NCBI RefSeq assembly: GCF_016918855.1
Contig: NZ_JADKYB010000003.1
Location: 310,001-374,000, forward strand
Length of the DNA: 64,000 nucleotides
Direction of reading: 5' to 3'
DNA from: Actinacidiphila acididurans
GTDB lineage: Bacteria; Actinomycetota; Actinomycetes; Streptomycetales; Streptomycetaceae
Under the pieces are notes generated by a model, which was given only the letters and a program-made list of their open reading frames with translations, was not told the origin of the DNA and did not search any database. Made by a program: the position numbers and the translations under genes. This document shows, in pieces, positions 1-64,000 of the stretch (position 1 is the first letter of the stretch; every line of letters begins with the position of its first letter).

Positions 1-1
1 C

Positions 2-457
2 GTGGTGGAGGACAACGCGGTCAGCGACACGGTCGCCTTCGGCTCCGGCATCACCGTCAGCACCGCCTTCGGCCAGAACTTCTCCGGCCCCACCACCGTC
101 CGCGACAACCTCCTGCTGCGCACCGGCTCCCACAACGGCAACTGGAACTCCGACATCGGCGCCCTGTGGATCTTCGCCGACGCCAAGGGCGACATCACCC
201 AGCCGGTGAACGTCACCGGCAACACCATCAAGGACAGCTCCTACCAGGCCGTCCTGCTCAGCTTCGGCCACACCATCAGCAACCTGACCCTCGACCACGA
301 CACCATCGACGGGGCCGGCACCTACGGCTTCGACATCAACAACGTCACCGGCGCCATGACGGTCAGCAACACCACCGTGAGCGGCACCGGCTCCGCTGCC
401 CTGAACAACCCCGGCGGCTACACCGTCAACAGGGGCCCGGGGAACTCGGGCTTCTGA
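2..457 (+). CDS. Partial parallel beta-helix glycosidase, C-terminal end (GH87-like)
   Basis: This is the last 151 codons of a gene that begins before the window. The protein is a run of short Asn/Thr/Gly-rich strand repeats (GNTIKDSS, VSNTTVSGTG), typical of right-handed parallel beta-helix polysaccharidases. The stretch RTGSHNGNWNSDIGALWIFA resembles GH87 alpha-1,3-glucanases (mycodextranases), which attack fungal alpha-glucan outside the cell; that family name is from memory and moderate. No catalytic residues can be assigned with certainty because the N-terminal part is missing. The stop codon is followed by GC-rich DNA before the next gene. Confidence 0.6.
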   Translation: MVEDNAVSDTVAFGSGITVSTAFGQNFSGPTTVRDNLLLRTGSHNGNWNSDIGALWIFADAKGDITQPVNVTGNTIKDSSYQAVLLSFGHTISNLTLDHDTIDGAGTYGFDINNVTGAMTVSNTTVSGTGSAALNNPGGYTVNRGPGNSGF

Positions 458-563
458 CCCGTCCCAAGAGTCCCGCATGCGGCCCGGCCGCGCGTCACGA
501 CGCGCGGCCGGGCCCGTCGCCGCGGGGCGGTACGGCGACTGGCCCCGCCGTAGCATCGACCCC

Positions 564-1232
564 ATGGCGCGGGACGGGCACAGCCGGCGGCCGGGGCGGC
601 CCGGGAAGGACACCGGGGCACGTGAAGCCATCCTCGGCGTGGCCCGGACACGGTTCCTGGCGCGCGGATACGACGCCGTGACGCTGCGGTCCATCGCGCG
701 GGAAGCGGGCGTGGACCCCGCCCTCATCAGCTACTACTTCGGCTCCAAACGAGGGCTGTTCGGCGCCGCGATGGCGCTGGTGACCAACCCCGCCGAGGCG
801 ATCGCGGAAGCGCTCCAGGGCGATCCCGCCACCTTCGGCCCCCGGGCCCTGCGCACGATGCTCGTCTCCTGGGACTCCGCCGAGTCCGGCCCCGCGCTGC
901 TGGGGATGCTGCGCAGGGTCGCCGCGGACGACGACTCCGCCGCCCTGGTCAGGGAGGTGCTGGAGCGGGAGCTGATCGACCGCGTCGCCGACCGGATCGG
1001 GGGGCCGCACGCCCGGATGCGGGCGATGGCGTTCTGCACCCAGATGGCCGGCATCATCGTCACCCGCTACCTGCTGCGCATGGAGCCGATCGCGTCCATG
1101 CCGGCCGAGGAGGTCGCGCGCCTGTACGGGCCCGCGGTCCGTGCCGCGCTCCAGGACCCGGTACGACGGCGCCCGGCCGGGCCCGCGCCCGCTTCCGCGA
1201 ACTCCGACGCAGGAACGCGCGGCCGGGGCTGA
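564..1232 (+). CDS. TetR family transcriptional regulator
   Basis: A 222-residue TetR repressor. The helix-turn-helix lies at about residues 20-65 and contains TLRSIAREAGVDPALISYYF followed by GSKRGLF, the classic TetR signature. The C-terminal half is a ligand-binding helical domain of the TetR_C type. An open frame continues upstream to 477, but the ATG at 564 is preferred because the added residues are low-complexity Arg/Ala/Pro. It lies 237 bases before a DHA2 efflux pump on the same strand, so it may control that pump. That pairing is inferred from position only. Confidence 0.85.
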   Translation: MARDGHSRRPGRPGKDTGAREAILGVARTRFLARGYDAVTLRSIAREAGVDPALISYYFGSKRGLFGAAMALVTNPAEAIAEALQGDPATFGPRALRTMLVSWDSAESGPALLGMLRRVAADDDSAALVREVLERELIDRVADRIGGPHARMRAMAFCTQMAGIIVTRYLLRMEPIASMPAEEVARLYGPAVRAALQDPVRRRPAGPAPASANSDAGTRGRG

Positions 1233-1351
1233 CGGCGCGCGCCGGCCCTCGCGGTGGGCGTCGAAGGCGTGCGCGAATTCATCGCCCGGACCGATCCGCG
1301 CCGGCCGGCCCCCCGGCCGCAGGCGACGCGTGCCCGGCTGACCAGCAGAAA

Positions 1352-1376
1352 GGCTCCCCGCACCATCGCGGGAGCC
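1352..1376 (+). terminator. Stem-loop after the TetR gene
   Basis: GGCTCCCCGC at 1352-1361 can pair with GCGGGAGCC at 1368-1376 with one bulged C and a 6-base loop. There is no U-tract, as is common for actinomycete terminators. It lies between the TetR gene and the efflux gene and could separate their transcripts. Confidence 0.4.
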
Positions 1377-1469
1377 GTCGCCCGGTAATTCAACAGCGTG
1401 GAAAACGCGGGCCGGGCCGCGCCACGGTGGTCGCGTCAGCAACGGACATCCTGACGGAGGAGGGCGTCC

Positions 1470-3086
1470 ATGCGCACCCACGCGCGCACCCGGGTCGAGG
1501 GATCCTCGACCACGCCGCCGACGAGCGGCGGCCGGCCCGTACGCCACGGCCCGGTCCTGTTCATCACCTGCCTCGCGCTCGGCGCGGTCGTCTCGGCGAT
1601 GGCCTCGCTGAACGTCGCGCTGCCGGACCTGGCCCGCGACACCCATGCCGGGCAGACGCAGCTGGCCTGGGTGGTGGACGCCTACAGCCTGGCCTTCGCC
1701 TCTCTGCTGCTGCCCGCGGGGGCACTCGGCGACCGGTTCGGCCGGCGGCGGCTGCTCCTCATCGGTCTCGTCGTCTTCGCGGCCGGTTCCGTGCTCGCCG
1801 TCCTGACCAGGAACCCGGACCAACTCATCGGCCTGCGCGGCCTGCTGGGCGTCGGAGCGGCGATGGTGATGCCGGCGACCCTCTCCACCATCACCAGCAC
1901 CTTTCCGCGCGAACAGCGCACCCGGGCGGTGAGCGTGTGGACGGCGGTCGCCGCCGCCGGCGCGGTCGTCGGGGTGCTGTGCACCGGGCTGCTGCTCCAG
2001 GAGTGGTCGTGGCGCTCGGCGTTCCTGCTCAACGTGGTGCTGGGCGGCGTCGCCGCTGTCGGCACCCTGATGTTCGTGCCGGAGTCGGCCGAACGCGACC
2101 GGCCGCGGCTGGACGTGGTGGGCGCGGTGATCGCCGTGGTCGGCCTCCTGGCGCTGGTCCACTCGGTGATCGAGGCCCCGACCCGCGGCTGGACCGACCC
2201 GCTCACCCTCGGCGGGATCGCGCTCGGGCTGCTGGTGCTGGCCGGCTTCACGCTCTGGGAACTGCGCCGGGAGCACCCGCTGCTGGACCCGCGGCTGTTC
2301 CGCAACCGCCGGTTCGCGGCCGGCTCGGTGTCGGTGACGCTCCAGTTCCTGGTCTTCTTCGGTTTCATCTTCGTGGCCATGCAGTATCTGCAACTCGTCC
2401 GCGGCGACAGCCCGTTGACGGCCGCGGTGGGTGTGCTGCCGTTGGCCGCAGCGCTGGTGCCGGCGACCCGGCTGACGCCCAGGCTGGTTGGGCGCGTCGG
2501 AGTGCGCCGGCCGTGGGTGGCCGGACTGGTGCTCGTCGCCGCCGGCATGGCGGTGCTCTCCCGGCTCGCCGCTGACAGTTCGTACGGACTGGTCGTCGCC
2601 GGACTGCTGCCGCTGGGCGCCGGCATGGGCCTGGCGATGACCCCGGCCACCACCGAGATCACCGACGCCCTGCCGAAGGCACTGCAGAACGTGGGTTCGG
2701 CGATGAACGACCTGTCCCGCGAACTGGGCGGGGCGCTGGGCATCGCGATCCTGGGCAGCGTACTGAGCGCGGGCTACCACGACCACCTGCACCTGCCGCC
2801 CGGGCTGCCGCCGAAGGCCGAGGGCGCTGCTCGGGCCTCGCTGGCCGGCGCGGAGGCGGTCGGCGGCAGCGCCGCCGCGCAGTCGGCCCGGAGCGCGTTC
2901 GTGGACGGCCTGCACCTGGCCTTCTCCACGGGCGCGGGTGTCGCACTGCTGGCCGCCCTGGCCGTGGCACTGCTGCTGCGGGGCGCCGCACCGGCCCGGC
3001 GGGCGGGCGAGGACGAGGACACCGCGCGCCCGGAGCCCGCCCGCAGGCCGTCCGCGGTCGCCGACCCCGCCCCTTTCACGGAATGA
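1470..3086 (+). CDS. MFS drug exporter, DHA2 (EmrB/QacA) family, 14 TM
   Basis: A 538-residue proton-driven multidrug exporter in the plasma membrane. It begins with a short cytoplasmic tail, then TM1, and carries the MFS loop motif GDRFGRRR at about residues 88-95. The motif LAWVVDAYSLAFASLLLPAG is typical of the 14-helix DHA2 branch. The last third contains the conserved SAMNDLSRELGGALGIAILGS block. The ATG at 1470 has a strong ribosome site (GGAGGAGGG) just upstream. The preceding TetR gene is the likely local regulator. The substrate cannot be told from sequence. Confidence 0.9.
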   Translation: MRTHARTRVEGSSTTPPTSGGRPVRHGPVLFITCLALGAVVSAMASLNVALPDLARDTHAGQTQLAWVVDAYSLAFASLLLPAGALGDRFGRRRLLLIGLVVFAAGSVLAVLTRNPDQLIGLRGLLGVGAAMVMPATLSTITSTFPREQRTRAVSVWTAVAAAGAVVGVLCTGLLLQEWSWRSAFLLNVVLGGVAAVGTLMFVPESAERDRPRLDVVGAVIAVVGLLALVHSVIEAPTRGWTDPLTLGGIALGLLVLAGFTLWELRREHPLLDPRLFRNRRFAAGSVSVTLQFLVFFGFIFVAMQYLQLVRGDSPLTAAVGVLPLAAALVPATRLTPRLVGRVGVRRPWVAGLVLVAAGMAVLSRLAADSSYGLVVAGLLPLGAGMGLAMTPATTEITDALPKALQNVGSAMNDLSRELGGALGIAILGSVLSAGYHDHLHLPPGLPPKAEGAARASLAGAEAVGGSAAAQSARSAFVDGLHLAFSTGAGVALLAALAVALLLRGAAPARRAGEDEDTARPEPARRPSAVADPAPFTE

Positions 3087-3448
3087 CCGCGCCGACCGCG
3101 CACCTGCCGGGGGTGCTTTCCAACGATGAACACAAGCAGTGCCGGCCGTCTGCGACACACTCTCCGACGCACCCTCAACTACCAGCCCATTCAGCCGCGG
3201 GACTGGACAACCCCACCCCGCCGTGTTGTCATGCCTGTGCTTTACAACGTTTGAGCAACCCGCACGCAAGGACCCGCACGGCACCGCCTCTGCGCGGCAC
3301 GCCGACTCCGCACGTCCAGTTACCCGTCCCGCCCGCCCTCGGCGGGACACCGGTACCCGACGCCCCGCCCGGCGGGCCGACGGGCGGGCGCCGACGGTGT
3401 CGTCGTACGCGCGCCGGCGTGGCCCTCCGTACCGCAGAAAGGGTAACC
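3087..3448. other. Long leader of the GH31 gene, no gene seen
   Basis: About 360 bases without a supported gene, although the frame of the downstream gene stays open through it. It carries one LacI-like half-palindrome (ACAACGTTTG near 3244-3253) that could be an operator. No clear -35/-10 pair stands out. The G+C content is somewhat lower at 3140-3260, as expected of a promoter region. Confidence 0.4.
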
Positions 3449-6400
3449 ATGTCCCTGGGAGTGAACCGGTCCGCCCGTAGACGAAGGCGACGCGGCGTCG
3501 CACTCGTCGCCCTCACCGCCGCGCTGGCGGGGGTGACGGTCGCCGCGAACAGCCAGAGCGCCGCCGGGGCGGACCACAGCACGCGGCCGGCGGCCGTGGT
3601 GTCGGGCGACGCCCGCTTCGAGGTGCTGTCGCCCACCCTCATCCGCACCGAGTACGCCGGGGACGCGCGCTTCCTGGACGCGCCCACGTTCAACGCGATC
3701 GGCCGGGACGCGTTCGCCCCGGCCACGTACACCTCGTCGGTCTCCGGCGGCTGGCTCACCGTGTCCACCAGCGCGCTGACGCTGCGGTACAAGGTGGACT
3801 CCGGCCCCTTCGACCAGCAGAACCTCTCGGTGACCCTGCGGGCCGGGCAGCAGGACGTGACCGCGGCCCCCTGGCGGCGGCTGACCTGCGCGGTCGGCAC
3901 GCTCTGCGAGGCCGAGGACCTCCCGTACGACGGCCTGGCCCCGGCCACCGACCACACCGGATACACCGGCACCGGATTCCTCGCCGGATACGCGGCCACC
4001 GGCGCCACCGTGTCGGCGCAGGTCGACGTGCCCACCGCCGGCACGTACGCCTTCGACGCCCGGTACGCCAACGCGTTGGGCGGCGACGGGAAGAACACCA
4101 CCCGGACCCTGACCGTCACCGTCGACGGCGGCTCCCCGCAGCAGGCGCAGCTGCCCGTCACCGGCAGCTGGGACACCTGGAGCACGCTGTCCGTGCCGCT
4201 CCAGCTCGCCCCCGGCGCGCACACGATCGCCCTCACCCGGGCCGCGGCCGACTCCGGCAACGTCAACGTGGACAGCGTCGCGCTCGTCCCGCAGGGCGCC
4301 GGCTTCCCGCCGGTCTCCACCCGCGCCGTGCCGCTCTGCGCCTTCGGCACCGCCTGCGAGGCCGAGGACACGAGCTTCACCGGCTCCGCCAAGCAGGCCA
4401 CGAACCACGCCGGTTACTCCGGCGACGGCTTCCTGGCCGAGCTCAACCAGAACGCCGGCGTGTCCACCCGGGTGGTGAACGTCCCGGCCGACGGCACGTA
4501 CACGCTGCACCTGCGGTACGCCAACTCCACCGGGGGCGACGGCCAGAACCGGACCCGTACCGCGACCCTCACCGCCGCCGGGACCGCGCAGACGATCTCC
4601 CTGCCGGTGACGGGCAGTTGGGACACCTGGGGCACGCTGTCCGTCCCGGTGGCGCTCAAGGCCGGCACCGACGACCTCTCGCTGGCCTGCCCCGACCCGG
4701 CCAGCTGCCACGTCAACCTCGACACCCTCGCGGTGACCGCCGCTCAGGCGTCCGCCCCGCCGCCGCACATCGCGCTCGGCGGCTACCGGCGCGGCCTGGA
4801 CGGCGTGAACGGCGACAACGGTGCGCCGCAGACCGCTCCCGGCCTGCTGCACCAGGACGGCTGGTACCTGCTCGACGACACCCCGTCCGCGGTGTACGAC
4901 CCGGCCACGCGGACCGCCACCGCGCGCCCGGAGCACGGCGGGGCGCCGTACCAGGACGGCTACGTCTTCGGCTACGGGCACGACTACAAGCAGGCGCTGT
5001 CCGACCTCGCCACACTGACCGGCCCGCCCGAACTGCTGCCGCAGTGGGCGTACGGCGTCTGGTACTCGGAGTACTTCGACCGGACCGCCGCCGACTACGA
5101 GAGCACGATCCTGCCGGCCTTCCGCTCGCACGGGGTGCCGCTGGACGTGCTGGTCACCGACACCGACTTCAAGTCACCCAACACCTGGAGCGGCTGGGAG
5201 ATGGACCCGGCCAAGTACCCCGATCCGAAGGGCTTCTTCGACTGGTCCGCGGCGCAGGGGCTGCACAACACGCTCAACATCCACCCGAGCATCCTGGACA
5301 CCGACCCGCAGTTCGCCCAGGCGCAGGCCACGGCCAAGGGCAAGCTCCAGCCCGGCGGTTGCAGCGCCCCCTCGGGCAGCGGCACCTGCTACGTCTTCGA
5401 CTTCGGCGACCCGGACCAGCTCAAGGCCTACATGGACCTGCACAGCAGCATGGACCAGGCGGGCAACGACTTCTGGTGGCTGGACTGGTGCTGCGACGAC
5501 TCCCGGTCCTCGCAAGCCGGCGTGACCCCGGACGCGTGGATCAACCAGCAGTACGCGCAGGACACGCAGCAGGCGAGCGGCGGGCGCGGCTTCGTCCTGT
5601 CCCGCGCCTACGGCTCCCTGCAGTCGGGCGGGTACGCCAACCCGTCGGCGGTCCCGACCGGCCCGTGGGCCGACAAGCGCTCCACCATCCACTTCACCGG
5701 TGACACCGCGTCGACCTGGGGCACGCTGCGCGCCGAAGTCGGCTACACACCGGGCGAGTCGGCGGCCACCGGCATGTCGGCGATCAGCCACGACATCGGC
5801 GGCCACAACGACACGACCGGGCTGAAGGGCTCGGAGACCTACACCTCCGGCGGCCAGACCCGCACCACCGCCAAACTGCCGGACGACCTGTACGTGCGCT
5901 GGGTGCAGTTCGGCGCCTTCCAGCCGATCGACCGGCTGCACAGCAACCACAGCGACCGGCTGCCCTGGCAGTACGGGCCGGCGGCCGAGGAGGCCGCGGC
6001 GAAGTTCCTGAACCTGCGCGAGAACCTCGTGCCCTACACCTATTCGCTCGCCGAGCAGGCGGCGGCCACCGGAGTGCCGGTCGTACGGCCGACGTACCTG
6101 GAGTACCCCGACGAGCCCGCCGCGTACGGCGCCGCAGGCAGCGAGTACTTCTACGGCTCCGACATGCTGGTCGCCCCCGTCACCACGCCGGGCACGACCG
6201 CCACCACCTCGGTGTGGTTCCCGCCGGGCCAGTGGACCGACTACTTCACCGGGAAGACGTACACCGGCGGTACCACCCAGGACGTCACGACGACCTGGGA
6301 CACCATGCCGGTCTTCCTGCGGGCCGGCGCGATCGTGCCCACCAGGACCGGTGACGTCCCGGCCGACGACACGAGCCCGCTGACCGACGTCACCCTGCAC

Positions 6401-6736
6401 ATCGCGCAGGGCGCCCCCGGCAGCACCGCGCTGTACGAGGACGACGGCACCACGCCGGACGCCAAGCACCACAGCGCCACGACGCAGATCCGCTACACCG
6501 AGAGCGGCGGCCGGCACACCGTACGGATCACTCCGACCGGTGCCTCCTTCCCCGGGCAGGTCCACGCCCGCCGCTGGACCCTGTCCTTCTCCGGCGCGAC
6601 GGCCCCCACCAGCCTGACCTTCGACGGCGCTCCTCTCGGCGCCGACGCGGTGCACTTCGACACCGCCACGCATGTCCTGACCGTCACCCTGCCCGAGCGC
6701 AACGTCCACGCGCCGATCACCTTCAGCTACCAGTAA
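3449..6736 (+). CDS. Secreted GH31 glycosidase with two inserted CBM35-type modules
   Basis: A 1095-residue exported glycosidase. The ATG at 3449 follows AAAGGGTAACC and starts an Arg-rich n-region, a hydrophobic core and an Ala-rich cleavage site (about residues 1-40). The GH31 N-terminal beta-sandwich begins at about 50. Two homologous beta-rich modules, each starting CxFGTxCEAED or CAVGTLCEAED and ending in a VNxDS/T-like strand, occupy about 150-285 and 290-435. The (beta/alpha)8 domain follows: FWWLDWCC holds the likely nucleophile Asp679, and FTGDTAS the likely acid/base Asp752; HDIGGH is a substrate-site motif. Likely activity is alpha-glucosidase, alpha-xylosidase or transglucosylase; the exact substrate is not determinable. 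Confidence 0.88.
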   Translation: MSLGVNRSARRRRRRGVALVALTAALAGVTVAANSQSAAGADHSTRPAAVVSGDARFEVLSPTLIRTEYAGDARFLDAPTFNAIGRDAFAPATYTSSVSGGWLTVSTSALTLRYKVDSGPFDQQNLSVTLRAGQQDVTAAPWRRLTCAVGTLCEAEDLPYDGLAPATDHTGYTGTGFLAGYAATGATVSAQVDVPTAGTYAFDARYANALGGDGKNTTRTLTVTVDGGSPQQAQLPVTGSWDTWSTLSVPLQLAPGAHTIALTRAAADSGNVNVDSVALVPQGAGFPPVSTRAVPLCAFGTACEAEDTSFTGSAKQATNHAGYSGDGFLAELNQNAGVSTRVVNVPADGTYTLHLRYANSTGGDGQNRTRTATLTAAGTAQTISLPVTGSWDTWGTLSVPVALKAGTDDLSLACPDPASCHVNLDTLAVTAAQASAPPPHIALGGYRRGLDGVNGDNGAPQTAPGLLHQDGWYLLDDTPSAVYDPATRTATARPEHGGAPYQDGYVFGYGHDYKQALSDLATLTGPPELLPQWAYGVWYSEYFDRTAADYESTILPAFRSHGVPLDVLVTDTDFKSPNTWSGWEMDPAKYPDPKGFFDWSAAQGLHNTLNIHPSILDTDPQFAQAQATAKGKLQPGGCSAPSGSGTCYVFDFGDPDQLKAYMDLHSSMDQAGNDFWWLDWCCDDSRSSQAGVTPDAWINQQYAQDTQQASGGRGFVLSRAYGSLQSGGYANPSAVPTGPWADKRSTIHFTGDTASTWGTLRAEVGYTPGESAATGMSAISHDIGGHNDTTGLKGSETYTSGGQTRTTAKLPDDLYVRWVQFGAFQPIDRLHSNHSDRLPWQYGPAAEEAAAKFLNLRENLVPYTYSLAEQAAATGVPVVRPTYLEYPDEPAAYGAAGSEYFYGSDMLVAPVTTPGTTATTSVWFPPGQWTDYFTGKTYTGGTTQDVTTTWDTMPVFLRAGAIVPTRTGDVPADDTSPLTDVTLHIAQGAPGSTALYEDDGTTPDAKHHSATTQIRYTESGGRHTVRITPTGASFPGQVHARRWTLSFSGATAPTSLTFDGAPLGADAVHFDTATHVLTVTLPERNVHAPITFSYQ

Positions 6737-6762
6737 CCACCACGTGAAGTGAGCGGCCACCT

Positions 6763-6800
6763 CCGCCGCCGGGACCCGGCCGACCGGGACCCGGCGGCGG
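6763..6800. terminator. Bidirectional terminator between GH31 and MarR genes
   Basis: CCGCCGCCGGG at 6763-6773 pairs with CCCGGCGGCGG at 6790-6800. Inside, CCCGG at 6775-6779 pairs with CCGGG at 6784-6788 around a CCGA loop. This 16-bp interrupted stem lies exactly between two convergent genes and can serve both. Confidence 0.75.
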
Positions 6801-6821
6801 TCGCGCATCAGCTCCGGCGCA

Positions 6822-7268
6822 TCACCGCCGGCGCGGCTCCGCCGAACGGTCGGGCCCGTGCTGGGCCAGGCGGTCCATGAGCGCCACAGCGGCGGCCAGT
6901 TGCTGCCGTTCGCGGCCGGACAGCTCCTCCTCGATGGCCCGGCCGAGCCAGTCGGCCCGGCGCCGGCGTTCCTCGCCGAGCATGTCGCGTCCGGTGTCCG
7001 TGAGGTGCAGCACGAGTTTGCGGCCGTCGCTGGGGTGCGGCTCGGCGCGGACCAGGCCGGCGCCGATCAGTTCCTTGACCGCCTTGGCGGCGGACTGGTG
7101 GGTGACCCCGCGGCGGGCGGCGATGTCCGCGGTGGTCTGCGGGCCCTCCCGTTCGAGGTAGCCGAGGACGGCGGCTTCACCCGGCGTCATGGTGTCGGCG
7201 GCGCGTACGGTACGCACCAGCCGGCCGAGGGTGTGACGCAGGTCCTCGGCGAGGTCGTAGGCGTCCAT
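6822..7268 (-). CDS. MarR family transcriptional regulator
   Basis: A 148-residue winged-helix dimer. The recognition region is TTADIAARRGVTHQSAAKAV and the wing is RAEPHPSDGRKLVLHLTDTG, both standard for MarR proteins. The start at 7268 is the only good ATG. Its own upstream DNA holds two overlapping TACA-N7-TGNN sites (7290-7317), and the same motif recurs three times before the neighbouring hydrolase gene. Autoregulation plus control of the hydrolase is therefore likely. No cysteine sensor of the OhrR type is visible, so the ligand is unknown. Confidence 0.9.
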   Translation of the reverse strand: MDAYDLAEDLRHTLGRLVRTVRAADTMTPGEAAVLGYLEREGPQTTADIAARRGVTHQSAAKAVKELIGAGLVRAEPHPSDGRKLVLHLTDTGRDMLGEERRRRADWLGRAIEEELSGRERQQLAAAVALMDRLAQHGPDRSAEPRRR

Positions 7269-7289
7269 ACCGGCACTTTACTTCACATG

Positions 7290-7317
7290 TACAGCTTTGG
7301 TGTACAGCCTGGTTGAC
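7290..7317. promoter_or_regulatory. Paired MarR operators upstream of the MarR gene
   Basis: TACAGCTTTGGTGTA at 7290-7304 is a TACA-N7-TGTA palindrome. It overlaps a second copy, TACAGCCTGGTTGAC at 7303-7317, by two bases. They lie 22-49 bases before the MarR start codon, where a bound repressor would block transcription. The same sequence family is present at 8010-8084. Confidence 0.65.
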
Positions 7318-7338
7318 GCAAAGACGTGCCGGGGGGGG

Positions 7339-7986
7339 TCAGCGGGAGGGCAGTTCGGCGCTCTCGCCCGGGGTGAGGCGTCCGTAGGTGCTGCCGGCGC
7401 CGGGGCCGGTGCCGCCGAGGAAGCCGGCGACCATGGCGAGGCCGATGTCGTTGAGGGCGCCGTCGTGGATGGCGTAGACGCGGTCGGGGGCGACGTCGCG
7501 GACGTAGTCGATCAGTTGGCCGGTGGCGGACCAGGGGCCGTGGACCGGCAGCAGCAGGGTGTCGACGGGGGTGCCCGGGACAGTGAGGGCGTCCCCGGGG
7601 TGGAAGACGGCGCCGTCGACCAGGAAGCCGATGTTGGTCACGCGCGGTATGTCGTCGTGGATGACGGCGTGCCAGGTGCCGTGGACCTGGACGTCGAAAC
7701 CCTCGGCGGTGAAGGCCGAGCCCTCGCCGACGGTGATCACCTGGTGGCCGAGCCCTTCGAGTTGCTTGGCGACGGCGGTGTCGGTCCAGATCCGCAGGCC
7801 CGGCTCCGCGGCGGCGGCCGCGCGCAGGGCCGCCTCGGAGAAGTGGTCGAAGTGCTCGTGGGTGACCAGGACCGCGCGGACCCCGTCCAGGACGGCGGGG
7901 TCGGTCAACCCGCCCGGATCAATGACCAGCCGGCGGTCGCCGTCCTCGATCCGGACACAGGCGTGGCCGAACTTGGTGAGCTTCAT
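7339..7986 (-). CDS. Metallo-beta-lactamase-fold hydrolase (UlaG-like)
   Basis: A 215-residue protein of the MBL superfamily, probably cytoplasmic. It opens with MKLTKFGHACVRIED, the usual UlaG/YcbE-like start, and carries the metal motif THEHFDHF (HxHxDH) and later HPGD and HDGA histidine/aspartate ligands. The start at 7986 is preceded by GAGGAG at proper spacing; the longer frame to 8061 would translate through operator sites. It is followed after 70 bases by the MarR gene on the same strand. The substrate is unknown; many relatives are called Zn-dependent hydrolases without assay. Confidence 0.85.
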   Translation of the reverse strand: MKLTKFGHACVRIEDGDRRLVIDPGGLTDPAVLDGVRAVLVTHEHFDHFSEAALRAAAAAEPGLRIWTDTAVAKQLEGLGHQVITVGEGSAFTAEGFDVQVHGTWHAVIHDDIPRVTNIGFLVDGAVFHPGDALTVPGTPVDTLLLPVHGPWSATGQLIDYVRDVAPDRVYAIHDGALNDIGLAMVAGFLGGTGPGAGSTYGRLTPGESAELPSR

Positions 7987-8009
7987 GCGGGCTCCTCGGT
8001 GCGCTGATG

Positions 8010-8084
8010 TACAGCCTGGTTGTGGAATCGACCGTAACATGAATACAGCCTGGTTGGACACTTTGGTTGTACAAGTCGGCTGTA
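8010..8084. promoter_or_regulatory. Three TACA-N7-TGTA operators before the MBL-fold gene
   Basis: Sites are TACAGCCTGGTTGTG (8010-8024), TACAGCCTGGTTGGA (8044-8058) and TACAAGTCGGCTGTA (8070-8084). The third is a full TACA-N7-TGTA palindrome, and the first two share the spacer GCCTGGT with the MarR-proximal site. They fill the promoter zone of the leftward hydrolase gene. Binding by the adjacent MarR protein is an inference from the shared motif. Confidence 0.65.
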
Positions 8085-8114
8085 GGTCGCCCCTCGGTGC
8101 GACCCCTATAAAAA

Positions 8115-8184
8115 AACGAACGTTCGCCTTGCAGTGCCCCTGCGAGCGAGCTACGGTTCAAAAGAAAGCGATTGATCGTTCGTT
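8115..8184. promoter_or_regulatory. TetR-type operator pair before the CMD operon
   Basis: AACGAACGTTC at 8115-8125 and its inverted relative GATCGTTCGTT at 8174-8184 flank a 48-base stretch just before the first gene of the operon. A third relative, AACGAATGATC, stands before the TetR gene at 11319-11329. The second site lies 20 bases from the start codon, consistent with repression. Confidence 0.55.
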
Positions 8185-8203
8185 TTGAGAGAGGGGAGTC
8201 CCC

Positions 8204-8800
8204 ATGCGACTGCCACTGGTGCCCCCGGCGGATCTGACCGCCGGGCAGCGCCCCCTCTACGAGGCATTCGAGACGATGACCCGGGACGCCGAGTACCAGG
8301 GCTTCGACGTGCGAAACCCCGAGGGCGCGTTCGTCGGCCCGTGGGGCGTCATGCTCCACTTCCCCGAACTCGCGGCGCCGCTGGGCCGGTTCATCGACCT
8401 CGCGCAGAAGCTGCCCGGGCTCGGCGAGAGAGCCCGGCAGGTCGTGATCCTGACGATCGGGGCCCGCTTCAATGTCGCGTACGAGCTGTACGCGCACGCT
8501 CCGCTGGCGGCGCGCGCCGGACTGCGCGCGGACCAGATCGCGGCCCTCAGCGCCGGATCGCGCCCCGCCGGCCTGAGCGAGGAAGAACTGCTGGCCGGTG
8601 ACGTCGCCGGGGCTCTGGTCCGGGCCGGGGCGGTTCCCGGGCCGCTGTACGACGCCGCCGTGGCCGAGCTCGGCCGGCCGGGCTTCGACGCCGTGGTGTT
8701 CATCACCGTCCACTACGTGGCACTGGGCGTCCTGCTCAACGCCTACGACGTGCCCGCCGGCCGTCCCGTGGCCGGCGCTTGTGAAGGAGGGCAAGCATGA
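8204..8800 (+). CDS. Carboxymuconolactone decarboxylase family protein (first of pair)
   Basis: A 198-residue all-alpha protein of the CMD/AhpD-like superfamily. The core is ERARQVVILTIGARFNVAYE followed by LYAHAPLAARAGL, where a Glu and a His take the place that AhpD gives to its CxxC pair, so a peroxidase role is unlikely. Start ATG at 8204 follows GAGAGGGGAG. It overlaps the next, related gene by 4 bases (ATGA), so the two are translationally coupled and may form a mixed oligomer. It probably acts on a ring-derived lactone or a related small acid in a catabolic pathway; the substrate is unknown. Confidence 0.75.
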   Translation: MRLPLVPPADLTAGQRPLYEAFETMTRDAEYQGFDVRNPEGAFVGPWGVMLHFPELAAPLGRFIDLAQKLPGLGERARQVVILTIGARFNVAYELYAHAPLAARAGLRADQIAALSAGSRPAGLSEEELLAGDVAGALVRAGAVPGPLYDAAVAELGRPGFDAVVFITVHYVALGVLLNAYDVPAGRPVAGACEGGQA

Positions 8801-9396
8801 CGAGTGCCAAGGAACTCCTGGCCGAGCTCGAGGACCCCACCGACTTCGGCACCTTCGGCCGCTTCGTGGAGACGCCGGTCGACGAGATGCCGGCGGCCAT
8901 GCGTGACGCGTACGACCGGACGACCAGGCTCCGCGGGCTGGTGCCCGGCCCGCACAAGATCTGGCTGGCCAACCCGGCGCTGTCGATGACGATCGTGCCG
9001 ACCGGAGCGTACTTCCAGACGAAGTCGACCCTGTCGAAGGCCGAGATCGAGATCGTGACCAACGTCATCAACGGGCGCTGGGGCGCGGCGTACAGCAACT
9101 TCGAGCACGAGAAGATCGGCGTGATCCTCGGCGAGCTCGACCCGTCGCAGGTCGAGGCCCTGATCACCGGCCGGCCCACCGCGTTCGCCGACCCGCGTCG
9201 GCAGGTGGTCTACGAGCTGTCGTCGGCTCTGGCCGCGGCGCGCGTGGTGCCCAGGGGCCTGCACCGCCGCGCGCAGGAACTGCTCGGCGACCAGGGCATT
9301 GTCGACGTCACGGTCCTGATGGGCTGGTTCACCGCGGTCTGTCTGACGCTGATGGCCTACGACGTGCCGGCCGGCGCCGTCGGGCTCGAGCAGTAG
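8797..9396 (+). CDS. Carboxymuconolactone decarboxylase family protein (second of pair)
   Basis: A 199-residue partner of the preceding protein, starting in an ATGA overlap with a good GAAGGAGGGC ribosome site. The CMD-like core is SKAEIEIVTNVINGRWGAAY followed by SNFEHEKIGV, again Glu/His rather than Cys. The C-terminal helix LMAYDVPAG echoes NAYDVPAG of the first protein, showing the two are distant duplicates. The next gene, 71 bases on, is an SMP-30-like lactonase, which fits a lactone-degrading pathway. The exact reaction is not known. Confidence 0.7.
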   Translation: MTSAKELLAELEDPTDFGTFGRFVETPVDEMPAAMRDAYDRTTRLRGLVPGPHKIWLANPALSMTIVPTGAYFQTKSTLSKAEIEIVTNVINGRWGAAYSNFEHEKIGVILGELDPSQVEALITGRPTAFADPRRQVVYELSSALAAARVVPRGLHRRAQELLGDQGIVDVTVLMGWFTAVCLTLMAYDVPAGAVGLEQ

Positions 9397-9466
9397 CCGC
9401 GCCGCGAGCGGCACGAAACCCCTGGTACGCAACCCCACCACATCCCGAGGAATCGGAGGAACCGCC

Positions 9467-10453
9467 ATGGCCATCGCGCCTCTTCCCGAGGTCACCCTGA
9501 CCCCGGTGGCCCACTTCCCGCAGGGCCACTTCCTGGAGAACCTGGTCGTCCGTGCCGACGGCTCGCTGCTGATCACCGCCGTGGTGCAGCAGGAACTGTG
9601 GTACGTCCCCGGCCCCGCCCCCCGCACCCTGGTCGACCCGGTGCTCGTGCACACCTTCGACCACCCGGTCACCGGCATCGTCGAGGTCGAACCGGACGTG
9701 TTCGTCGTGAGCCTCACCGAGGGGTACACCACGCACGAATCCCATCTCGCCCGGATCGACCTCAACGGCTGGACCCCCGGCGACCCGATCCTCCCGGAGA
9801 TCGTCCACACCTTCGACAACAGGGTCCGCGCCCTCAACGGCAGTTGCCTGCTCGGCCCCGGAGTGCTCGCGGTCGCCGACTGCTTCGCCGGACTGGTCTG
9901 GCGCGTCGACCTGGCCGAGGGAGCGCACAGCGCCACCGGCCGGGTATGGCTCGCACACGACACGATGGCCTGGGATCCCGACGGCGAGGTCGCCCCGCCG
10001 CCGCAGCCGGGCATCAACGGCGTGCGGTACGGCGCGAAGACCGGCTACCTGTACTACACCTCCACCGCCCAGAAGGTGTTCATGCGCGTGCCGGTCGACC
10101 CGACCACGCTCGACCCGTCCGGCGCCCCCGAATTCGTCGCCGCCATCGACAACGCCGACGACTTCTGCATCGACGAGGACGCCGGCTTCGCGTACGTCAC
10201 CCGGCATCGCGCCAACACCCTCGACCGCGTCCCGCTCGCACCGAGCCACGGCAGCGAGGTGCGCCACCTCGCCGGTGACCCGTTCGACCCGGTGATCGCC
10301 GGGCCGTCCAGCGCCTACTGGGGCGGCGAGCCCGGCGACCACGGCCGGGTCCTCTACGTCACGACCGACGGCGGCCGTACCGCACCGCCCGAAGGCATCG
10401 TGCGCAACGCCGCGCTCCTGCGCGTCGAACTCGACCCGCCCGCCGCATCCTGA
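9467..10453 (+). CDS. SMP-30/gluconolactonase-like beta-propeller
   Basis: A 328-residue six-bladed beta-propeller without a signal peptide. Repeated blade segments such as FLENLVVRADGSLLIT, HPVTGIVEVEPDVFVV, PGINGVRYGAKTGYLYYTST and NADDFCIDEDAGFAYVT match the SMP-30/LRE family. The calcium-site residues expected are Glu near residue 26, Asn in PGINGV, and Asp in NADDF. The start at 9467 follows CGGAGGAACC. Family members are lactonases or esterases; placement behind two CMD-like proteins supports a lactone hydrolase role. Confidence 0.78.
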   Translation: MAIAPLPEVTLTPVAHFPQGHFLENLVVRADGSLLITAVVQQELWYVPGPAPRTLVDPVLVHTFDHPVTGIVEVEPDVFVVSLTEGYTTHESHLARIDLNGWTPGDPILPEIVHTFDNRVRALNGSCLLGPGVLAVADCFAGLVWRVDLAEGAHSATGRVWLAHDTMAWDPDGEVAPPPQPGINGVRYGAKTGYLYYTSTAQKVFMRVPVDPTTLDPSGAPEFVAAIDNADDFCIDEDAGFAYVTRHRANTLDRVPLAPSHGSEVRHLAGDPFDPVIAGPSSAYWGGEPGDHGRVLYVTTDGGRTAPPEGIVRNAALLRVELDPPAAS

Positions 10454-10484
10454 GCACCGGCCGTCGCGCCCGGAAGGGAGACCA

Positions 10485-11294
10485 GTGAACCGGCACAGCA
10501 AGACCACCGGCAGCGGCCAGGTGTCGATCGAGACCTACCTGGACGGCGAGAACAACGACCTCGACGTGGTCATTCTGCCGTCCTACGGCCGCGACGGCGG
10601 CGAGGACTTCGATGTGTTCACCGCGGCACTGGTCGCAGCGGGCTACCGCGTCCTGCGACCCCAGCCGCGGGGTACGGCGGGCTCCACCGGCCCGATGAGC
10701 GGCGTCACCATCGGCGATCTCGGTGATGACGTCGCCGGTGTCATCGACCGGCTCGGCCACGGCCCCGCGGTCGTCCTCGGGCACGCCTACGGGAACTTCG
10801 TCGCCCGCACCGTGGCCACCGACCACCCCGGCACCGTTCGCGCCGTCGTCCTCGCGGCAGCCTCCACCCGCGCGGTTCCGCCCGAGATCGACAACGCCCC
10901 CTTCCGGGCCGGCGACCTCACCCTGTCCGACGAGGAGCGGCTCGCCGCACTGCGCCTGGCCTTCTTCGCCCCCGGCCACGACGCCTCGGTCTGGCTGTCC
11001 GGCTGGTACCCGCGGACCCTGGCGATGCAGCGCGCCGCCGTCACCGGCATCGACATCGGCCGCTACTGGGGCGCGGGCCAGGCGCCCATTCTGGAGATCC
11101 TCGCCGACAGCGACCCGTTCCACCCCAGGAGCCAGTGGGACGACCTGCGCACACAATTCGGCGAGCGGGTCACCAGCGCGGTCGTCGAGGACGCGGGGCA
11201 CGCCCTGTTCCCCGAACAACCCGCCGCCGTCGCCGACGCCGCGATCACGTATCTCCGCGCCATGACCCGACCGAATCGCCGCACCACGACCTGA
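10485..11294 (+). CDS. Alpha/beta-hydrolase-fold protein lacking the usual nucleophile
   Basis: A 269-residue alpha/beta hydrolase fold. The oxyanion strand (VVILPSYGRDGGEDF), the acid region (ILADSDPF) and the catalytic His (EDAGHALF) are all present. However, the nucleophile elbow reads GHAYGN, with Ala where the family has Ser, Asp or Cys. It may be a cofactor-free lyase, a binding protein, or use another residue. Start GTG at 10485 follows GAAGGGAGACC. It is the last enzyme gene of the operon before the TetR regulator. Confidence 0.75.
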   Translation: MNRHSKTTGSGQVSIETYLDGENNDLDVVILPSYGRDGGEDFDVFTAALVAAGYRVLRPQPRGTAGSTGPMSGVTIGDLGDDVAGVIDRLGHGPAVVLGHAYGNFVARTVATDHPGTVRAVVLAAASTRAVPPEIDNAPFRAGDLTLSDEERLAALRLAFFAPGHDASVWLSGWYPRTLAMQRAAVTGIDIGRYWGAGQAPILEILADSDPFHPRSQWDDLRTQFGERVTSAVVEDAGHALFPEQPAAVADAAITYLRAMTRPNRRTTT

Positions 11295-11318
11295 TCGACG
11301 CCCTTCACTGCTCAGGAG

Positions 11319-11334
11319 AACGAATGATCGCTTT
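11319..11334. promoter_or_regulatory. TetR-type operator before the TetR gene
   Basis: AACGAATGATCGCTTT matches AACGAACGTTCGCCTT (8115-8130) at 13 of 16 positions. It is 18 bases before the ATG of the TetR gene. This shared word ties the regulator to the upstream operon and suggests autoregulation. Confidence 0.55.
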
Positions 11335-11352
11335 GTTGGTATATTCGGTGCC

Positions 11353-11961
11353 ATGCCCAAAGTGAGCCAGCGGCACCTCGACGCCCGTCGCGCGGAGATC
11401 CTCGCCGCGGCCAGGCGCTGCTTCCTGCGCGACGGTTTCCACGCGACGTCCATGCAGGACCTGCTGCTCGAAGCGGGACTGTCGGCGGGGGCGGTGTACC
11501 GGTACTTCGCCAGCAAGCAGGACATGATCGCCGCGATCGCCGAGGAGAACCTGCGCGAGGTCGTCGCCGAGGTCGACAAGGTGGTGAACCGCGAATCGGC
11601 GGTCGGCCTCGGCGAACTGCTCGCCGACCTCTTCCGGGTGATCGAGGCCAAGCACCGGGAGAACGGCTTCGCCGCCATGGCGCTCCTGGTGTGGTCCGAG
11701 TCCCTGCGCGACCCGAAGCTCGCCGAGCGGATCAGGACCACGCTCACCCAGGTGACCGCCGATCTCGCCCGGATCGTCCGGGAAAGTCAGGAAACGGGAG
11801 ACCTGCCGTCGGACATTGCGGCAGAGCCCCTCACCCAGGTGATCGTGGCCACGGTACCCGGCTACATCCTCCAGTTGGCGACATTCGGCCCCGGGGGAGT
11901 GGCGGGCCTTCCGGACGCGGTGCGCGCCGTGTGGCCGGACCGGAGCGCGCCTGCGAGGTGA
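11353..11961 (+). CDS. TetR family transcriptional regulator of the CMD operon
   Basis: A 202-residue TetR repressor. The DNA-binding domain covers residues 5-60 and ends ATSMQDLLLEAGLSAGAVYR then YFASKQDM. The rest is an all-helical ligand domain of the TetR_C_6/AcrR type. It lies 58 bases after the alpha/beta-hydrolase gene, and the operator before it resembles the pair before the first gene of the operon. The effector is probably a pathway intermediate, which is inference. Confidence 0.88.
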   Translation: MPKVSQRHLDARRAEILAAARRCFLRDGFHATSMQDLLLEAGLSAGAVYRYFASKQDMIAAIAEENLREVVAEVDKVVNRESAVGLGELLADLFRVIEAKHRENGFAAMALLVWSESLRDPKLAERIRTTLTQVTADLARIVRESQETGDLPSDIAAEPLTQVIVATVPGYILQLATFGPGGVAGLPDAVRAVWPDRSAPAR

Positions 11962-12073
11962 ACGCGGGGGTCGGCGGGACCCTCGCGACGGGCCCGGCGG
12001 GGGCTGTTCGCCGCGTGGGGCATACTCGGGCCCAGCGGGGCGTATCGGCGCTCGCGAGCAGCGGAGGTGCGCG

Positions 12074-13078
12074 ATGGTGTCGTCGTCGGGGGCGGAAATC
12101 CGGAAGGTCACGATCCATGACGTCGCCCGGTTCGCCGGGGTGTCCCGGCAGACCGTGTCGCGCGCGCTGAACGGCAAGGACGAGATCGAGGGCTCCACCA
12201 AGCAGCGCGTGCTCGACGCCGCCCGCGAACTCGGCTACCGGCCGAGCCGGTTCGCCCGTGGCCTGGTCCGGCAGGACACCACCACCATCGGACTGGTGAT
12301 CCCGGACCTGCTCAACCCGTTCTTCACCGAGGTCGCCGCCTCGGCCCTGGAGGCCGCGCGCACCCGCGGCTGGCACGTGGTCGTCTACGACACCGCGGAC
12401 CGGGCCGCGGAGGAACTCGGCACGCTTCAGGTGATCGGCTCGCAGGTGGACGCGGTCGTCGGCTACTTCAGCTGCTCCGAGGACGAGCTCGACCGCTACA
12501 CCCGCGGCATGCCCATGGTGCTCATCGGCAGCGAACACCGCACGGCGCGGTTCAGCTCGATCCGGATCGACGGCGAGGCGGGGGTCCACGCCGCGGTCGC
12601 CCACCTGATCGCCCAGGGACACACCCGGATCGGCATGCTCGACCACGCCGGCCGCGCCGAGCCGAGCCTGCGCCGCGCCTGGTTCCTCACCGCCGCCGCG
12701 GCGCACGGCATCGACGCCGGCCTGGTGGCCGGCGCGGACCAGTCGGCCGACGGCGGCGGAGCCGGCCTGCGGGCCCTGCTCGCCGCCCACCCCGACGTGA
12801 CGGCCGTCTTCACCTTCAACGACATCATCGCGATCGGCGCCCTGCGCGAGGCGCGCCGGATGGGCCGGAGCGTGCCGCGCGAGCTGGCGGTGATCGGATT
12901 CGACGGACTGGCGCTCGGCGCACTGGTCGAGCCCCCGCTCACCAGCGTCGCGCTCGACACGCACCGGCTCGGCGCGCTCGCCATAGACCAGGTCGGACGG
13001 CTGCTGACCGGCGCGGATCCGCTGGACGCCGACGAGTTGGTGGTGCACGCCGAGCTGCGGCCGGGCGGTTCCGCCTGA
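12074..13078 (+). CDS. LacI family regulator of the sugar ABC/glycosidase operon
   Basis: A 334-residue LacI/GalR repressor. The HTH is TIHDVARFAGVSRQTVSRAL at about residues 12-31, the hinge helix contains RPSRFARGLV, and a periplasmic-binding-protein-like sugar domain follows (GLVIPDLLNPFF, FTFNDIIAIGAL, IGFDGLALG). Start ATG at 12074 has GGAGGTGCGCG before it. It is immediately upstream of a sugar importer whose promoter carries three LacI-type palindromes, which makes it the likely repressor. The inducer is probably the imported oligosaccharide or a product of it. Confidence 0.92.
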   Translation: MVSSSGAEIRKVTIHDVARFAGVSRQTVSRALNGKDEIEGSTKQRVLDAARELGYRPSRFARGLVRQDTTTIGLVIPDLLNPFFTEVAASALEAARTRGWHVVVYDTADRAAEELGTLQVIGSQVDAVVGYFSCSEDELDRYTRGMPMVLIGSEHRTARFSSIRIDGEAGVHAAVAHLIAQGHTRIGMLDHAGRAEPSLRRAWFLTAAAAHGIDAGLVAGADQSADGGGAGLRALLAAHPDVTAVFTFNDIIAIGALREARRMGRSVPRELAVIGFDGLALGALVEPPLTSVALDTHRLGALAIDQVGRLLTGADPLDADELVVHAELRPGGSA

Positions 13079-13108
13079 CCTGCCGGACCGGGCATTGACC
13101 CGAATGTC

Positions 13109-13139
13109 TTGACAATCGTCCGTAGCGGAGCGCAAACTT
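13109..13139 (+). promoter_or_regulatory. Promoter of the ABC importer operon
   Basis: TTGACA at 13109-13114 is followed after about 18 bases by CAAACTT (13133-13139), a poor but acceptable -10. The tandem LacI operators start about 20 bases downstream, so bound repressor would block initiation or elongation. Confidence 0.5.
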
Positions 13140-13159
13140 CCGAAACAATTCATCAACAT

Positions 13160-13199
13160 CCGTGAACGTTCACGGGAGCGCTCACGGGAACGTTCACGG
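13160..13199. promoter_or_regulatory. Three phased LacI-type operators
   Basis: CCGTGAACGTTCACGG (13160-13175) is a perfect 16-bp palindrome with the central CG typical of LacI operators. GAGCGCTC (13176-13183) and GAACGTTC (13188-13195), both with a CACGG flank on the right, repeat it. The three central CG steps are at 13167, 13179 and 13191, exactly 12 bases apart. Confidence 0.8.
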
Positions 13200-13288
13200 A
13201 ATCATTCCAACCAGAAGGCAGCCGGTCTGCCTTGGGGTGTCAACGTCGACCCGTCCAGCGTTGGGGCTGGACACTCTGGAAGGAAACC

Positions 13289-14629
13289 ATGAGAAACACC
13301 GCCACGCGCGTCCGCCTCACCGCCGTCGTCGCCGCGGCCGCCAGCATCGCCGTGCTCGCCGGATGCTCCTCGTCCGGTCACTCGGGGAGCTCCGCCTCCG
13401 CCTCCTCCTGCGAGCCCGCGAAGGGCAAGGTCACCCTCCAGTACTGGAACACCGTTCCGGGCATGGACAAGGTCGTCGCTCTGTGGAACAAGCAGAACCC
13501 GGACATCCAGGTCCAGACCAAGAACATCTCCAATGACCAGTACGGCACGATCAGCAACGCCCTCAAGGCCGGCACGGCGCCGGACCTCGCCCAGGTCGGC
13601 TACGACGAACTCCCCAACCTGCGGACCCAGAACGCCTTCGTGGACGCCTCCGCCTGCTCGGCGGCCACCGCCGCCAAGTCGCAGTTCGTGCCCTGGACCT
13701 GGTCGCAGGCCAGCTTCGGCGGCACGGGCGTGTTCGCCTTCCCGCAGGACACCGGCCCGATGGCGCTCTACGTGCGCAGCGACATCTTCAAGCAGCACGG
13801 CCTGACCCCGCCGAAGACCTGGGACGAGTACGCGGCGGACGCGCAGAAGCTGCACGCCGCCGACCCCGGCCTGACGATGACGTTCTTCGACCCGAACAAC
13901 GCCGAGTGGTTCAACGGCCTGCTGTGGCAGAACAGCGCGCAGATGTACTCGTACTCCGGCAACGAGTGGCACGTCACCGTCGCCTCCGACCAGAGCAAGC
14001 AGGTCGCCGACTACTGGCAGAAGCTGATCGACGCCAAGCTCGTGCGCACCGACCTGGCCAACGGCTCGACGCAGATGTACGCGGCCTACCAGAAGAACCA
14101 GATAGCCAGCTACGTCGGCGCGGCCTGGGGCTACAGCATGTTCCGCGACAACCTGCCCAGCCAGGCCGGCAAGTGGTCCATCGTCCCGATGCCCACCTGG
14201 GGCGGCAACAGCGCCTCCGGTGACTGGGGCGGATCCACCGTCGCGTTCATGAAGGGCAGCAAGCACCTGTACGAGTCGGTCAAGTTCAACACCTGGCTGA
14301 ACACCGACCCGCAGGCCCTGGCCCTGGAGAACTCGCTCGGCGGCCTGTACCCGGCGGCGACCGCCGGCCTGAAGCTGCCCGCCCTCTCGCAGGGCGTGCC
14401 GTACTACAACAACGAGAAGATCTTCGACGTCTTCGCCGACTCGTCCAGGAACATCGACACCAACTTCGCCTGGGGCCCGACCCAGAAGACGGTGAACCTG
14501 AGCCTCCAGGACGCGATGGCCAAGGCGGCGGCAGGCAGCGGCACGCTGACCGGAGCGCTGTCGACCGCCCAGTCGACTGCGCTGAAGTCGATGAAGGACC
14601 TGGCGATCCCGGCCGCGGCAGGCAAGTGA
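13289..14629 (+). CDS. Sugar ABC transporter substrate-binding lipoprotein
   Basis: A 446-residue extracellular solute-binding protein of family 1. The N-terminus has a positive n-region, a hydrophobic stretch and the lipobox VLAGC, so the mature protein is lipid-anchored outside the membrane. The ligand domain starts KVTLQYWNTVPGMDKVVALW, as usual for CUT1 oligosaccharide binders. Start ATG at 13289 follows GGAAGGAAACC; earlier codons of the open frame have no ribosome site. It ends in a GTGA overlap with the first permease. The downstream alpha-mannosidase and beta-galactosidase suggest a mannose- and galactose-containing glycan as ligand. Confidence 0.92.
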   Translation: MRNTATRVRLTAVVAAAASIAVLAGCSSSGHSGSSASASSCEPAKGKVTLQYWNTVPGMDKVVALWNKQNPDIQVQTKNISNDQYGTISNALKAGTAPDLAQVGYDELPNLRTQNAFVDASACSAATAAKSQFVPWTWSQASFGGTGVFAFPQDTGPMALYVRSDIFKQHGLTPPKTWDEYAADAQKLHAADPGLTMTFFDPNNAEWFNGLLWQNSAQMYSYSGNEWHVTVASDQSKQVADYWQKLIDAKLVRTDLANGSTQMYAAYQKNQIASYVGAAWGYSMFRDNLPSQAGKWSIVPMPTWGGNSASGDWGGSTVAFMKGSKHLYESVKFNTWLNTDPQALALENSLGGLYPAATAGLKLPALSQGVPYYNNEKIFDVFADSSRNIDTNFAWGPTQKTVNLSLQDAMAKAAAGSGTLTGALSTAQSTALKSMKDLAIPAAAGK

Positions 14630-15585
14630 CCGCAGTGACTGTCACCGAAACCCGCGCGAAGCGCGTGGTGGCGGCGCCCCGCGCCCCCCGCCGTCGTCTC
14701 AGCGGCGGCGGGGTCGGGGCGGGCACCATCATCGCCTTCCTGACCCCGTTCTTCCTGCCGTTCGTGCTGTTCTACCTGGTGCCGGTCGGCTACGCGATCT
14801 GGCAGAGCTTCCGGGTCGTGCGCCGCAACGGCGGACAGTACGGCACCTCGTACACGACCTTCGGCGGCTTCGACCAGTACAGCCAGGTGCTCCACAACCA
14901 CGAGTTCTGGTCGAGCATCGGCCGCATCGGCCTGTTCGGCATCGTCCAGGTACCGGTCATGCTGTTCGTCGCACTGGTCATGGCGCTGCTGCTGGACACA
15001 CCGCTGCTGAAGGTCAAGTCGTTCTTCCGCATAGCGGCGTTCATGCCGTACGCCGTACCCGGCGTGATCGCCGCCATCATGTGGTCGTACCTGTACTCGC
15101 CGCAGCTCAGCCCCGTGGTCGACATCCTCAAGCACCTCGGGCTCCAGCCGAACTTCCTCGGGCCGGGCGCCGTGCTGTGGTCGGCGGCCAACGTCTCCAC
15201 CTGGCTGTGGACCGGCTACAACATGCTGATCATGTTCTCGGCCCTCCAGGCGATCCCGCAGGAGCTGTACGAGGCGGCCAAGCTGGACGGCGCCGGCAAC
15301 TGGACGATCGCGTGGCGGATCAAGGTCCCGATCATCGCCCCCTCGATCGTCCTCACCACGGTGTTCTCGATCATCGGCACACTGCAGCTCTACGCCGAGC
15401 CGGCCGTGCTGCGGCAGATCTCCTCGAACATCTCGAGCACGTTCACCCCGAACATGCTCGCGTACGCGGTGGCCTCCGGGAACAACTACCAGCAGGCGGC
15501 GGCGATCTCCGTGGTCATCGCCCTGATCACCTTCGTCTTGAGCTTCGGGTTCATGCGACTGACCTCGAAGAAGGCCGGACTGTGA
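14626..15585 (+). CDS. Sugar ABC transporter permease (MalF-type)
   Basis: A 319-residue membrane permease of the CUT1 family with about six transmembrane helices, the first at about residues 34-58. The EAA loop that contacts the ATPase is EAAKLDGAGNWTIAWRIKVP at about residues 217-236. The GTG start at 14626 overlaps the stop of the binding-protein gene. It pairs with the following permease to form the channel. Confidence 0.92.
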   Translation: MTAVTVTETRAKRVVAAPRAPRRRLSGGGVGAGTIIAFLTPFFLPFVLFYLVPVGYAIWQSFRVVRRNGGQYGTSYTTFGGFDQYSQVLHNHEFWSSIGRIGLFGIVQVPVMLFVALVMALLLDTPLLKVKSFFRIAAFMPYAVPGVIAAIMWSYLYSPQLSPVVDILKHLGLQPNFLGPGAVLWSAANVSTWLWTGYNMLIMFSALQAIPQELYEAAKLDGAGNWTIAWRIKVPIIAPSIVLTTVFSIIGTLQLYAEPAVLRQISSNISSTFTPNMLAYAVASGNNYQQAAAISVVIALITFVLSFGFMRLTSKKAGL

Positions 15586-16454
15586 GCAACCTGACCACGG
15601 GCGGCAAGTCCGCCCTCCGCGAGAGCCGCGCCAGCCGCACGGCCGTCATGGCGCTGATGCTCCTCCTGGCGATCTACTTCCTGCTGCCGATCTACTTCCT
15701 GATCGTCGCGGCCACCAAGCCGCAGGGCGACCTGGCCTCCACCAACGGCCTGGCGTTCTCGCACTTCAACCTGTTCAGCAACCTGCACACGCTGTTCACC
15801 CGCAGCAACGGCATCTTTCTGAAGTGGGCCCTGAACAGCGTGATCTACGCGGTGCTCGGCGCCGCCGTCGGCACCCTGATATCCGGGCTGTGCGGCTACG
15901 CGCTCGCCAAGTTCCGGTTCCGGGGCCGGGAGTTCCTGTTCTCCGTCGTCCTCGGCGGCGTCCTGGTCCCCACGACCGCTCTCGCGCTGCCGCTGTTCCT
16001 GCTGTTCTCGGCGACCGGCATCGTCGACACCTACTGGGCGGTGTTCCTGCCCAGCATCGTCAGTCCGTTCGGCGTCTACCTGGCCAGGATCTTCGCCTCG
16101 GCCGCCGTGCCCGACGAGATCCTGGAATCGGCCCGCCTGGACGGCGCCGGCGAGTTCCGCACGTTCTTCTCGGTGGCGTCCAGGCTGATGGCGCCGTCCC
16201 TGGTGACCATCTTCCTCTTCCAGTTCGTCGCCATCTGGAACAACTTCTTCCTGCCCATGGTGATGCTCCAGAAGGAGTCGCTCTTCCCGGTCACGCTCGG
16301 CCTGTACGAGTGGAACGGCCAGACCGCCCGGGCCCCGCTCCTCCAGGAGTCCGTGATCACCGGCGCGCTGGTCTCGATCGTGCCGGTGATCGTCGTCTTC
16401 ATCCTCCTTCAGCGCTTCTGGCGCACCGGGCTCGCCGCCGGCTCATTGAAGTGA
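15582..16454 (+). CDS. Sugar ABC transporter permease (MalG-type)
   Basis: A 290-residue second permease with six predicted helices. The EAA loop is ESARLDGAGEFRTFFSVASR near residue 182. It begins with GTG at 15582 overlapping the previous stop (GTGA); the longer open frame upstream is inside the first permease gene. No ABC ATPase gene follows, so the importer probably uses a shared MsiK-type ATPase encoded elsewhere, as known for many Streptomyces CUT1 systems. Confidence 0.92.
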   Translation: MSNLTTGGKSALRESRASRTAVMALMLLLAIYFLLPIYFLIVAATKPQGDLASTNGLAFSHFNLFSNLHTLFTRSNGIFLKWALNSVIYAVLGAAVGTLISGLCGYALAKFRFRGREFLFSVVLGGVLVPTTALALPLFLLFSATGIVDTYWAVFLPSIVSPFGVYLARIFASAAVPDEILESARLDGAGEFRTFFSVASRLMAPSLVTIFLFQFVAIWNNFFLPMVMLQKESLFPVTLGLYEWNGQTARAPLLQESVITGALVSIVPVIVVFILLQRFWRTGLAAGSLK

Positions 16455-16510
16455 CCGGCCGGCCCCGGCCGCCCCGCACGCCCACCCCGCCCACAGAAGG
16501 TCGCCGACCC

Positions 16511-19303
16511 ATGCAGAGATCCGCCGTCTTCGTGCCCCATTTCCACTGGGACCGCGAATGGTACGAGCCCTTCCAGGTGTTCCGGCACCGGCTCGTGGCC
16601 GCACTCGACACGGTGCTCGAGACGGCCGAGGCGAACCCGGACTTCCGGTTCACCGTCGACGGGCAGATGGCCGCGGTCGAGGACTACCTCCGGATGCGGC
16701 CGGAGAACCGCGACCGGCTGGCGGCCCTGGTCGCCGAGGGACGGCTCGCCATCGGGCCCTGGCTCATCCTGCTCGACGAGTTCCTGTGCTCCGGCGAGAC
16801 CATCGTGCGCAACCTGCGGATGGGCTGGGCGGCCGCCGCGGAACTCGGCGGCGCCATGCCCGTCGGCTACCTGCCCGACATGTTCGGCCACGTCGCGCAG
16901 ATGCCGCAGATCCTGGCCCGGGCCGGCTTCGAGCACGCGGCGCTGTGGCGCGGTGTCCCCGGCTCCGTCGAGGGCCACGCCTTCCGCTGGCGCGCCCCCG
17001 ACGGCTCCGAGGTGCGCACCGAGTTCCTCTTCGACGGCTACGACAACGGGCTCGACGTCCTGCTGGTGCCGGACAGCATCGGCCGGGCGCTCGGCGACTA
17101 CGCCGGGATGACCGCCGACCGCTGGGGCAACGACCCGGTGCTCGCGATGGCCGGCACCGACCACAACGCCCCCGACCCGCGGCTGACCGAATGGCTGCGG
17201 CGTGCGTCGAGCGACCAGCGTGCCATCACCGTCGCGACCCTGGACGAGTACATCCGCGCGCACGCGCGCGACGAGGTCTCCGCCGTCGTCACCGGCGAAC
17301 TGCGCAGCCACGTACGCGGCAACATCCTGCCCGGCGTGCTCTCCGTACGGCTCGGGCTCAAGCAGCGGATGGCCGTCGCCGAGCGGACCGTCGACCACGC
17401 CGAGCGGATCAACGCCCTGTGGTCCCGGCGCGACGACTCGCCCTTCCTCGCGCTGGCCTGGCACAAGATCATCGAGTCCACCGCGCACGACTCGGTCGTC
17501 GGCTCCGGCACCGACGAGACCTGCGACCAGGTCGACGCGCGGCTCGCCGAAGCCGCCCAGACCGCCCGGGCGGTACGGGACGCGGCCCTCGCGGAGCCCG
17601 CCGCCGAGGTGCCCAGTGACGGCTACCTGGTCGCCAACCCGCTGCCGTTCGCGCGCACCGCCGCCGTCGAGGTGGACGTCGTCGCCCCGCCCGAGGCAGG
17701 CGTCCTGGTCGCGACCGCGGCCGACGGCTCGGCGCACCCGGTGCAGACGATCCACCGGGCCCCGACGGTGCTCAGCGACGAGCGCATGGACGCCTCGCAG
17801 CTCGAACGCGTGCTGCGCCGTATCCACCGCCGCGAACTGTTCGGCCGGCTCATCGACTCCTACGAGCTCACCGCGGGATCGCTCGTCTTCCACCTCGCCG
17901 AGGTGCCCGCCGCCGGACCCTTCGACCTGCTGATCCTGCGCCGCGAGGTCGCCGAGGCGGCCGCCGCGCACCCGGGGGAGTGGCGGGTGCTGACGCTGGA
18001 GGAGCCCCGCGCGACCGCGCTCGTCTCCGTGCCCGTCCCCGCCTCCGGGCTCGCGGCTTTCCGGGTCGAGGCCCGGGAACAGGCGCCCGAGCAGGCACCG
18101 GCGTTCGTCCCCGCGACGGCGGCGGACCGTACGCTGTCCAACGGCCTGGTCGGGGTGGAGATCGCCGCCGACGGCACCCTGGACGTGACCGGCGCCGACG
18201 GCTGTGTGCTGCGCGGCGTGGGCCGCCTCGTGGACGGCGGCGACCGCGGCGACAGCTACAACTACGGCCCGCCGGCCAAGGACGTGCTGGTCACCGAGCC
18301 GGCGGAGGTCACCGTCGAGGTCCTGGAGACCGGCCCGCTGCGCTCCCGGACGCTGGTCACCCGGGTCTACGCCTGGCCCGCCGCGCTCTCCGCCGACCGC
18401 GACGTGCGCGACGCGCGGACGGTGCGGACCCCGGTCGAGACCCTGGTGGAGGTCAGGGCGGGCGAGCCGTTCGTACGGGTCTCCACCTCGTTCCTGAACC
18501 GGTCCGCCGACCACCGGCTGCGCTTCCACGTCCCCCTGCCCGAGCCGGCCGCCGAGTCCGCCGCGGCGGGGCAGTTCGCCGTCACCCGGCGCGGGCTCAC
18601 CGCCGAGGGCGGTTGGGGCGAGTACCCGATCCCGACCTTCCCGGCGAGCTCCTTCGTGTCGGCCGGCGCCGCCACACTCCTGCTCGACCACGCCTCGGAG
18701 TACGAACTCGTCGGCGACGGCTCCGAACTCGCCGTCACCCTGCTGCGCGCGATCGGCTCCATCAGCGTCAACATCCATCCCTACCGCGACGAGCCCGCCG
18801 CGAGCGAGATCCCCGCGCCGGGCGCGCAGGACCTCGGCATGCGCATTCACAACCGCTTCGCCGTCCTGCCCTCGGCCTCCGGCTGGCAGGGCGCGGACGC
18901 GGTCGCCGCCGCCGAACTCTTCCGCAACGACGTCCTGGTCACCCGCGGCACGGCGCCCGCCGGCGCCCCGCTGCCCCCCGATGCCACCGGCGTGCGGGTC
19001 GACGGCGCGGACGTCCTCGTGTCCACCGTCCGCCGCGTCGGCGCTCAGGAAATCGGCACTCAGGAAATCGGCGCCCGGGAAGTCGCGGTCGAGGAAGCCG
19101 GCGCCGGGCGGTCCGGCGGAGGCGGCGTCGAGGTGCGGCTGGTCGCGATGAGCGACACCGGCGCGACCGCCCGCGTGACCGGCCCCTTCACCGAGGCCAC
19201 CACGGTCGACCTGCTCGGCCGGCCGCTGTCCACCACCCCGGCCCCGGACGGGCTCGAACTCGCCCTCGGCCCCTGGGAGATCCGCACCGTCGTCCTCCAG
19301 TAG
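16511..19303 (+). CDS. GH38 alpha-mannosidase
   Basis: A 930-residue cytoplasmic alpha-mannosidase. The metal motif HFHWDREWY gives His12 and Asp14, the nucleophile is Asp123 in GYLPDMFGH, and the final metal His lies in ESTAHDSVVG. A helical bundle and C-terminal beta domains follow, the usual bacterial GH38 order and length. No signal peptide is present, so it acts on imported oligosaccharides. Start ATG at 16511 is 57 bases after the permease. Near the C-terminus, at about residues 843-860, a repeated 15-base unit encodes AQEIG, TQEIG and AREV, an unusual linker expansion. Confidence 0.92.
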   Translation: MQRSAVFVPHFHWDREWYEPFQVFRHRLVAALDTVLETAEANPDFRFTVDGQMAAVEDYLRMRPENRDRLAALVAEGRLAIGPWLILLDEFLCSGETIVRNLRMGWAAAAELGGAMPVGYLPDMFGHVAQMPQILARAGFEHAALWRGVPGSVEGHAFRWRAPDGSEVRTEFLFDGYDNGLDVLLVPDSIGRALGDYAGMTADRWGNDPVLAMAGTDHNAPDPRLTEWLRRASSDQRAITVATLDEYIRAHARDEVSAVVTGELRSHVRGNILPGVLSVRLGLKQRMAVAERTVDHAERINALWSRRDDSPFLALAWHKIIESTAHDSVVGSGTDETCDQVDARLAEAAQTARAVRDAALAEPAAEVPSDGYLVANPLPFARTAAVEVDVVAPPEAGVLVATAADGSAHPVQTIHRAPTVLSDERMDASQLERVLRRIHRRELFGRLIDSYELTAGSLVFHLAEVPAAGPFDLLILRREVAEAAAAHPGEWRVLTLEEPRATALVSVPVPASGLAAFRVEAREQAPEQAPAFVPATAADRTLSNGLVGVEIAADGTLDVTGADGCVLRGVGRLVDGGDRGDSYNYGPPAKDVLVTEPAEVTVEVLETGPLRSRTLVTRVYAWPAALSADRDVRDARTVRTPVETLVEVRAGEPFVRVSTSFLNRSADHRLRFHVPLPEPAAESAAAGQFAVTRRGLTAEGGWGEYPIPTFPASSFVSAGAATLLLDHASEYELVGDGSELAVTLLRAIGSISVNIHPYRDEPAASEIPAPGAQDLGMRIHNRFAVLPSASGWQGADAVAAAELFRNDVLVTRGTAPAGAPLPPDATGVRVDGADVLVSTVRRVGAQEIGTQEIGAREVAVEEAGAGRSGGGGVEVRLVAMSDTGATARVTGPFTEATTVDLLGRPLSTTPAPDGLELALGPWEIRTVVLQ
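19040..19085 (+). repeat. 15-bp in-frame tandem repeat within the GH38 gene
   Basis: The unit GGCGCTCAGGAAATC is followed by GGCACTCAGGAAATC and then a diverged third copy, GGCGCCCGGGAAGTC. Each adds five residues of a Gln/Glu/Ile linker without breaking the frame. The region is probably a loop and could vary in length between strains. Confidence 0.7.
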
Positions 19304-19356
19304 CCCCCGGCCCCACGGACCCACCGCCTCCGCCCTCGAGAAAGAGTTGTGACCTC

Positions 19357-22332
19357 GTGCCCTCCCCCGACACCTCGTACGTCTCGGACCCCACGCCAGG
19401 GCGCGGCGCGCTGCGTGCGGCGCGCTCGTGGCTGCACTCCGACGCACCCTCCCTCTCCCTGAACGGGCCGTGGCGGTTCCGGCTGTCGCCCACCGCCCGC
19501 GCCGCCGAGGACTTCGCCGCCGAAGGCTTCGACGACGCGGGCTGGGACAGCATCCCGGTGCCCTCCCACTGGGTGCTCCAGGGCGACGGCGCCCACGGCC
19601 GGCCGATCTACACCAACGTGCAGTTCCCGTTCCCGATCGACCCGCCCCACGTCCCCGACGAGAACCCCACCGGTGACTACCGCCGGCATGTCGAACTGCC
19701 CGCCGCCTGGTCGGACGCCGAACGGGTGGTGCTGCGGTTCGACGGCGTCGAGTCGCTGTTCCGGGTGTGGGTGAACGGCGAGGAGATCGGCGGCGCGAGC
19801 GGCAGCAGGCTCGCCCACGAATTCGACGTGACCTCGGCCGTGCGCCCCGGCGACAACGTCGTCGCGGTGCGTGTGCACCAGTGGTCGGCGGCCAGCTACG
19901 TCGAGGACCAGGACCAGTGGTGGCTGCCCGGCATCTTCCGCGACGTCACCCTGCTGGCGCGGCCGGCCGGCGGCGTCGAGGACGTCTGGCTGCGGGCCGG
20001 ATTCGACGACGGGCAGGGCCGGATCGAGCCGGAGGTCACCGCCGGCGCCTCGGCCTTCCCGGTCACCCTGCGGCTGCCGGAACTCGGCGTCGAACAGGTC
20101 TGGGCGAGCCCGGCCGACGTGACCCCGTTCGACGTCGGCGCCGTGCAGCCGTGGTCCGCCGAGGTGCCCCGCCTTTACGACGTCACGGTCTCGACGGCCG
20201 CCGAGACCGTCGCCCTGCGGGTGGGGTTCCGTACCGTCGAGATCCGCGGCGACCGCTTCCTGGTCAACGGCCGCCGCGTGGTCTTCCACGGCATGAACCG
20301 CCACGAGACCCACCCCGTGCGCGGCCGGGTCTTCGACGAGGAGCACGCCCGCGCCGACCTGGCCCGGATGAAGCGGTTCAACGTGAACGCGATCCGCACC
20401 AGCCACTACCCGCCGCATCCGCGGCTGCTCGACCTGGCCGACGAACTCGGCTTCTGGGTCGTCCTGGAGTGCGACCTGGAGACCCACGGCTTCGACGCGG
20501 TCGGCTGGGCCGGCAACCCGAGCGACGACCCGGCGTGGCGCGAGGCGTACCTCGACCGCGTCCGGCGCACGGTCGAACGGGACAAGAATCACCCCAGCAT
20601 CGTGCTCTGGTCGCTCGGCAACGAGGCGGGCACCGGCAGCAACCTGGCCGCCATGTCGGCCTGGGTGCACGCCCGCGACACCGGACGGCCCGTGCACTAC
20701 GAGGGCGACCACACCGGCGCGTACACCGACGTCTACTCGCGGATGTACGCCTCGGTGCCCGAGGTCCGGCAGATCGGCACCGACGGCTCCCGCGCGCCGC
20801 TGCTGAACTGCACTCCGGCGCAGGGCGCGAGGCAGCGCACCAAGCCGTTCCTGCTGTGCGAGTACGCGCACGCGATGGGCAACGGACCGGGCGCGCTGGA
20901 CCAGTACGAGGCGCTGGTGCACGAACACCCGCGGCTGCACGGCGGCTTCGTCTGGGAATGGCGCGACCACGGCATCGCGACGACGACCGCCGACGGCACG
21001 CCGTACTTCGCGTACGGCGGCGACTTCGGGGAGGTGGTGCACGACGGCAACTTCGTGATGGACGGCATGCTGCTCAGCGACGACGTCCCGACCCCGAGCC
21101 TGTACGAGTTCAAGGCCGTCGTGCAGCCGCTCCGCCTCGCCTTCGACGGCGATGAGTTGGTGGTCACCAGCCTGCGGCACTCGGCCGACACCTCCGACCT
21201 GCGCTTCCACTGGCGCGTCGAGCACGACGGGGCCCTGGTGGACGCCGGGGAACTGGACGTGCCGGTCCTCGCGCCCGGCGGGTCGGCGCGGGTGCCGCTG
21301 CCGCCGGTCCCGGTGGCCAAGGACGCCGAGACCTGGCTGACCGTCGACGTGGCGCTGGCGGCCGCGACCGCCTGGGCGGACCAGGGGCATGTGCTGGCCA
21401 CCGCCCAGCTCGACCGTTCGGCTGCCCGCCCCGCGCCCGCGGTCCGCCCGCGGACCGACTGGCGGCCGAGCGAGGGGACCTTGACGCTGGGCATCGCCGA
21501 GTTCACCGGCGGATCCCTGACCCGTCTGGCCGGCCGTCCGGTGACCGGACCCCGGCTGGAACTCTTCCGTGCCCCGACCGACAACGACGAGGGCGCCTCC
21601 ACGGAGGTCGAGGAGAGCGACGCGAGCATCGCCGGAATCTCCAACGCCGCCCTGTGGCGCCGCGACGGCCTGGACCGGCTGACCACGCGTCGGGTGGCGG
21701 TGGAGCGCGCCGCGGACGCCCTGCGCACGGTCGACCGGGTCTCGGCGGCGAACTCCGGCCTGTGGGTGACCGTGGAGACGCTCTGGTCGCTGGAGGGCGA
21801 CGAGCTCGAACTGCGGGTGGAGACCGCGCCGTCGAGCGGCTGGCCGACGGTGTGGCCGCGGATCGGCATCCGGTTCGAGCTGCCCGACGGCGCGGCGCCG
21901 GTGGACGGCGCCGACTGGTTCGGCCTCGGCCCGCTGGAGTCCTACCCGGACAGCCTGCGCGCGGCGCGCACCGGCCGCTTCACCGCCGGGGTCCGCGAGC
22001 TGTCCGTGGCGTACGCGCGCCCGCAGGAGACCGGACACCGCTCCGCGCTGCGGCAGTTGACGCTGACCAGCGCCGGGACCGGGGTGGTGCGCATCGCCGC
22101 CCTCCCCGACGCCCGCGGACGCCGCCCGGGCTTCACCCTGGCCCGCCACACCCCGCAGCAGATCGCCCGGGCCGCCCACCCGTACCAGCTGCCCGAGTCG
22201 GCGACGAGTCACCTGATCATCGACGCGGCCCAGCACGGACTGGGCTCGCGGGCCTGCGGGCCGGACGTGTGGCCCGACTTCGCGCTGCGCCCGGAGTCCC
22301 GCACGATCCGGCTGCGCCTGGCGGCGGGCTGA
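19357..22332 (+). CDS. GH2 beta-galactosidase, LacZ type
   Basis: A 991-residue cytoplasmic glycosidase with the LacZ domain order: jelly roll (about 60-200), Ig-like domain, TIM barrel (about 300-600), and a C-terminal beta-galactosidase small chain. The barrel has NRHETHPVRG, ECDLETHGF, acid/base Glu423 in GNEAG and nucleophile Glu502 in LCEYAHAMGNG; their spacing of 79 is close to E. coli LacZ. The start is GTG at 19357, since a stop or poor context excludes nearby alternatives. It is the last gene of the importer operon, 53 bases after the mannosidase. Confidence 0.9.
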   Translation: MPSPDTSYVSDPTPGRGALRAARSWLHSDAPSLSLNGPWRFRLSPTARAAEDFAAEGFDDAGWDSIPVPSHWVLQGDGAHGRPIYTNVQFPFPIDPPHVPDENPTGDYRRHVELPAAWSDAERVVLRFDGVESLFRVWVNGEEIGGASGSRLAHEFDVTSAVRPGDNVVAVRVHQWSAASYVEDQDQWWLPGIFRDVTLLARPAGGVEDVWLRAGFDDGQGRIEPEVTAGASAFPVTLRLPELGVEQVWASPADVTPFDVGAVQPWSAEVPRLYDVTVSTAAETVALRVGFRTVEIRGDRFLVNGRRVVFHGMNRHETHPVRGRVFDEEHARADLARMKRFNVNAIRTSHYPPHPRLLDLADELGFWVVLECDLETHGFDAVGWAGNPSDDPAWREAYLDRVRRTVERDKNHPSIVLWSLGNEAGTGSNLAAMSAWVHARDTGRPVHYEGDHTGAYTDVYSRMYASVPEVRQIGTDGSRAPLLNCTPAQGARQRTKPFLLCEYAHAMGNGPGALDQYEALVHEHPRLHGGFVWEWRDHGIATTTADGTPYFAYGGDFGEVVHDGNFVMDGMLLSDDVPTPSLYEFKAVVQPLRLAFDGDELVVTSLRHSADTSDLRFHWRVEHDGALVDAGELDVPVLAPGGSARVPLPPVPVAKDAETWLTVDVALAAATAWADQGHVLATAQLDRSAARPAPAVRPRTDWRPSEGTLTLGIAEFTGGSLTRLAGRPVTGPRLELFRAPTDNDEGASTEVEESDASIAGISNAALWRRDGLDRLTTRRVAVERAADALRTVDRVSAANSGLWVTVETLWSLEGDELELRVETAPSSGWPTVWPRIGIRFELPDGAAPVDGADWFGLGPLESYPDSLRAARTGRFTAGVRELSVAYARPQETGHRSALRQLTLTSAGTGVVRIAALPDARGRRPGFTLARHTPQQIARAAHPYQLPESATSHLIIDAAQHGLGSRACGPDVWPDFALRPESRTIRLRLAAG

Positions 22333-22376
22333 CGGATGACCGGGCACGGGCGGTTCGGTCACGGCGCCGGGTACGA

Positions 22377-22417
22377 GGACGCGGCCGCGGTGGGATCTTC
22401 CCGCCGCGACCGCGTCC
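22377..22417. terminator. Long hairpin between convergent GH2 and iolG-like genes
   Basis: GGACGCGG-C-CGCGG-T-GGGA (22377-22395) pairs with TCCC-G-CCGCG-A-CCGCGTCC (22399-22417), giving 17 base pairs with two mismatches and a 3-base loop. It sits in the middle of the convergent intergenic region and can terminate both transcripts. A second outer pair (GGGCACGGGCGG with CCGCCCGTGCC) embraces it. Confidence 0.8.
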
Positions 22418-22443
22418 CCGGTGCCTCGCCCCGCCCGTGCCGG

Positions 22444-23439
22444 TCAGCCCGCCTCGGCGACGCGGACCGGGCGGCCCTCCTTGCGCGACCGGGTGGCGGC
22501 CTCCGCCACCGCGAGGGCGGCGCGCGCGTCCTGCCCGGTGCAGGGGCTCGGCCGCGTACCGGCCACCACCTCCGTGAACGCCGTCAGTTCGGCCCGGTAG
22601 GCGTCCTGGAAGCGGTCCATGAAGCCGCCGTAGGGAGTGCCGGCGGGCCAGGGGGCGCCCTCCGCCGAGGTCAGCGGGGCCCGGTCGGTCAGCCCTGCGG
22701 CCAGCGTGCCCCGCGAGCCGCAGGCCTCTAGGCGTACGTCGTACCCCGCGCCGTTGTAGCGGGTGGCCGTACAGGTGGCCAGGGTGCCGTCGTCCAGGGT
22801 GAGCAGGGTGACGGCGGTGTCCACGTCGTCGGCCGCGGCGAAGAAGTCCTCGCCGCGGTTGGCGCCGGTCGCGTACACCTCGGTGACCTCGCGTCCGGTG
22901 ACCCACCGGATGATGTCGTAGTCGTGCACGGAGCAGTCGCGGAAGATGCCGCCGGAGGCGGGGATGTAGCCGGGGTGAGGCGGCGTCGGATCGGCCGTGC
23001 AGGCCCGCAGGGTGTGCGTCCAGCCGAGCCGGCCGTCGGCGATCGCCTCGCGCACCGCCTGGTACCCGGCGTCGAACCGGCGCTGGAACCCTATCTGCAG
23101 CGGGACCGGCGCCCCTTCGAGGGCGCGCAGCACCGCGTCGGTCTCCTCCAGGGTGCCGGCCACCGGCTTCTCGCAGAACGTCGGCAGCCCGGCCCGCCGC
23201 GCGGCCAGTATGAGTTCGGCGTGGAAGGCGGTGGGGGCCGCGACGACGACCCCGTCGAGTCCGGCGCCGAGCAGCCCGTCCAGGTCGCCCGCGTACTGCG
23301 CCCCCACCTTCTCCGCCACGGAACGGGCGGAGCCTTCGTCGGCGTCGTGCACCACGATGCCGGTCACGGCCGGCAGCGTGGCGAGGGTCGCGGCGTGGAA
23401 CGCGCCGATACGGCCCGTGCCGATGAGTCCGATACGCAT
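22444..23439 (-). CDS. iolG: Gfo/Idh/MocA oxidoreductase, probable inositol 2-dehydrogenase
   Basis: A 331-residue NAD(P)-dependent dehydrogenase. The Rossmann motif GLIGTGRIGAFHA is at the N-terminus, the family EKPV motif at about 93-96, and GGIFRDCSVHDYDIIRW at about 160-176 holds the catalytic Asp and His of inositol dehydrogenases. The start at 23439 begins MRIGLIG; the longer frame has no ribosome site. It is divergent from a GntR regulator and an inositol operon, so oxidation of myo- or scyllo-inositol to an inosose is the likely reaction. Which isomer is used cannot be told. Confidence 0.8.
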   Translation of the reverse strand: MRIGLIGTGRIGAFHAATLATLPAVTGIVVHDADEGSARSVAEKVGAQYAGDLDGLLGAGLDGVVVAAPTAFHAELILAARRAGLPTFCEKPVAGTLEETDAVLRALEGAPVPLQIGFQRRFDAGYQAVREAIADGRLGWTHTLRACTADPTPPHPGYIPASGGIFRDCSVHDYDIIRWVTGREVTEVYATGANRGEDFFAAADDVDTAVTLLTLDDGTLATCTATRYNGAGYDVRLEACGSRGTLAAGLTDRAPLTSAEGAPWPAGTPYGGFMDRFQDAYRAELTAFTEVVAGTRPSPCTGQDARAALAVAEAATRSRKEGRPVRVAEAG

Positions 23440-23519
23440 GTGCGTGTGCCTTTCGTCCGGAGGGCCTGGAGCGCCCATCTGCTTTCTACTCTCCGGCGAA
23501 TGACAAGGCAAGAGATTGT

Positions 23520-23567
23520 TATGACATATGGACGTACGAAACTTAGTCTGCCATGAGTCATACTGAC
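23520..23567. promoter_or_regulatory. Divergent control region of iolG and its GntR regulator
   Basis: This AT-richer stretch contains TATGACATATGGAC (23520-23533) and GAGTCATACTGAC (23555-23567). Both have TGAC/GTCA half-sites like those before iolE (24397-24425). It is the natural place for divergent promoters and an operator for the GntR protein. The exact binding site is not resolved. Confidence 0.4.
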
Positions 23568-23601
23568 GTCCGACGGCAGGAGCCTCCAGGAGGGGTGAAC
23601 A

Positions 23602-24345
23602 GTGGAGTCACTCGCGCAGCAGATCACCATCGACCGCAGCAGTCCGGTGCCTCTGTACTTCCAGTTCGCCCAGCAGTTGCAGCACCTCATCGAGACCGGG
23701 GCCCTGCCGCCGGGCACCCGGCTGAGCAACGAGGTCGCGATGGCCGACCAGTTCGGGCTGTCCCGCCCCACGATGCGTCAGGCGATGCAGCACCTGGTGG
23801 ACAAGGGACTGCTGGCCCGCAAGCGCGGGGTCGGCACGCAGGTGGTGACCAACCGCATACGCCGCCAGCTCGAATTCACCAGCCTCTACGAGGACCTGGA
23901 GCGCGACCGGCGCCTGCCCAGCACCGAGGTGCTGTCCATCGAGACCGCCCCAGCCGACGCCGAGATCGCCGCGGCGCTGCGGGTGGCGGAGGGCTCCGAG
24001 GTGGTGTCGGTGGAGCGGCTGCGCCTGGCCGACGGCGAGCCGATCGCCGTCATGCACAACCATCTGCCCGCGGGCCTGGTCGAGCTGACCCGCACCGCGC
24101 TGAGCGAGGGCGGCCTGTACCAACTGCTGCGCCGCTCCGGCATAGTCCTGAGCACCGCCGACCAGACCATCGGCGCCCGCCGGGCCACCGCCGCCGAGGC
24201 CAGGCTGCTCGACGAGACCCGCGGCGCCACCCTGCTGACCATGGTCCGCACCGCGCACGACGAGTCGGGCCGGCCCGTCGAGTTCGGCTCCCACGTCTAC
24301 CGCGCCTCGCGGTACTCCTTCGCCATGACCGTCTCCGCCCACTGA
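23602..24345 (+). CDS. GntR/HutC family regulator of inositol catabolism
   Basis: A 247-residue regulator with an N-terminal winged helix (LSNEVAMADQFGLSRPTMRQAM, then LARKRGVGTQV) and a C-terminal UTRA effector domain (EVVSVERLRLADGEPIAVMH). The GTG start at 23602 follows CCAGGAGGGGTG at good spacing. Its place between iolG and the iolECBDA genes makes it the likely repressor of both; inositol-cluster GntR regulators are known in actinobacteria. The effector is probably an inositol catabolite, by inference. Confidence 0.88.
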   Translation: MESLAQQITIDRSSPVPLYFQFAQQLQHLIETGALPPGTRLSNEVAMADQFGLSRPTMRQAMQHLVDKGLLARKRGVGTQVVTNRIRRQLEFTSLYEDLERDRRLPSTEVLSIETAPADAEIAAALRVAEGSEVVSVERLRLADGEPIAVMHNHLPAGLVELTRTALSEGGLYQLLRRSGIVLSTADQTIGARRATAAEARLLDETRGATLLTMVRTAHDESGRPVEFGSHVYRASRYSFAMTVSAH

Positions 24346-24396
24346 TCCGGCCGGTGCCGTACCCGCCGCGCGGAGTTGATGGCACGGAAGTTAGAA

Positions 24397-24425
24397 TGTC
24401 AGGACAAACTATTGACATGCTGTCA
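24397..24425. promoter_or_regulatory. Operator/promoter of the iolE operon
   Basis: TGTCAGGACA (24397-24406) and the perfect palindrome TGACATGCTGTCA (24413-24425) stand in tandem. TTGACA at 24412-24417 could be a -35 element inside the second site. They lie in the 250-base gap between the GntR gene and iolE, about 170 bases before the start codon. Confidence 0.5.
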
Positions 24426-24595
24426 CTGCGGAAGGCAGGCTCGGTACACGTGCGCCGGGCATCCGGCCCGGTGGACGGCAAGGGCACGACGCGAGAAGTG
24501 ACGCGGGAAGAGGGGCGCGGTATGCGGATCAGGTTGGCCGGCGGTCACGCCGCCGGGCCGGACACCGGTTGCGGCCAGGCGAAGGGAGACCGGTC

Positions 24596-25528
24596 GTGAC
24601 GTCCACCCCCGCACCGCCGCTGGCCCGGCGCGTCGCCGGAGCGCCCATCTCGTGGGGAGTGAGCGAGGTGCCGGGCTGGGGCCACCAGTTGGCGCCGGAA
24701 CTGGTCCTGCGGCAGATGAAGGACGTCGGCCTGAGCGCCACCGAGTTCGGCCCCGAGGGCTTCCTGCCCGACGCCCCGGCGGACAAGGCGGCCACCCTCG
24801 CCTCGTACGGCCTGCGCGCCGTGGGCCAGTTCGTGCCGGTCGTGCTGCACGACCCCGGCCACGACCCGCTGCCCGAGGTCGAGGCGGCGATGACCGGCCT
24901 GCTGGCCGCCGACGCAGGCACCGTCGTGCTCGCGGCCGCCACCGGCACCGAGGGCTACGACGCGCGCCCGGCGCTCGACGAGGCGGGCTGGGCCCGCCTG
25001 CTCGCCAACCTCGACCGCATCTCCGCCGCCGCTTCCGCGGTCGGCCTCACCGCCACCCTCCACCCCCACGTCGGCACGATGATCGAGTCCGGCGAGGAGA
25101 CGCGGCGCGTCCTGGAGGGCTCCGGCATCGGGCTCTGCCTCGACACCGGGCACCTGCTCATCGGCGGCGGCGACCCCCTCGCCATCGCTGCCGGCTGGCC
25201 CGGCCGCATCGCCCATGTGCACCTGAAGGACGTACGCCTCGCCCTCGCCCGGCAGGTGCGCGCCGGCCAGCGGACGTACACCGACGCGGTCATCGGCGGC
25301 ATGTACGTGCCGCTGGGCGCCGGAGACGTCGACATCGCCGGCATCGTCCGGCTGCTGGAGAGCAGCGGATACGCCGGATGGTACGTACTGGAGCAGGACA
25401 CCGTCCTGAGCGCGGCGCCCGGCGAGGCCGGTTTCGCCGACCCCCTGGACGACGTACGCGCCTCGATCGCCCACCTGCTCTCCCTCGCCGAGCCGTCCGG
25501 GTCCGCGCCCGGCCCGGCAGGGGAGTGA
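24596..25528 (+). CDS. iolE: Probable inosose dehydratase (IolE)
   Basis: A 310-residue TIM-barrel protein of the xylose-isomerase-like/IolE family. It begins with GAPISWGVSEVPGWG, close to the GxxPIxWG start of IolE, and has a metal-binding CLDTGHLLIGG and HVHLKDV pair. The final strand GAGDVDIAGIVRLLE is also typical. Predicted reaction: dehydration of 2-keto-myo-inositol to the diketone used by IolD. GTG at 24596 follows GAAGGGAGACC. The next gene starts 3 bases after its stop. Confidence 0.85.
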   Translation: MTSTPAPPLARRVAGAPISWGVSEVPGWGHQLAPELVLRQMKDVGLSATEFGPEGFLPDAPADKAATLASYGLRAVGQFVPVVLHDPGHDPLPEVEAAMTGLLAADAGTVVLAAATGTEGYDARPALDEAGWARLLANLDRISAAASAVGLTATLHPHVGTMIESGEETRRVLEGSGIGLCLDTGHLLIGGGDPLAIAAGWPGRIAHVHLKDVRLALARQVRAGQRTYTDAVIGGMYVPLGAGDVDIAGIVRLLESSGYAGWYVLEQDTVLSAAPGEAGFADPLDDVRASIAHLLSLAEPSGSAPGPAGE

Positions 25529-25531
25529 GCG

Positions 25532-26503
25532 ATGGCCCACGATCTCGTCACCATCGGGCGGACCGGCGTCGACATCTATCCGCTCGACCACGGCGTCGGC
25601 CTGGAGGACGTGCGCACGTTCCAGAAGTTCCTCGGCGGCAGTGCCACCAACGTCGCCGTGGCGGCCGCCCGTCACGGCCGCCGCGCCGCCCTCGTCAGCC
25701 GCGTCGGCAACGACCCCTTCGGCCGCTACGTACGGCAGGAGACCGCGCGGCTCGGAGTCGACCCGACACACGTCACCCCGATCGAGGACCCCGCGGGACC
25801 GCCCACGCCCGTGACGTTCTGCGAGGTCTTCCCCCCGGACAACTTCCCGCTCTACTTCTACCGGTACGGCACGGCGCCCGATCTGCTGATCGACCCCGAC
25901 GGCCTGCCGCTGGACGACATCCGTGAGGCGGCCGTCTTCTGGGCGACCGTCACCGGACTGTCCGCCGAGCCGAGCCGGTCGGCGCACTTCGCCGCCTGGC
26001 GGGCCCGCGGCCGCCGCGGCCCCACGGTCCTGGACCTCGACTACCGGCCGATGTTCTGGGCCCGCCCCGAAGAGGCCAGGGAACAGGTGAGCCGGGCACT
26101 GGACCACGTCACCATCGCCGTCGGCAACCGTGAGGAGTGCGAGGTGGCCGTCGGCGAGAGCGATCCGCGACGCGCCGCCGACGCCCTCCTCGACCGCGGC
26201 CTCGAACTGGCCGTCGTCAAGCAGGGCCCCAAGGGCGTGCTGGCCGCCACCCGCCACGAGCGCGTCGAAGTGGCGCCCTTCCCCGTCGAGGTCGTCAACG
26301 GCCTCGGCGCCGGGGACGCCTTCGGTGGCGCCCTGGTCCACGGACTGCTCAGCGGCTGGGAGTTGCGCCGCGTGATCGAGTTCGCCAACGTCGCAGGCGC
26401 CATCGTGGCCTCCCGCCTCGAATGCTCGACCGCCATGCCCACCACGGCCGAGGTGGCGGCCACCCTCGCCTCCGGGGCGCGCACTTCCGAAAGGACGCCA
26501 TGA
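25532..26503 (+). CDS. iolC: 5-dehydro-2-deoxygluconokinase (IolC)
   Basis: A 323-residue PfkB/ribokinase-family kinase. The N-terminal motif GGSATNVAVAAARHGRRAAL binds sugar, and the C-terminal GLGAGDAFGGALVHGL carries the catalytic Asp and anion hole. DYRPMFW is characteristic of the IolC branch. It phosphorylates 2-deoxy-5-keto-gluconate in inositol catabolism. ATG at 25532 follows GGGGAGTGAGCG. It overlaps the next gene (ATGATG). Confidence 0.9.
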   Translation: MAHDLVTIGRTGVDIYPLDHGVGLEDVRTFQKFLGGSATNVAVAAARHGRRAALVSRVGNDPFGRYVRQETARLGVDPTHVTPIEDPAGPPTPVTFCEVFPPDNFPLYFYRYGTAPDLLIDPDGLPLDDIREAAVFWATVTGLSAEPSRSAHFAAWRARGRRGPTVLDLDYRPMFWARPEEAREQVSRALDHVTIAVGNREECEVAVGESDPRRAADALLDRGLELAVVKQGPKGVLAATRHERVEVAPFPVEVVNGLGAGDAFGGALVHGLLSGWELRRVIEFANVAGAIVASRLECSTAMPTTAEVAATLASGARTSERTP

Positions 26504-27381
26504 TGGACGCCGCCGAGCTGACCGAGATCCGGGCCCGCGAGCCCGAACGCATCGCACGGTCCTGGCAGAAGCGCTCCCGGCGGCCGCTCGTCGGCGACGA
26601 CGGCCGGCTGCTCATCGTCGCGGCCGACCACCCGGCCCGCGGCGCCCTCGGGGTCCGCGGCGACAGCGGCGCCATGGCCAGCCGCACCGATCTGCTGGAC
26701 CGCCTCGCCACCGCACTGTCCCGGCCCGGCGTGGACGGCGTGCTCAGCACCCCCGACCTGCTCGACGACCTCCTGCTCATGGGGGCGCTGGAGGACAAGG
26801 TCGTGATCGGCTCGATGAACCGCGGCGGACTGCAGGGCGCCGTCTTCGAGTTCGACGACCGGTTCACCGCCTACACCCCGCAGGCCATCGCGGCGCAGGG
26901 CCTGGACGGCGGCAAGACCCTCACCCGGATCTGCCTCGGCGAGGCCGGCACCGCGGCCACCCTCGAAGCGACGGCGACCGCGGTCACGCACCTGGCCGAA
27001 CTCGGCCTGATGGCGATGATCGAGCCCTTCCTGTCGGTACGCGAGGAGGGCCGCTCGCGCAACCTCCTCGACCCGGACAGCGTGATCAAGTCCATCCACA
27101 TAGCCAGTGGACTGGGCGCGACCAGTGCCCGCACCTGGCTCAAGCTGCCGGTGGTCGACGAACTCGACCGGGTGCTGGACGCCACCACACTGCCCACCCT
27201 CCTGCTCGGCGGCGACCCCCAGGGCGATCCCCGCGACACCTACACCTCCTGGGCCGCCGCCCTGCGCATTCCCCAGGTACGCGGGCTCGTCGTCGGACGC
27301 GCCCTGCTCTACCCGCCCGACGGGGACGTCGCCGCCGCCGTCGACATCGCGGCCGAACTCACCCACGGGAGCACCAGGTGA
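26500..27381 (+). CDS. Cgl0159-type (beta/alpha)8-barrel protein of the iol cluster
   Basis: A 293-residue aldolase-like barrel. Features include LLIVAADHPARGALGVRG, the lysine strand VVIGSMNRGG, and AMIEPFLSVRE, as in the DeoC/LacD-like proteins that accompany actinobacterial inositol genes. It probably does the IolJ job: cleavage of 2-deoxy-5-keto-gluconate 6-phosphate into dihydroxyacetone phosphate and malonate semialdehyde. That function is inferred from the cluster, which has no other aldolase. ATG at 26500 and 26503 are both possible; it overlaps the iolC stop by four bases. Confidence 0.75.
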   Translation: MMDAAELTEIRAREPERIARSWQKRSRRPLVGDDGRLLIVAADHPARGALGVRGDSGAMASRTDLLDRLATALSRPGVDGVLSTPDLLDDLLLMGALEDKVVIGSMNRGGLQGAVFEFDDRFTAYTPQAIAAQGLDGGKTLTRICLGEAGTAATLEATATAVTHLAELGLMAMIEPFLSVREEGRSRNLLDPDSVIKSIHIASGLGATSARTWLKLPVVDELDRVLDATTLPTLLLGGDPQGDPRDTYTSWAAALRIPQVRGLVVGRALLYPPDGDVAAAVDIAAELTHGSTR

Positions 27382-28310
27382 ACCACGACGCCCGTTGGGT
27401 CCTGCCCCGCGGTACGGCGGGCGGCGACGGATGGGACCTCGCCGTCACCGACGCCCGCCCCGGCTGGCACCACACGAGCCTGCGCGTGGCGACCCTGACC
27501 GGACCGGACACCCGCACCCTGGAGGGCGGCGACTGGGAGTACCTGGTCGTGCCGCTGTCCGGCGGCGTGCACGTCACGGCGCAGGCCCCCGACGGAACCA
27601 CCCACGAGGCCGCGCTCACCGGCCGGCCCGACGTGTTCGCCGGACCCACCGACCTGGCCTTCGTGCCCGCAGGCTCGCGGATCACCGTACGCGCGGCGGC
27701 CGGCCCGGCCCGGGTCGCCCTCGCCGGCGCCCTGGTCCCCGGCGGGGCAGGGCCGGGCAGGGCCTTCCGTCACGTGGCGGCGGCCGAGGTGCCCGTGGAG
27801 CGCCGCGGCGCGGGCACGGCCTCGCGCGAGGTACGCAACTTCGGCACCCCCGCGGTGCTCGACGCCGACGCGATCATCGCCTGCGAGGTCGTCACCCCGG
27901 CCGGCAACTGGAGTTCGTGGCCGCCCCACAAGCACGACGTCGAACGCCCGGGCGAGGAGACCGCCCTGGAGGAGATCTACTGGTTCGAGACGCAGCCGGC
28001 CGACCCCCGCTGCACCGACCCCGTCGGCTACCAGCGCGTCTACACCGCCGACCCGGACCGGCCCGTCGACGTGCTCGCCGAGGTGCGCACCGGCGACGCG
28101 GTCCTCGTACCCCACGGCTGGCACGGGCCGTCGATCGCCGCACCCGACGCGCACCTCTACTACCTCAACGTCATGGCGGGCCCGGGGCCGGAGCGGGCCT
28201 GGCTGATCTGCGACGACCCCGCCCACGCGTGGGTCCGCGACACCTGGCGGGACCAGCCGTTCGACCCGCGGCTTCCGCTGTCCCGCCCAGCATCGGGAGG
28301 ATCGGTATGA
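27378..28310 (+). CDS. iolB: 5-deoxy-glucuronate isomerase (IolB)
   Basis: A 310-residue bicupin enzyme that converts 5-deoxy-glucuronate to 2-deoxy-5-keto-gluconate. The cupin metal motif is visible in SSWPPHKHDVE and ETALEEIYWFE, and near the C-terminus in GWHGPS. Length and domain order match IolB. The GTG start at 27378 overlaps the previous stop (GTGA) and the gene itself overlaps iolD by four bases, so translation is coupled. Confidence 0.92.
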   Translation: MNHDARWVLPRGTAGGDGWDLAVTDARPGWHHTSLRVATLTGPDTRTLEGGDWEYLVVPLSGGVHVTAQAPDGTTHEAALTGRPDVFAGPTDLAFVPAGSRITVRAAAGPARVALAGALVPGGAGPGRAFRHVAAAEVPVERRGAGTASREVRNFGTPAVLDADAIIACEVVTPAGNWSSWPPHKHDVERPGEETALEEIYWFETQPADPRCTDPVGYQRVYTADPDRPVDVLAEVRTGDAVLVPHGWHGPSIAAPDAHLYYLNVMAGPGPERAWLICDDPAHAWVRDTWRDQPFDPRLPLSRPASGGSV

Positions 28311-30259
28311 GCACGGAGCGCGCCGCGACGGTGCGGCTGACGGTGGCCCAGGCGACGACCCGGTTCCTGGCCGCCCAGTGGTCGGAGCGGGACGGGGAGC
28401 GCCGGCGGTTCTTCGCCGGCGTCTTCGGGATCTTCGGCCACGGAAACGTCGCGGGCATCGGGCAGGCCCTCCTCCAGATGGAACAGGAGGCCGGCGACGG
28501 GCCGGACCTGCCGTACGTCCTGGCCCGCAACGAGCAGGCCATGGTGCACACCTCGGTCGGCTACGCGCGGCAGAAGGACCGCCTGGAGACCTGGGCCTGC
28601 ACCGCCTCCATCGGCCCGGGCTCGACCAACATGCTCACCGGCGCGGCCCTGGCGACGATCAACCGGATCCCGGTACTGCTGCTGCCGTCCGACACCTTCG
28701 CCACCCGGGTGAGCAGCCCCGTCCTGCAGGAACTGGAGCTGCCGTACGCCGCCGACGTCAGCGTCAACGACGCCTTCCGTCCGCTGTCCCGCTTCTTCGA
28801 CCGGGTCACCAGGCCCGAGCAGCTGCCCTCGGCGCTGCTCGGCGCGATGCGGGTGCTCACCGATCCGGCCGAGACCGGCGCGGCGACGATCGCCCTGCCG
28901 CAGGACGTGCAGGCCGAGGCGTACGACTGGCCCGTCGAGCTGTTCGCCCCGCGCACCTGGCACATCGCCCGGCCCCCGGCCGAGACCGCCCGGATCGCCG
29001 CGGCCGCCGACGTCCTGCGCACCGCCCGCCGGCCGATGCTCGTCGCCGGCGGCGGCGTGCACTACTCGGGCGCCGAGGAGTCGCTGCGCGCCTTCGCCGA
29101 GGCGACCGGCATTCCCGTCGGCGAGACCCAGGCCGGCAAGGGCTCGCTGCCGCACGGCCACCCGCGGCTGATGGGCGCGGTCGGCTCGACCGGCACCACC
29201 GCGGCCAACGCCCTGGCCCGGGAGGCCGACGTCGTCATCGGCGTCGGCACCCGGTGGAGCGACTTCACCACCGCCTCCCGCACCGCCTTCCAGAACCCCG
29301 GCGTGCGCTTCGTGAACATCAACGTCGCGGCTTTCGACGCGGGCAAGCACGCGGGCCTGGCCGTCGTGGCCGACGCCCGCGAAGCCCTCACCGCCCTCAC
29401 CGCGGCCGTCGCCGGCTACCGGGTGCCCGCCGGTCACGAGGAGGACCAGGCCCGCCTCTGGGCGTCCTGGGACGCGAGTGTCGAGGCGGCCCACCACCCC
29501 GACGCGTCGGTCACCAGCCGCCTCGCGGACGGCGTCCTCACCCAGAGCACCGTCCTGGGCTGCGTCAACGAGCTCTCCGACCCCCGTGACGTCGTCCTGT
29601 GCGCCGCCGGCTCGATGCCCGGCGACCTGCACAAGCTGTGGCGGGTACGGGACCGCAAGGCGTACCACGTCGAATACGGCTACTCCTGCATGGGGTACGA
29701 GATCCCCGCCGCGATCGGCGTCCGGCTCGCCGACGGCACCCGGGACGTGTTCGCGATGGTCGGCGACGGCGGCTACCTCATGATGCCGACCGAACTCGCC
29801 ACCGCGGTCCAGGAGCGGGTCAAGATCGTGGTCGTCCTGGTGCAGAACAACGGCTTCCACTCCATCGGGTCGCTGTCGGAGTCCCTCGGCTCCCAGCGGT
29901 TCGGCACGCAGTACCGCTACCGCTCGGCCGACGGCCGGCTCGACGGCCCCCCGCTGCCGACCGACCTCGCCGCCAACGCCCGCAGCCTCGGCGCCCATGT
30001 GATCGAGGTGCACTCGCGCGCCGGACTCGAGGCCGCCATCGCCGAGGCGAAGGCCCGGCCGGCCGACGGCGGTCCTGTCGTCATCCATGTCGAGACCGAC
30101 CCGCTGGTGCCCTCGCCCGACAGCGAGAGCTGGTGGGACGTACCGGTCGGCGCCGTGTCCACGCTGGAGTCGACCCGGGCCGCCCACCGGACCTACGACC
30201 GGCACAAGCAGAGCCAGCGGCCACTGGTCCGCGGCACGGAAGGAGCCAGCCGTGAGTGA
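28307..30259 (+). CDS. iolD: 3D-(3,5/4)-trihydroxycyclohexane-1,2-dione acylhydrolase (IolD)
   Basis: A 650-residue thiamine-diphosphate enzyme that opens the inositol-derived ring. It has the three TPP domains in order: PYR (FGIFGHGNVAGIGQAL and the catalytic Glu in ARNEQAMVH), central Rossmann-like, and PP with the GDGGYLMMPTEL plus NNGFHSIG diphosphate/Mg motif. ATG at 28307 follows GGGAGGATCGGT and overlaps iolB. The longer open frame is antisense noise and lies inside iolB. Confidence 0.93.
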   Translation: MSTERAATVRLTVAQATTRFLAAQWSERDGERRRFFAGVFGIFGHGNVAGIGQALLQMEQEAGDGPDLPYVLARNEQAMVHTSVGYARQKDRLETWACTASIGPGSTNMLTGAALATINRIPVLLLPSDTFATRVSSPVLQELELPYAADVSVNDAFRPLSRFFDRVTRPEQLPSALLGAMRVLTDPAETGAATIALPQDVQAEAYDWPVELFAPRTWHIARPPAETARIAAAADVLRTARRPMLVAGGGVHYSGAEESLRAFAEATGIPVGETQAGKGSLPHGHPRLMGAVGSTGTTAANALAREADVVIGVGTRWSDFTTASRTAFQNPGVRFVNINVAAFDAGKHAGLAVVADAREALTALTAAVAGYRVPAGHEEDQARLWASWDASVEAAHHPDASVTSRLADGVLTQSTVLGCVNELSDPRDVVLCAAGSMPGDLHKLWRVRDRKAYHVEYGYSCMGYEIPAAIGVRLADGTRDVFAMVGDGGYLMMPTELATAVQERVKIVVVLVQNNGFHSIGSLSESLGSQRFGTQYRYRSADGRLDGPPLPTDLAANARSLGAHVIEVHSRAGLEAAIAEAKARPADGGPVVIHVETDPLVPSPDSESWWDVPVGAVSTLESTRAAHRTYDRHKQSQRPLVRGTEGASRE

Positions 30260-31751
30260 GCCGCGGCGCATCACCCACCTGATCGACGGCCGCCCCTGGG
30301 AGGGCACCGCCGAGCGCACCGGCCCGGTCTTCAACCCGGCCACCGGGGAGCGGACCGGAGCGGTCGACCTCGCCTCGGCCGAGCTGGTCGGCGCCGCCGT
30401 CGCCTCGGCCCACACGGCCTGGCGGTCGTGGCGCAACGTGTCCCTCGCCCGGCGGACCCGGGTGCTCTTCGCCTTCCGCGAGCTGCTGCACGCCCGCAAG
30501 GACGAGATCGCGGCCCTCGTGACGGCCGAGCACGGCAAGGTGCTGTCGGACGCGCTGGGGGAGGTCACCCGGGGCCTGGAGGTCGCCGAATTCGCGTGCG
30601 GCATCCCGCACCTGCTCAAGGGCGGATTCTCCGAGAACGCCTCCACGGCGGTCGACGTCCACTCGATCCGGCAGAGCCTCGGTGTCGTCGCGGTGATCTC
30701 GCCGTTCAACTTCCCCGCGATGGTGCCCATGTGGTTCGTGCCCATCGCGATCGCCTGCGGCAACGCGGTGGTGCTCAAGCCGAGCGAGAAGGATCCCAGC
30801 GCCGCGCTCGCCGTGGCGGCCCTGTGGAAGGAGGCCGGCCTGCCCGACGGCGTGCTGCAGGTCGTCAACGGCGACAAGGAGGCCGTGGACGCGCTGCTCA
30901 CCCACAAGGACGTCAAGGCGGTGTCCTTCGTCGGGTCGACGCCCGTCGCCAGGTACGTCTACGAGACGGGCACCGCGCACGGCAAGCGGGTCCAGGCGCT
31001 CGGCGGGGCCAAGAACCACATGCTGGTGCTCCCCGACGCCGACCTCGACCTGGCTGCCGACGCGGCGGTCAACGCGGGCTTCGGCTCGGCCGGCGAGCGC
31101 TGCATGGCGATCTCGGTGCTCGTCGCCGTCGAACCGGTCGCCGACCGGCTCGTCGCCGGGATCACCGACCGGATGGCCCGGCTGCGCACCGGCGACGGCA
31201 CCCGCGCCTCCGACATGGGACCGCTGGTCACCCGGGAGCACCGCGACAAGGTCGCCTCCTACATCGACGCGGGGGTCGAGGCCGGTGCGACGCTGGTCGT
31301 CGACGGCACGAAGGGGGACTTCGACGCGGACGGCGACGGCTTCTTCCTGGGGCCGACCCTCTTCGACGACGTCCGCCCGGACATGCCCGTCTACACCGAC
31401 GAGATCTTCGGCCCGGTGCTGTCCGTGGTCCGCGTGGCGTCCTACGACGAGGGCCTGGACCTCATCAACGCCAACCCCTACGGCAACGGCACGGCCCTGT
31501 TCACCAACGACGGCGGCGCCGCCCGGCGCTTCCAGAACGAGGTCGAGGTCGGCATGGTCGGCATCAACGTGCCGATCCCCGTCCCCGTGTCGTACTTCTC
31601 CTTCGGCGGATGGAAGAACAGCCTCTTCGGCGACAGCCACGCCCACGGCACCGAGGGCGTGCACTTCTTCACCCGCGGCAAGGTCGTCACCTCCCGCTGG
31701 CTCGACCCCAGCCACGGTGGCATCAACCTGGGCTTCCCCCGCAACGAGTGA
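30252..31751 (+). CDS. mmsA: Methylmalonate/malonate-semialdehyde dehydrogenase, CoA-acylating (IolA/MmsA)
   Basis: A 499-residue aldehyde dehydrogenase converting malonate semialdehyde to acetyl-CoA and CO2 at the end of the inositol pathway. NAD-site residues are in VISPFNFPAMVPMWF, the catalytic Cys is in GSAGERCMAIS, and the CoA-acylating branch is shown by SFGGWKNSLFGD near the C-terminus. The GTG start at 30252 overlaps the iolD stop. This is the last iol gene; no inositol transporter follows. Confidence 0.92.
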   Translation: MSEPRRITHLIDGRPWEGTAERTGPVFNPATGERTGAVDLASAELVGAAVASAHTAWRSWRNVSLARRTRVLFAFRELLHARKDEIAALVTAEHGKVLSDALGEVTRGLEVAEFACGIPHLLKGGFSENASTAVDVHSIRQSLGVVAVISPFNFPAMVPMWFVPIAIACGNAVVLKPSEKDPSAALAVAALWKEAGLPDGVLQVVNGDKEAVDALLTHKDVKAVSFVGSTPVARYVYETGTAHGKRVQALGGAKNHMLVLPDADLDLAADAAVNAGFGSAGERCMAISVLVAVEPVADRLVAGITDRMARLRTGDGTRASDMGPLVTREHRDKVASYIDAGVEAGATLVVDGTKGDFDADGDGFFLGPTLFDDVRPDMPVYTDEIFGPVLSVVRVASYDEGLDLINANPYGNGTALFTNDGGAARRFQNEVEVGMVGINVPIPVPVSYFSFGGWKNSLFGDSHAHGTEGVHFFTRGKVVTSRWLDPSHGGINLGFPRNE

Positions 31752-31802
31752 GCCGTCGCCGACGGGTCGCCGCCACCGGCGAAGTCGCGGTAGAGAGGAG
31801 GT

Positions 31803-34538
31803 ATGTCACGGTTCGCCGGTCCGGCAGGACTGCTCCCCTCCCGGAAGTCCTCGAGGGAGGCAGCGGCCCCGGCCCGGCGTGGGCGCCGCAAGGGCGAGTC
31901 GATCCGGTCGCTGCTGAACCCGCACAGCGTGGTCGGGAAACTGTTCATCCTGCAACTGGTCGTCGTGCTGCTGCTGTCCGGCGGGGCCCTGGCCATCCTG
32001 GTGCTCACTCTCCAGCGGCAGAGCACGCATGACGCGGAACACCGCTCCCTGGCCGTCGCCGAGGGCTTCGCCAACGCTCCTGGAGTGGCCGCGGCGATGA
32101 AGTCCCGCAACCCGCCGGCGATCCTCCAGCCGGTGGCGTCCGCGGCCGCGGCCCGGGCCGGCGTGGACTACATCGGCGTGGTGAACCGGGACGGCATCCG
32201 CTACACCGCCTCCACGCCGGCCCTCATCGGGAAACGCAGCTCCATCGACATGGCACCGCTGCTGGCCGGCCGTACGACGCAGGCCCACGACACCGGTGCG
32301 CTCGGCCCGCGGGTGCGGGCCGAGGTCCCGATCCGCGACACCGACGGCCGGATCCTGGGCGCGGTGGGCGCCGGGGTCCGGATCGCGAGCATCAGCCACC
32401 AGGTCGGCGAGCAACTGCCGGCGCTGCTCGGCATCACCGGCGGGGCGGTGGTACTGGCCACGGCGGGCACCGCGCTGCTCAGCAGACGCCTGCTGCGCCA
32501 GACCCGCGGCATGGGACCGGCGGAGATCACCCGTATGTACGAGCACCACGACGCGGTGCTGCACGCCGCGCGGGAGGGCGTGCTGATCGTCGACGGGGAG
32601 CACCGGCTGCTGCTGGCCAACGACGAGGCACGCCGGCTGCTCGACCTGCCACTGGACGCGGAGGGACGTCAGGTCACCGAGCTGGACCTGCCCCCGGCGA
32701 TCGCCGAACTGCTGGTCTCGTGCCGGGTGGCCAGCGACGAGGTGCGGCCGGCCGGCGGACGGGTGCTCGCCGTCAACCAGCGGCCGACCGAGCAGTACGG
32801 CGGGCTGCCCGGGAGCGTCACCACGCTGCGCGACTCCACCGAACTCCAGCAGACCGCCGGCCGGGCACAGGCCGCCCAGGACCGGCTGAAGGTGCTCTAC
32901 CACGCGGGCACGGGCATCGGCACGACGCTGGACGTGGCACGCACCGCCCGGGAACTCGGGGAGGTGGCCGTCCCCGCCTTCGCCGACTTCGTCACCGTAG
33001 ACGTGGCCGAGGGGATCCTGCGCGGCGACGACCCGGCGGACACCGCGAATACCCTGCGCCGGGTCGCCACCGTCGGTGTCCGCCAGGACCCGCCGCTGTG
33101 GCCCGACGGCACCCGGATCCGGCTGCATCCGGACGGCCCGCAGGCCGCAGGCCTGGCGACCGGGCACGCGGTGCGCGAGGCGGAGCTGAGAGAGGGCACC
33201 GCGTGGGCCGCGCAGGACGCCGAACGCGCCCGGCGGATCATCGACTACGGCATCCATTCGCTGATCAGCGCGCCGCTGCACGCCAGGGGTGTCGTGCTCG
33301 GGGTGGCCTGTTTCTGGCGTTCGCAGAAGCCGGAGCCGTTCGAGCAGGACGACGTGGCGCTCGCGGAGGAACTGGCCACCCGCGCCGCGGTGAGCATCGA
33401 CAACGCCCGCCGCTACACCCGCGAGCACGCGATGGCCGTCACGCTCCAGCGCAGCCTGCTGCCGGCGAGCCTGCCGGAACAGAACGCCCTTGACGTCGCC
33501 TACCGCTACCTGCCCGCGCACCAGAGCGTGGGCGGGGACTGGTTCGACGTGATCCCGCTGTCGGGCACGCGGGTGGCGCTGGTCGTGGGCGACGTGGTCG
33601 GGCACGGTCTGCACGCCGCGGCCACCATGGGGCGGCTGCGCACCGCCGTGCACAACTTCGCCGCCCTGGAGCTGACGCCCGACGAGATCCTCGGCCGGCT
33701 CGACGAACTGGCCGACCGCATCGATCGCAGCGAGGACGCGTACGGATACCCCGACGAGGTGATCGGCGCGACGTGCGTGTACGCGATCTACGACCCGGTC
33801 GAGCGGCGTTGCGGCATCGCCCGGGCCGGACACCTGCCACCCCTGCTGCGGCGTCCCGACGGCACGCTGGAGTTCCTCGACGCACCGGCCGGGCCACCGC
33901 TGGGCATCGGCGGCTCGCCCTTCGTGACGACCGACGTCGAGGTGCCCGGGGGCAGCACGCTCCTGCTGTACACCGACGGCCTGGTGGAGGACCGCGGCCG
34001 GGACATCGACGAGAGCCTCGATCTGCTCCGCACGGCCCTGAGCGGGGCGACCGGCGACCCCGAGCGGGTCTGCGGCTCGGTGCTCGCCGCCATGCTGCCG
34101 CACCATCCGGAGGACGACGTGGCGCTGCTGGTCGCCCGAACCCGGGTCCTGCCGCCGGAGCACATCGCCCGCTGGGACGTGCCTGCCGAGCCGACGGCGG
34201 TGGGCATGATCCGCACGGAGGTCGCCGGCCGGCTCGCCGAATGGGACCTGGCGGAACTGGGCTTCACCACCGAGCTGATCCTGAGCGAGCTGGTCACCAA
34301 TGCCATCCGCCACGCCGACGCCCCGATCGGCGTACGCCTGCTGCTGGACCGCAAGCTCATCTGCGAGGTCTCCGACGGCAGCAGCACCTCACCGCACCTG
34401 CGGTACGCGACGGCCACGGAGGAGGGCGGGCGCGGGCTGTTCCTCGTGGACCAGGTCGCCGAACGCTGGGGCACCCGGTACACGGCCGGCGGCAAGGTCA
34501 TCTGGGCCGAGCAGCCGCTTCCGGCGGCCCCTGCTTGA
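31803..34538 (+). CDS. Membrane sensor with PAS, GAF, SpoIIE phosphatase and HATPase domains
   Basis: A 911-residue signalling protein. TM1 (about 47-70) and TM2 (about 205-230) flank an extracellular PDC/Cache sensor like those of CitA/DcuS (VDYIGVVNRDGIRYTAS). After that come a PAS domain (about 245-345), a GAF domain (about 355-530), a PP2C/SpoIIE phosphatase (about 550-760, with SVGGDWFDV and VGDVVGHG metal Asp residues), and an RsbW-like ATPase (ELVTNAIRHA; GGRGLFLVDQVAERWG). It is expected to act on an anti-sigma antagonist. ATG at 31803 follows GAGAGGAGGT. The signal sensed and the partner are unknown; no sigma-factor genes are nearby. Confidence 0.88.
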   Translation: MSRFAGPAGLLPSRKSSREAAAPARRGRRKGESIRSLLNPHSVVGKLFILQLVVVLLLSGGALAILVLTLQRQSTHDAEHRSLAVAEGFANAPGVAAAMKSRNPPAILQPVASAAAARAGVDYIGVVNRDGIRYTASTPALIGKRSSIDMAPLLAGRTTQAHDTGALGPRVRAEVPIRDTDGRILGAVGAGVRIASISHQVGEQLPALLGITGGAVVLATAGTALLSRRLLRQTRGMGPAEITRMYEHHDAVLHAAREGVLIVDGEHRLLLANDEARRLLDLPLDAEGRQVTELDLPPAIAELLVSCRVASDEVRPAGGRVLAVNQRPTEQYGGLPGSVTTLRDSTELQQTAGRAQAAQDRLKVLYHAGTGIGTTLDVARTARELGEVAVPAFADFVTVDVAEGILRGDDPADTANTLRRVATVGVRQDPPLWPDGTRIRLHPDGPQAAGLATGHAVREAELREGTAWAAQDAERARRIIDYGIHSLISAPLHARGVVLGVACFWRSQKPEPFEQDDVALAEELATRAAVSIDNARRYTREHAMAVTLQRSLLPASLPEQNALDVAYRYLPAHQSVGGDWFDVIPLSGTRVALVVGDVVGHGLHAAATMGRLRTAVHNFAALELTPDEILGRLDELADRIDRSEDAYGYPDEVIGATCVYAIYDPVERRCGIARAGHLPPLLRRPDGTLEFLDAPAGPPLGIGGSPFVTTDVEVPGGSTLLLYTDGLVEDRGRDIDESLDLLRTALSGATGDPERVCGSVLAAMLPHHPEDDVALLVARTRVLPPEHIARWDVPAEPTAVGMIRTEVAGRLAEWDLAELGFTTELILSELVTNAIRHADAPIGVRLLLDRKLICEVSDGSSTSPHLRYATATEEGGRGLFLVDQVAERWGTRYTAGGKVIWAEQPLPAAPA

Positions 34539-34603
34539 TGCGGCCCCTGCCTGGCACGGCCCCTGCCCGGCGCGGGCCTCTGCTGGCGACCATTTGCCAT
34601 TTG

Positions 34604-34618
34604 CCTAAAGGATTTAGG
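34604..34618. promoter_or_regulatory. Palindromic operator before a TetR-like gene
   Basis: CCTAAAGGATTTAGG is a perfect 6+3+6 palindrome. It lies 38 bases before the ATG of the TetR-like gene and next to a TATGGT -10-like word, so it is a good autoregulatory site. Confidence 0.6.
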
Positions 34619-34655
34619 TATGGTCATAATCGGTGTCGGCGAGCGAGGAGAGGTC

Positions 34656-35225
34656 ATGGCACGCGCGGGACTGAGCACGGAGCGACTGGTACGGGCAGGC
34701 GCGGAGCTGGCGGACGAGGCCGGCTTCGACCAGGTGACCGTCTCGGCGTTGGCCCGGCGGTTCGACGTCAAGGTCGCGAGCCTGTACTCGCACGTGAAGA
34801 GTTCCCAGGACCTCAGGACCGGGATCGCGCTGCTCGCCCTGGAGGAAATGGCGGACCGGGGAGACGCCGCGCTCGCCGGACGGGCCGGCAAGGACGCCCT
34901 GGCCGCCTTGGCGAATGTCTACCGCGACTACGCGGGGGAGCACCCCGGGCGCTACGCCGCGGCCCGGCTCCGGCTCGACCCGGAGACGGCGGCGGCGAGC
35001 GCGGGCGGTAGGCACGCCCGGATGACGCGCGCGGTCCTGCGCGGCTACGACCTGACGGAACCGGAGAGCACGCACGCGGTTCGGCTGCTGGGCAGCGTCT
35101 TCCACGGCTACGTCGACCTGGAACTGGCCGGCGGGTTCAGCCACAGCGAGCCGGACTCCCGGCAGAGTTGGGCCCGGATCATCGACGCGCTCGACGCCCT
35201 GCTGCGGAACTGGCCCGCGGCCTGA
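34656..35225 (+). CDS. TetR-like regulator with WHG-type C-terminal domain
   Basis: A 189-residue regulator. The HTH region (VTVSALARRFDVKVASLYSH) has the short spacing of the AcrR/TetR subgroup with the TetR_C_33/WHG effector domain, seen in LLGSVFHGYVDLEL. The ATG at 34656 follows GAGCGAGGAGAGGTC; the ATG at 34620 has no such site and would overlap the operator zone. It precedes an SGNH hydrolase gene by 261 bases. Target beyond its own gene is unknown. Confidence 0.85.
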   Translation: MARAGLSTERLVRAGAELADEAGFDQVTVSALARRFDVKVASLYSHVKSSQDLRTGIALLALEEMADRGDAALAGRAGKDALAALANVYRDYAGEHPGRYAAARLRLDPETAAASAGGRHARMTRAVLRGYDLTEPESTHAVRLLGSVFHGYVDLELAGGFSHSEPDSRQSWARIIDALDALLRNWPAA

Positions 35226-35254
35226 CCGCACCCCCGAATTCGCGGACCTGTCCT

Positions 35255-35277
35255 GGCGGCCGGTCTTCCTGGCCGCC
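35255..35277 (+). terminator. Stem-loop after the TetR-like gene
   Basis: GGCGGCCGG at 35255-35263 pairs with CCTGGCCGCC at 35268-35277 with one bulged T, leaving a short TCTT loop. It is 30 bases beyond the TetR-like stop codon. Confidence 0.5.
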
Positions 35278-35364
35278 ATCGTGCCCGGCGGGGTCGGCAC
35301 GCGGTCGGGCCGCGGTCGCGTCCCGTAGGCACAGGCGCTGATCCCATGCCGCGCGCCGGGCCGG

Positions 35365-35396
35365 CCCGTACACCGGCCCGCCCGTACACCGGGCCG
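35365..35396 (+). repeat. 16-bp tandem duplication
   Basis: CCCGTACACCGGCCCG (35365-35380) is followed directly by CCCGTACACCGGGCCG (35381-35396), one mismatch. It lies in the leader of the SGNH hydrolase gene, with no coding sign. Confidence 0.6.
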
Positions 35397-35486
35397 ATGC
35401 GGGCCGGTTCCGTCGGCCTGCCCGTCGCGCGCGCCGACCCCACCTTCAACGCACCGACGACACCCTCGACGTACAGGCGGAGAACC

Positions 35487-36683
35487 ATGCCCACCGACGA
35501 CCTGATCACCACACGGCTGACCACCGGCCTCCTGCGCGGCGCCCTCGACGTGGAGCGCACCGCGCACGGCCTGCTGCCCCACCGGCTGCCGGCCTGGGCC
35601 CGCGCCCAGAACACCGACGGGCAGCTGGCCATGGCCGAGTCCCAGCCCTCCGGCGTACGGCTGGCCTTCCGCACCCGCGCCACCGCCGTGGAACTGGACG
35701 TACTGCCGACCAAGCGGGTCTACGTGGGAGCCCCGCCCCGCCCCGACGGCGTGTACGAGCTGCTGGTGGACGGCCGGCCGGTGCACCGGGCCACCGCGAC
35801 GGGCGGCAACATCCTGACCGTGGACATGACCGCCGGGACCTTCGAGCACCGGCCGGGCCCGGCCGCCACCCTGCGCTTCACCGGGCTGGCCGACGGGGTC
35901 AAGGACGTGGAGATCTGGCTGCCGCACAACGAGACCACCGAGCTCGTCGCTCTGCGCGCCGACGCGCCCGTCGAACCCGCGCCGGATCCGGGCCGCCGGG
36001 TGTGGCTGCACCACGGCAGCTCCATCAGCCACGGCTCGGACGCCGCGGGTCCGACCAGCACCTGGCCCGCGCTGGCCGCCTCCCTCACCGGCGTGGAGCT
36101 GGTCAATCTGGGCCTGGGCGGCGGCGCCCTGCTCGACCCGTTCGTCGCCCGCACCCTGCGGGACGCGCCGGCCGATCTGATCAGCGTCAAGATCGGCATC
36201 AACCTGGTGAACGCCGACCTGATGCGGCTGCGCGCCTTCACCCCGGCCGTCCACGGCTTCCTCGACACCGTCCGTGAGGGGCACCCCACCACCCCGCTGC
36301 TGGTCGTCTCCCCCGTCCTGTGCCCGATCCACGAGGACACGCCCGGCCCCAGCGTCCCGGACCTGAGCGCACTCGGCGAGGGCCGCATCCGCTTCGTCGC
36401 CGCCGGGCACCCTGCCGAGCGCGCCGCCGGCAAGCTCACCCTGGGCGTCATCCGGGACGAGCTGGCCCGGATCGTCGCGCCGCGCGCGGCCGAGGACCCG
36501 CACCTGCACTACCTCGACGGCCGCGGCCTGTACGGGGAGGCCGACGCCGCTGAACTGCCGCTGCCCGACGGACTGCACCCGGACGCCGCCACGCACCGCC
36601 GTATGGGCGAGCGCTTCGCCGCCCTGGCCTTCGGCCCGGACGGGGCCTTCGCGGACGTCCGCGAAGCTCCGGCATCCGGGTGA
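35487..36683 (+). CDS. SGNH/GDSL-type esterase
   Basis: A 398-residue two-domain hydrolase. The first half (about 1-165) is a beta-sandwich like those of carbohydrate esterases, and the second is an SGNH fold: block I HHGSSISHGSDA (Ser nucleophile), block II Gly in GLGGGALLD, block III Asn in KIGINLVN, and block V DGLHPD with catalytic Asp and His. No signal peptide is present. ATG at 35487 follows AGGCGGAGAACC. It may deacylate a sugar or a small ester; the substrate is unknown. Confidence 0.85.
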   Translation: MPTDDLITTRLTTGLLRGALDVERTAHGLLPHRLPAWARAQNTDGQLAMAESQPSGVRLAFRTRATAVELDVLPTKRVYVGAPPRPDGVYELLVDGRPVHRATATGGNILTVDMTAGTFEHRPGPAATLRFTGLADGVKDVEIWLPHNETTELVALRADAPVEPAPDPGRRVWLHHGSSISHGSDAAGPTSTWPALAASLTGVELVNLGLGGGALLDPFVARTLRDAPADLISVKIGINLVNADLMRLRAFTPAVHGFLDTVREGHPTTPLLVVSPVLCPIHEDTPGPSVPDLSALGEGRIRFVAAGHPAERAAGKLTLGVIRDELARIVAPRAAEDPHLHYLDGRGLYGEADAAELPLPDGLHPDAATHRRMGERFAALAFGPDGAFADVREAPASG

Positions 36684-36684
36684 G

Positions 36685-36886
36685 CGCCGCCTGCCGGCGG
36701 ACAGGTCGCAGGCCGCCGCATGGGCCGGCGACCTGTCCGCCGTCCTCGACGGCGAGCCGCTGATCGTTCTCGCCCCCCGCACCGGCAGCGGGTACGCCCT
36801 GACCATGAGCGGCATCGGGGACGACTACCAACCGCACACCCTGCTCGCCGACCGCCTCATCGGCGACCCGGATCCCTCGGTCACCG
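36685..36886 (+). pseudogene. Truncated remnant of an actinomycete hypothetical protein
   Basis: A 67-codon open stretch reads as real protein in one frame (AWAGDLSAVLDGEPLIVLAP then GYALTMSGIGDDYQPHTLLA), with strong third-position G+C. There is no ribosome site or start codon at its left end, and on the right it stops being protein-like exactly where the opposing MFS gene ends at 36887. It looks like the middle of a larger gene left after a rearrangement. I do not recognise a characterised family. Confidence 0.5.
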
Positions 36887-38185
36887 TCAATTCGTGGCCA
36901 CGGAGGCGGGCGCGGGCCCCGGAACATCGCGCATGTGGCGGAGCGGGGAGAAGAACACGAACCAGCCGGCCGCCCAGGAGCCGATGAACGCCACCCAGAG
37001 CACGGGCCGTACCCCGATCAGCGTGCCGAGGATTCCGCCCAGGACGCTGCCGAGCGGCAGCGTGCCCCACACGACCCAGCGCACGGCCGCGTTCATCCGG
37101 CCCATCAGCTCCGGCGGTGTCACCGACTGCCGGTAGCTGAGCTGCGCGACGTTGTACACCATCAGGGCGAAGAACGTGATGCCCCAACCCAGCGGGAACA
37201 GCAGCACCCCCCAGCCCCGCCAAGCGGCCGCCGCGACGACCTGCGGCGCGCTGAAGACCAGCATCGACACCCAGATGATCCGCGCCGAGCCGATCCTCCT
37301 GGCGAGCCGGCCGGCGAACACCCCGCCGGCGATCCCGCCGACAGCCGAGCCCGCCATGATCACCCCGACCAGCCCGGGGCGCACGTGCAGCACCCGGACC
37401 AGGAAAATCACCGCGACCGCCGAACTCATGCCGCCGAACAGGTTCGCGGTGCCCGTGCACGCCACGACCCTCCGCAGGATCCTGTGCCGGACGACGAATC
37501 GCAGTCCCTCGGCGATCCGGCTCCGCAACGTCTCGCCCTCGCGCCGCGCGGGCGGCGGCTCCTCACGTGTCCTGATTCCCGATATCGAGACGACCGAGAC
37601 GACGTACGAGATCGCGTCGGCCGTCATCGCCCCCGCCGCGCCGAACGCCGCGACCAGCGCCCCGCCCAGGCCGGGTCCCCCCAGCTGCGCGAACGCCTGA
37701 GTGGTCCCGAGCTTGCCGTTGGCGTCCATCCGGAGATCGGCGCGGACCAGCGACGGCACGTAACTCTGGTACGAGACGTCGAAGAAGACAGTGCACACGC
37801 CGGCTGCGGCAGCGACGACGTAGAGCTGCGCCATCGTCACGGCGCCCAGGGCGGCCGCCAGCGGTACCGAGCCGATGATCAGCAGGCGGAGGATGTCACA
37901 GCCGATCATGATGGAACGCTTCGAGCCGCGGTCCACGAGCGCACCCGCGGGCAGCGCGATCAGCGCGAACGCCGCCGTGGTGGCGGCGGTCAGCAGCCCG
38001 ACCTGGAAGGTGCTCGCCCTGAGCGCGACGACCGCGACCAGCGGCAGCGCGACCTGCGTGACCGCCGAGCCCATCTCACTGACCGTCTGACCGCCCCACA
38101 GCAGCATGAAATCCCGCTGCCGCCACAGACTCGGCCCCTCGCCCCCCGCCCCGACATCCCGCAGATCCTTCACGACGTCCGCCAC
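36887..38185 (-). CDS. MFS exporter, 12 TM (MefA/enterobactin-exporter type)
   Basis: A 432-residue major facilitator. It starts with LWRQRDFMLLWGGQTVSEMG, the typical opening of the MFS_3 branch that includes macrolide and siderophore exporters, and shows about 12 hydrophobic helices; PAGALVDRGSKRSIMIGCDI is the conserved loop 2-3. GTG at 38185 is preferred over upstream codons because the extra N-terminus is low-complexity Gly/Ser. It runs on the same strand as the TetR gene whose start is at 38923; co-regulation is possible. Confidence 0.82.
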   Translation of the reverse strand: MADVVKDLRDVGAGGEGPSLWRQRDFMLLWGGQTVSEMGSAVTQVALPLVAVVALRASTFQVGLLTAATTAAFALIALPAGALVDRGSKRSIMIGCDILRLLIIGSVPLAAALGAVTMAQLYVVAAAAGVCTVFFDVSYQSYVPSLVRADLRMDANGKLGTTQAFAQLGGPGLGGALVAAFGAAGAMTADAISYVVSVVSISGIRTREEPPPARREGETLRSRIAEGLRFVVRHRILRRVVACTGTANLFGGMSSAVAVIFLVRVLHVRPGLVGVIMAGSAVGGIAGGVFAGRLARRIGSARIIWVSMLVFSAPQVVAAAAWRGWGVLLFPLGWGITFFALMVYNVAQLSYRQSVTPPELMGRMNAAVRWVVWGTLPLGSVLGGILGTLIGVRPVLWVAFIGSWAAGWFVFFSPLRHMRDVPGPAPASVATN

Positions 38186-38302
38186 AGCACCACCCCCGCT
38201 CCCACACCCGCTTTCCGGACCATTGCGCCGATCACCAACACGCCGCCACACCGCCAGCGGTTCTCCCCGCCATCCCCAGGCGCCCCGACCGCGAAGGCGG
38301 GC

Positions 38303-38923
38303 CTAGCGCATGTCGGTGACCGGTGTGACCGTGGTCATCGCGCGGTCGATCGCCGCGGCGAACGTACCCTCGGCGCCGTCGGCGAGCCAGGCGTGCTGGG
38401 CGGCGAGCAGGCAGGCGAACGCGGCGCCGATGATCGCGCGCGGGGTGGGATCGCCGGCGCGGTAGGGCGCCCCCGCGGCGGCGGCGCGTTCGCGCAGCGC
38501 GGTGTCGGCCGCGTCCTGGAGGAGCTGGAGCTTCTGCAGATAACCGGCCAGGAGTGTCGGCGTGGAGAAGACGATGCGCTGCATCGGCTCGGCGACTTGG
38601 CGCCGGCCCGGCGCGTCCACGTACGGCACGAGCAGATCGAAGGTGCGGCGCATCGACTCCCAGACGGGCTCGCCGGCGGGCCGCTCCCGCAGTACCCGGA
38701 GCATGTCGTCGGCGACGAGGTCGAACTTGCCGACGATCAGGTCCTCCTTGGTCGGGAAGTAGCGGAAGACGCTGCGCTGCGACATGCCGACCGCCGCGGC
38801 GATGTCACCCACCGTCGTCTCCTCGTAGCCGCGCTCGACGAACAGCGCGTGCGCGGCTTCGGCGATCTCCTTCTGGACGGCGCGGCGCGTGCGTTCCCGC
38901 AGGTCGGGTTGCGAGTCAGTCAT
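38303..38923 (-). CDS. TetR family transcriptional regulator
   Basis: A 206-residue TetR repressor with HTH TTVGDIAAAVGMSQRSVFRY, then FPTKEDL. The C-terminal effector domain is of the MftR/TetR_C_17-like kind. The ATG at 38923 is used because the longer frame to 38971 reads through the inverted-repeat operator. It is divergent from a short-chain dehydrogenase and upstream of an MFS exporter on its own strand, so it could control both sides. Confidence 0.88.
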   Translation of the reverse strand: MTDSQPDLRERTRRAVQKEIAEAAHALFVERGYEETTVGDIAAAVGMSQRSVFRYFPTKEDLIVGKFDLVADDMLRVLRERPAGEPVWESMRRTFDLLVPYVDAPGRRQVAEPMQRIVFSTPTLLAGYLQKLQLLQDAADTALRERAAAAGAPYRAGDPTPRAIIGAAFACLLAAQHAWLADGAEGTFAAAIDRAMTTVTPVTDMR

Positions 38924-38947
38924 GGTCCCACCAAAATAGCATGTCGA

Positions 38948-38978
38948 GTCGAACTTGACATCGACTGACAAGTTCGAC
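38948..38978. promoter_or_regulatory. Inverted-repeat operator between TetR and SDR genes
   Basis: GTCGAACTTG (38948-38957) and CAAGTTCGAC (38969-38978) are perfect 10-bp inverted repeats with an 11-base spacer. A TTGACA word (38955-38960) lies inside. It stands in the divergent promoter region 25 bases before the TetR start, a typical TetR binding site. Confidence 0.7.
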
Positions 38979-39123
38979 CCATACTGTCAGGGTGGTGCGC
39001 GAGGTGGAACCGCGCCGAGGTGCCCGGCCCGGGCGGATCCCGGCCCGGCGCCGACGGCAGTCCCCGCCCGCACCGCATCCGCCGCGCGGAACCTGCGGCG
39101 GCACACCGAAACGGACAGGAACC

Positions 39124-39957
39124 ATGCCCAAGACCATCGTCATCACCGGTGCCAGCGACGGGATCGGCGCGGCCGCGGCCCGCCGCCTCCACCGGAACGG
39201 CCACCGCGTCGTCGTGGTCGGCCGCTCACCGCACAAGACCGAGGCCGTCGCCCACGAGCTCGGCGCCGACCACTTCCTCGCCGACTTCACCGACCTCGAC
39301 GACGTACGGCGCCTGGCCGCCGACCTCGACCGCGCCTGCCCGCGCATCGACGTGCTCGCCAACAACGCCGGCGGGATCTTCGGCGACCGCACCCGGACGA
39401 CCGACGGATTCGAGAAGACCTTCCAGGTCAACCACCTCGCGCCGTTCCTGCTGACCGATCTCCTGCTGGACAGGCTCCTCGCGAGCCGGGCGAGCGTGAT
39501 CCAGACCTCCAGCTCCGGCGCCCGGCTGTTCGGCAGGCTCGCCGTCGACGACCTCGATCACGACAAGGACTTCACCCCGCAGCTCGCCTACGGCACGGCC
39601 AAGCTGGAGAACATCCTCTTCACCCGGGAACTGCACCGCCGTTACCACGCCCGGGGCCTGTCGGCCGCAGCCTTCCATCCGGGCGCCGTGGCCACCGGCT
39701 TCGCCACCGAGAGCGACAGCTTCATGAAGCGCATCTACTCCAGCCGCATCGGCCGCGCCTTCATGGCGTCCCCCGAGAAGGGCGCCGAGCAACTCGTCTG
39801 GCTCGCCGAGTCCACCCCCGGCACCGACTGGATCTCCGGCACCTACTACGAAAAGCACCGGCCCGCCAGGCGCACCAACCCCCAGGCCACGGACGACGAC
39901 CTCGCCCGCCGCCTGTGGGAACGCTCCGCCGAACTCCTCCGCGAGCGGACCCACTGA
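39124..39957 (+). CDS. Short-chain dehydrogenase/reductase
   Basis: A 277-residue SDR. The cofactor motif is TGASDGIG at residues 8-15, followed by VVGRS that suggests NADP preference, NNAGG at about residues 79-83, and the catalytic YGTAK. The closest general group is retinol dehydrogenase/WWOX-like SDRs. ATG at 39124 follows ACAGGAACC. It is divergent from a TetR regulator with a shared operator, so the substrate may also be the inducer. Confidence 0.88.
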   Translation: MPKTIVITGASDGIGAAAARRLHRNGHRVVVVGRSPHKTEAVAHELGADHFLADFTDLDDVRRLAADLDRACPRIDVLANNAGGIFGDRTRTTDGFEKTFQVNHLAPFLLTDLLLDRLLASRASVIQTSSSGARLFGRLAVDDLDHDKDFTPQLAYGTAKLENILFTRELHRRYHARGLSAAAFHPGAVATGFATESDSFMKRIYSSRIGRAFMASPEKGAEQLVWLAESTPGTDWISGTYYEKHRPARRTNPQATDDDLARRLWERSAELLRERTH

Positions 39958-40023
39958 CCCGACCGGCGGAGCGTTCCCCGGCCCGTGCCGCCGCGTTGCC
40001 GAACCCAATCCCTGTCACATCTC

Positions 40024-40080
40024 TTGACGCTCGCGTTCATCGGTCCGTAGCGTCACTAAGCAGGTTAATGAAACGTTTCA
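40024..40080 (+). promoter_or_regulatory. Promoter and LacI-type operator of the GH78 gene
   Basis: TTGACG (40024-40029) and TAGCGT (40048-40053) form a good -35/-10 pair with an 18-base spacer. TGAAACGTTTCA (40069-40080) is a perfect 12-bp palindrome with central CG, the LacI-family hallmark, placed over the start of transcription. No LacI gene is adjacent. Confidence 0.7.
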
Positions 40081-40099
40081 ATCATGCAAGGAGGGGCCG

Positions 40100-43000
40100 A
40101 TGCGCCGACGATGGGCATCCCTGGTGGCCACGACCGCAGTTGTCGCGTCACTCGCCCTGATGCAGCCCTTCGCCGGCCCCGCGGGCGCCCAGGCCGCGGA
40201 CGTGTCCGGCAGTGGCACCGGCATCGGCGCCGCCTCGGGCGCCCCCACCGGGCTGGTGACCGACTCGCTCGCCGCTCCCATGGACGTCGACCAGGCCGGC
40301 GGCGGGCTCGACTTCGGCTGGCAGTCGCGGGTCGGGCAGCAGAGCGCCTACGAGATACGCGTCAGCGCGGGCGACTCGGACGACGCCCCCGCGGTGTGGG
40401 ACAGCTCCCGGATCGCCTCCGACGCCTCGACCGCCGTTCCGTACGGGGGCGGCGCGCTCAAGCCCGCCGAGCGCTATTCGTGGCGGGTCCGCGTATGGGA
40501 CGAGCAGGGCAGGCCCACCGCGTGGTCGCGGCCCGCGCTCTTCGGCACCGGGCCCGGCCGGACCTGGGGGAGCAGCCGGCCCATCTGGTCGGCCCCGCCG
40601 TCGCAGCCCGCGTGGACCGACTACCGCCTCGATCTGAAGCTGGCCGTCACCAGGACCGCGCTGGGTGTCAAGTTCCGCTCACCGGACTCCCGTGACGGCT
40701 ACATGTGGCAGTTCCGGGCCTCGAACGCCGCCACCCCCAACTCCCTCGTGCCGCACATCGAGACCAACGGCAGCTACAAGGTCGGCACTCCCGTGCCGCT
40801 GGGCACCGCGCTGAATCCCGATACCACGCACGACGTGGCGATCGAGGTCACCGGGTCCACCATCAGGACCTACCTCGACGGCAACCTGGTCGACTCGCGG
40901 ACCGACACCACGTACTCGCAGGGCGGCATCGGCCTGCGCACCGGCAGCACCGAGACCGGCACCGTCGACGACATCACCGTCACCAGCCTGGTGCCCGCCG
41001 AGAGCGGCAAGGCGCTGTACGCCGAGGACTTCGGCGCCGCCGACGCCTCGTTCCCGTGCGGCACCGTGCAGGACCGGCAGTTGGTCATCGGCACGAGCCA
41101 GGACTGCCTGAGCGTCAACACCACCGACGACTGGGCACTGATGCGCCGGGACTTCGCCCTGGCGCCGGGCAAAACCGTCGACTGGGCCACGGCGTTCGCC
41201 ACCGGCTCGTCCTTCGACGCCGCCAAGCAGTACGTCTACAAGATGTACCTGGACGGCGGGTTCGTCGGACTCGGGCCCACCGAGTCCTTCGGCACGGAAA
41301 CCCGCTACGACGGCTTCGACGTCACCAAGGCGTTGACCACCGGCGGCGCACACACCCTGTCCGCGATCGCGTACACCACCAAGGACCAGCGCTTCCAGGC
41401 GTATCTGGTCATCCGCTACACCGACGGCAGCACCCAGACCGTCGGCACCGGACCGGACTGGAGGACGAGGTCCGGCGCCACCGTCTGGCCGTCGGCCAGG
41501 AGCATCGGCACGAGCTACTGGAGCGCGCCCCAGGAAGACATCACCATGAGCGCCTACCCCGACGGCTTCGGCACGCCTGGGTTCGACGACTCCTCCTGGT
41601 CCGGCGCCGCGGTCAAGAACGCCTTCACCGACCTCGAACCCACGCCCTTCGCGAAGGTCACCGAACAGCTGCGCGCACCGGTCAGGATCACCGACAAGGG
41701 CAACGGCGACTACCTGGTCGACTTCGGCCGGACCTGGCAGGGCGGCGTCCACCTCACCCTCACCGGCACCGCGGGACGCCGGGTCACCCTCCGCTTCGGC
41801 GAGGAGCTCTCCGGCCCCGACACGGTCCGCTACCAGCTCCGCGCCGGCAACACCTACCAGGACGTCGTCACCATGCGCTACGGCACCCAGACCGTCGACA
41901 CCTGGGGCATGCGGGTCTTCCGCTACCTCGACGTCATCGGCTCGCCCGTGCCCGTCACCACGCACGATCTCCAGGCGCTCGCCCTGGTCTACCCGTTCGA
42001 CGAGAGCCAGTCCCAGCTCACTTCCTCGAATCCCGACCTGGTCTCGGTGTGGCAGCTCTCGAAGGACACCGTCGAGACCACCGACCAGAACTTCTACACC
42101 GACTCCTGGACCCGCGAACGCGGGCCCTACGAGGCCGACAACTACATCCACCAACTCGCCAGCCTGTATCTGAGCGGCGACCCCACCCTGGGCGAGTACT
42201 CCATGGAGTACTTCACCGACCACAGCACCTGGCCCCAGGAGTGGCCGCTCTACGTCATCAGCTCCGTCTACGACAACTGGCAGCGCACCGGCTCCCTCGC
42301 ACAGGTGAAGAGAATGTACTCGGCGCTGACCGGCAAGCTGCTGAGCAAGCAGTTCAACCCCGTCACCGGCACCATCGACGAGTCCGACGCCATCGTCGAC
42401 TGGCCGGCCGGCGAACGGGACGGCTACGTCTTCGCCGCGCGCAACACCATCCTCAACGCCCTGTCGTACAGCAACTACCGCGACATGGCGGCCATGGCCA
42501 CCGCGCTGGGCCGGACGGACGACGCCGCCGGATACACCAGGACCGCCGACACACTGCGCACCACGCTCAACTCGGCGTTCTGGAACGCGAGCAAGGGCGC
42601 CTACGACGACGGCCTGGACGCGAACATGAAGCCGACCGGGCACTTCGCCCTCCAGGCCAGCGCCTTCCCCGCCGCCTTCGGCGTCCCGGCCAGCGAGCAG
42701 CAGTACGCCGGCGTCGCCGCGTACATGGCCTCGCGCGGCATGGCGTGCGGTGTGTACTGCTCGGGCTTCCTGCTCCAGGGCCTGTACAACGCGGGCGACG
42801 CCCAAGCGGCCCTCGACCTGCTGACCTCCGACAGCACCAACAGTTGGCGGCACATGATCGACCTGGGCGCCGGCGCCACCGGGGAAGCGTGGGATCCCGC
42901 CCAGAAGAGCAACATGACCTGGTCGCACGCCTGGGCCGCTGCCCCCGCCTACGTCATCCCGCGCGACATGTACGGCGTCGCGCCCACCTCACCCGGATAC

Positions 43001-43666
43001 CGGACCTTCACCGTCACCCCGCAGCCGGGCGACCAGACCTACGGCTCGGTGAGCACCCCCACCGTCAAGGGAACCGTCGCGGCGGCGTTCCACAAGCAGT
43101 CCGGCCGCACCGACCTCGGCGTGCTGGTGCCCGGCAACTCCACGGCGACCGTCAGCGTTCCGGTCACCGACGGCGACACCGGCGACACCGTGTACGTCGA
43201 CGGCCTTGCCACCCCGGCCACTCGCGACAACGGCCGGCTCGCCGTCGCCGTCGGCGTCGGCTGCCATGTCCTGAGCACCTCCGCCGACCCGGGCGTACGC
43301 GGCGACCAAGCGCTGACCGGTATCTGCCGGCAGACCGACGACGCGGGCGACGCCCCGACCGGAAGCCTGGCCACCACCGCCCGCCACGCCACCACCGGGC
43401 AGGCCGTCCCCGTCACCCTCACTCTGGACCAGCAGGTCACCGGGCTCACCGCGGCCGACATCCAGGTGGCGAACGGCACCGCGAGCGCCCCGGCCCGTCA
43501 CGGCACCGGGGCCGCGGGCACCACCTGGACCTTCACGGTGACGCCGGACGGCCGAGGACCGGTTCGCGTACGGCTCCCGGCCGCAGCCGTCCACGGCACC
43601 ACCGGAAGCGCGAACCTGCCGGTCACGCCCCTCGTCATCCCGGGCGACGCCCCGACGAGCGGGTGA
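40100..43666 (+). CDS. Secreted GH78 alpha-L-rhamnosidase
   Basis: A 1188-residue exported enzyme that removes terminal L-rhamnose from plant glycans or flavonoids. The signal peptide covers about residues 1-33. Next are a fibronectin-like domain, an inserted concanavalin-like module (about 170-300), a CBM67-like domain, the (alpha/alpha)6 barrel and a C-terminal beta domain. Expected catalytic regions are DSWTRERGPYEAD (from Asp668) and Glu929 in GATGEAWDP. The last 110 residues form an Ig-like domain. The start at 40100 follows AAGGAGGGG. The gene ends in a strong terminator and appears to be monocistronic. Confidence 0.92.
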   Translation: MRRRWASLVATTAVVASLALMQPFAGPAGAQAADVSGSGTGIGAASGAPTGLVTDSLAAPMDVDQAGGGLDFGWQSRVGQQSAYEIRVSAGDSDDAPAVWDSSRIASDASTAVPYGGGALKPAERYSWRVRVWDEQGRPTAWSRPALFGTGPGRTWGSSRPIWSAPPSQPAWTDYRLDLKLAVTRTALGVKFRSPDSRDGYMWQFRASNAATPNSLVPHIETNGSYKVGTPVPLGTALNPDTTHDVAIEVTGSTIRTYLDGNLVDSRTDTTYSQGGIGLRTGSTETGTVDDITVTSLVPAESGKALYAEDFGAADASFPCGTVQDRQLVIGTSQDCLSVNTTDDWALMRRDFALAPGKTVDWATAFATGSSFDAAKQYVYKMYLDGGFVGLGPTESFGTETRYDGFDVTKALTTGGAHTLSAIAYTTKDQRFQAYLVIRYTDGSTQTVGTGPDWRTRSGATVWPSARSIGTSYWSAPQEDITMSAYPDGFGTPGFDDSSWSGAAVKNAFTDLEPTPFAKVTEQLRAPVRITDKGNGDYLVDFGRTWQGGVHLTLTGTAGRRVTLRFGEELSGPDTVRYQLRAGNTYQDVVTMRYGTQTVDTWGMRVFRYLDVIGSPVPVTTHDLQALALVYPFDESQSQLTSSNPDLVSVWQLSKDTVETTDQNFYTDSWTRERGPYEADNYIHQLASLYLSGDPTLGEYSMEYFTDHSTWPQEWPLYVISSVYDNWQRTGSLAQVKRMYSALTGKLLSKQFNPVTGTIDESDAIVDWPAGERDGYVFAARNTILNALSYSNYRDMAAMATALGRTDDAAGYTRTADTLRTTLNSAFWNASKGAYDDGLDANMKPTGHFALQASAFPAAFGVPASEQQYAGVAAYMASRGMACGVYCSGFLLQGLYNAGDAQAALDLLTSDSTNSWRHMIDLGAGATGEAWDPAQKSNMTWSHAWAAAPAYVIPRDMYGVAPTSPGYRTFTVTPQPGDQTYGSVSTPTVKGTVAAAFHKQSGRTDLGVLVPGNSTATVSVPVTDGDTGDTVYVDGLATPATRDNGRLAVAVGVGCHVLSTSADPGVRGDQALTGICRQTDDAGDAPTGSLATTARHATTGQAVPVTLTLDQQVTGLTAADIQVANGTASAPARHGTGAAGTTWTFTVTPDGRGPVRVRLPAAAVHGTTGSANLPVTPLVIPGDAPTSG

Positions 43667-43670
43667 TGCG

Positions 43671-43705
43671 GTGTGTCCGGCCGCCATGGGGGCGGCCGGA
43701 CACAC
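43671..43705 (+). terminator. Strong terminator after the GH78 gene
   Basis: GTGTGTCCGGCCGCC (43671-43685) and GGCGGCCGGACACAC (43691-43705) pair perfectly over 15 bp with a 5-base loop, starting 5 bases after the stop codon. Confidence 0.85.
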
Positions 43706-43799
43706 CTCTCGGCGGCCGGGCACACCCGTCGGCACCACGGTCTCCGACGACACCCTCACGGTCTCCCTCGACGGCATCTGATCGCAGCCGCCGCGGCGT

Positions 43800-44735
43800 T
43801 CAGCGCGGGATCACCCAGCCCGGGATCCAGGTCCCGGCGGCGTCGTGGCCGGCCGTCGGGGCCGCGAGGTGGGCGCGGAGGGTGGCCAGCCCCGGGTGGG
43901 GGTTGTCGCGGTGCCACAGGAGCGAGTGCGGGTAGACGGGCGTCGGGTCGGTCACCGGGATGCGGCGCAGGCCGTGGCCGGCGGGCCAGACCAGGCGGGT
44001 CAGCCCGCCCATGAAGGTGGCCAGGGCCGGGGTGTCGGCGACGGTGTCGAGGAGTGCGTCGGAGCCGAAGTTGGGGCCGGTCGCCTCGATGGTGAGGCCG
44101 AACTCGGCGACAAGGTCGTCGTAGTAGGCGGCCCACTCGGTACCGGGGACGATGCCGGGCATCCAGATCCGGTGCCCGGCGAGCTGTGCGACGGTCACCG
44201 AACGGGCGCCCGCCAGCGCGTGCGCGGGACCGGTGAGGAGCTGGAGCGGCTCGTCGAGCACCCGGACTGACTCGATGTCCTCCGGAAGGGGCCGGCCGGG
44301 CGCGGCGACTGCGCGGAAGGACGCGTCGATCGCACCGGACCGGATGGCGGCGACGGCCGTCTCGATGTCGAACAGCATCACCACGTCCAGCTCGATCTCG
44401 GGGTGCGCGCGGTGGAAGCCGCGCATCGCGCCCGTCGCCGCGCCGCGCGAGGAGATCACGTCGACGCGCAGTGGACGGCGGCCGGTGCGCACCGACGTGG
44501 CCGCGCGCTCGGCGACACGCAGCAGTTCGCGCGCGTGGGGCAGGAACGCCTGCCCGTCGATGGTGAGCTCCGCGCCGCGAGCTGTGCGGGTGAACAGCCG
44601 CACCCCGAGGTCGCGCTCCAGCGTGGCGATGCGCTTGGAGACGGCCTGCTGGGTGACCGCCAGCTCGGCGGCGGCCTCCTGGAACTGCCCCGCGTCGGCG
44701 GCGGCGACGAAGGTCCGGACGGTGTCGAGGTCCAT
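43800..44735 (-). CDS. LysR family transcriptional regulator
   Basis: A 311-residue LysR regulator. The HTH covers residues 3-60 (TVRTFVAAADAGQFQEAAAE, VTQQAVSKRIATLE), and the rest is a two-lobe effector domain (LRVDVISSRGAATGAMRGF). The ATG is at 44735. It is divergent from an MFS gene, and a 17-bp palindrome lies between them just upstream of this start, the normal LysR arrangement. The effector is unknown. Confidence 0.9.
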   Translation of the reverse strand: MDLDTVRTFVAAADAGQFQEAAAELAVTQQAVSKRIATLERDLGVRLFTRTARGAELTIDGQAFLPHARELLRVAERAATSVRTGRRPLRVDVISSRGAATGAMRGFHRAHPEIELDVVMLFDIETAVAAIRSGAIDASFRAVAAPGRPLPEDIESVRVLDEPLQLLTGPAHALAGARSVTVAQLAGHRIWMPGIVPGTEWAAYYDDLVAEFGLTIEATGPNFGSDALLDTVADTPALATFMGGLTRLVWPAGHGLRRIPVTDPTPVYPHSLLWHRDNPHPGLATLRAHLAAPTAGHDAAGTWIPGWVIPR

Positions 44736-44751
44736 GCCGACACCCTATGGG

Positions 44752-44768
44752 CACAACCATTGGTTGTG
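44752..44768. promoter_or_regulatory. LysR-type palindrome between LysR and MFS genes
   Basis: CACAACCA (44752-44759) and TGGTTGTG (44761-44768) are perfect inverted repeats around one T. Another half-site GGTTGT occurs at about 44782. Position 17 bases before the LysR start suits autoregulation and control of the divergent transporter. Confidence 0.65.
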
Positions 44769-44849
44769 GCCGACGGCCCCGCGGTTGTTTGATCCGCGGG
44801 TACGGTGCTCGCTTTGATGCTTGCGATCGCGGATCGGTTGTGCGGGTGA

Positions 44850-46160
44850 GTGACGGGGGCGTCGGACATGAGGAGCGGGCAGCGGCCGGGACATGCGCTG
44901 GGACTTGTGCCGGGACATGTGCTCGGACAGCGGCTGGGGCGGCGGTTCGGATGGCTGTGGGCAGCGTACGGGACCAGCGCGCTCGGTACGTGGCTCGCCT
45001 TCGGCGCGTTCCCGCTGATCGCCATCCGGGTGCTGCACGCCGGACCGGCCGAGGTCGCCGCGCTCTCCTCCGTGGGGGCCGCGGTGGGGGCCGCCGTGGC
45101 GGTGCCGCTCGGCCCGTGGGTGGAGTTCCGCCGCAAGCGGCCGGTGCTGATCGCGATGGACCTGGCGCGATTCGGGGCGCTGCTCACCGTCCCCGTCGGG
45201 TACGCGCTCGGCGCGCTCACCTTCCTTCAGCTCCTGCTGGTCTCGGTCGTCGTCGCGGCCGCCGACATCACCTTCCGCGCCGCCTCCGGCGCGTACCTGA
45301 AGACGCTGCTGCCGGCCGGGGACCTGCTCGTCGCCAACGCCCGGTTCGAGTCCACGGCCTGGTCGACCACGATCGTCGGACCGCCGCTGGGCGGCGCGGC
45401 GATCGGGCTCCTCGGCCCGGTGGCGACGGTGGTGGCCGACGCGGTCAGCTACCTGCTCTCGGCCCTGGGCATCCGCGCGACGGGCGGGCACGAGCCGCGG
45501 CCCGAGCGCCGGCAGGCCGCGCGGGTGCGGGCCGGGGACCTGCTCGACGGCTGGCGGTACATCCTCGCCGACCCGACGCTGCGGCCGCTGTTCTTCAACA
45601 CCGCCCTGTTCAACGGCCTGGTGATGGCCGCCGAGCCGCTGCTGGCCGTCCTGATGCTCGGCCGGCTCGGGTTCGCACCGTGGCAGTACGGCCTCGCCTT
45701 CGCCGCGCCCTCCCTCGGCGGGCTGCTCGGTTCGCGGCTGGCCCGGCCGCTCGTCACCCGGTACGGGCAGCACCAGGTGCTGCTCGCGGCGGGGGCGCTG
45801 CGCGCGCTCTGGTCCGTCGGCCTGGCCTTCCTGGGGCCGGGTACCGGCGGGCTGCTGCTGGTGATGGGCGTCGAACTCGGGCTCATCTTCTGCTGCGGGG
45901 TCTTCAACCCGGTCTACGCCACCTACCGCCTCGAGCGCACCGCGGCCGACCGGGTCACCCGTACCTTGTCCGCCTGGACGGTGACGACCAAGGCCTCGAC
46001 CGCGCTCCTGACCGCCCTCTGGGGCGTACTGGGCGCCCTTCTCGGCCCCCGCACGGCCATCGCTCTGGCCGGCGTGCTCCTGCTGGCGACCCCGCTGCTG
46101 CTCCCTCGCCGCGCGGCAGCGCGTCCCGCCGAGCCGCAGCCGGCACCGAGCCGCGCCTGA
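44850..46160 (+). CDS. MFS transporter (12 TM, exporter type)
   Basis: A 436-residue major facilitator. About 30 residues of Gly/His/Leu/Arg sequence (with a GPGHALGLVPGHVLGQ repeat) precede TM1. The core has AYGTSALGTWLAFGAFPLIA and 12 helices like other drug-exporter MFS_3 proteins, including EFRRKRPVLIAMDLARFGAL. Start is GTG at 44850 or ATG at 44868; the choice is uncertain. It is divergent from the LysR gene, its probable regulator. Substrate unknown. Confidence 0.85.
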   Translation: MTGASDMRSGQRPGHALGLVPGHVLGQRLGRRFGWLWAAYGTSALGTWLAFGAFPLIAIRVLHAGPAEVAALSSVGAAVGAAVAVPLGPWVEFRRKRPVLIAMDLARFGALLTVPVGYALGALTFLQLLLVSVVVAAADITFRAASGAYLKTLLPAGDLLVANARFESTAWSTTIVGPPLGGAAIGLLGPVATVVADAVSYLLSALGIRATGGHEPRPERRQAARVRAGDLLDGWRYILADPTLRPLFFNTALFNGLVMAAEPLLAVLMLGRLGFAPWQYGLAFAAPSLGGLLGSRLARPLVTRYGQHQVLLAAGALRALWSVGLAFLGPGTGGLLLVMGVELGLIFCCGVFNPVYATYRLERTAADRVTRTLSAWTVTTKASTALLTALWGVLGALLGPRTAIALAGVLLLATPLLLPRRAAARPAEPQPAPSRA

Positions 46161-46292
46161 CAGCCGTCGCGGCCCCTTGGTTTGTCTGCTTTTGCACTTT
46201 AGGTGACGCTCTTTCACCCCCTAGCGTGGGCAGTCGGCGTGGACGAAGCCGGTTCGAGAATGCGATGCCCCGACGAAAGGGAGAAGCCCCGC

Positions 46293-47141
46293 ATGGGAAA
46301 GGTTTCCACCAAAGGTGTCTGGAAGAGCGTCAGCGTGGACGAGTCGATCATCACCGGGCTGAACACCAATTACATCCGGTGGGGCGAGGCGCCGGAGGGC
46401 CGCAGGAGCGGCTATTTCTTCCGGGGCCGTGAGGTCGAGGCGAAGCTCGACGGCACCGAATTCGTGCTGGGCACGTTCACGCACCACAACTTCCCGATCG
46501 TGCTCGCGTACACGCAGTTCTACGCCTACCTCGACGTCGACGTGACCTTCGAGGACCAGACCAGCGTCCACCTGCCCTCGTTACGGTTCCACCACAACGA
46601 GACGCCCAACGTGGGCGAGCACCAGGAGGACATCGTCCTGCTGCCGAACATCGACGAGAACCGGACCGTGAAGGTCAACGGCGAGGACTACCTGGTGCAG
46701 ATCACCGGCTTCACCCGGGAAGGCGTGCGCCACATCCCGCAGTTCACCAGCCCGGAGAACGGCCGCAACAGCGCGGACGTCAAAGCCCTGTTCGCCCGTG
46801 TCGGCCAGCCCAACAGCTACATCTCCCACGTGCAGTCGCACGGCCACTCGGCGAACCGGCAGGCCGACGAGTACGTCGAAATCCTCAACGGCGGCGCGGA
46901 ACCGCACGACATCTCCGGCTGGACCCTGACGTCCGACGAGTCGGGCCACAGCTTCACCTTCCCGGAGGGCGCCACGGTCGAGTCCGGCCGGCGGGTGCGG
47001 GTCTACACCAACGAGACCCACGACGAATACGGCGGCTTCTCGTACGGCGTCGCCCACCCGGTCTGGAACAACCAGGGCGACACCGCGATCCTGGAGGACG
47101 CCGACGGAAACATGATCTCGGTCTTCCCCTACGGCGGCTGA
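46293..47141 (+). CDS. Choice-of-anchor K plus lamin-tail domain protein, TTA-containing
   Basis: A 282-residue protein with two domains. Residues about 8-165 match the choice-of-anchor K pattern (NTNYIRWGEAPEG, SGYFFRG, LGTFTHHNFPIVL). Residues about 185-280 are a lamin-tail domain (ADEYVEILNGG, ISGWTLTSDES, VWNNQGDTAILEDADG). No signal peptide is visible, odd for domains usually found outside cells. Codon 97 (46581-46583) is TTA, so translation may need the bldA tRNA. ATG at 46293 follows AAAGGGAGAAG. The function is unknown. Confidence 0.8.
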   Translation: MGKVSTKGVWKSVSVDESIITGLNTNYIRWGEAPEGRRSGYFFRGREVEAKLDGTEFVLGTFTHHNFPIVLAYTQFYAYLDVDVTFEDQTSVHLPSLRFHHNETPNVGEHQEDIVLLPNIDENRTVKVNGEDYLVQITGFTREGVRHIPQFTSPENGRNSADVKALFARVGQPNSYISHVQSHGHSANRQADEYVEILNGGAEPHDISGWTLTSDESGHSFTFPEGATVESGRRVRVYTNETHDEYGGFSYGVAHPVWNNQGDTAILEDADGNMISVFPYGG

Positions 47142-47168
47142 CCTGCGACCGGTCGAAGACGACGCAAC

Positions 47169-47204
47169 GCGAGGGGGCCCGCCGGTGTCGGCGGGCCCCC
47201 TCGC
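47169..47204. terminator. Bidirectional terminator
   Basis: GCGAGGGGGCCCGCC (47169-47183) pairs perfectly with GGCGGGCCCCCTCGC (47190-47204), a 15-bp stem with a 6-base loop. It lies between convergent genes ending at 47141 and 47222. Confidence 0.85.
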
Positions 47205-47221
47205 GCGGGGAGGATGTGCGG

Positions 47222-47833
47222 CTACAGGAGCCAGCGGTTGTCGCGGACGAAGGGGAGGCGGGCCCAGATCCGGCCCAGGCCCCAGGTGTTGCCGGCGTAG
47301 GAGGCGGCGAAGAGGATCATCGCCAGGGCGTAGAGGACGTGGTAGTCGATGAGCGGGTTGCTGGAGCCGGTGGGGGCGCCGGTGGTCAGGTGCTGGGCGA
47401 GCGGCCATTCGGCGGCCCACATCATGGCCATCAGGGCGGTGCCGGCGACGGCGGTGATCCGCAGGGCGACCCCGCTGGTCAGGGCGAGTCCGATGCCGAG
47501 CAGGCCGAGCATGAACAGTGTGTCGGCCCAGCCGGTGCCCGCGATGTCGTGGAAGAAGGACCGCAGCGGGCCGGCCTGCACGCCGGACAGGAAGCCCTTG
47601 GTGGGCGAGCCGCCGTCGATCCAGCCCTTGCCCGAGCCGGTGGCGTAGTGCAGCCCGAAGGCCTTGTCGAGGAACGCCCAGAGGAAGACTCCGCCGGTGG
47701 CGATCCGGACCACAGCCGCGGCCCGCGCTGCGGCCGGGGTCATGACGGCACTGTGCCGGGGTGCGGTTCGCGCCGCTTCGACGGCCGGCACCTGCATGCG
47801 CGACGTCGGGCGGGACTCCTGGTGAACGGCCAT
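47222..47833 (-). CDS. DoxX-like integral membrane protein
   Basis: A 203-residue membrane protein with about four helices. It resembles the DoxX/DoxD family (IATGGVFLWAFLDKAFGLHY, GWADTLFMLGLLGIGLALTSG, LIDYHVLYALAMILFAASYA), related to quinol/thiosulfate-linked membrane redox proteins. ATG at 47833 follows AAGGGGGG. A GGGCCGAACGGCCC box lies 103 bases upstream, making it a likely member of the dormancy regulon. A precise reaction is not known. Confidence 0.8.
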   Translation of the reverse strand: MAVHQESRPTSRMQVPAVEAARTAPRHSAVMTPAAARAAAVVRIATGGVFLWAFLDKAFGLHYATGSGKGWIDGGSPTKGFLSGVQAGPLRSFFHDIAGTGWADTLFMLGLLGIGLALTSGVALRITAVAGTALMAMMWAAEWPLAQHLTTGAPTGSSNPLIDYHVLYALAMILFAASYAGNTWGLGRIWARLPFVRDNRWLL

Positions 47834-47935
47834 GACGGCCCCCCTTGCTGATCGGTGGTGCAGGTCGTTTGCTGACGTCATCACTGTCCCGCCGGGCCCC
47901 CTGCCGCCGCTGGGGGCGCAGGGCCCGTATCCGCT

Positions 47936-48033
47936 GGGCCGAACGGCCCCATGTCCGGGCCTGGTTGGCACCTTGGTACCTGGTACGCCCATGGCATCCG
48001 CCACGTCACGGTCGTCATTGGGCCTCTTGGCGC
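47936..48033. promoter_or_regulatory. Osd/DosR-type boxes before the DoxX-like gene
   Basis: GGGCCGAACGGCCC (47936-47949) is a perfect-arm palindrome of the type that recurs before other island genes. GGGCCTCTTGGCGC (48020-48033) is a degenerate second copy. Confidence 0.65.
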
Positions 48034-48076
48034 GTCCGTCACGAGCGCGGTACGGCCGGGACGCCGCCGCAACGCA

Positions 48077-48111
48077 GTTCGGCCCGCCGGCGACATGCCG
48101 GCGGGCCGAAC
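48077..48111 (-). terminator. Terminator of the first universal stress gene
   Basis: GTTCGGCCCGCCGGC (48077-48091) pairs perfectly with GCCGGCGGGCCGAAC (48097-48111) around a 5-base loop. It lies just beyond the stop of the leftward gene ending at 48133. Confidence 0.8.
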
Positions 48112-48132
48112 GAGCTGTGTCGGACGTGGGGA

Positions 48133-48969
48133 TCAGCCGCGGGGGACCGGGATCACGGCCACCGGGCAGTGGGAGTGCCGGAGCAGTGCCTGGGCGACCG
48201 GGCCGAGCCGCAGCCGCTCCGGGCGTACCCGGCGGTGGCGGACCGCGATGACCGCGAGCTCCGCGTCGGCCGTCGCCGCGAGCAGCGCGCGCCACGGGGT
48301 GCCGCGTACCGACCATGTCACGACGCGCAGTTGAGGGTGCGTCTCACGCAGCGGTGCCACGGCGACGCCCGGCAGGCAGGCCGCGGTCGCCGCCTGCCGC
48401 GCGAGGTCGGATTCGACCGGACCGGCGGGGGAGCCGTACACCGGCTGCCGGTCCGTCCAGGCATGCAGCACGCACACATGGGTGCGGCGCATCTCCGCCT
48501 CCTCGAAGGCGAACAGCGCCGCTTCCGCGGCCTCGGCGCCGCCCACGCCGAGGAGTACGCCGCGCGGGCCGCTGTGCTCCGGGCCGGACGGCTCCCGGCC
48601 GCGCACCACGAGCAGCGGTCCGTGCACTCGGACGGCGAGCCGCTGCCCGACCGCGTGCGGCAGCAGCCCGCCGGTCCCGACGGCCGCCCGCGCGCCGACG
48701 ACCGTCAGCGCGGCGCCCCGGCTGCGTTCGGCCAGTACCTGCACCGGGTCGCCGACGACCGCCGACGCACGCAGGATCAGGTCCGGGTGACGCTCTTTCA
48801 CCCGGTCCGACGCCGAGCGCAGCACCGGCGTCGCCTCCGCCAGATCGTTCACGCAGCACACGATCTCCAGTGCCGTCGCCCGCCGTTCGGCCTCCGACGC
48901 CGCCGCGTCCAGCGCCCGGAAGGCCGCCACCGACCCGTCCACGCCCACCACTGTGCGCCGCTCGCGCAT
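48133..48969 (-). CDS. Universal stress protein, two UspA domains
   Basis: A 278-residue protein made of two UspA-like domains. The first starts TVVGVDGSVAAFRALDAAAS and ends with an ATP-binding-like GTGGLLPHAVGQRLAVRVHGPLL split; the second starts VLLGVGGAEAAEAALFAF and ends RLRLGPVAQALLRHSHCPVA. Domain 2 has diverged at the GxGG-type site. Such tandem stress proteins belong to the DosR/OsdR dormancy regulon in actinobacteria. ATG at 48969; an island box lies about 95 bases upstream. Confidence 0.9.
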   Translation of the reverse strand: MRERRTVVGVDGSVAAFRALDAAASEAERRATALEIVCCVNDLAEATPVLRSASDRVKERHPDLILRASAVVGDPVQVLAERSRGAALTVVGARAAVGTGGLLPHAVGQRLAVRVHGPLLVVRGREPSGPEHSGPRGVLLGVGGAEAAEAALFAFEEAEMRRTHVCVLHAWTDRQPVYGSPAGPVESDLARQAATAACLPGVAVAPLRETHPQLRVVTWSVRGTPWRALLAATADAELAVIAVRHRRVRPERLRLGPVAQALLRHSHCPVAVIPVPRG

Positions 48970-49061
48970 GACCCTGCCCTCCCGTTCGGCTCACTTCTGC
49001 CGCCGTCGATCCTCGGCGCCGCCGCCGGGAGCCGGACAGTGCCGGACGAGCCCTGCCCGCA

Positions 49062-49169
49062 GGGCCGTTCGGCCCTCGGCCGCAGGGACCGTGCGGTGAG
49101 ACGGGCGGGAGGTTGCCGTGCGCCGCCCGGGAGTGCCCGATGCGCCCCCGCCCGGGGGCCCTTCGGCCC
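49062..49169. promoter_or_regulatory. Osd/DosR-type boxes between the first USP and flavoprotein genes
   Basis: GGGCCGTTCGGCCC (49062-49075, extended by flanking A and T to 16 bp) and GGGCCCTTCGGCCC (49156-49169) stand in a divergent intergenic region. The first serves the leftward USP gene, the second the rightward flavoprotein gene. Confidence 0.7.
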
Positions 49170-49206
49170 ATGCCGCTCGCGGGCCCCGCGCCGGACCGTG
49201 AAGGCC

Positions 49207-49788
49207 ATGACCACACACATCCTGATCGTGGGCCGCGGGCCCAGCGGCACCCTGGCCGCCAACCGGCTGCGCCTGGCCTACGACGGCGACGGCGTCGAGA
49301 TCACCGTCGTCGACCGGTCCGGCCCCGCACGCGACCCCGAAATCGAACTCCTCACCGCCATCGGCCTGTACGGCCCCGGCACCCTCCGGGCCCCCGAACA
49401 CCGGGACCTGCGCGACGGCATCCGCCCCCGCCACGCCGAGGCCGTCACCCTCGCGCCCGACCGGGAGGAGGCGACCCTCACCGACGGCACCGCCCTGGCC
49501 TACGACATCCTGGTCGTGGCCACCGGCGCACCGCCCCCCGCACAACCCCGCACCGGCTTCGCCGCCCGCGCCGGACTGTGCGACAGCCGCGGCTACGTCG
49601 TCGTGGACCCGCACACACAGCGCTCGCCGGCCCGCCCGCGCGTCTTCGCCCTCGGCGGCGCCACCCGACTCCCCACCGGCCGTGTGGCCCAGGCCGAGAC
49701 CCTGGTCAGGCAGGTCCGTGCGGTGCTCGCAGACGCGGCCGGTGCCGCCCCGAACGGCGACCGCTGGAGCGCCGCCGGCCCCGCCTGA
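49207..49788 (+). CDS. Reduced FAD-dependent oxidoreductase without NAD domain
   Basis: A 193-residue protein related to type II NADH dehydrogenases and sulfide:quinone reductases, which are about twice as long. It has the N-terminal FAD motif HILIVGRGPSGTLAANRL, the second FAD motif YDILVVATGAPP, and the C-terminal RVFALGGATRLPTGRVAQAE. The whole NAD(P)-binding domain normally lying between them is absent, and the usual GD of the last motif is GG. It may be a flavin-binding remnant or a new small redox protein. ATG at 49207; an island box lies 38 bases upstream. Confidence 0.75.
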   Translation: MTTHILIVGRGPSGTLAANRLRLAYDGDGVEITVVDRSGPARDPEIELLTAIGLYGPGTLRAPEHRDLRDGIRPRHAEAVTLAPDREEATLTDGTALAYDILVVATGAPPPAQPRTGFAARAGLCDSRGYVVVDPHTQRSPARPRVFALGGATRLPTGRVAQAETLVRQVRAVLADAAGAAPNGDRWSAAGPA

Positions 49789-50116
49789 GCCCGGCCGCGG
49801 GCAAGGGCTGCTGAGACGATGGCGGCGGCTGCAGGCCGTCCGTGTCGAGCGGGATCGAGCGACCGCGGCGGAGGCCCTTGACCTGGTGCTACGAGTTCTG
49901 GGTCGAGATCGGTGCAGGCCCCCTGGCCAACCTCGTGCCGCTCGACCGTAAAGGGCGTCGCCCAGACGCACACCACAGCCCACGTGAACCGATTGTGGCG
50001 GCATACCGTATAGCAGCTGGTTACCGCGATCCGGCATGCCCCACGGCCTGTTCCGCAGCTTCGCTCCGCTGCGACACTTGCTCCCCGCGTCACGTCGGCA
50101 GCCGAGGTAGTGCGAC
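49789..50116. other. Gap with lower G+C, no gene supported
   Basis: A 328-base stretch with no convincing reading frame. The right half is clearly AT-richer than its surroundings (for example GATTGTGG then CATACCGTATAGC). It marks the left edge of a three-gene insertion into the dormancy island. No repeat, integrase or tRNA was found. Confidence 0.4.
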
Positions 50117-50524
50117 ATGCATCCTGATCTTGGATCATTATGGACCGCGGCCGGAGTGGTCTCCGGCTTCCAGGTCACCGGGTTCGCTCTACGGATCAAC
50201 CGAGAGATCGATGTCAGCGGCAAGGGCGATATCACGTGGCTGCCTCCCGCGGACATCCTCAACTTGCTGTCGATCGCCGTAACCATGCTCGGGGTGTTCA
50301 TCGCACCCGTTCTTGGCATAGGCAGCGCAACCGTCCCAGTGAAGGCGTTCGGTCTCTCCGTCCTCTTGCTCGCGGGATATCCATTCGCACTCGCAGGCCA
50401 CTACGACATGTTCAACCCACGAACGCTTCGCTCATGGACGTATTGCCCGAGACAGGAGCGGATCGCCCTAGCCGTCGTCGGTGTATCGGCAGCCGCCTAT
50501 ACCGCTCTTGCGACACTCCGCTAG
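50117..50524 (+). CDS. Hypothetical membrane protein with a TTA codon
   Basis: A 135-residue protein not recognised. Hydrophobic segments at about 8-26, 46-70, 75-95 and 115-133 suggest three or four membrane helices. Codon 8 (50138-50140) is TTA, so translation may depend on the bldA tRNA. Codon use is visibly less GC-rich than in neighbouring genes. The ATG at 50117 follows CCGAGGTAG. It lacks an Osd/DosR-type box, and convergent transcription comes from the gene ending at 50534. Confidence 0.6.
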   Translation: MHPDLGSLWTAAGVVSGFQVTGFALRINREIDVSGKGDITWLPPADILNLLSIAVTMLGVFIAPVLGIGSATVPVKAFGLSVLLLAGYPFALAGHYDMFNPRTLRSWTYCPRQERIALAVVGVSAAAYTALATLR

Positions 50525-50533
50525 CGGGTCGCT

Positions 50534-51004
50534 TCATCCCCACTCCGACCTGTCGGCCAGGCGGCGATACCACCAAAACTCCGTGCGCCACTGGCGCCGA
50601 TACGCGAACGGGTCAGGGAGGGTGCGGTGAAGGAACAACGTGTCCAGAGGCCTGACGACCCGCCCGAGCTCGGCACGCGCCCGTTCCGGCAGTCTCTCCA
50701 GGACTTCTTCCAGCACGTCGCGTGCGTGTCTGACGTCGTCGAACGAGCACCAGGTGCACGAGCAATGCGATTCCTGCGGGTACAGCGGACGTCTGCCCGG
50801 CGGGTGCAGGAACTCCCGGTATCGACGCAACGCCCGGTCGGTGGCACCCGGGTGCAGATAGGAGCTGTCGCTCAGGTACTCGACCCGGTGCACAGCCAGG
50901 CTCGCTTCAGCGGAGAGTCCGTGAATCCTGAGCGGAGGGGTTGCCGCCCAGACGCGGGGGGCCGGTCCTTCAGCGCGCAGCGCGCGTCGCCGTCTACGCG
51001 CCAT
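50534..51004 (-). CDS. Conserved hypothetical protein with a CxCxxC motif
   Basis: A 156-residue basic, probably cytoplasmic protein. The one striking motif is YPQESHCSCTWCSFDDVRHA at about residues 75-94, whose His and three Cys (HCSCTWC) could bind zinc or another metal. The rest is charged helical sequence (ARDVLEEVLERLPERARAEL). I do not recognise a characterised family. The start at 51004 is the ATG at the end of an open frame with good GC codon bias. Confidence 0.6.
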   Translation of the reverse strand: MARRRRRALRAEGPAPRVWAATPPLRIHGLSAEASLAVHRVEYLSDSSYLHPGATDRALRRYREFLHPPGRRPLYPQESHCSCTWCSFDDVRHARDVLEEVLERLPERARAELGRVVRPLDTLFLHRTLPDPFAYRRQWRTEFWWYRRLADRSEWG

Positions 51005-51071
51005 CGGCCTTTCGATGCGTGATCACGGAAGCCATGATGCCACCGTCCGGTCGGCGCCTGCGGAATGCTTG

Positions 51072-51860
51072 TCACACGGGGTGCAGCACCAGGAAATCGT
51101 GCCGGAGCCGGTATACGGCGGTGGGATCGCTCTCCACCCCGGGCCGGGCGCGGCAGAGGAACCTCAGCCGGTCGCCGGGGGCCACGTCGACGCGGGACAC
51201 GGGGCTCGTGCACCAGGAGATCTTGACCTGGACGGTGTGCGGGCCCGGGGCCACGGATGTCACGCAGTTCTCCCCCCGCCGGAGGTTACCCACGCGCTTG
51301 CCGTCCACGTAGACCTTGTAGCGGCGTAGTTGCGCGTAGGAGTCCGCCTCGTCGCGGATCACCAGGATCTCGGCTGTGCCCTTGTGTTCGACCGGCAGTG
51401 ACGCGGACACCGTGTCGGCTCCTTGTCCAAGGGACGAGCCGCTTTCCGGGCCGGACGGGCGACCGGTCAGGTCTGCGTTGTCGTGCCGGGCGTGCTTCGG
51501 CAGGACGAAGCGAGGTCTGCCCAGGAACGCCAGCGAGATCTGGCCCAGGCATCCGGCGAGGAAGACCGCGAGTCCCCCAAGGGCCACGGCGAACGCGACC
51601 GGGTTCTGCGTACCGGCGCCACCGCGCCGGGGCAGCCACGCGCCCCCCAGCAGCAACAGCGTCACGCCGCTCAGGCACACGGAATTGAGCAGGGAGCCCC
51701 GCGCGAGCCGGCGCTGGGCCGCGGGTCCGGCGAACCGGGCCAGGGCCGTCGCCGACGGATGCGCCGTGGGATCGCCCCAGTAGCGTGCCACCTGTACCCA
51801 GGAACGGGCGGAGAGTCCACCAAAGGCGGCACTGCCCGCGAGCGCAGCCCACGAGACCAT
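51072..51860 (-). CDS. Hypothetical membrane protein with C-terminal beta domain
   Basis: A 262-residue protein of no recognised family. Hydrophobic stretches at about 2-20, 55-75 and 90-112 point to three membrane helices. After a low-complexity Ser/Gly linker, residues about 165-245 form a beta-rich PEGA-like domain (YKVYVDGKRVGNLRRGENCV, APGPHTVQVKISW). The start at 51860 (MVSWAALAG) is preferred over 51956, whose extra residues are His/Thr-rich and not coding-like. It sits inside the stress island but has no box. Confidence 0.6.
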   Translation of the reverse strand: MVSWAALAGSAAFGGLSARSWVQVARYWGDPTAHPSATALARFAGPAAQRRLARGSLLNSVCLSGVTLLLLGGAWLPRRGGAGTQNPVAFAVALGGLAVFLAGCLGQISLAFLGRPRFVLPKHARHDNADLTGRPSGPESGSSLGQGADTVSASLPVEHKGTAEILVIRDEADSYAQLRRYKVYVDGKRVGNLRRGENCVTSVAPGPHTVQVKISWCTSPVSRVDVAPGDRLRFLCRARPGVESDPTAVYRLRHDFLVLHPV

Positions 51861-51887
51861 GTCAGAACCAACCCCCGAAGTCGGGAA

Positions 51888-52052
51888 ATGACTGAGCTTA
51901 TTCTTCAAGCTCGGCCTGGTGGCGGTCAGATGGTGATGGGCGCGGTGCTGTGCCACGACGGACCGCTGCCGATCATCGAGGGCGCCGTCCGTATGCTCAA
52001 GCAGATTCTCGGCTGGACCCAGTCGCGGCTTCGCAGTTCGCCCCGAACTTGA
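51888..52052 (+). CDS. Possible small protein or gene fragment
   Basis: A 54-codon frame from the ATG at 51888 gives a sequence with natural-looking composition (VMGAVLCHDGPLPIIEGAVR then MLKQILGWTQ). There is no strong ribosome site. It could be a fragment of a longer gene. It lies in the 214-base gap between two leftward genes. Confidence 0.2.
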   Translation: MTELILQARPGGGQMVMGAVLCHDGPLPIIEGAVRMLKQILGWTQSRLRSSPRT

Positions 52053-52074
52053 ACGAACCGGTGGAAAAACAAGC

Positions 52075-52944
52075 TCAGCTCTCCTGGGGCACTATCGCCA
52101 CCGGGCACGGCGCGTGGTGGAGGAGGGCGTGGTTGACCGGGCCCAGTTGGAGGCCGACGGTGCCGTGGCGGCGGCGGGCTCCTGCGACGAGGAGATCGCC
52201 GGGGCGGGCGGCCGACAGGAGGGCGGTACGGGGCCGGCCCTCGGGGACCTGGGTGCGGACGGTGACGTTCGGGTAATCCTGGGCGGGGGCGGCGAGCGCT
52301 TCCTCCAACTCGCGGGTCGCGGCGCGGACTTCGGGAGCGGCGCCGCCGCCCGCGGCGTAGAGGGCACCGGGCGGGTCGGCGCCCGGGCGGCGCCAGGCGT
52401 GCAGGGCGACGAGTTCGGCGTCGTGGGCCGCGGCCTCGCCGAGGGCGAATCCGGTCGCCGCGGCCGACCCGCCCGCGTTCTCGACGCCCAGGACGACCCG
52501 GGCGACCGAGGGCCGGTTCTCCGGGCCGCGGACGACCACCACCGGGCATTCGGCCCGCCCCGCGACGACGAGCCCGGTGGAGCCGAGCAGCAGGCCGGCG
52601 AGTTCGCCGCGGCCGCGGTCGCCGACCACGACCGCGAAGGCGTCCCGGCCCTCCCGGATCAGGGCGGCGGCCGGATCCTCGGCCGGCACGTCGGTGCTGA
52701 CCGGCACGTCGCGGGCGACGTCGGCGACGTGCCGGGCCGCCGCGCCCACCACCTGCTCCGCCGGTACCAGGCCGTCCGGGCCGTCCGTACCGGACCCGGG
52801 CGTCACGTGCGTGTAGTGGTCCCACAGCGAGCCGTACACGATCCGCAGCGGCACCCCGCGGGCGGACGCCTCCGCTGCCGCCCAGTCCAGCGCCCGCAGA
52901 CTCCGCTCCGAGCCGTCCACGCCCACGACCAGCGGCTTGCTCAT
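52075..52944 (-). CDS. Universal stress protein, two UspA domains
   Basis: A 289-residue tandem UspA protein. Domain 1 (about 1-148) starts PLVVGVDGSERSLRALDWAA and ends VVGDRGRGELAGLLLGSTGL, an intact ATP-binding GxxGxxxGS-like loop; domain 2 starts RVVLGVENAGGSAAATGFAL and ends GARRRHGTVGLQLGPVNHAL. It is a paralogue of the protein at 48133-48969. ATG at 52944; a degenerate island box lies about 90 bases upstream. Role by family: ATP-linked stress survival, often under hypoxia. Confidence 0.9.
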   Translation of the reverse strand: MSKPLVVGVDGSERSLRALDWAAAEASARGVPLRIVYGSLWDHYTHVTPGSGTDGPDGLVPAEQVVGAAARHVADVARDVPVSTDVPAEDPAAALIREGRDAFAVVVGDRGRGELAGLLLGSTGLVVAGRAECPVVVVRGPENRPSVARVVLGVENAGGSAAATGFALGEAAAHDAELVALHAWRRPGADPPGALYAAGGGAAPEVRAATRELEEALAAPAQDYPNVTVRTQVPEGRPRTALLSAARPGDLLVAGARRRHGTVGLQLGPVNHALLHHAPCPVAIVPQES

Positions 52945-53029
52945 GACCGCATCCCCTTCCGATGCGCGATATCGGAGAACGTGTCGCTTTGTCGCCATTC
53001 GCCGTCGCGCACGACAGCGCCGAGGATCA

Positions 53030-53043
53030 GGGCCGTACGCCCC
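53030..53043. promoter_or_regulatory. Degenerate Osd/DosR-type box before the second USP gene
   Basis: GGGCCGTACGCCCC differs from the island consensus at one arm position. It is 86 bases upstream of the USP start at 52944. Confidence 0.5.
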
Positions 53044-53061
53044 TCACCACCGCTGAACCCC

Positions 53062-53646
53062 TCACCACTGCGCCGACGTCCCCGGCCCGAACCGGGCCCA
53101 CTCGTGGTCCAGGGCCGCGGCCCGCTGGCGGGCGAGGGCGTGCCGCACCAGGGACAGGCCGCCGCCGGAGACCAGTGCCGTACCGGTGAAGGCGGCCGTG
53201 CCGTACGCGAAGGCGCGGGCCTGGACGACGGACGCGTCGACCGGGGCGGGGCGCAGATGGCCGGAGGCGTCGAGCCAGATCGTGGTGGTGCTGCCGGCCG
53301 GCGCGGCCGGGCGGGCCGGAGCCTGGCCGGTGTGCTGGGCGCCGTCGGGGCCGCTCCAGCGCACGGTGGCCTGCACCGGGGCCGAGCCGGTGTTCAGCGT
53401 GCCCGTCACGGTCGGCGGCGGCGCCCGGTGGGTGAGGACCGCGGTGGTGCGGTGCCAGCCGGGCGGTGGTTCGGGGGCCGAGGCCATGGTGTTCAGCGCG
53501 GTGGCGGCGCCCGCGGCGGGCGCGCCGGCCACCAGCAGCAGTCCGGCGGTCAGAACGGCCCACGCCTCGGCGCGATCACTGCCCCGCTTCAGGGGGTTGC
53601 GCCGCCAGCGCCAGAACCGCACGCTCGTCCTCGTCACCGGGATCAC
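53062..53646 (-). CDS. Rv1733c-like membrane protein
   Basis: A 194-residue protein with the Rv1733c-family opening WRWRRNPLKRGSDRAEAWAV, a first helix at about 28-50, an extracytoplasmic beta domain, and a second helix at about 140-165. Rv1733c is a known member of the M. tuberculosis DosR regulon; its biochemical role is unknown. The start is GTG at 53646 or a few codons later. It is divergent from the DevR-like regulator, with two boxes between them. Confidence 0.82.
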   Translation of the reverse strand: MIPVTRTSVRFWRWRRNPLKRGSDRAEAWAVLTAGLLLVAGAPAAGAATALNTMASAPEPPPGWHRTTAVLTHRAPPPTVTGTLNTGSAPVQATVRWSGPDGAQHTGQAPARPAAPAGSTTTIWLDASGHLRPAPVDASVVQARAFAYGTAAFTGTALVSGGGLSLVRHALARQRAAALDHEWARFGPGTSAQW

Positions 53647-53713
53647 CCGGTCCCTTCCGGTACGGCCGGTCCCCTCACTCCTACGGTCTCACCGTTGGGG
53701 CCGACGGTCACAA

Positions 53714-53757
53714 GGGCCGAACGGCCCGGTCCGGCGGCCGGGAGGTCCGTTCGGCCC
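53714..53757. promoter_or_regulatory. Two Osd/DosR-type boxes between Rv1733c-like and devR-like genes
   Basis: GGGCCGAACGGCCC (53714-53727) and GGTCCGTTCGGCCC (53744-53757), centre to centre 30 bases (about three helical turns). They could serve both divergent genes and let the regulator control itself. Confidence 0.72.
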
Positions 53758-53841
53758 TAGTGCCGGGCGGTCCCCGGCACCGATGATCGGAAGAACCGGG
53801 CGGCCGGCGGCGGCCGGCCCTCCACGAGGCGAAGGTCCGAG

Positions 53842-54537
53842 ATGAGCGAGTCACGGCAGTTCTCCCCGCAGTCCCCGATCCGGGTGTTCCTGCTCGACGA
53901 CCACGAGGTGGTCCGGCGGGGCGTGCACGACCTGCTCGACGGCGAGCCGGACATCGAGGTGGTCGGCGAGGCCGGGACCGCGGCCCACGCCCTGGCCCGC
54001 GGGCCGGCCCTGCGGCCGGACGTGGCCGTGCTGGACGTGCGCCTGCCGGACAGCGACGGGATCACGGTGTGCCGCGAGCTGCGCTCCCGTATGCCGGGCC
54101 TGGCCTGCCTGATGCTCACCTCCTTCGACGACGACGACGCTCTGCTGGACGCGATCATGGCCGGTGCCGCGGGCTATGTGCTCAAGCAGATCAAGGGCTC
54201 CGACCTGGTCTCGGCGGTCCGTACCGTCGCCGCCGGGCAGTCGATGCTGGACCCGGCCACCACCGCCCGGCTGATGAGCAGCCTGCGCGACGACGCCGCG
54301 CCCGCCGAACCGGAGCAGCAGGCGCTGGCCGCCCTCTCGCCGCGCGAGCGGGAGATCCTGGGCCTGATCGGCGAAGGGCTGACGAACCGGCAGATCGGCC
54401 AGCGGCTGTACCTGTCGGAGAAGACGGTGAAGAACAACGTCTCCCGGCTGCTGGCCAAGCTCGGCGTCGAACGCCGCGTCCAGGCCGCGGTCATCGCCAC
54501 CCAGGGCACCCCCGGAGCCGAGCACGACTCCAGGTGA
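53842..54537 (+). CDS. DevR/OsdR-like response regulator
   Basis: A 231-residue NarL/FixJ-family regulator. The receiver domain has the acidic pair in [14 protein letters not shown] and the phospho-acceptor Asp65 in [31 protein letters not shown] and [12 protein letters not shown] match DevR very closely. The LuxR HTH is [40 protein letters not shown]. The neighbours are the same classes of gene that DosR and OsdR control, and GGGCCG-NN-CGGCCC boxes precede them. The cognate kinase is probably the GAF kinase at 55837-57573. Confidence 0.92.
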
Positions 54538-54609
54538 CCCGCCGGGGCGCGTCCCGGGCCGCCGGGGGAGCACACGGCCCGGCGGGACAGGACACGGGAT
54601 GCGGCCACG

Positions 54610-54685
54610 GATCAGGCCACGGATGAGGACCGGGCCCCGGGATGAGGCCCCGAGATGAGGCCACGCATCAGGACATGGATCAGGG
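54610..54685 (+). repeat. Degenerate short repeats before the nitroreductase gene
   Basis: Six copies of (G/C)AT(C/G)AGG occur at 54610, 54622, 54641, 54654, 54666 and 54679, mostly 12-13 bases apart, embedded in GGCCACG/GGCCCCG. They fill the gap between the response regulator and the nitroreductase boxes. Confidence 0.55.
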
Positions 54686-54717
54686 CCGGTCGGCCCCCTC
54701 CCGGTGCCCGTCGGCCC
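54683..54717. promoter_or_regulatory. Two Osd/DosR-type boxes before the nitroreductase gene
   Basis: GGGCCGGTCGGCCC (54683-54696) and GTGCCCGTCGGCCC (54704-54717), 21 bases centre to centre. They lie 60-94 bases before the start codon. Confidence 0.68.
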
Positions 54718-54776
54718 CTCCCGGCGGCCGGCCCGCCCGGTGACCCTGGGACCACGACGAACCAGGGGAGACGGCC

Positions 54777-55754
54777 ATGACCACCGCAGAACTGGACGCG
54801 ACGACGCTGGAAAAGCTGATCTCGGCGGCCGTGGCCGCGCCCTCCATCCACAACACCCAGCCCTGGCGCTACCGGCTCGACCCGGACACCGCCACCATCG
54901 AGGTGTGGGCGGCGGCCGACCGCGCCCTGCCGCACACCGACCCCGCCGGGCGCGCCCTGCACGTCTCGGTCGGCGCGGCCGTGTTCAACCTGCGGGTGGC
55001 CGTCGCCCACTTCGGCTGGGAGCCGCTGGTCCGGCTGCTGCCCCGGCCCGCGCGACCGGCGCTGCTGGCCACCGTACGGCCGGCCGGCCCGCGCCGGGAC
55101 CGGTCGCTGCGCCGCCCCGACCTGTACGACACCGTGTGGCGCCGGCACAGCAGCCGCTTCCCGTTCTCCGCCGACCCCGTGCCCGCCGACGTGCGGACCG
55201 AACTCGTCGAGGCCGCGACGGTCGAAGGGGCGCGGCTGAGCCTGCCCGGGCCGGCCGAGACCGCGCGGATCCTGCGGCTGACCGCGGAGGCCGAGCACCT
55301 GTCGGCCGCCGACCCCGGCCGCAGGGCCGAGATCCGGGCCTGGCTCCGCGACGCCGCCGCGTCCGACGGCATCCCCGCCGCTGCCCTCGGCCCGCGCGAC
55401 GCCACCGGCCGCATACCGGTACGGGATTTCGCCGCGCCCCGGCCCGTCCCGGAGGCGGCCCCCTTCGAGGCGCGCCCGGTCATCGGCGTGCTGAGCACCG
55501 CGCACGACACCCGCGCCGACTGGCTGCGCACCGGGCTGGCCCTGGAGCACGTGCTGCTGACCGCCACCGCGCACAAGGTACGGGCTTCTCTGCTCAGCCA
55601 GGCCACCGAATGGCCCGACCTGCGCTGGGCCCTGCGCGACCCGCGCGGCGGCCCCGAACACGTCCAGATGCTCGTCCGGCTCGGCTACGGCCCCGACGGC
55701 CCGCCCACCCCGCGCCGCCCGGCCCGCGAGGTCCTGGGTCGCACAAACGTCTGA
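54777..55754 (+). CDS. Acg-like nitroreductase-family protein
   Basis: A 325-residue flavin nitroreductase-fold protein of the Acg branch, a two-domain form about 1.5 times the normal nitroreductase length. The signature is AAVAAPSIHNTQPWRYRL near the N-terminus; LYDTVWRRHSSRFPFSADPV and the C-terminal QMLVRLGYGPDGPPTPRRPA agree. Rv2032 (Acg) is a DosR-regulon member thought to bind FMN without typical nitroreductase activity. ATG at 54777 follows AGGGGAGACGGCC. Two island boxes are upstream. Confidence 0.9.
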   Translation: MTTAELDATTLEKLISAAVAAPSIHNTQPWRYRLDPDTATIEVWAAADRALPHTDPAGRALHVSVGAAVFNLRVAVAHFGWEPLVRLLPRPARPALLATVRPAGPRRDRSLRRPDLYDTVWRRHSSRFPFSADPVPADVRTELVEAATVEGARLSLPGPAETARILRLTAEAEHLSAADPGRRAEIRAWLRDAAASDGIPAAALGPRDATGRIPVRDFAAPRPVPEAAPFEARPVIGVLSTAHDTRADWLRTGLALEHVLLTATAHKVRASLLSQATEWPDLRWALRDPRGGPEHVQMLVRLGYGPDGPPTPRRPAREVLGRTNV

Positions 55755-55813
55755 GCCGGCGACGTCCGAGCCGGCGACGTCCGAGCCGGAGAGGATCCGA
55801 GCCGGGGATGTCC
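55753..55813 (+). repeat. 15-16 bp tandem repeat between convergent genes
   Basis: GAGCCGGCGACGTCC at 55753-55767 and 55768-55782 is followed by two diverged copies (55783-55798 and 55799-55813). It covers the convergent gap between the nitroreductase and histidine kinase stops and includes the last bases of the nitroreductase gene. Confidence 0.7.
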
Positions 55814-55836
55814 CAGCCGGTCCCGCGGGCCCGCGC

Positions 55837-57573
55837 TCAGTCCGCCGCCATCGGCGCCAGCGGCACCTGCCAGCGCACCCGGGTGCCGGGGCCCGCGCCG
55901 GTGCCCAGGCCCGGTCCGGTCTCGAAGGTCCCGCCGAGGCGTTCCGCGCGCTCGGCGAGATTGCGCAGGCCGCTGCGGCGGCCGCCGGCCGGCAGGCCGA
56001 CGCCGTTGTCCGTGACCGTGACGGTGAGGGTCGGGCCGGTGACGACCAGCGCGACCTCGGCGGCGGTGGCCCCGGCGTGCCGGGCGATGTTCGACAGCGC
56101 CTCGGCCAGGACCGCCACGACGTCCTCCACGACCGGCTGCGGCACCTCGGTGTCCAGCAGCCCCTCCATGTGCAGGGCCGGGGTGAACCCCAGGGTCCGC
56201 GCGGCCTGCTCCACGCTCGCCGAGGCCCGCGAGCGCAGCCCCTGGGGCCGCCGCTCGGCCTCCTTGGCGCGCAGACCGAAGATCGTGGACCGGATGATCT
56301 TGATGGTTTCGTCCAGGTCGTCCACGGCCCGCATCAGCCGCTCGCTCGCCTGCGGGTGGTCCACGAAACGCAGCGCGCTCTGGAGCGTCATGCCGGTTGC
56401 GAAGAGCCGCTGGATGGCCAGGTCGTGCAGGTCACGGGCGATGCGGTCGCGGTCCTCCAGCAGGGTGAGCTGTTCGGCGGACCGGCGCCGCTCGGCCAGC
56501 TCCATCGCCAGCGCCGCCTGGCCGGCGAAGGCCAGCAGGGGAGCGGCCTCGGCCGCGGAGAACGGCGGCGCCCCCTCCTCCCGGGCCAGCAGTAGCGCGC
56601 CGCGCCCGCCCTCGTCCGTCGTCATCGGCACAGCCAGCGCCGGCCCGAGACCGGCGAACCGCGGCGGCCCGGCCGTCACCCGCGGGTCCTTCTGCACCTC
56701 CGCGGTGGTGATCGGCTCGCCCGCGGTCATCGCCGCGCCCATGAACGACCCCTCGCGCGGCAGCCGCAGCCCTTGGTGCGCCTGTGCGTCGGTGCCCATC
56801 GCGATCATCACCCGCAGGTCGGTGCTGTCCTCCACCAGCAGCGCCAGCGCCCCCAGATCGGCCCCGGCGATGCTCCGGGCGTGCCGGACGATGCCGTGCA
56901 GTACGTCGGTCTCCGCCGCGCCCGACAGCAGATGGGCCACGACCTCGGCGTTCGCCTCCATCCAGCGCTGCCGGTCCCGGGCGGCCTTGTACAGCCGGGC
57001 GTTCTCGATCGCGACGCCCGCCGCCACCGCGAGGGTGCCGAGCACCGTCTCGTCCTCGGCGTCGAACTCGCTGCCGCCGCGCTTCTGCGCCATGTAGAGG
57101 TTGCCGAACACCTCCTCGCGGACCCGGATCGGCACCCCGAGGAAGCTGTGCATCGGCGGGTGGTTCGGCGGGAAGCCGTACGAGGCCGGGTGGTCGGAGA
57201 TCTCCCGCAGCCGCAGCGGCTCCGGGTGCCGGATCAGCTCGCCCAGGATGCCGTGGCCGGACGGCAGCGGACCGATGGCCCGTGCCTGCTCCTCGGTGAC
57301 GCCCACGGTCAGGAACTCCGACAGGCGCGTGCCCTCGATCACCCCCAGCGCCCCGTACTCGGCGTCGACGAGCTCCACCGCGGACTCCACGATCTGCCGC
57401 AGCACCTGCGGCAGATCCAGCTCGCGGCCGACCGAGAGCACGGCCTCCAGCAGGCTGTGCACCCGGTTCTGCGTGCCGCGCACCGCGTCGATGCGCACCT
57501 GGAGCTCGTCCAGCAACTCGTCCAGCCGCAGGCGGGGCAGCCGCCCGCCGTCCCTGTCGATGCCCTCGCCCAC
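55837..57573 (-). CDS. DevS/OsdK-like GAF histidine kinase
   Basis: A 578-residue cytoplasmic sensor kinase: GAF-A (about 45-190), GAF-B (about 215-360), HisKA_3 with the phospho-His in DRIARDLHDLAIQRLFATGM, and an ATPase with EALSNIARHAGAT, VTDNGVGLP and GLRNLAERAERLGG. GAF-A keeps NHPPM with His138 and LYMAQK with Tyr160; the 22-residue spacing equals that of DevS heme His149 and distal Tyr171, so it probably binds heme and senses O2, NO or CO. GTG at 57573 follows GGAGGATCCCG, better than the GTG at 57627. It converges on the nitroreductase gene. Confidence 0.9.
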   Translation of the reverse strand: MGEGIDRDGGRLPRLRLDELLDELQVRIDAVRGTQNRVHSLLEAVLSVGRELDLPQVLRQIVESAVELVDAEYGALGVIEGTRLSEFLTVGVTEEQARAIGPLPSGHGILGELIRHPEPLRLREISDHPASYGFPPNHPPMHSFLGVPIRVREEVFGNLYMAQKRGGSEFDAEDETVLGTLAVAAGVAIENARLYKAARDRQRWMEANAEVVAHLLSGAAETDVLHGIVRHARSIAGADLGALALLVEDSTDLRVMIAMGTDAQAHQGLRLPREGSFMGAAMTAGEPITTAEVQKDPRVTAGPPRFAGLGPALAVPMTTDEGGRGALLLAREEGAPPFSAAEAAPLLAFAGQAALAMELAERRRSAEQLTLLEDRDRIARDLHDLAIQRLFATGMTLQSALRFVDHPQASERLMRAVDDLDETIKIIRSTIFGLRAKEAERRPQGLRSRASASVEQAARTLGFTPALHMEGLLDTEVPQPVVEDVVAVLAEALSNIARHAGATAAEVALVVTGPTLTVTVTDNGVGLPAGGRRSGLRNLAERAERLGGTFETGPGLGTGAGPGTRVRWQVPLAPMAAD

Positions 57574-57663
57574 CGGGATCCTCCAGTCGCGCCCGGGCTC
57601 CGGACCGGACGTCCGCCGATCTCCCACGGTAGCGGGCGCGGGTCCCGGCCGTCCCGCATATGC

Positions 57664-57712
57664 CCGCGTCCCGTCCGCGTCCCGTCCGCGTCCTGCCCGC
57701 GTCCCGCCCGCG
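57664..57712. repeat. 11-bp tandem repeat upstream of the kinase gene
   Basis: CCGCGTCCCGT repeats at 57664, 57675, 57686 and 57697, with a fifth partial copy to 57712; copies 3 and 4 carry changes in the last three bases. It lies between the divergent kinase gene and the gene at 57841. Confidence 0.8.
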
Positions 57713-57840
57713 ACGGCGGGTGCGGGCGGCGTGAGTCGGCAGGCGGCGGCGTAACGGTTTCCCGGGGCCCTGCGCTCCCCTGATCGGGGGCTCGACCGTG
57801 CGGGACACGGTGGAGAAGGGACGAACAGCGGAGGGACGAA

Positions 57841-58266
57841 ATGGGGGAGCGCGAGGGGGGCGAGGCGCCCTCGGCGACCGTGCTCGGGCCGCGGCTCGCG
57901 GCGGACACGGTGGTCATGGTGCGGCAGGGCGCCGGGATCCGGCTGGACTACTCACCGGGGAGCCTGGCCTTCGTGGACCGGGTCATCGAGGGGATGCGCC
58001 ACGCCGAACGCCCGGCGCCGCGGCTGACCCGGACGCTGATCGGCTTCGGCGCGTACACCGGCGAAGTGCTGGTCCGGGTGGCGGGCGCGCACTGGGTGGC
58101 CTTCGACGACGGCGAGCGCGAGCTGTTCGGCCAGTCGCTCGGCGTACGGACCCCCGACGGGCGGCTGTGGAACCCGCTCGGCAAGGCGGTCAAGCGGTAC
58201 GAGAACGGGTCCGAGGACAGCCTGCGCCTGTTCTGCCTGTCGGTCGCGGGCCGCGCCCTGGCCTGA
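57841..58266 (+). CDS. Conserved hypothetical protein
   Basis: A 141-residue protein, probably soluble. Its centre, TRTLIGFGAYTGEVLVRVAG then AHWVAFDD, recalls actinomycete proteins of unknown function in which a GAYxGEVL motif follows a helix. No catalytic motif is visible. ATG at 57841 follows GGAGGGACGAA. It is the first of two small rightward genes next to the stress island and lacks an island box. Confidence 0.65.
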   Translation: MGEREGGEAPSATVLGPRLAADTVVMVRQGAGIRLDYSPGSLAFVDRVIEGMRHAERPAPRLTRTLIGFGAYTGEVLVRVAGAHWVAFDDGERELFGQSLGVRTPDGRLWNPLGKAVKRYENGSEDSLRLFCLSVAGRALA

Positions 58267-58403
58267 GAACCCGCGACCCGACGGCGAGCCCCGGGGCCGG
58301 GCGGTGTCGTTGCGTGAACGCGCCGGAACCCCGGCTGGTGGCGTGCCTGTCGCCGGCAACGGCTAGTGTGCGACCTCACGCGCCGAACGCGGGAGGGGTG
58401 CAG

Positions 58404-58835
58404 GTGGCTGAGCAGCCGATCGAACTGATTCGCCTGGAGGGCGAGGGCAACAGCGTCATTCTCCGGCTCACCGGGAGGGAGAAGCTGCACGACGAGGCCG
58501 CGGCCGACGTGCTGGCCGGGGAGTTCCTGGTCGAGACGCCGTTCGTGCGCGGCAGCTTCCGGACCTGGGTCCACCCGGACGAACTGGAGCAGTGGCAGGA
58601 GGCCCTGGACGCGCTCGACGCCGGGCAGGACGTGGAGTGGCGCGAGGGCAAGCGGGGCGCCGAGATGTTCATCGAGCGCGACGCCGCCGAGGAACGGGCC
58701 CAGGTCACGATCCGGGACACCTCGATGTCCCTGACCTCCGTCACCGTGACCGTCCCGCTGGCCGACGGCTGGTTCGACGAGGCGTACGAACGGCTGGACC
58801 GGGCGTGGGAGTTCTGGTCGCCGGCCGAACGCTGA
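58404..58835 (+). CDS. DUF5959-like protein
   Basis: A 143-residue protein beginning VAEQPIELIRLEGEGNSVIL, which I believe matches the Streptomyces DUF5959 family. It is largely beta-structured and acidic. The GTG at 58404 follows GGGAGGGG. No function is known. Transcription ends at the hairpin 58923-58954, shared with a convergent GH35 gene. Confidence 0.65.
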   Translation: MAEQPIELIRLEGEGNSVILRLTGREKLHDEAAADVLAGEFLVETPFVRGSFRTWVHPDELEQWQEALDALDAGQDVEWREGKRGAEMFIERDAAEERAQVTIRDTSMSLTSVTVTVPLADGWFDEAYERLDRAWEFWSPAER

Positions 58836-58922
58836 CCGCCTTCCGCCGACCGCCCGCCACCGGCTGACCGGTCCGTCGCCCGCCACCGGGCAGGCCGCAC
58901 CCCCACGATGCGGCCCGCCCGG

Positions 58923-58954
58923 GCGGTGCGGCCGGTCGGGGCCGGCCGCACCGC
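58923..58954. terminator. Bidirectional terminator
   Basis: GCGGTGCGGCCGG (58923-58935) pairs perfectly with CCGGCCGCACCGC (58942-58954) around a 6-base loop, between genes ending at 58835 and 58976. Confidence 0.8.
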
Positions 58955-58975
58955 GCACAGGGACGCGACACCGCG

Positions 58976-61975
58976 TCACACGGTGTCGTACGTGGGCACC
59001 AGGTCGACCTGGGTGCCGCCGGCGGCGGTGCCCATGGCGGTCAGCGTCACGGTGCCCGGGCCCGCCGGATCGGTGCCGTCGGTCAGGACGGCCAGGGCCA
59101 GGGTGTTGCGGCCGTGCGGGTCGAGCAGACCGGCCGGCAGGACGAAGGTGTGCTGCGGGCCGACGTCGTTGATGTACTGACCGATGTTCCAGCCGTTGAG
59201 GAAGATCTGCGCGCGGTAGGCGCGGGCCGGGTCGTCGGTCAGGGTCAGACCCAGCGAGGCGTCCACGTCGTGCGGGATCGTGAGCCGGAACGAGGTGCGG
59301 TACCAGGCCACGCCCTGCCGGGTGTCGGTGTACGGGAACACGACCGGCTGCCAGGCGCTGTCGTCCAGAGCGGGCAGGTGCCAGCCGTTGCGCTCCCCGT
59401 ACAGGCCGCCGGTGTTCATTGGGCCGCGGGCCGGGTCCATCGTGGCGGCCGCGCCCTGCAGCCGCCAGGTCGGGGCGGGCGCCGCGGTGGCGCCGGCCGG
59501 CGTGAAGGCCGCCGAGACCAGGCCGCGCGCCGACTTGTGCGAGTCGCTGCCGCCGCCGTCCTCCTCGTGCGCCATCCGCCGGACCAGTACGGCCAGCACG
59601 TGCGTGCCGTCGCCCGCGGCGGCCGCGGGCAGCGCGAAGGTCGCCGTCGCGGCCCAGGTGCCCGTGGTGGCCTGGGACGAGGTGGGCACCGGCATCCGGT
59701 GGGTGCCCAGCGGGGCACCGTCCAGCCAGGCCATCAGCGCGCCCTGCGTGCCGGTCTGGTAGGCCAGGGCGATGTTCGCCGCGTCCACCGGGCCGGTCCA
59801 GGTCGCCCGGTACCACACGTCGCCGTAGTGGAAGCCGTAGTCGTCGGCGAACAGCACCGGGCCGCCGGCCGGGACCTTGGTGGTGCTGAACGAGGTCGCC
59901 TTGTCCGCGACCGTCCAGGCGGAGTCGTCGAAGTCCGGCGCGGACTCCGGGTTCTCCGCGGCGCGGCGCCACCCGGTGAGCGCGGGAAGCGTGATCTGCG
60001 GCGGGCCGGCCAGCTTGTCGCGGGCGGCCAGGCTCCCGGAGGAGGTGCCGGTGACCGCCACCTTGGACCGGTTCCAGAAGACGGTGTCGATACCGCGCGG
60101 CGCCCACACCTCCAGGTCGCTGTCCGCGGTGGTGTCCCCGGTCAGGTGGAGCGTCGCCCCGGCCGCCTGTGCGGTGCGCACCAGCGCGGGGCCGCGCACC
60201 AGCACCGGCCCGGACGGCGTGTCGTACCGCCACAGCTGCGCGCTGGCCGTGTCGTCGGCGAGCAGCAGGAGCAGCGGCGTGTCGGTGCCGCCGCCGCTGA
60301 TCAGCAGCCGGGTCAGCCCGGACAGGGTGGCGGTGATCCGCAGCAGCCCGGCGCCTGCGTCGTACGAGGCGACGGCCGCGCCGTCCAGCACGGTGGTCCG
60401 CGGCTCCGCTGCGCACTCCAGGGCCAGGTCCACCGGGTCGCCGGGGCGCCCGACGAGCACGGCGACGTCCTGGCGGCCGATGGTGTCCTGTGTCATCGGC
60501 TGCGCGGTGGTCCAGCGCAGCGTGCGCGAGCCCGCGGCGATCCCGGTGAGCAGGACCTTGGCGTCCCGGGCCACGGCACGCACCGCGACGGTGACCGAGC
60601 CGCCGTCGGCGGTGGTCAGCGGGAGGGTGGTGGAGCGCTCGGTGCCGGTGTCGTTGCGGATCAGGTAGGCGTGCGCCGAGGTCTCGGAGTTGACCAGGTG
60701 GTAGACCTTGACGCTGGGATCGGCGGCGGTGACGTCGGCCGCCCGGTCGAGCCGGCCGAGGTCGGGCACGGCGGTGAGCATGTGGCCGATCTGCTTCATC
60801 GGCGTGATCTTCGAGGTGAGGTTGCGGGCCTCGTCGATGGCGGCGCCGTAGTCGTAAGAGGTGTAGACGACCGGGGCGGGCAGCCAGCCCCAGGAGGTGC
60901 CGCCGAAGGTCATGTAGACGTTCTGCAGCTTGATGCCGTTGGCCAGGTTGGTCAGGTACGCGCGGCGCTCGTAGACGGCGTCACGGCTGGAGCGGGCGCC
61001 GGCGTAGCCCTGGCCGTTGAACTCCGCGCCGCCCCAGCAGTCGAACCAGCCGCCGCCGAACTCCGCCAGGAAGCCGGGAGTGCCCGGGCTGGCGGTGCTG
61101 CCGCCCTTGGTGCCGCCGGGACCGAAGTAGCCCCAGTCCACAGGGGTCCCGGTCGGCGAGGGGTACCCGTCGAAGGCGTAGAGGTAACGGCCGGTCTCGC
61201 CGCCGGTGCTGAAGCTGCCGGGCACCCAGTAGCCGTTGCGGCCCTTGTCGTTGTGGAACAGCGGCACCTCGATGCCGTCGGCGCGGACCTTGCCGTACAG
61301 GTGCGCCATGTAGCGGGCGCCGGTGCCGTCGGTGATGTGCGAGGCGTACTCGTTCTCCAGCTGGTACAGCAGTACGGTGCCGCCGCCGTTGGTGTATTGG
61401 CGCGGTGCGACCACCGCGTCCACCGCGGTCAGCCACTCGTCGACGTGGCCGAGGTAGGTCGGGTCGTCGGTGCGGGCCCGGCCAGCGGTGGCGGTCAGCC
61501 AGCCGGGGTAACCGCCCGCGTCCACCTCGGCGTTGATGTACGGGCCGGGCCGCACGATCACGAACAGGCCGGTCTCGGCGGCCATGTCGAGCATCGCGCC
61601 CAGGTCGCGGACGCCGGTGAAGTCGTACACGCCGGGCGCCGGCGAGTGGTAATTCCACGCCACGTAGATGGAGACCGCGCTGTAGCCGCTCGCCTTGAAC
61701 TTCTGCAGCACGTCGCGCCACAGGGACGGGCTCGGCAGCCGGAAGGGGTGGAACTCGCCGGACCACACGGGCAGCCGCGCGCCGTCCACGATCAGGGAGT
61801 AGGGGTCGAAGGTGACGCTGTGGGCGGTACCGGCGCCGGTCCCGGCCGGCGTCACCGCGGGGGCCGCCGCGGGCTCCTCGGCGGCCGCCGTGCCGGGGAC
61901 CTGCCCCGGGCCCAGGGCCGTCCCCGCGGCAACTCCCGTACCGAGGACGGCGAATCGTCTCCTGCTGAGCTCCAT
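58976..61975 (-). CDS. Tat-exported GH35 beta-galactosidase
   Basis: A 999-residue extracellular beta-galactosidase. The start at 61975 follows GGGAGGACC and gives MELSRRRFAVLGTG, a twin-arginine signal of about 35 residues. The GH35 barrel spans about 55-400: SGEFHPFRLPSPSLWRDVLQ, acid/base Glu in YINAEVDAGG, LLYQLENEY, and nucleophile Glu in FLAEFGGGW. Several beta-sandwich domains follow, including jelly-roll segments with VWYRATW and VAWYRTSF. It would release galactose from plant galactans or similar polymers outside the cell. No regulator is adjacent. Confidence 0.92.
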   Translation of the reverse strand: MELSRRRFAVLGTGVAAGTALGPGQVPGTAAAEEPAAAPAVTPAGTGAGTAHSVTFDPYSLIVDGARLPVWSGEFHPFRLPSPSLWRDVLQKFKASGYSAVSIYVAWNYHSPAPGVYDFTGVRDLGAMLDMAAETGLFVIVRPGPYINAEVDAGGYPGWLTATAGRARTDDPTYLGHVDEWLTAVDAVVAPRQYTNGGGTVLLYQLENEYASHITDGTGARYMAHLYGKVRADGIEVPLFHNDKGRNGYWVPGSFSTGGETGRYLYAFDGYPSPTGTPVDWGYFGPGGTKGGSTASPGTPGFLAEFGGGWFDCWGGAEFNGQGYAGARSSRDAVYERRAYLTNLANGIKLQNVYMTFGGTSWGWLPAPVVYTSYDYGAAIDEARNLTSKITPMKQIGHMLTAVPDLGRLDRAADVTAADPSVKVYHLVNSETSAHAYLIRNDTGTERSTTLPLTTADGGSVTVAVRAVARDAKVLLTGIAAGSRTLRWTTAQPMTQDTIGRQDVAVLVGRPGDPVDLALECAAEPRTTVLDGAAVASYDAGAGLLRITATLSGLTRLLISGGGTDTPLLLLLADDTASAQLWRYDTPSGPVLVRGPALVRTAQAAGATLHLTGDTTADSDLEVWAPRGIDTVFWNRSKVAVTGTSSGSLAARDKLAGPPQITLPALTGWRRAAENPESAPDFDDSAWTVADKATSFSTTKVPAGGPVLFADDYGFHYGDVWYRATWTGPVDAANIALAYQTGTQGALMAWLDGAPLGTHRMPVPTSSQATTGTWAATATFALPAAAAGDGTHVLAVLVRRMAHEEDGGGSDSHKSARGLVSAAFTPAGATAAPAPTWRLQGAAATMDPARGPMNTGGLYGERNGWHLPALDDSAWQPVVFPYTDTRQGVAWYRTSFRLTIPHDVDASLGLTLTDDPARAYRAQIFLNGWNIGQYINDVGPQHTFVLPAGLLDPHGRNTLALAVLTDGTDPAGPGTVTLTAMGTAAGGTQVDLVPTYDTV

Positions 61976-62257
61976 TGGTCCTCCCAGGGCGCGGCTCGCA
62001 CTCACACGAGCGGATTCCGCCCGAGAGCCAACACGTACCAACGAGAACCGTCAAGATAAAACGCACGAGCAGGCGTCGCCGGTGGTGATTTGTGGGCGCT
62101 CACGCCGGTGGCTACCAGGAAGTTGTGTGGTGAGAGCCGATCCTGTGGGGCGCATCGCCCGTCACTTGTGTGTGCGCGGACATCAACACGATGCACCAAC
62201 TCCGAGACCGGGGCGGGTGAGGCGCCGCCCCGGATCCTGCGGCGCCGCCGGGCGGCG
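61976..62257. other. Gap before the GH35 gene, no gene seen
   Basis: A 280-base region between two leftward genes, containing the GH35 promoter. The stretch 62035-62070 is AT-richer (CGTCAAGATAAAACG). No clear operator palindrome or frame could be supported. Confidence 0.4.
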
Positions 62258-62725
62258 TCAGGGGTTCGAGGGGCGGGTCTCGGTCCAGTCGACCAGCAGC
62301 CGGCGCTCGGCGAAGAGCCAGCGGCCGTCGTCCTGCCTGGCGAAGGTGTCGAGGTAGCGGATGGCGGCGATCATCAAGGTGCGCAGGCCGTCCTCGGTCC
62401 GGACGTGGTGGGCCAGGCAGTAGGTCTCCCCGGTGGCGGTGTCGCCGTCCAGGACGACCGTGGACTGGCCGTTGAAGTGGGTCGTCGCCTCGTAGGCGTT
62501 GAGGGCGTCGAACACCGGGGCCAACGAGTCCCGGCCGCGCAGGTCCTGGGTCGGCTCGGGGGAGCGGCTGTCCATGTGGACGGCGAAGCGCGTGTCCTGC
62601 GTGAAGAGCGCCATCTGGCCGGCGGCGTCCCGGCGGTCCGCGCAGTGCGCGTAGGCGTCGACCAGTTCGCGCAGGGCGAGCCGGTCGGCCGCTTCCTGCT
62701 CCGATACGGCGGCGTGGGTGGCCAT
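62258..62725 (-). CDS. SnoaL-like/NTF2-fold protein
   Basis: A 155-residue NTF2-like (SnoaL_4) protein. The helix ADRLALRELVDAYAHCADRR with the family Tyr/Asp/His positions and the strand GETYCLAHHVRTEDG support the fold. Relatives are small isomerases, hydratases or ring-hydroxylation subunits; the catalytic role here is not known. ATG at 62725 follows AAGGAGACACC. It is divergent from a TetR regulator. Confidence 0.8.
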   Translation of the reverse strand: MATHAAVSEQEAADRLALRELVDAYAHCADRRDAAGQMALFTQDTRFAVHMDSRSPEPTQDLRGRDSLAPVFDALNAYEATTHFNGQSTVVLDGDTATGETYCLAHHVRTEDGLRTLMIAAIRYLDTFARQDDGRWLFAERRLLVDWTETRPSNP

Positions 62726-62779
62726 GGTGTCTCCTTCGGGGGTGTGGGCCGGGGGCCCGGTCCGCAGCGGTCGATTTAT

Positions 62780-62791
62780 TTGACAGATGTC
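62780..62791. promoter_or_regulatory. Promoter/operator between SnoaL-like and TetR genes
   Basis: TTGACAGATGTC holds a TTGACA -35-like word (62780-62785) and the palindrome GACAGATGTC (62782-62791). It lies in an AT-rich spot (GATTTATTTGACAG) between divergent genes, so it is a candidate site for the TetR protein. Confidence 0.45.
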
Positions 62792-62914
62792 TAGGATGAT
62801 AGTCGTAGCAGCAGGTGGTCGCGGTGCACCCGCCTCCGTGCTGCGGGGCACCACCCGGTCGCCGGGTTGCTCGGTCGCCGTGAGGCGAAGGACGCGAGGA
62901 GAGGGAGGGCCCGC

Positions 62915-63496
62915 ATGGTGGACCCGAGGATCGTCCGGACCGAGCGCGCGGTGGAGGAGGCCGTACTCGCGCTCGCCGCCACCCGGCCCGTCTCCCGGAT
63001 CAGCGTCTCGGAACTCGCCGCGGCGGCCGGCGTCAGCCGCGCCACCTTCTACAACCGCTACGCCACTGTGCTGGACGCCCTCACCCGGGCGCTGCGCCGG
63101 GACCTGCGGGTCGGGTGGGAGGCGGACGTGCGGCGGCGGGCGGCGGGGGCTTGCGCGCAGGACGCACTCCGGCTGGCGAACGCGGCCGTCGTCGACCACG
63201 TCGAGCGCTTCCGCGCGGTCTACGCCGGCGCCCCTGAGGACGACGCGGGCGACCACGGGGTCTTCGAGGCGCTGACCGAGCACTTCATCGAGTACGCCCT
63301 GGACTTCATGCGGACCTCGGGCCACGCCCCGCCCGACGGGATCGACCGCCGGATCGTGGCCCGGTTCCTCGCTCACGGTCTGGCCGGGGCGCTGCGCGCC
63401 TGGCTGCGCGACGGCGGACCCGGCCGCGACGACCTGGTCGAGGCGCTCAGTTGCGTCGCCCCGCCGTGGTGGACCGGACGTCCGGGCCCCCGGTGA
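62915..63496 (+). CDS. TetR family transcriptional regulator
   Basis: A 193-residue TetR repressor with HTH ISVSELAAAAGVSRATFYNR followed by YATVLDAL. The C-terminal domain is of the TetR_C_25/33 type. The ATG at 62915 follows GAGGAGAGGGAGG; the frame is open to 62867 but that start lacks a ribosome site. Divergence from the SnoaL-like gene suggests it regulates that gene. Confidence 0.88.
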   Translation: MVDPRIVRTERAVEEAVLALAATRPVSRISVSELAAAAGVSRATFYNRYATVLDALTRALRRDLRVGWEADVRRRAAGACAQDALRLANAAVVDHVERFRAVYAGAPEDDAGDHGVFEALTEHFIEYALDFMRTSGHAPPDGIDRRIVARFLAHGLAGALRAWLRDGGPGRDDLVEALSCVAPPWWTGRPGPR

Positions 63497-63766
63497 GCCG
63501 GGGCGCGGTGGCGGGCGACTGAGGCGGCCGGGCCGTCGCGGTGCCCTTCGCAGGCCCCGGTTGTCCCGGCTGTCCCGGCTGTCCCGGAAGGGGCACGGAC
63601 CTGGGCCGTGACGCGGCCACGGCACGCAAGGATCCCGCCGGAGCCGAAGACGCCGCCCGCTTGCCGCCCGCGCCCGCCGTCTGCCGGGAGTCGCACCGGT
63701 GCGCCGGGCAGGGGTTCATGGCACCATATGTCCCTGCGTACACGGCGCTGAGGGGGGATCAGCACT

Positions 63767-64000
63767 ATGCCTGGCGCACCGTTACGACCACTGGGCATCC
63801 AGGCCATCGAGGACCTGGTGCACGACTGCTGGGAACGTCCGCGGGGCGGCCCGGGCCGCCGGCCGGGGCGGGAGCTGCCCGTCGTGGTGCTGCTGGGGCG
63901 GCACGGCAGCGGGAAGACCAGCGTGCTGGAGTACCTGGCGCACCGCGCCTCCACCGCGCCGGTGGCCGGGTTCGACTTCGCCTCGTACACCCTGCGCCCG
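63767..64000 (+). CDS. P-loop NTPase, start only (cut by window edge)
   Basis: The first 78 codons of a gene that continues past the window. ATG at 63767 follows GAGGGGGGATC. After about 40 residues comes a Walker A motif, LLGRHGSGKTSVLEYL. This suggests an ATPase of the STAND/AAA type often seen in long actinomycete proteins. Nothing more can be said without the rest. Confidence 0.65.
   Translation, partial: MPGAPLRPLGIQAIEDLVHDCWERPRGGPGRRPGRELPVVVLLGRHGSGKTSVLEYLAHRASTAPVAGFDFASYTLRP

Follow-up and report, generated by a model that had tools for sequence, protein, structure and literature searches.

The closest described relatives of the short protein reported here are the type III sulfide:quinone reductases (SQRs; NF049943), which resemble it in the N-terminal FAD half (38-42% identity to five long rows), in the closing strand and helix and, for several long genes, in the position of an upstream box, and from which it differs in lacking the middle domain, both conserved cysteines, the C-terminal part and the last GD motif. 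The closest solved fold is that of the Acidithiobacillus ferrooxidans SQR (PDB 3szf, 3t31), which likewise has no Asp at the last motif, where the alignment reads GI, but which is a complete quinone reductase of 434-437 residues. This enzyme presumably holds FAD, and since it reads GI at that place a change from GD to GG says little when taken alone. NDH-2 (PDB 5kmq, 4nwz) belongs to the same superfamily and shares the FAD-domain fold (Z 14.2, 151 aligned, 4.5 Å); it is a weaker match than SQR (Z 14.2 against 16.2), and its NAD(H) domain is absent from the short protein. As to regulation, the OsdR/DevR regulon of Streptomyces coelicolor has the box consensus AGGGCCGATCGGCCCT, which is also found upstream of our gene, and its predicted targets include universal stress protein (USP) and nitroreductase genes as well as SCO6039, a "flavoprotein oxidoreductase, CoA disulfide reductase"; by way of difference, the main text contains no word beginning with "sulfide" or "doxx" (available part of PMC5069765). 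For mycobacteria, an oxidoreductase complex has been proposed in which a DoxX-domain protein joins SodA and SseA (available part of PMC10943396). The literature searched, mostly outside subscription journals, holds no apparent description of a short SQR-derived protein of this kind.

The gene, named mini-SQR, lies in a window of 64,000 nucleotides of Actinacidiphila acididurans, the window being the whole stretch of DNA that was analysed. Its features are the following.

49207..49788, + strand: mini-SQR, short flavoprotein of 193 aa (open reading frame and translation; one of an 11-member short family)
49231..49248, + strand: GxGxxG dinucleotide motif, residues 9-14 (G9, G11 and G14 invariant in 11/11 shorts)
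49519..49527, + strand: second FAD motif ATG, residues 105-107 (A105, T106 and G107 invariant in 11/11)
49551..49552, + strand: deletion junction, residues 115/116, equal to parent 115/~256 (alignment with the full-length SQR L036)
49654..49659, + strand: GG where the parent has its last GD motif, residues 150-151 (alignment rows)

The frame is intact from the ATG at 49207 to the stop which ends at 49788, and GC at codon positions 1, 2 and 3 (0.79/0.60/0.92) is like that of the other short genes, in agreement with the normal codon use claimed by the original prediction. Translation and alignment with L036 (413 aa) likewise bear out its description of an ORF with two FAD motifs, no middle Rossmann domain and GG at the last motif. 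Residues 1-115 correspond to 1-115 of L036 and residues 116-193 to about 256-344; missing are some 140 residues of the parent's middle domain and all parent sequence past about 344 of 413. The claim that the FAD motifs are joined to the C-terminal region stands for residues 116-193 but not for the C-terminal part, presumably the quinone/membrane part of SQR, which is lost too. What had been called a lost NAD(P)-binding domain was misnamed, as the missing middle domain bears one of the two conserved cysteines of the parent. Neither cysteine of this pair (162 and 335 of L036), which we take to be catalytic and redox-active, is kept in the short members; these have no cysteine common to all of them, and two of the 11 are cysteine-free. 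With the cysteines and the C-terminal part lost, neither SQR nor NADH dehydrogenase chemistry is to be expected. Of the hallmarks of a GR-type FAD domain, GxGxxG, the Asp/Glu after strand 2 (D36, invariant in 11/11 shorts), ATG and an FAD-type fold are present, and the last GD motif is absent from 11/11 shorts, its Asp being invariant in 4/4 full-length rows and missing from all 11 short rows.

The parent had originally been thought NDH-2-like. Profile, fold and tree all place SQR closer, and NDH-2 parentage was rejected; the NAD(H)-binding Rossmann domain of NDH-2 has no counterpart, the middle domain being absent. The best NCBIfam match of mini-SQR is the type III SQR profile NF049943 (71 bits, best stretch 4-117), far from the cutoff of 525 bits for full-profile membership, a value exceeded by L036 (552 bits over 2-405 of 406) and not attained by the near full-length L034 (332 bits). 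In Pfam, Pyr_redox_2 matches two stretches of mini-SQR (56 bits against a cutoff of 26.1), and the N terminus is also matched by an FAD-NAD(P)-binding model. In a 38-row tree built from the N-terminal 112-113 residues all 11 shorts fall in a single clade (100/100) with a long stem (0.65), and this clade joins three long SQRs of the genus with support 96/99, which indicates common descent with type III SQR; L012, which carries a frame break, was left out of both alignments and kept in the tree. Derivation of mini-SQR from a type III SQR is thus highly probable, and the shortening of an SQR copy apparently happened once, in one Streptomycetaceae lineage. The neighbourhoods of the full-length SQRs L089-L095 are a sulfur context, with a DsrC/TusE relative nearby in 7/7 and a DsrE2-like one in 6/7, while the neighbourhood of a frame-broken SQR (L088) has neither. 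Selenocysteine was considered for the TGA-bearing SQR relatives L075, L076 and L066 and rejected, the TGA being the terminal stop.

Every first-look candidate of the 35 genus genomes was scored, and 12 of these genomes contain 16 matches in all at E<=1e-15. Eleven are short genes (163-210 aa, the window's included) in ten genomes, and five are long genes in G028 and G029, so that homologues of the same architecture exist and the possibility, allowed for by the original prediction, that all of them are full length is not borne out. At E<=0.001 the window's genome yields its two short copies and nothing else, and the short gene is absent from 25/35 genus genomes. The idea that the short protein forms a complex with a full-length type III SQR of its own cell was rejected, as 0/10 short-carrying genomes have one at E<=1e-15, the matches in G018 and G025 being the short genes themselves; mutual exclusion of the two forms within the genus is not significant (p=1). 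In the family (394 genomes, E<=1e-20) 16 genomes have a match, namely the ten short carriers, G028, G029 and four of another genus whose matches are full length by alignment. In the class (394 genomes, E<=1e-15) there are 31 genomes with a match; beyond the window's own genome 11 of 30 matches were aligned and proved to be of full or almost full length (L103 covers 397 of 413 in two pieces), and none of the other 19 extends beyond position 144 of 186, where the shorts reach 172-185, a comparison of match extent only. No short form was found outside the genus among the eight candidates scored per genome in these 394 family and 394 class genomes, a depth at which a divergent short form could escape. 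Open-frame length does not equal protein length (mini-SQR itself sits in a 650-aa open frame), and 20 long relatives were checked by alignment instead. A contig scan produced eight relatives, none of them in the short clade, and tblastn of plasmids three partial matches; one full-length relative is from Streptomyces sp. Act143.

AlphaFold2 with an 11-row alignment modelled mini-SQR at pLDDT 72.1 and pTM 0.71, with weak parts at 114-128 and 181-193, and a 163-aa member at pLDDT 79.0 and pTM 0.76; both models have a beta-alpha-beta start, a beta meander and a C-terminal helix. When VIA-align 2 was applied to the Foldseek list the SQRs came out on top (Z 16.2 with 159 aligned at 6.7 Å; Z 16.0 with 152 aligned at 4.3 Å); Foldseek TM-scores by query length are 0.36 for SQRs and up to 0.57 for some thioredoxin reductases. 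The models support the view that mini-SQR would be one FAD-type Rossmann domain, which the former C-terminal strand and helix close. Three features presumably line the flavin ring in enzymes of this type, namely the YQPG stretch, an SK pair and the last GD; in the shorts YQPG has given way to DPE-type residues, and the last GD and the SK pair are lost. FAD may therefore not bind, and the altered ring side makes a ligand-reporting, non-catalytic role slightly likelier than electron transfer.

Upstream boxes were scored with a matrix built from 18 OsdR sites (published in the available part of PMC5069765), and three concern mini-SQR and its neighbour.

49061..49076, no strand: OsdR/DevR-type box AGGGCCGTTCGGCCCT, 146 nt before the ATG (21.9 bits, best in the window)
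49155..49170, no strand: second OsdR/DevR-type box GGGGCCCTTCGGCCCA, 52 nt before the ATG (13.0 bits)
47935..47950, no strand: OsdR/DevR-type box upstream of the DoxX-like gene (16.8 bits)

The good box noted originally upstream of the gene is thus real, as a member of the OsdR/DevR regulon would have it, and it has a second one beside it. The box at 49061-49076 lies between mini-SQR and a divergent USP gene, an arrangement in which both genes can share it. Nine sites of at least 10 bits are present in the window, eight of them between 47.9 and 55.1 kb, and 48/177 genes in the short-gene neighbourhoods have a box against 1/38 window genes outside 46-58 kb. A box of at least 10 bits stands in the gene's own 300 nt upstream in 4/11 shorts (window, G022, G006 and G025) and in 7/11 once the leading gene of the presumed transcription unit, in some loci adhE or the DoxX-like gene, is taken instead; counted by presumed transcription unit, the remaining ones have 9.7 (G014), 5.8 (G024) and 3.6 bits (G018), and G031 has no box before adhE and one of 15.3 bits before the next gene up. 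All ten DoxX-like genes beside shorts have a box of at least 15.3 bits. Among the long relatives, L032, L033 and L034 carry a box 51-52 nt before the start (14.2-16.0 bits), the same place as 49155-49170, while L012, L013 and L036 have weak matches there (5.1-7.2 bits) and a MAG gene, L035, none.

Around mini-SQR the window contains a dormancy-type island, as had been predicted, made up of these genes.

47222..47833, - strand: DoxX-like membrane protein of 203 aa (accompanies the short gene in 10/11 loci)
48133..48969, - strand: universal stress protein, divergent from mini-SQR (Pfam Usp, 3.3e-24)
52075..52998, - strand: second universal stress protein (Pfam Usp, 2.2e-43)
53842..54537, + strand: response regulator with LuxR-type DNA-binding domain (Pfam Response_reg and GerE)
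54777..55754, + strand: nitroreductase-family protein (Pfam Nitroreductase, 1e-10)
55837..57573, - strand: GAF-type sensor kinase (named from sequence; homologues in 5/11 short loci)

The response regulator is OsdR/DevR-like by context only. Neighbourhoods comprised about 10 kb on each side where the contig allows, with genes called by a GC-frame script rather than a curated finder, and in most of them homologues of the same architecture also lie near dormancy-type genes. A DoxX-like gene is within 7.5 kb of the short gene in 10/11 loci (gaps of 44-7474 nt), the shortest gap being in G007, where it is 44 nt upstream on the same strand; it is found in 0/8 stretches with sulfur-type or broken SQR genes. 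A USP gene is present in 7/11 short loci, and the response regulator, nitroreductase and GAF kinase each in 5/11, while the G024 short gene has no DoxX-like or other recognised island gene nearby. In the genus the DoxX-like gene occurs in 24/35 genomes, including 10/10 short carriers and 14 of the 25 without a short gene (Fisher one-sided p=0.011 for co-occurrence, not corrected for relatedness). DoxX (PF07681) is the top Pfam family in all four DoxX-like proteins, below threshold in each case, with the best of the four at 16.7 bits against a gathering cutoff of 23.6. Convergent with the DoxX-like gene is 46203-47141, whose 312-aa product has a lamin tail domain (LTD, 1.2e-18).

AdhE was detected in 6/35 genus genomes (E<=1e-100, 25 candidates scored per genome), and in 3/3 genomes with both genes (G000, G032 and G031) adhE is directly upstream of a short gene, which starts 4 nt past the adhE stop or overlaps it; the window copy of mini-SQR is not in such an operon, and the G031 adhE is broken into two frames. 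These adhE genes (L078:7046-9664, L079:8829-11645 and L087:10197-12847), upstream of mini-SQR, code for the fermentative, bifunctional acetaldehyde-CoA/alcohol dehydrogenase. A phosphoketolase-type gene, named from sequence, stands beside the DoxX-like gene in three short-gene loci (L079:4416-6803, L085:10684-13062 and L087:14599-16983) and in G029, a pairing which suggests a fermentative hypoxia island.

Genome G029 has two near full-length SQRs among dormancy-type genes (L106:11659-12825 and L107:14304-15527), each without a different conserved cysteine. One copy is 6.9 kb from a DoxX-like gene and the other is beside a sensor kinase, 5.5 kb from adhE. The first conserved cysteine motif is lost in L034 (KCPVAP to GTPVEP) and the second in the 407-residue G029 SQR (NCFIETG to SGFVETG). 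These cysteine-losing SQRs of G029 look like steps toward the short form, and the near full-length copies are possible pseudo-enzymes or intermediates.

The explanation which we favour, at a little under an even chance for the reading as a whole, is that mini-SQR arose by miniaturisation of a type III SQR and was taken into the hypoxia regulon, where it serves as a non-catalytic accessory that binds flavin or a dinucleotide; origin and fold are computed here, and from them and the context we infer ligand, expression and function. As the computations support, the middle domain with its cysteine and the quinone/membrane part at the C terminus would have been lost from an SQR copy, leaving a predicted single FAD-type Rossmann domain, and the short gene would have been kept in frame, with boxes and mostly near a DoxX-like gene, in line with the loci described above. 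The product would bind FAD or, failing that, the ADP moiety of a dinucleotide, would no longer oxidise sulfide or NAD(P)H, and would be made in hypoxia. Its function as a non-catalytic accessory of the hypoxic programme, either redox/nucleotide-responsive or electron-relay, is more doubtful than the whole, and the likeliest partner may be the DoxX-like membrane protein, with AdhE as another candidate; the role of flavin-linked sensor or DoxX-like partner suggested originally from the sequence is possible, the linkage to the DoxX-like gene being strong (10/11 loci). Counting against the favoured reading are the drift of the C-half, the low identity of the two copies in the window's genome beside their well-conserved DoxX-like neighbours, the 25/35 genomes without the gene (14 of which have the DoxX-like gene), the isolated member in G024, the small number of shorts with a box of their own (4/11) and the loss of the presumed flavin-ring residues. 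Equally tentative is the wider suggestion that half an SQR was recruited as a redox/nucleotide component of hypoxia/dormancy together with the DoxX-like protein and, in some species, AdhE, the cysteine-losing relatives being intermediates.

That the short form is a strain-confined internal deletion or an assembly artefact is so improbable that we reject it, the same architecture being present in ten genomes, twice in the window's genome, and forming one clade. Slow decay is the strongest alternative, because the C-half drifts and 25/35 genomes lack the gene, although we consider it unlikely; under it an SQR would be eroding stepwise and would no longer be of use, its N-terminal fold being under no more than residual constraint. 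The mean differences at codon positions 1, 2 and 3 are 0.276/0.257/0.406 in the N-half of the shorts, 0.201/0.162/0.258 in the DoxX-like gene and a nearly equal 0.432/0.469/0.484 in the C-half, so the N-half is constrained and the C-half drifts nearly freely yet in frame, and the earlier view of the gene as not obviously decaying is upheld by the intact frame but not by the C-half. The dN/dS ratios of the N-half run from 0.22 to 0.73 across the 14 closest pairs listed and those of the C-half from 0.43 to 1.35, near-neutral for the latter, and median pN/pS over 55 pairs is 0.28/0.43 and 0.48/0.46, respectively, all of these being rough values with GC-biased third positions. The spread of short lengths from 210 down to 163 aa would also fit decay, as would the other SQR remnants that the genus contains: G010 has a C-terminal piece, G028 a frame break, and G029 an N-terminal piece besides its two cysteine-losing near full-length copies. 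Against decay, frames are open in 11/11 short genes at 17-34% nucleotide distance to the nearest relative, for which a neutral simulation gives about 2.4e-5 with substitutions only (0/2000 direct draws) and below 1e-19 with 5% indels; each branch was half the distance to the nearest relative, sisters were taken as independent and 2.4e-5 is the product of single rates. The short gene is therefore more than a chance product, since ten further homologues with open frames would seldom be kept by drift alone. The single clade with its long stem, the regulatory boxes kept in several short loci and new residues of the shorts, defined as sites where at least 3/4 full-length rows share another residue, also speak against decay: R86 (Ala in 4/4 full-length rows) and L91 are found in 11/11 shorts, and R42, E45 and V170 in 10/11. 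Within the drifting C-half E164 and L174 are invariant across the shorts, and the alignment of short proteins has 27 distinct internal gap intervals, of whole codons by construction.

Two further readings keep a function and change its nature, both rather improbable. In the first, mini-SQR would be a catalytic mini-flavoprotein whose FAD, with exposed ring, shuttles electrons from a soluble donor to a membrane partner such as the DoxX-like protein; the conservation of the first two FAD motifs in 11/11, the FAD-type predicted fold, adhE directly upstream wherever both occur and the frequency of the DoxX-like gene are consistent with this, but there is no second Rossmann domain, redox cysteine pair or C-terminal part, and the presumed flavin-ring contacts are lost. 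Marginally less probable again is a flavin-free nucleotide sensor, in which the single Rossmann fold would bind NAD(H) or ADP and report redox or energy state, comparable in principle to the Rossmann-fold nucleotide sensors of Rex and RCK domains. The invariance of GxGxxG and D36 while presumed ring-side residues vary points to such a sensor, as do the USP genes of 7/11 loci; the ATG motif of FAD domains is invariant as well, and no DNA-binding or output domain is present, both of which argue against it. If the half-protein, like the hypoxic accessory that we favour, still has FAD or another dinucleotide as its ligand, bacterial dormancy would have a redox component of very small size, through which the role of the DoxX-like protein could be approached; if the half-protein binds nothing, it would be a clean case of a gene kept after its chemistry was lost. 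Enzyme miniaturisation can be traced here in living relatives, from the SQR of sulfur clusters through the cysteine-missing SQR of dormancy islands to a half-protein with one Rossmann domain.

The two mini-SQRs of the window's genome are 50% and 37% identical in their N- and C-halves, and the DoxX-like genes near them (47222-47833 and L078:5893-6510) are 92% identical, which is a striking difference in rate or history.
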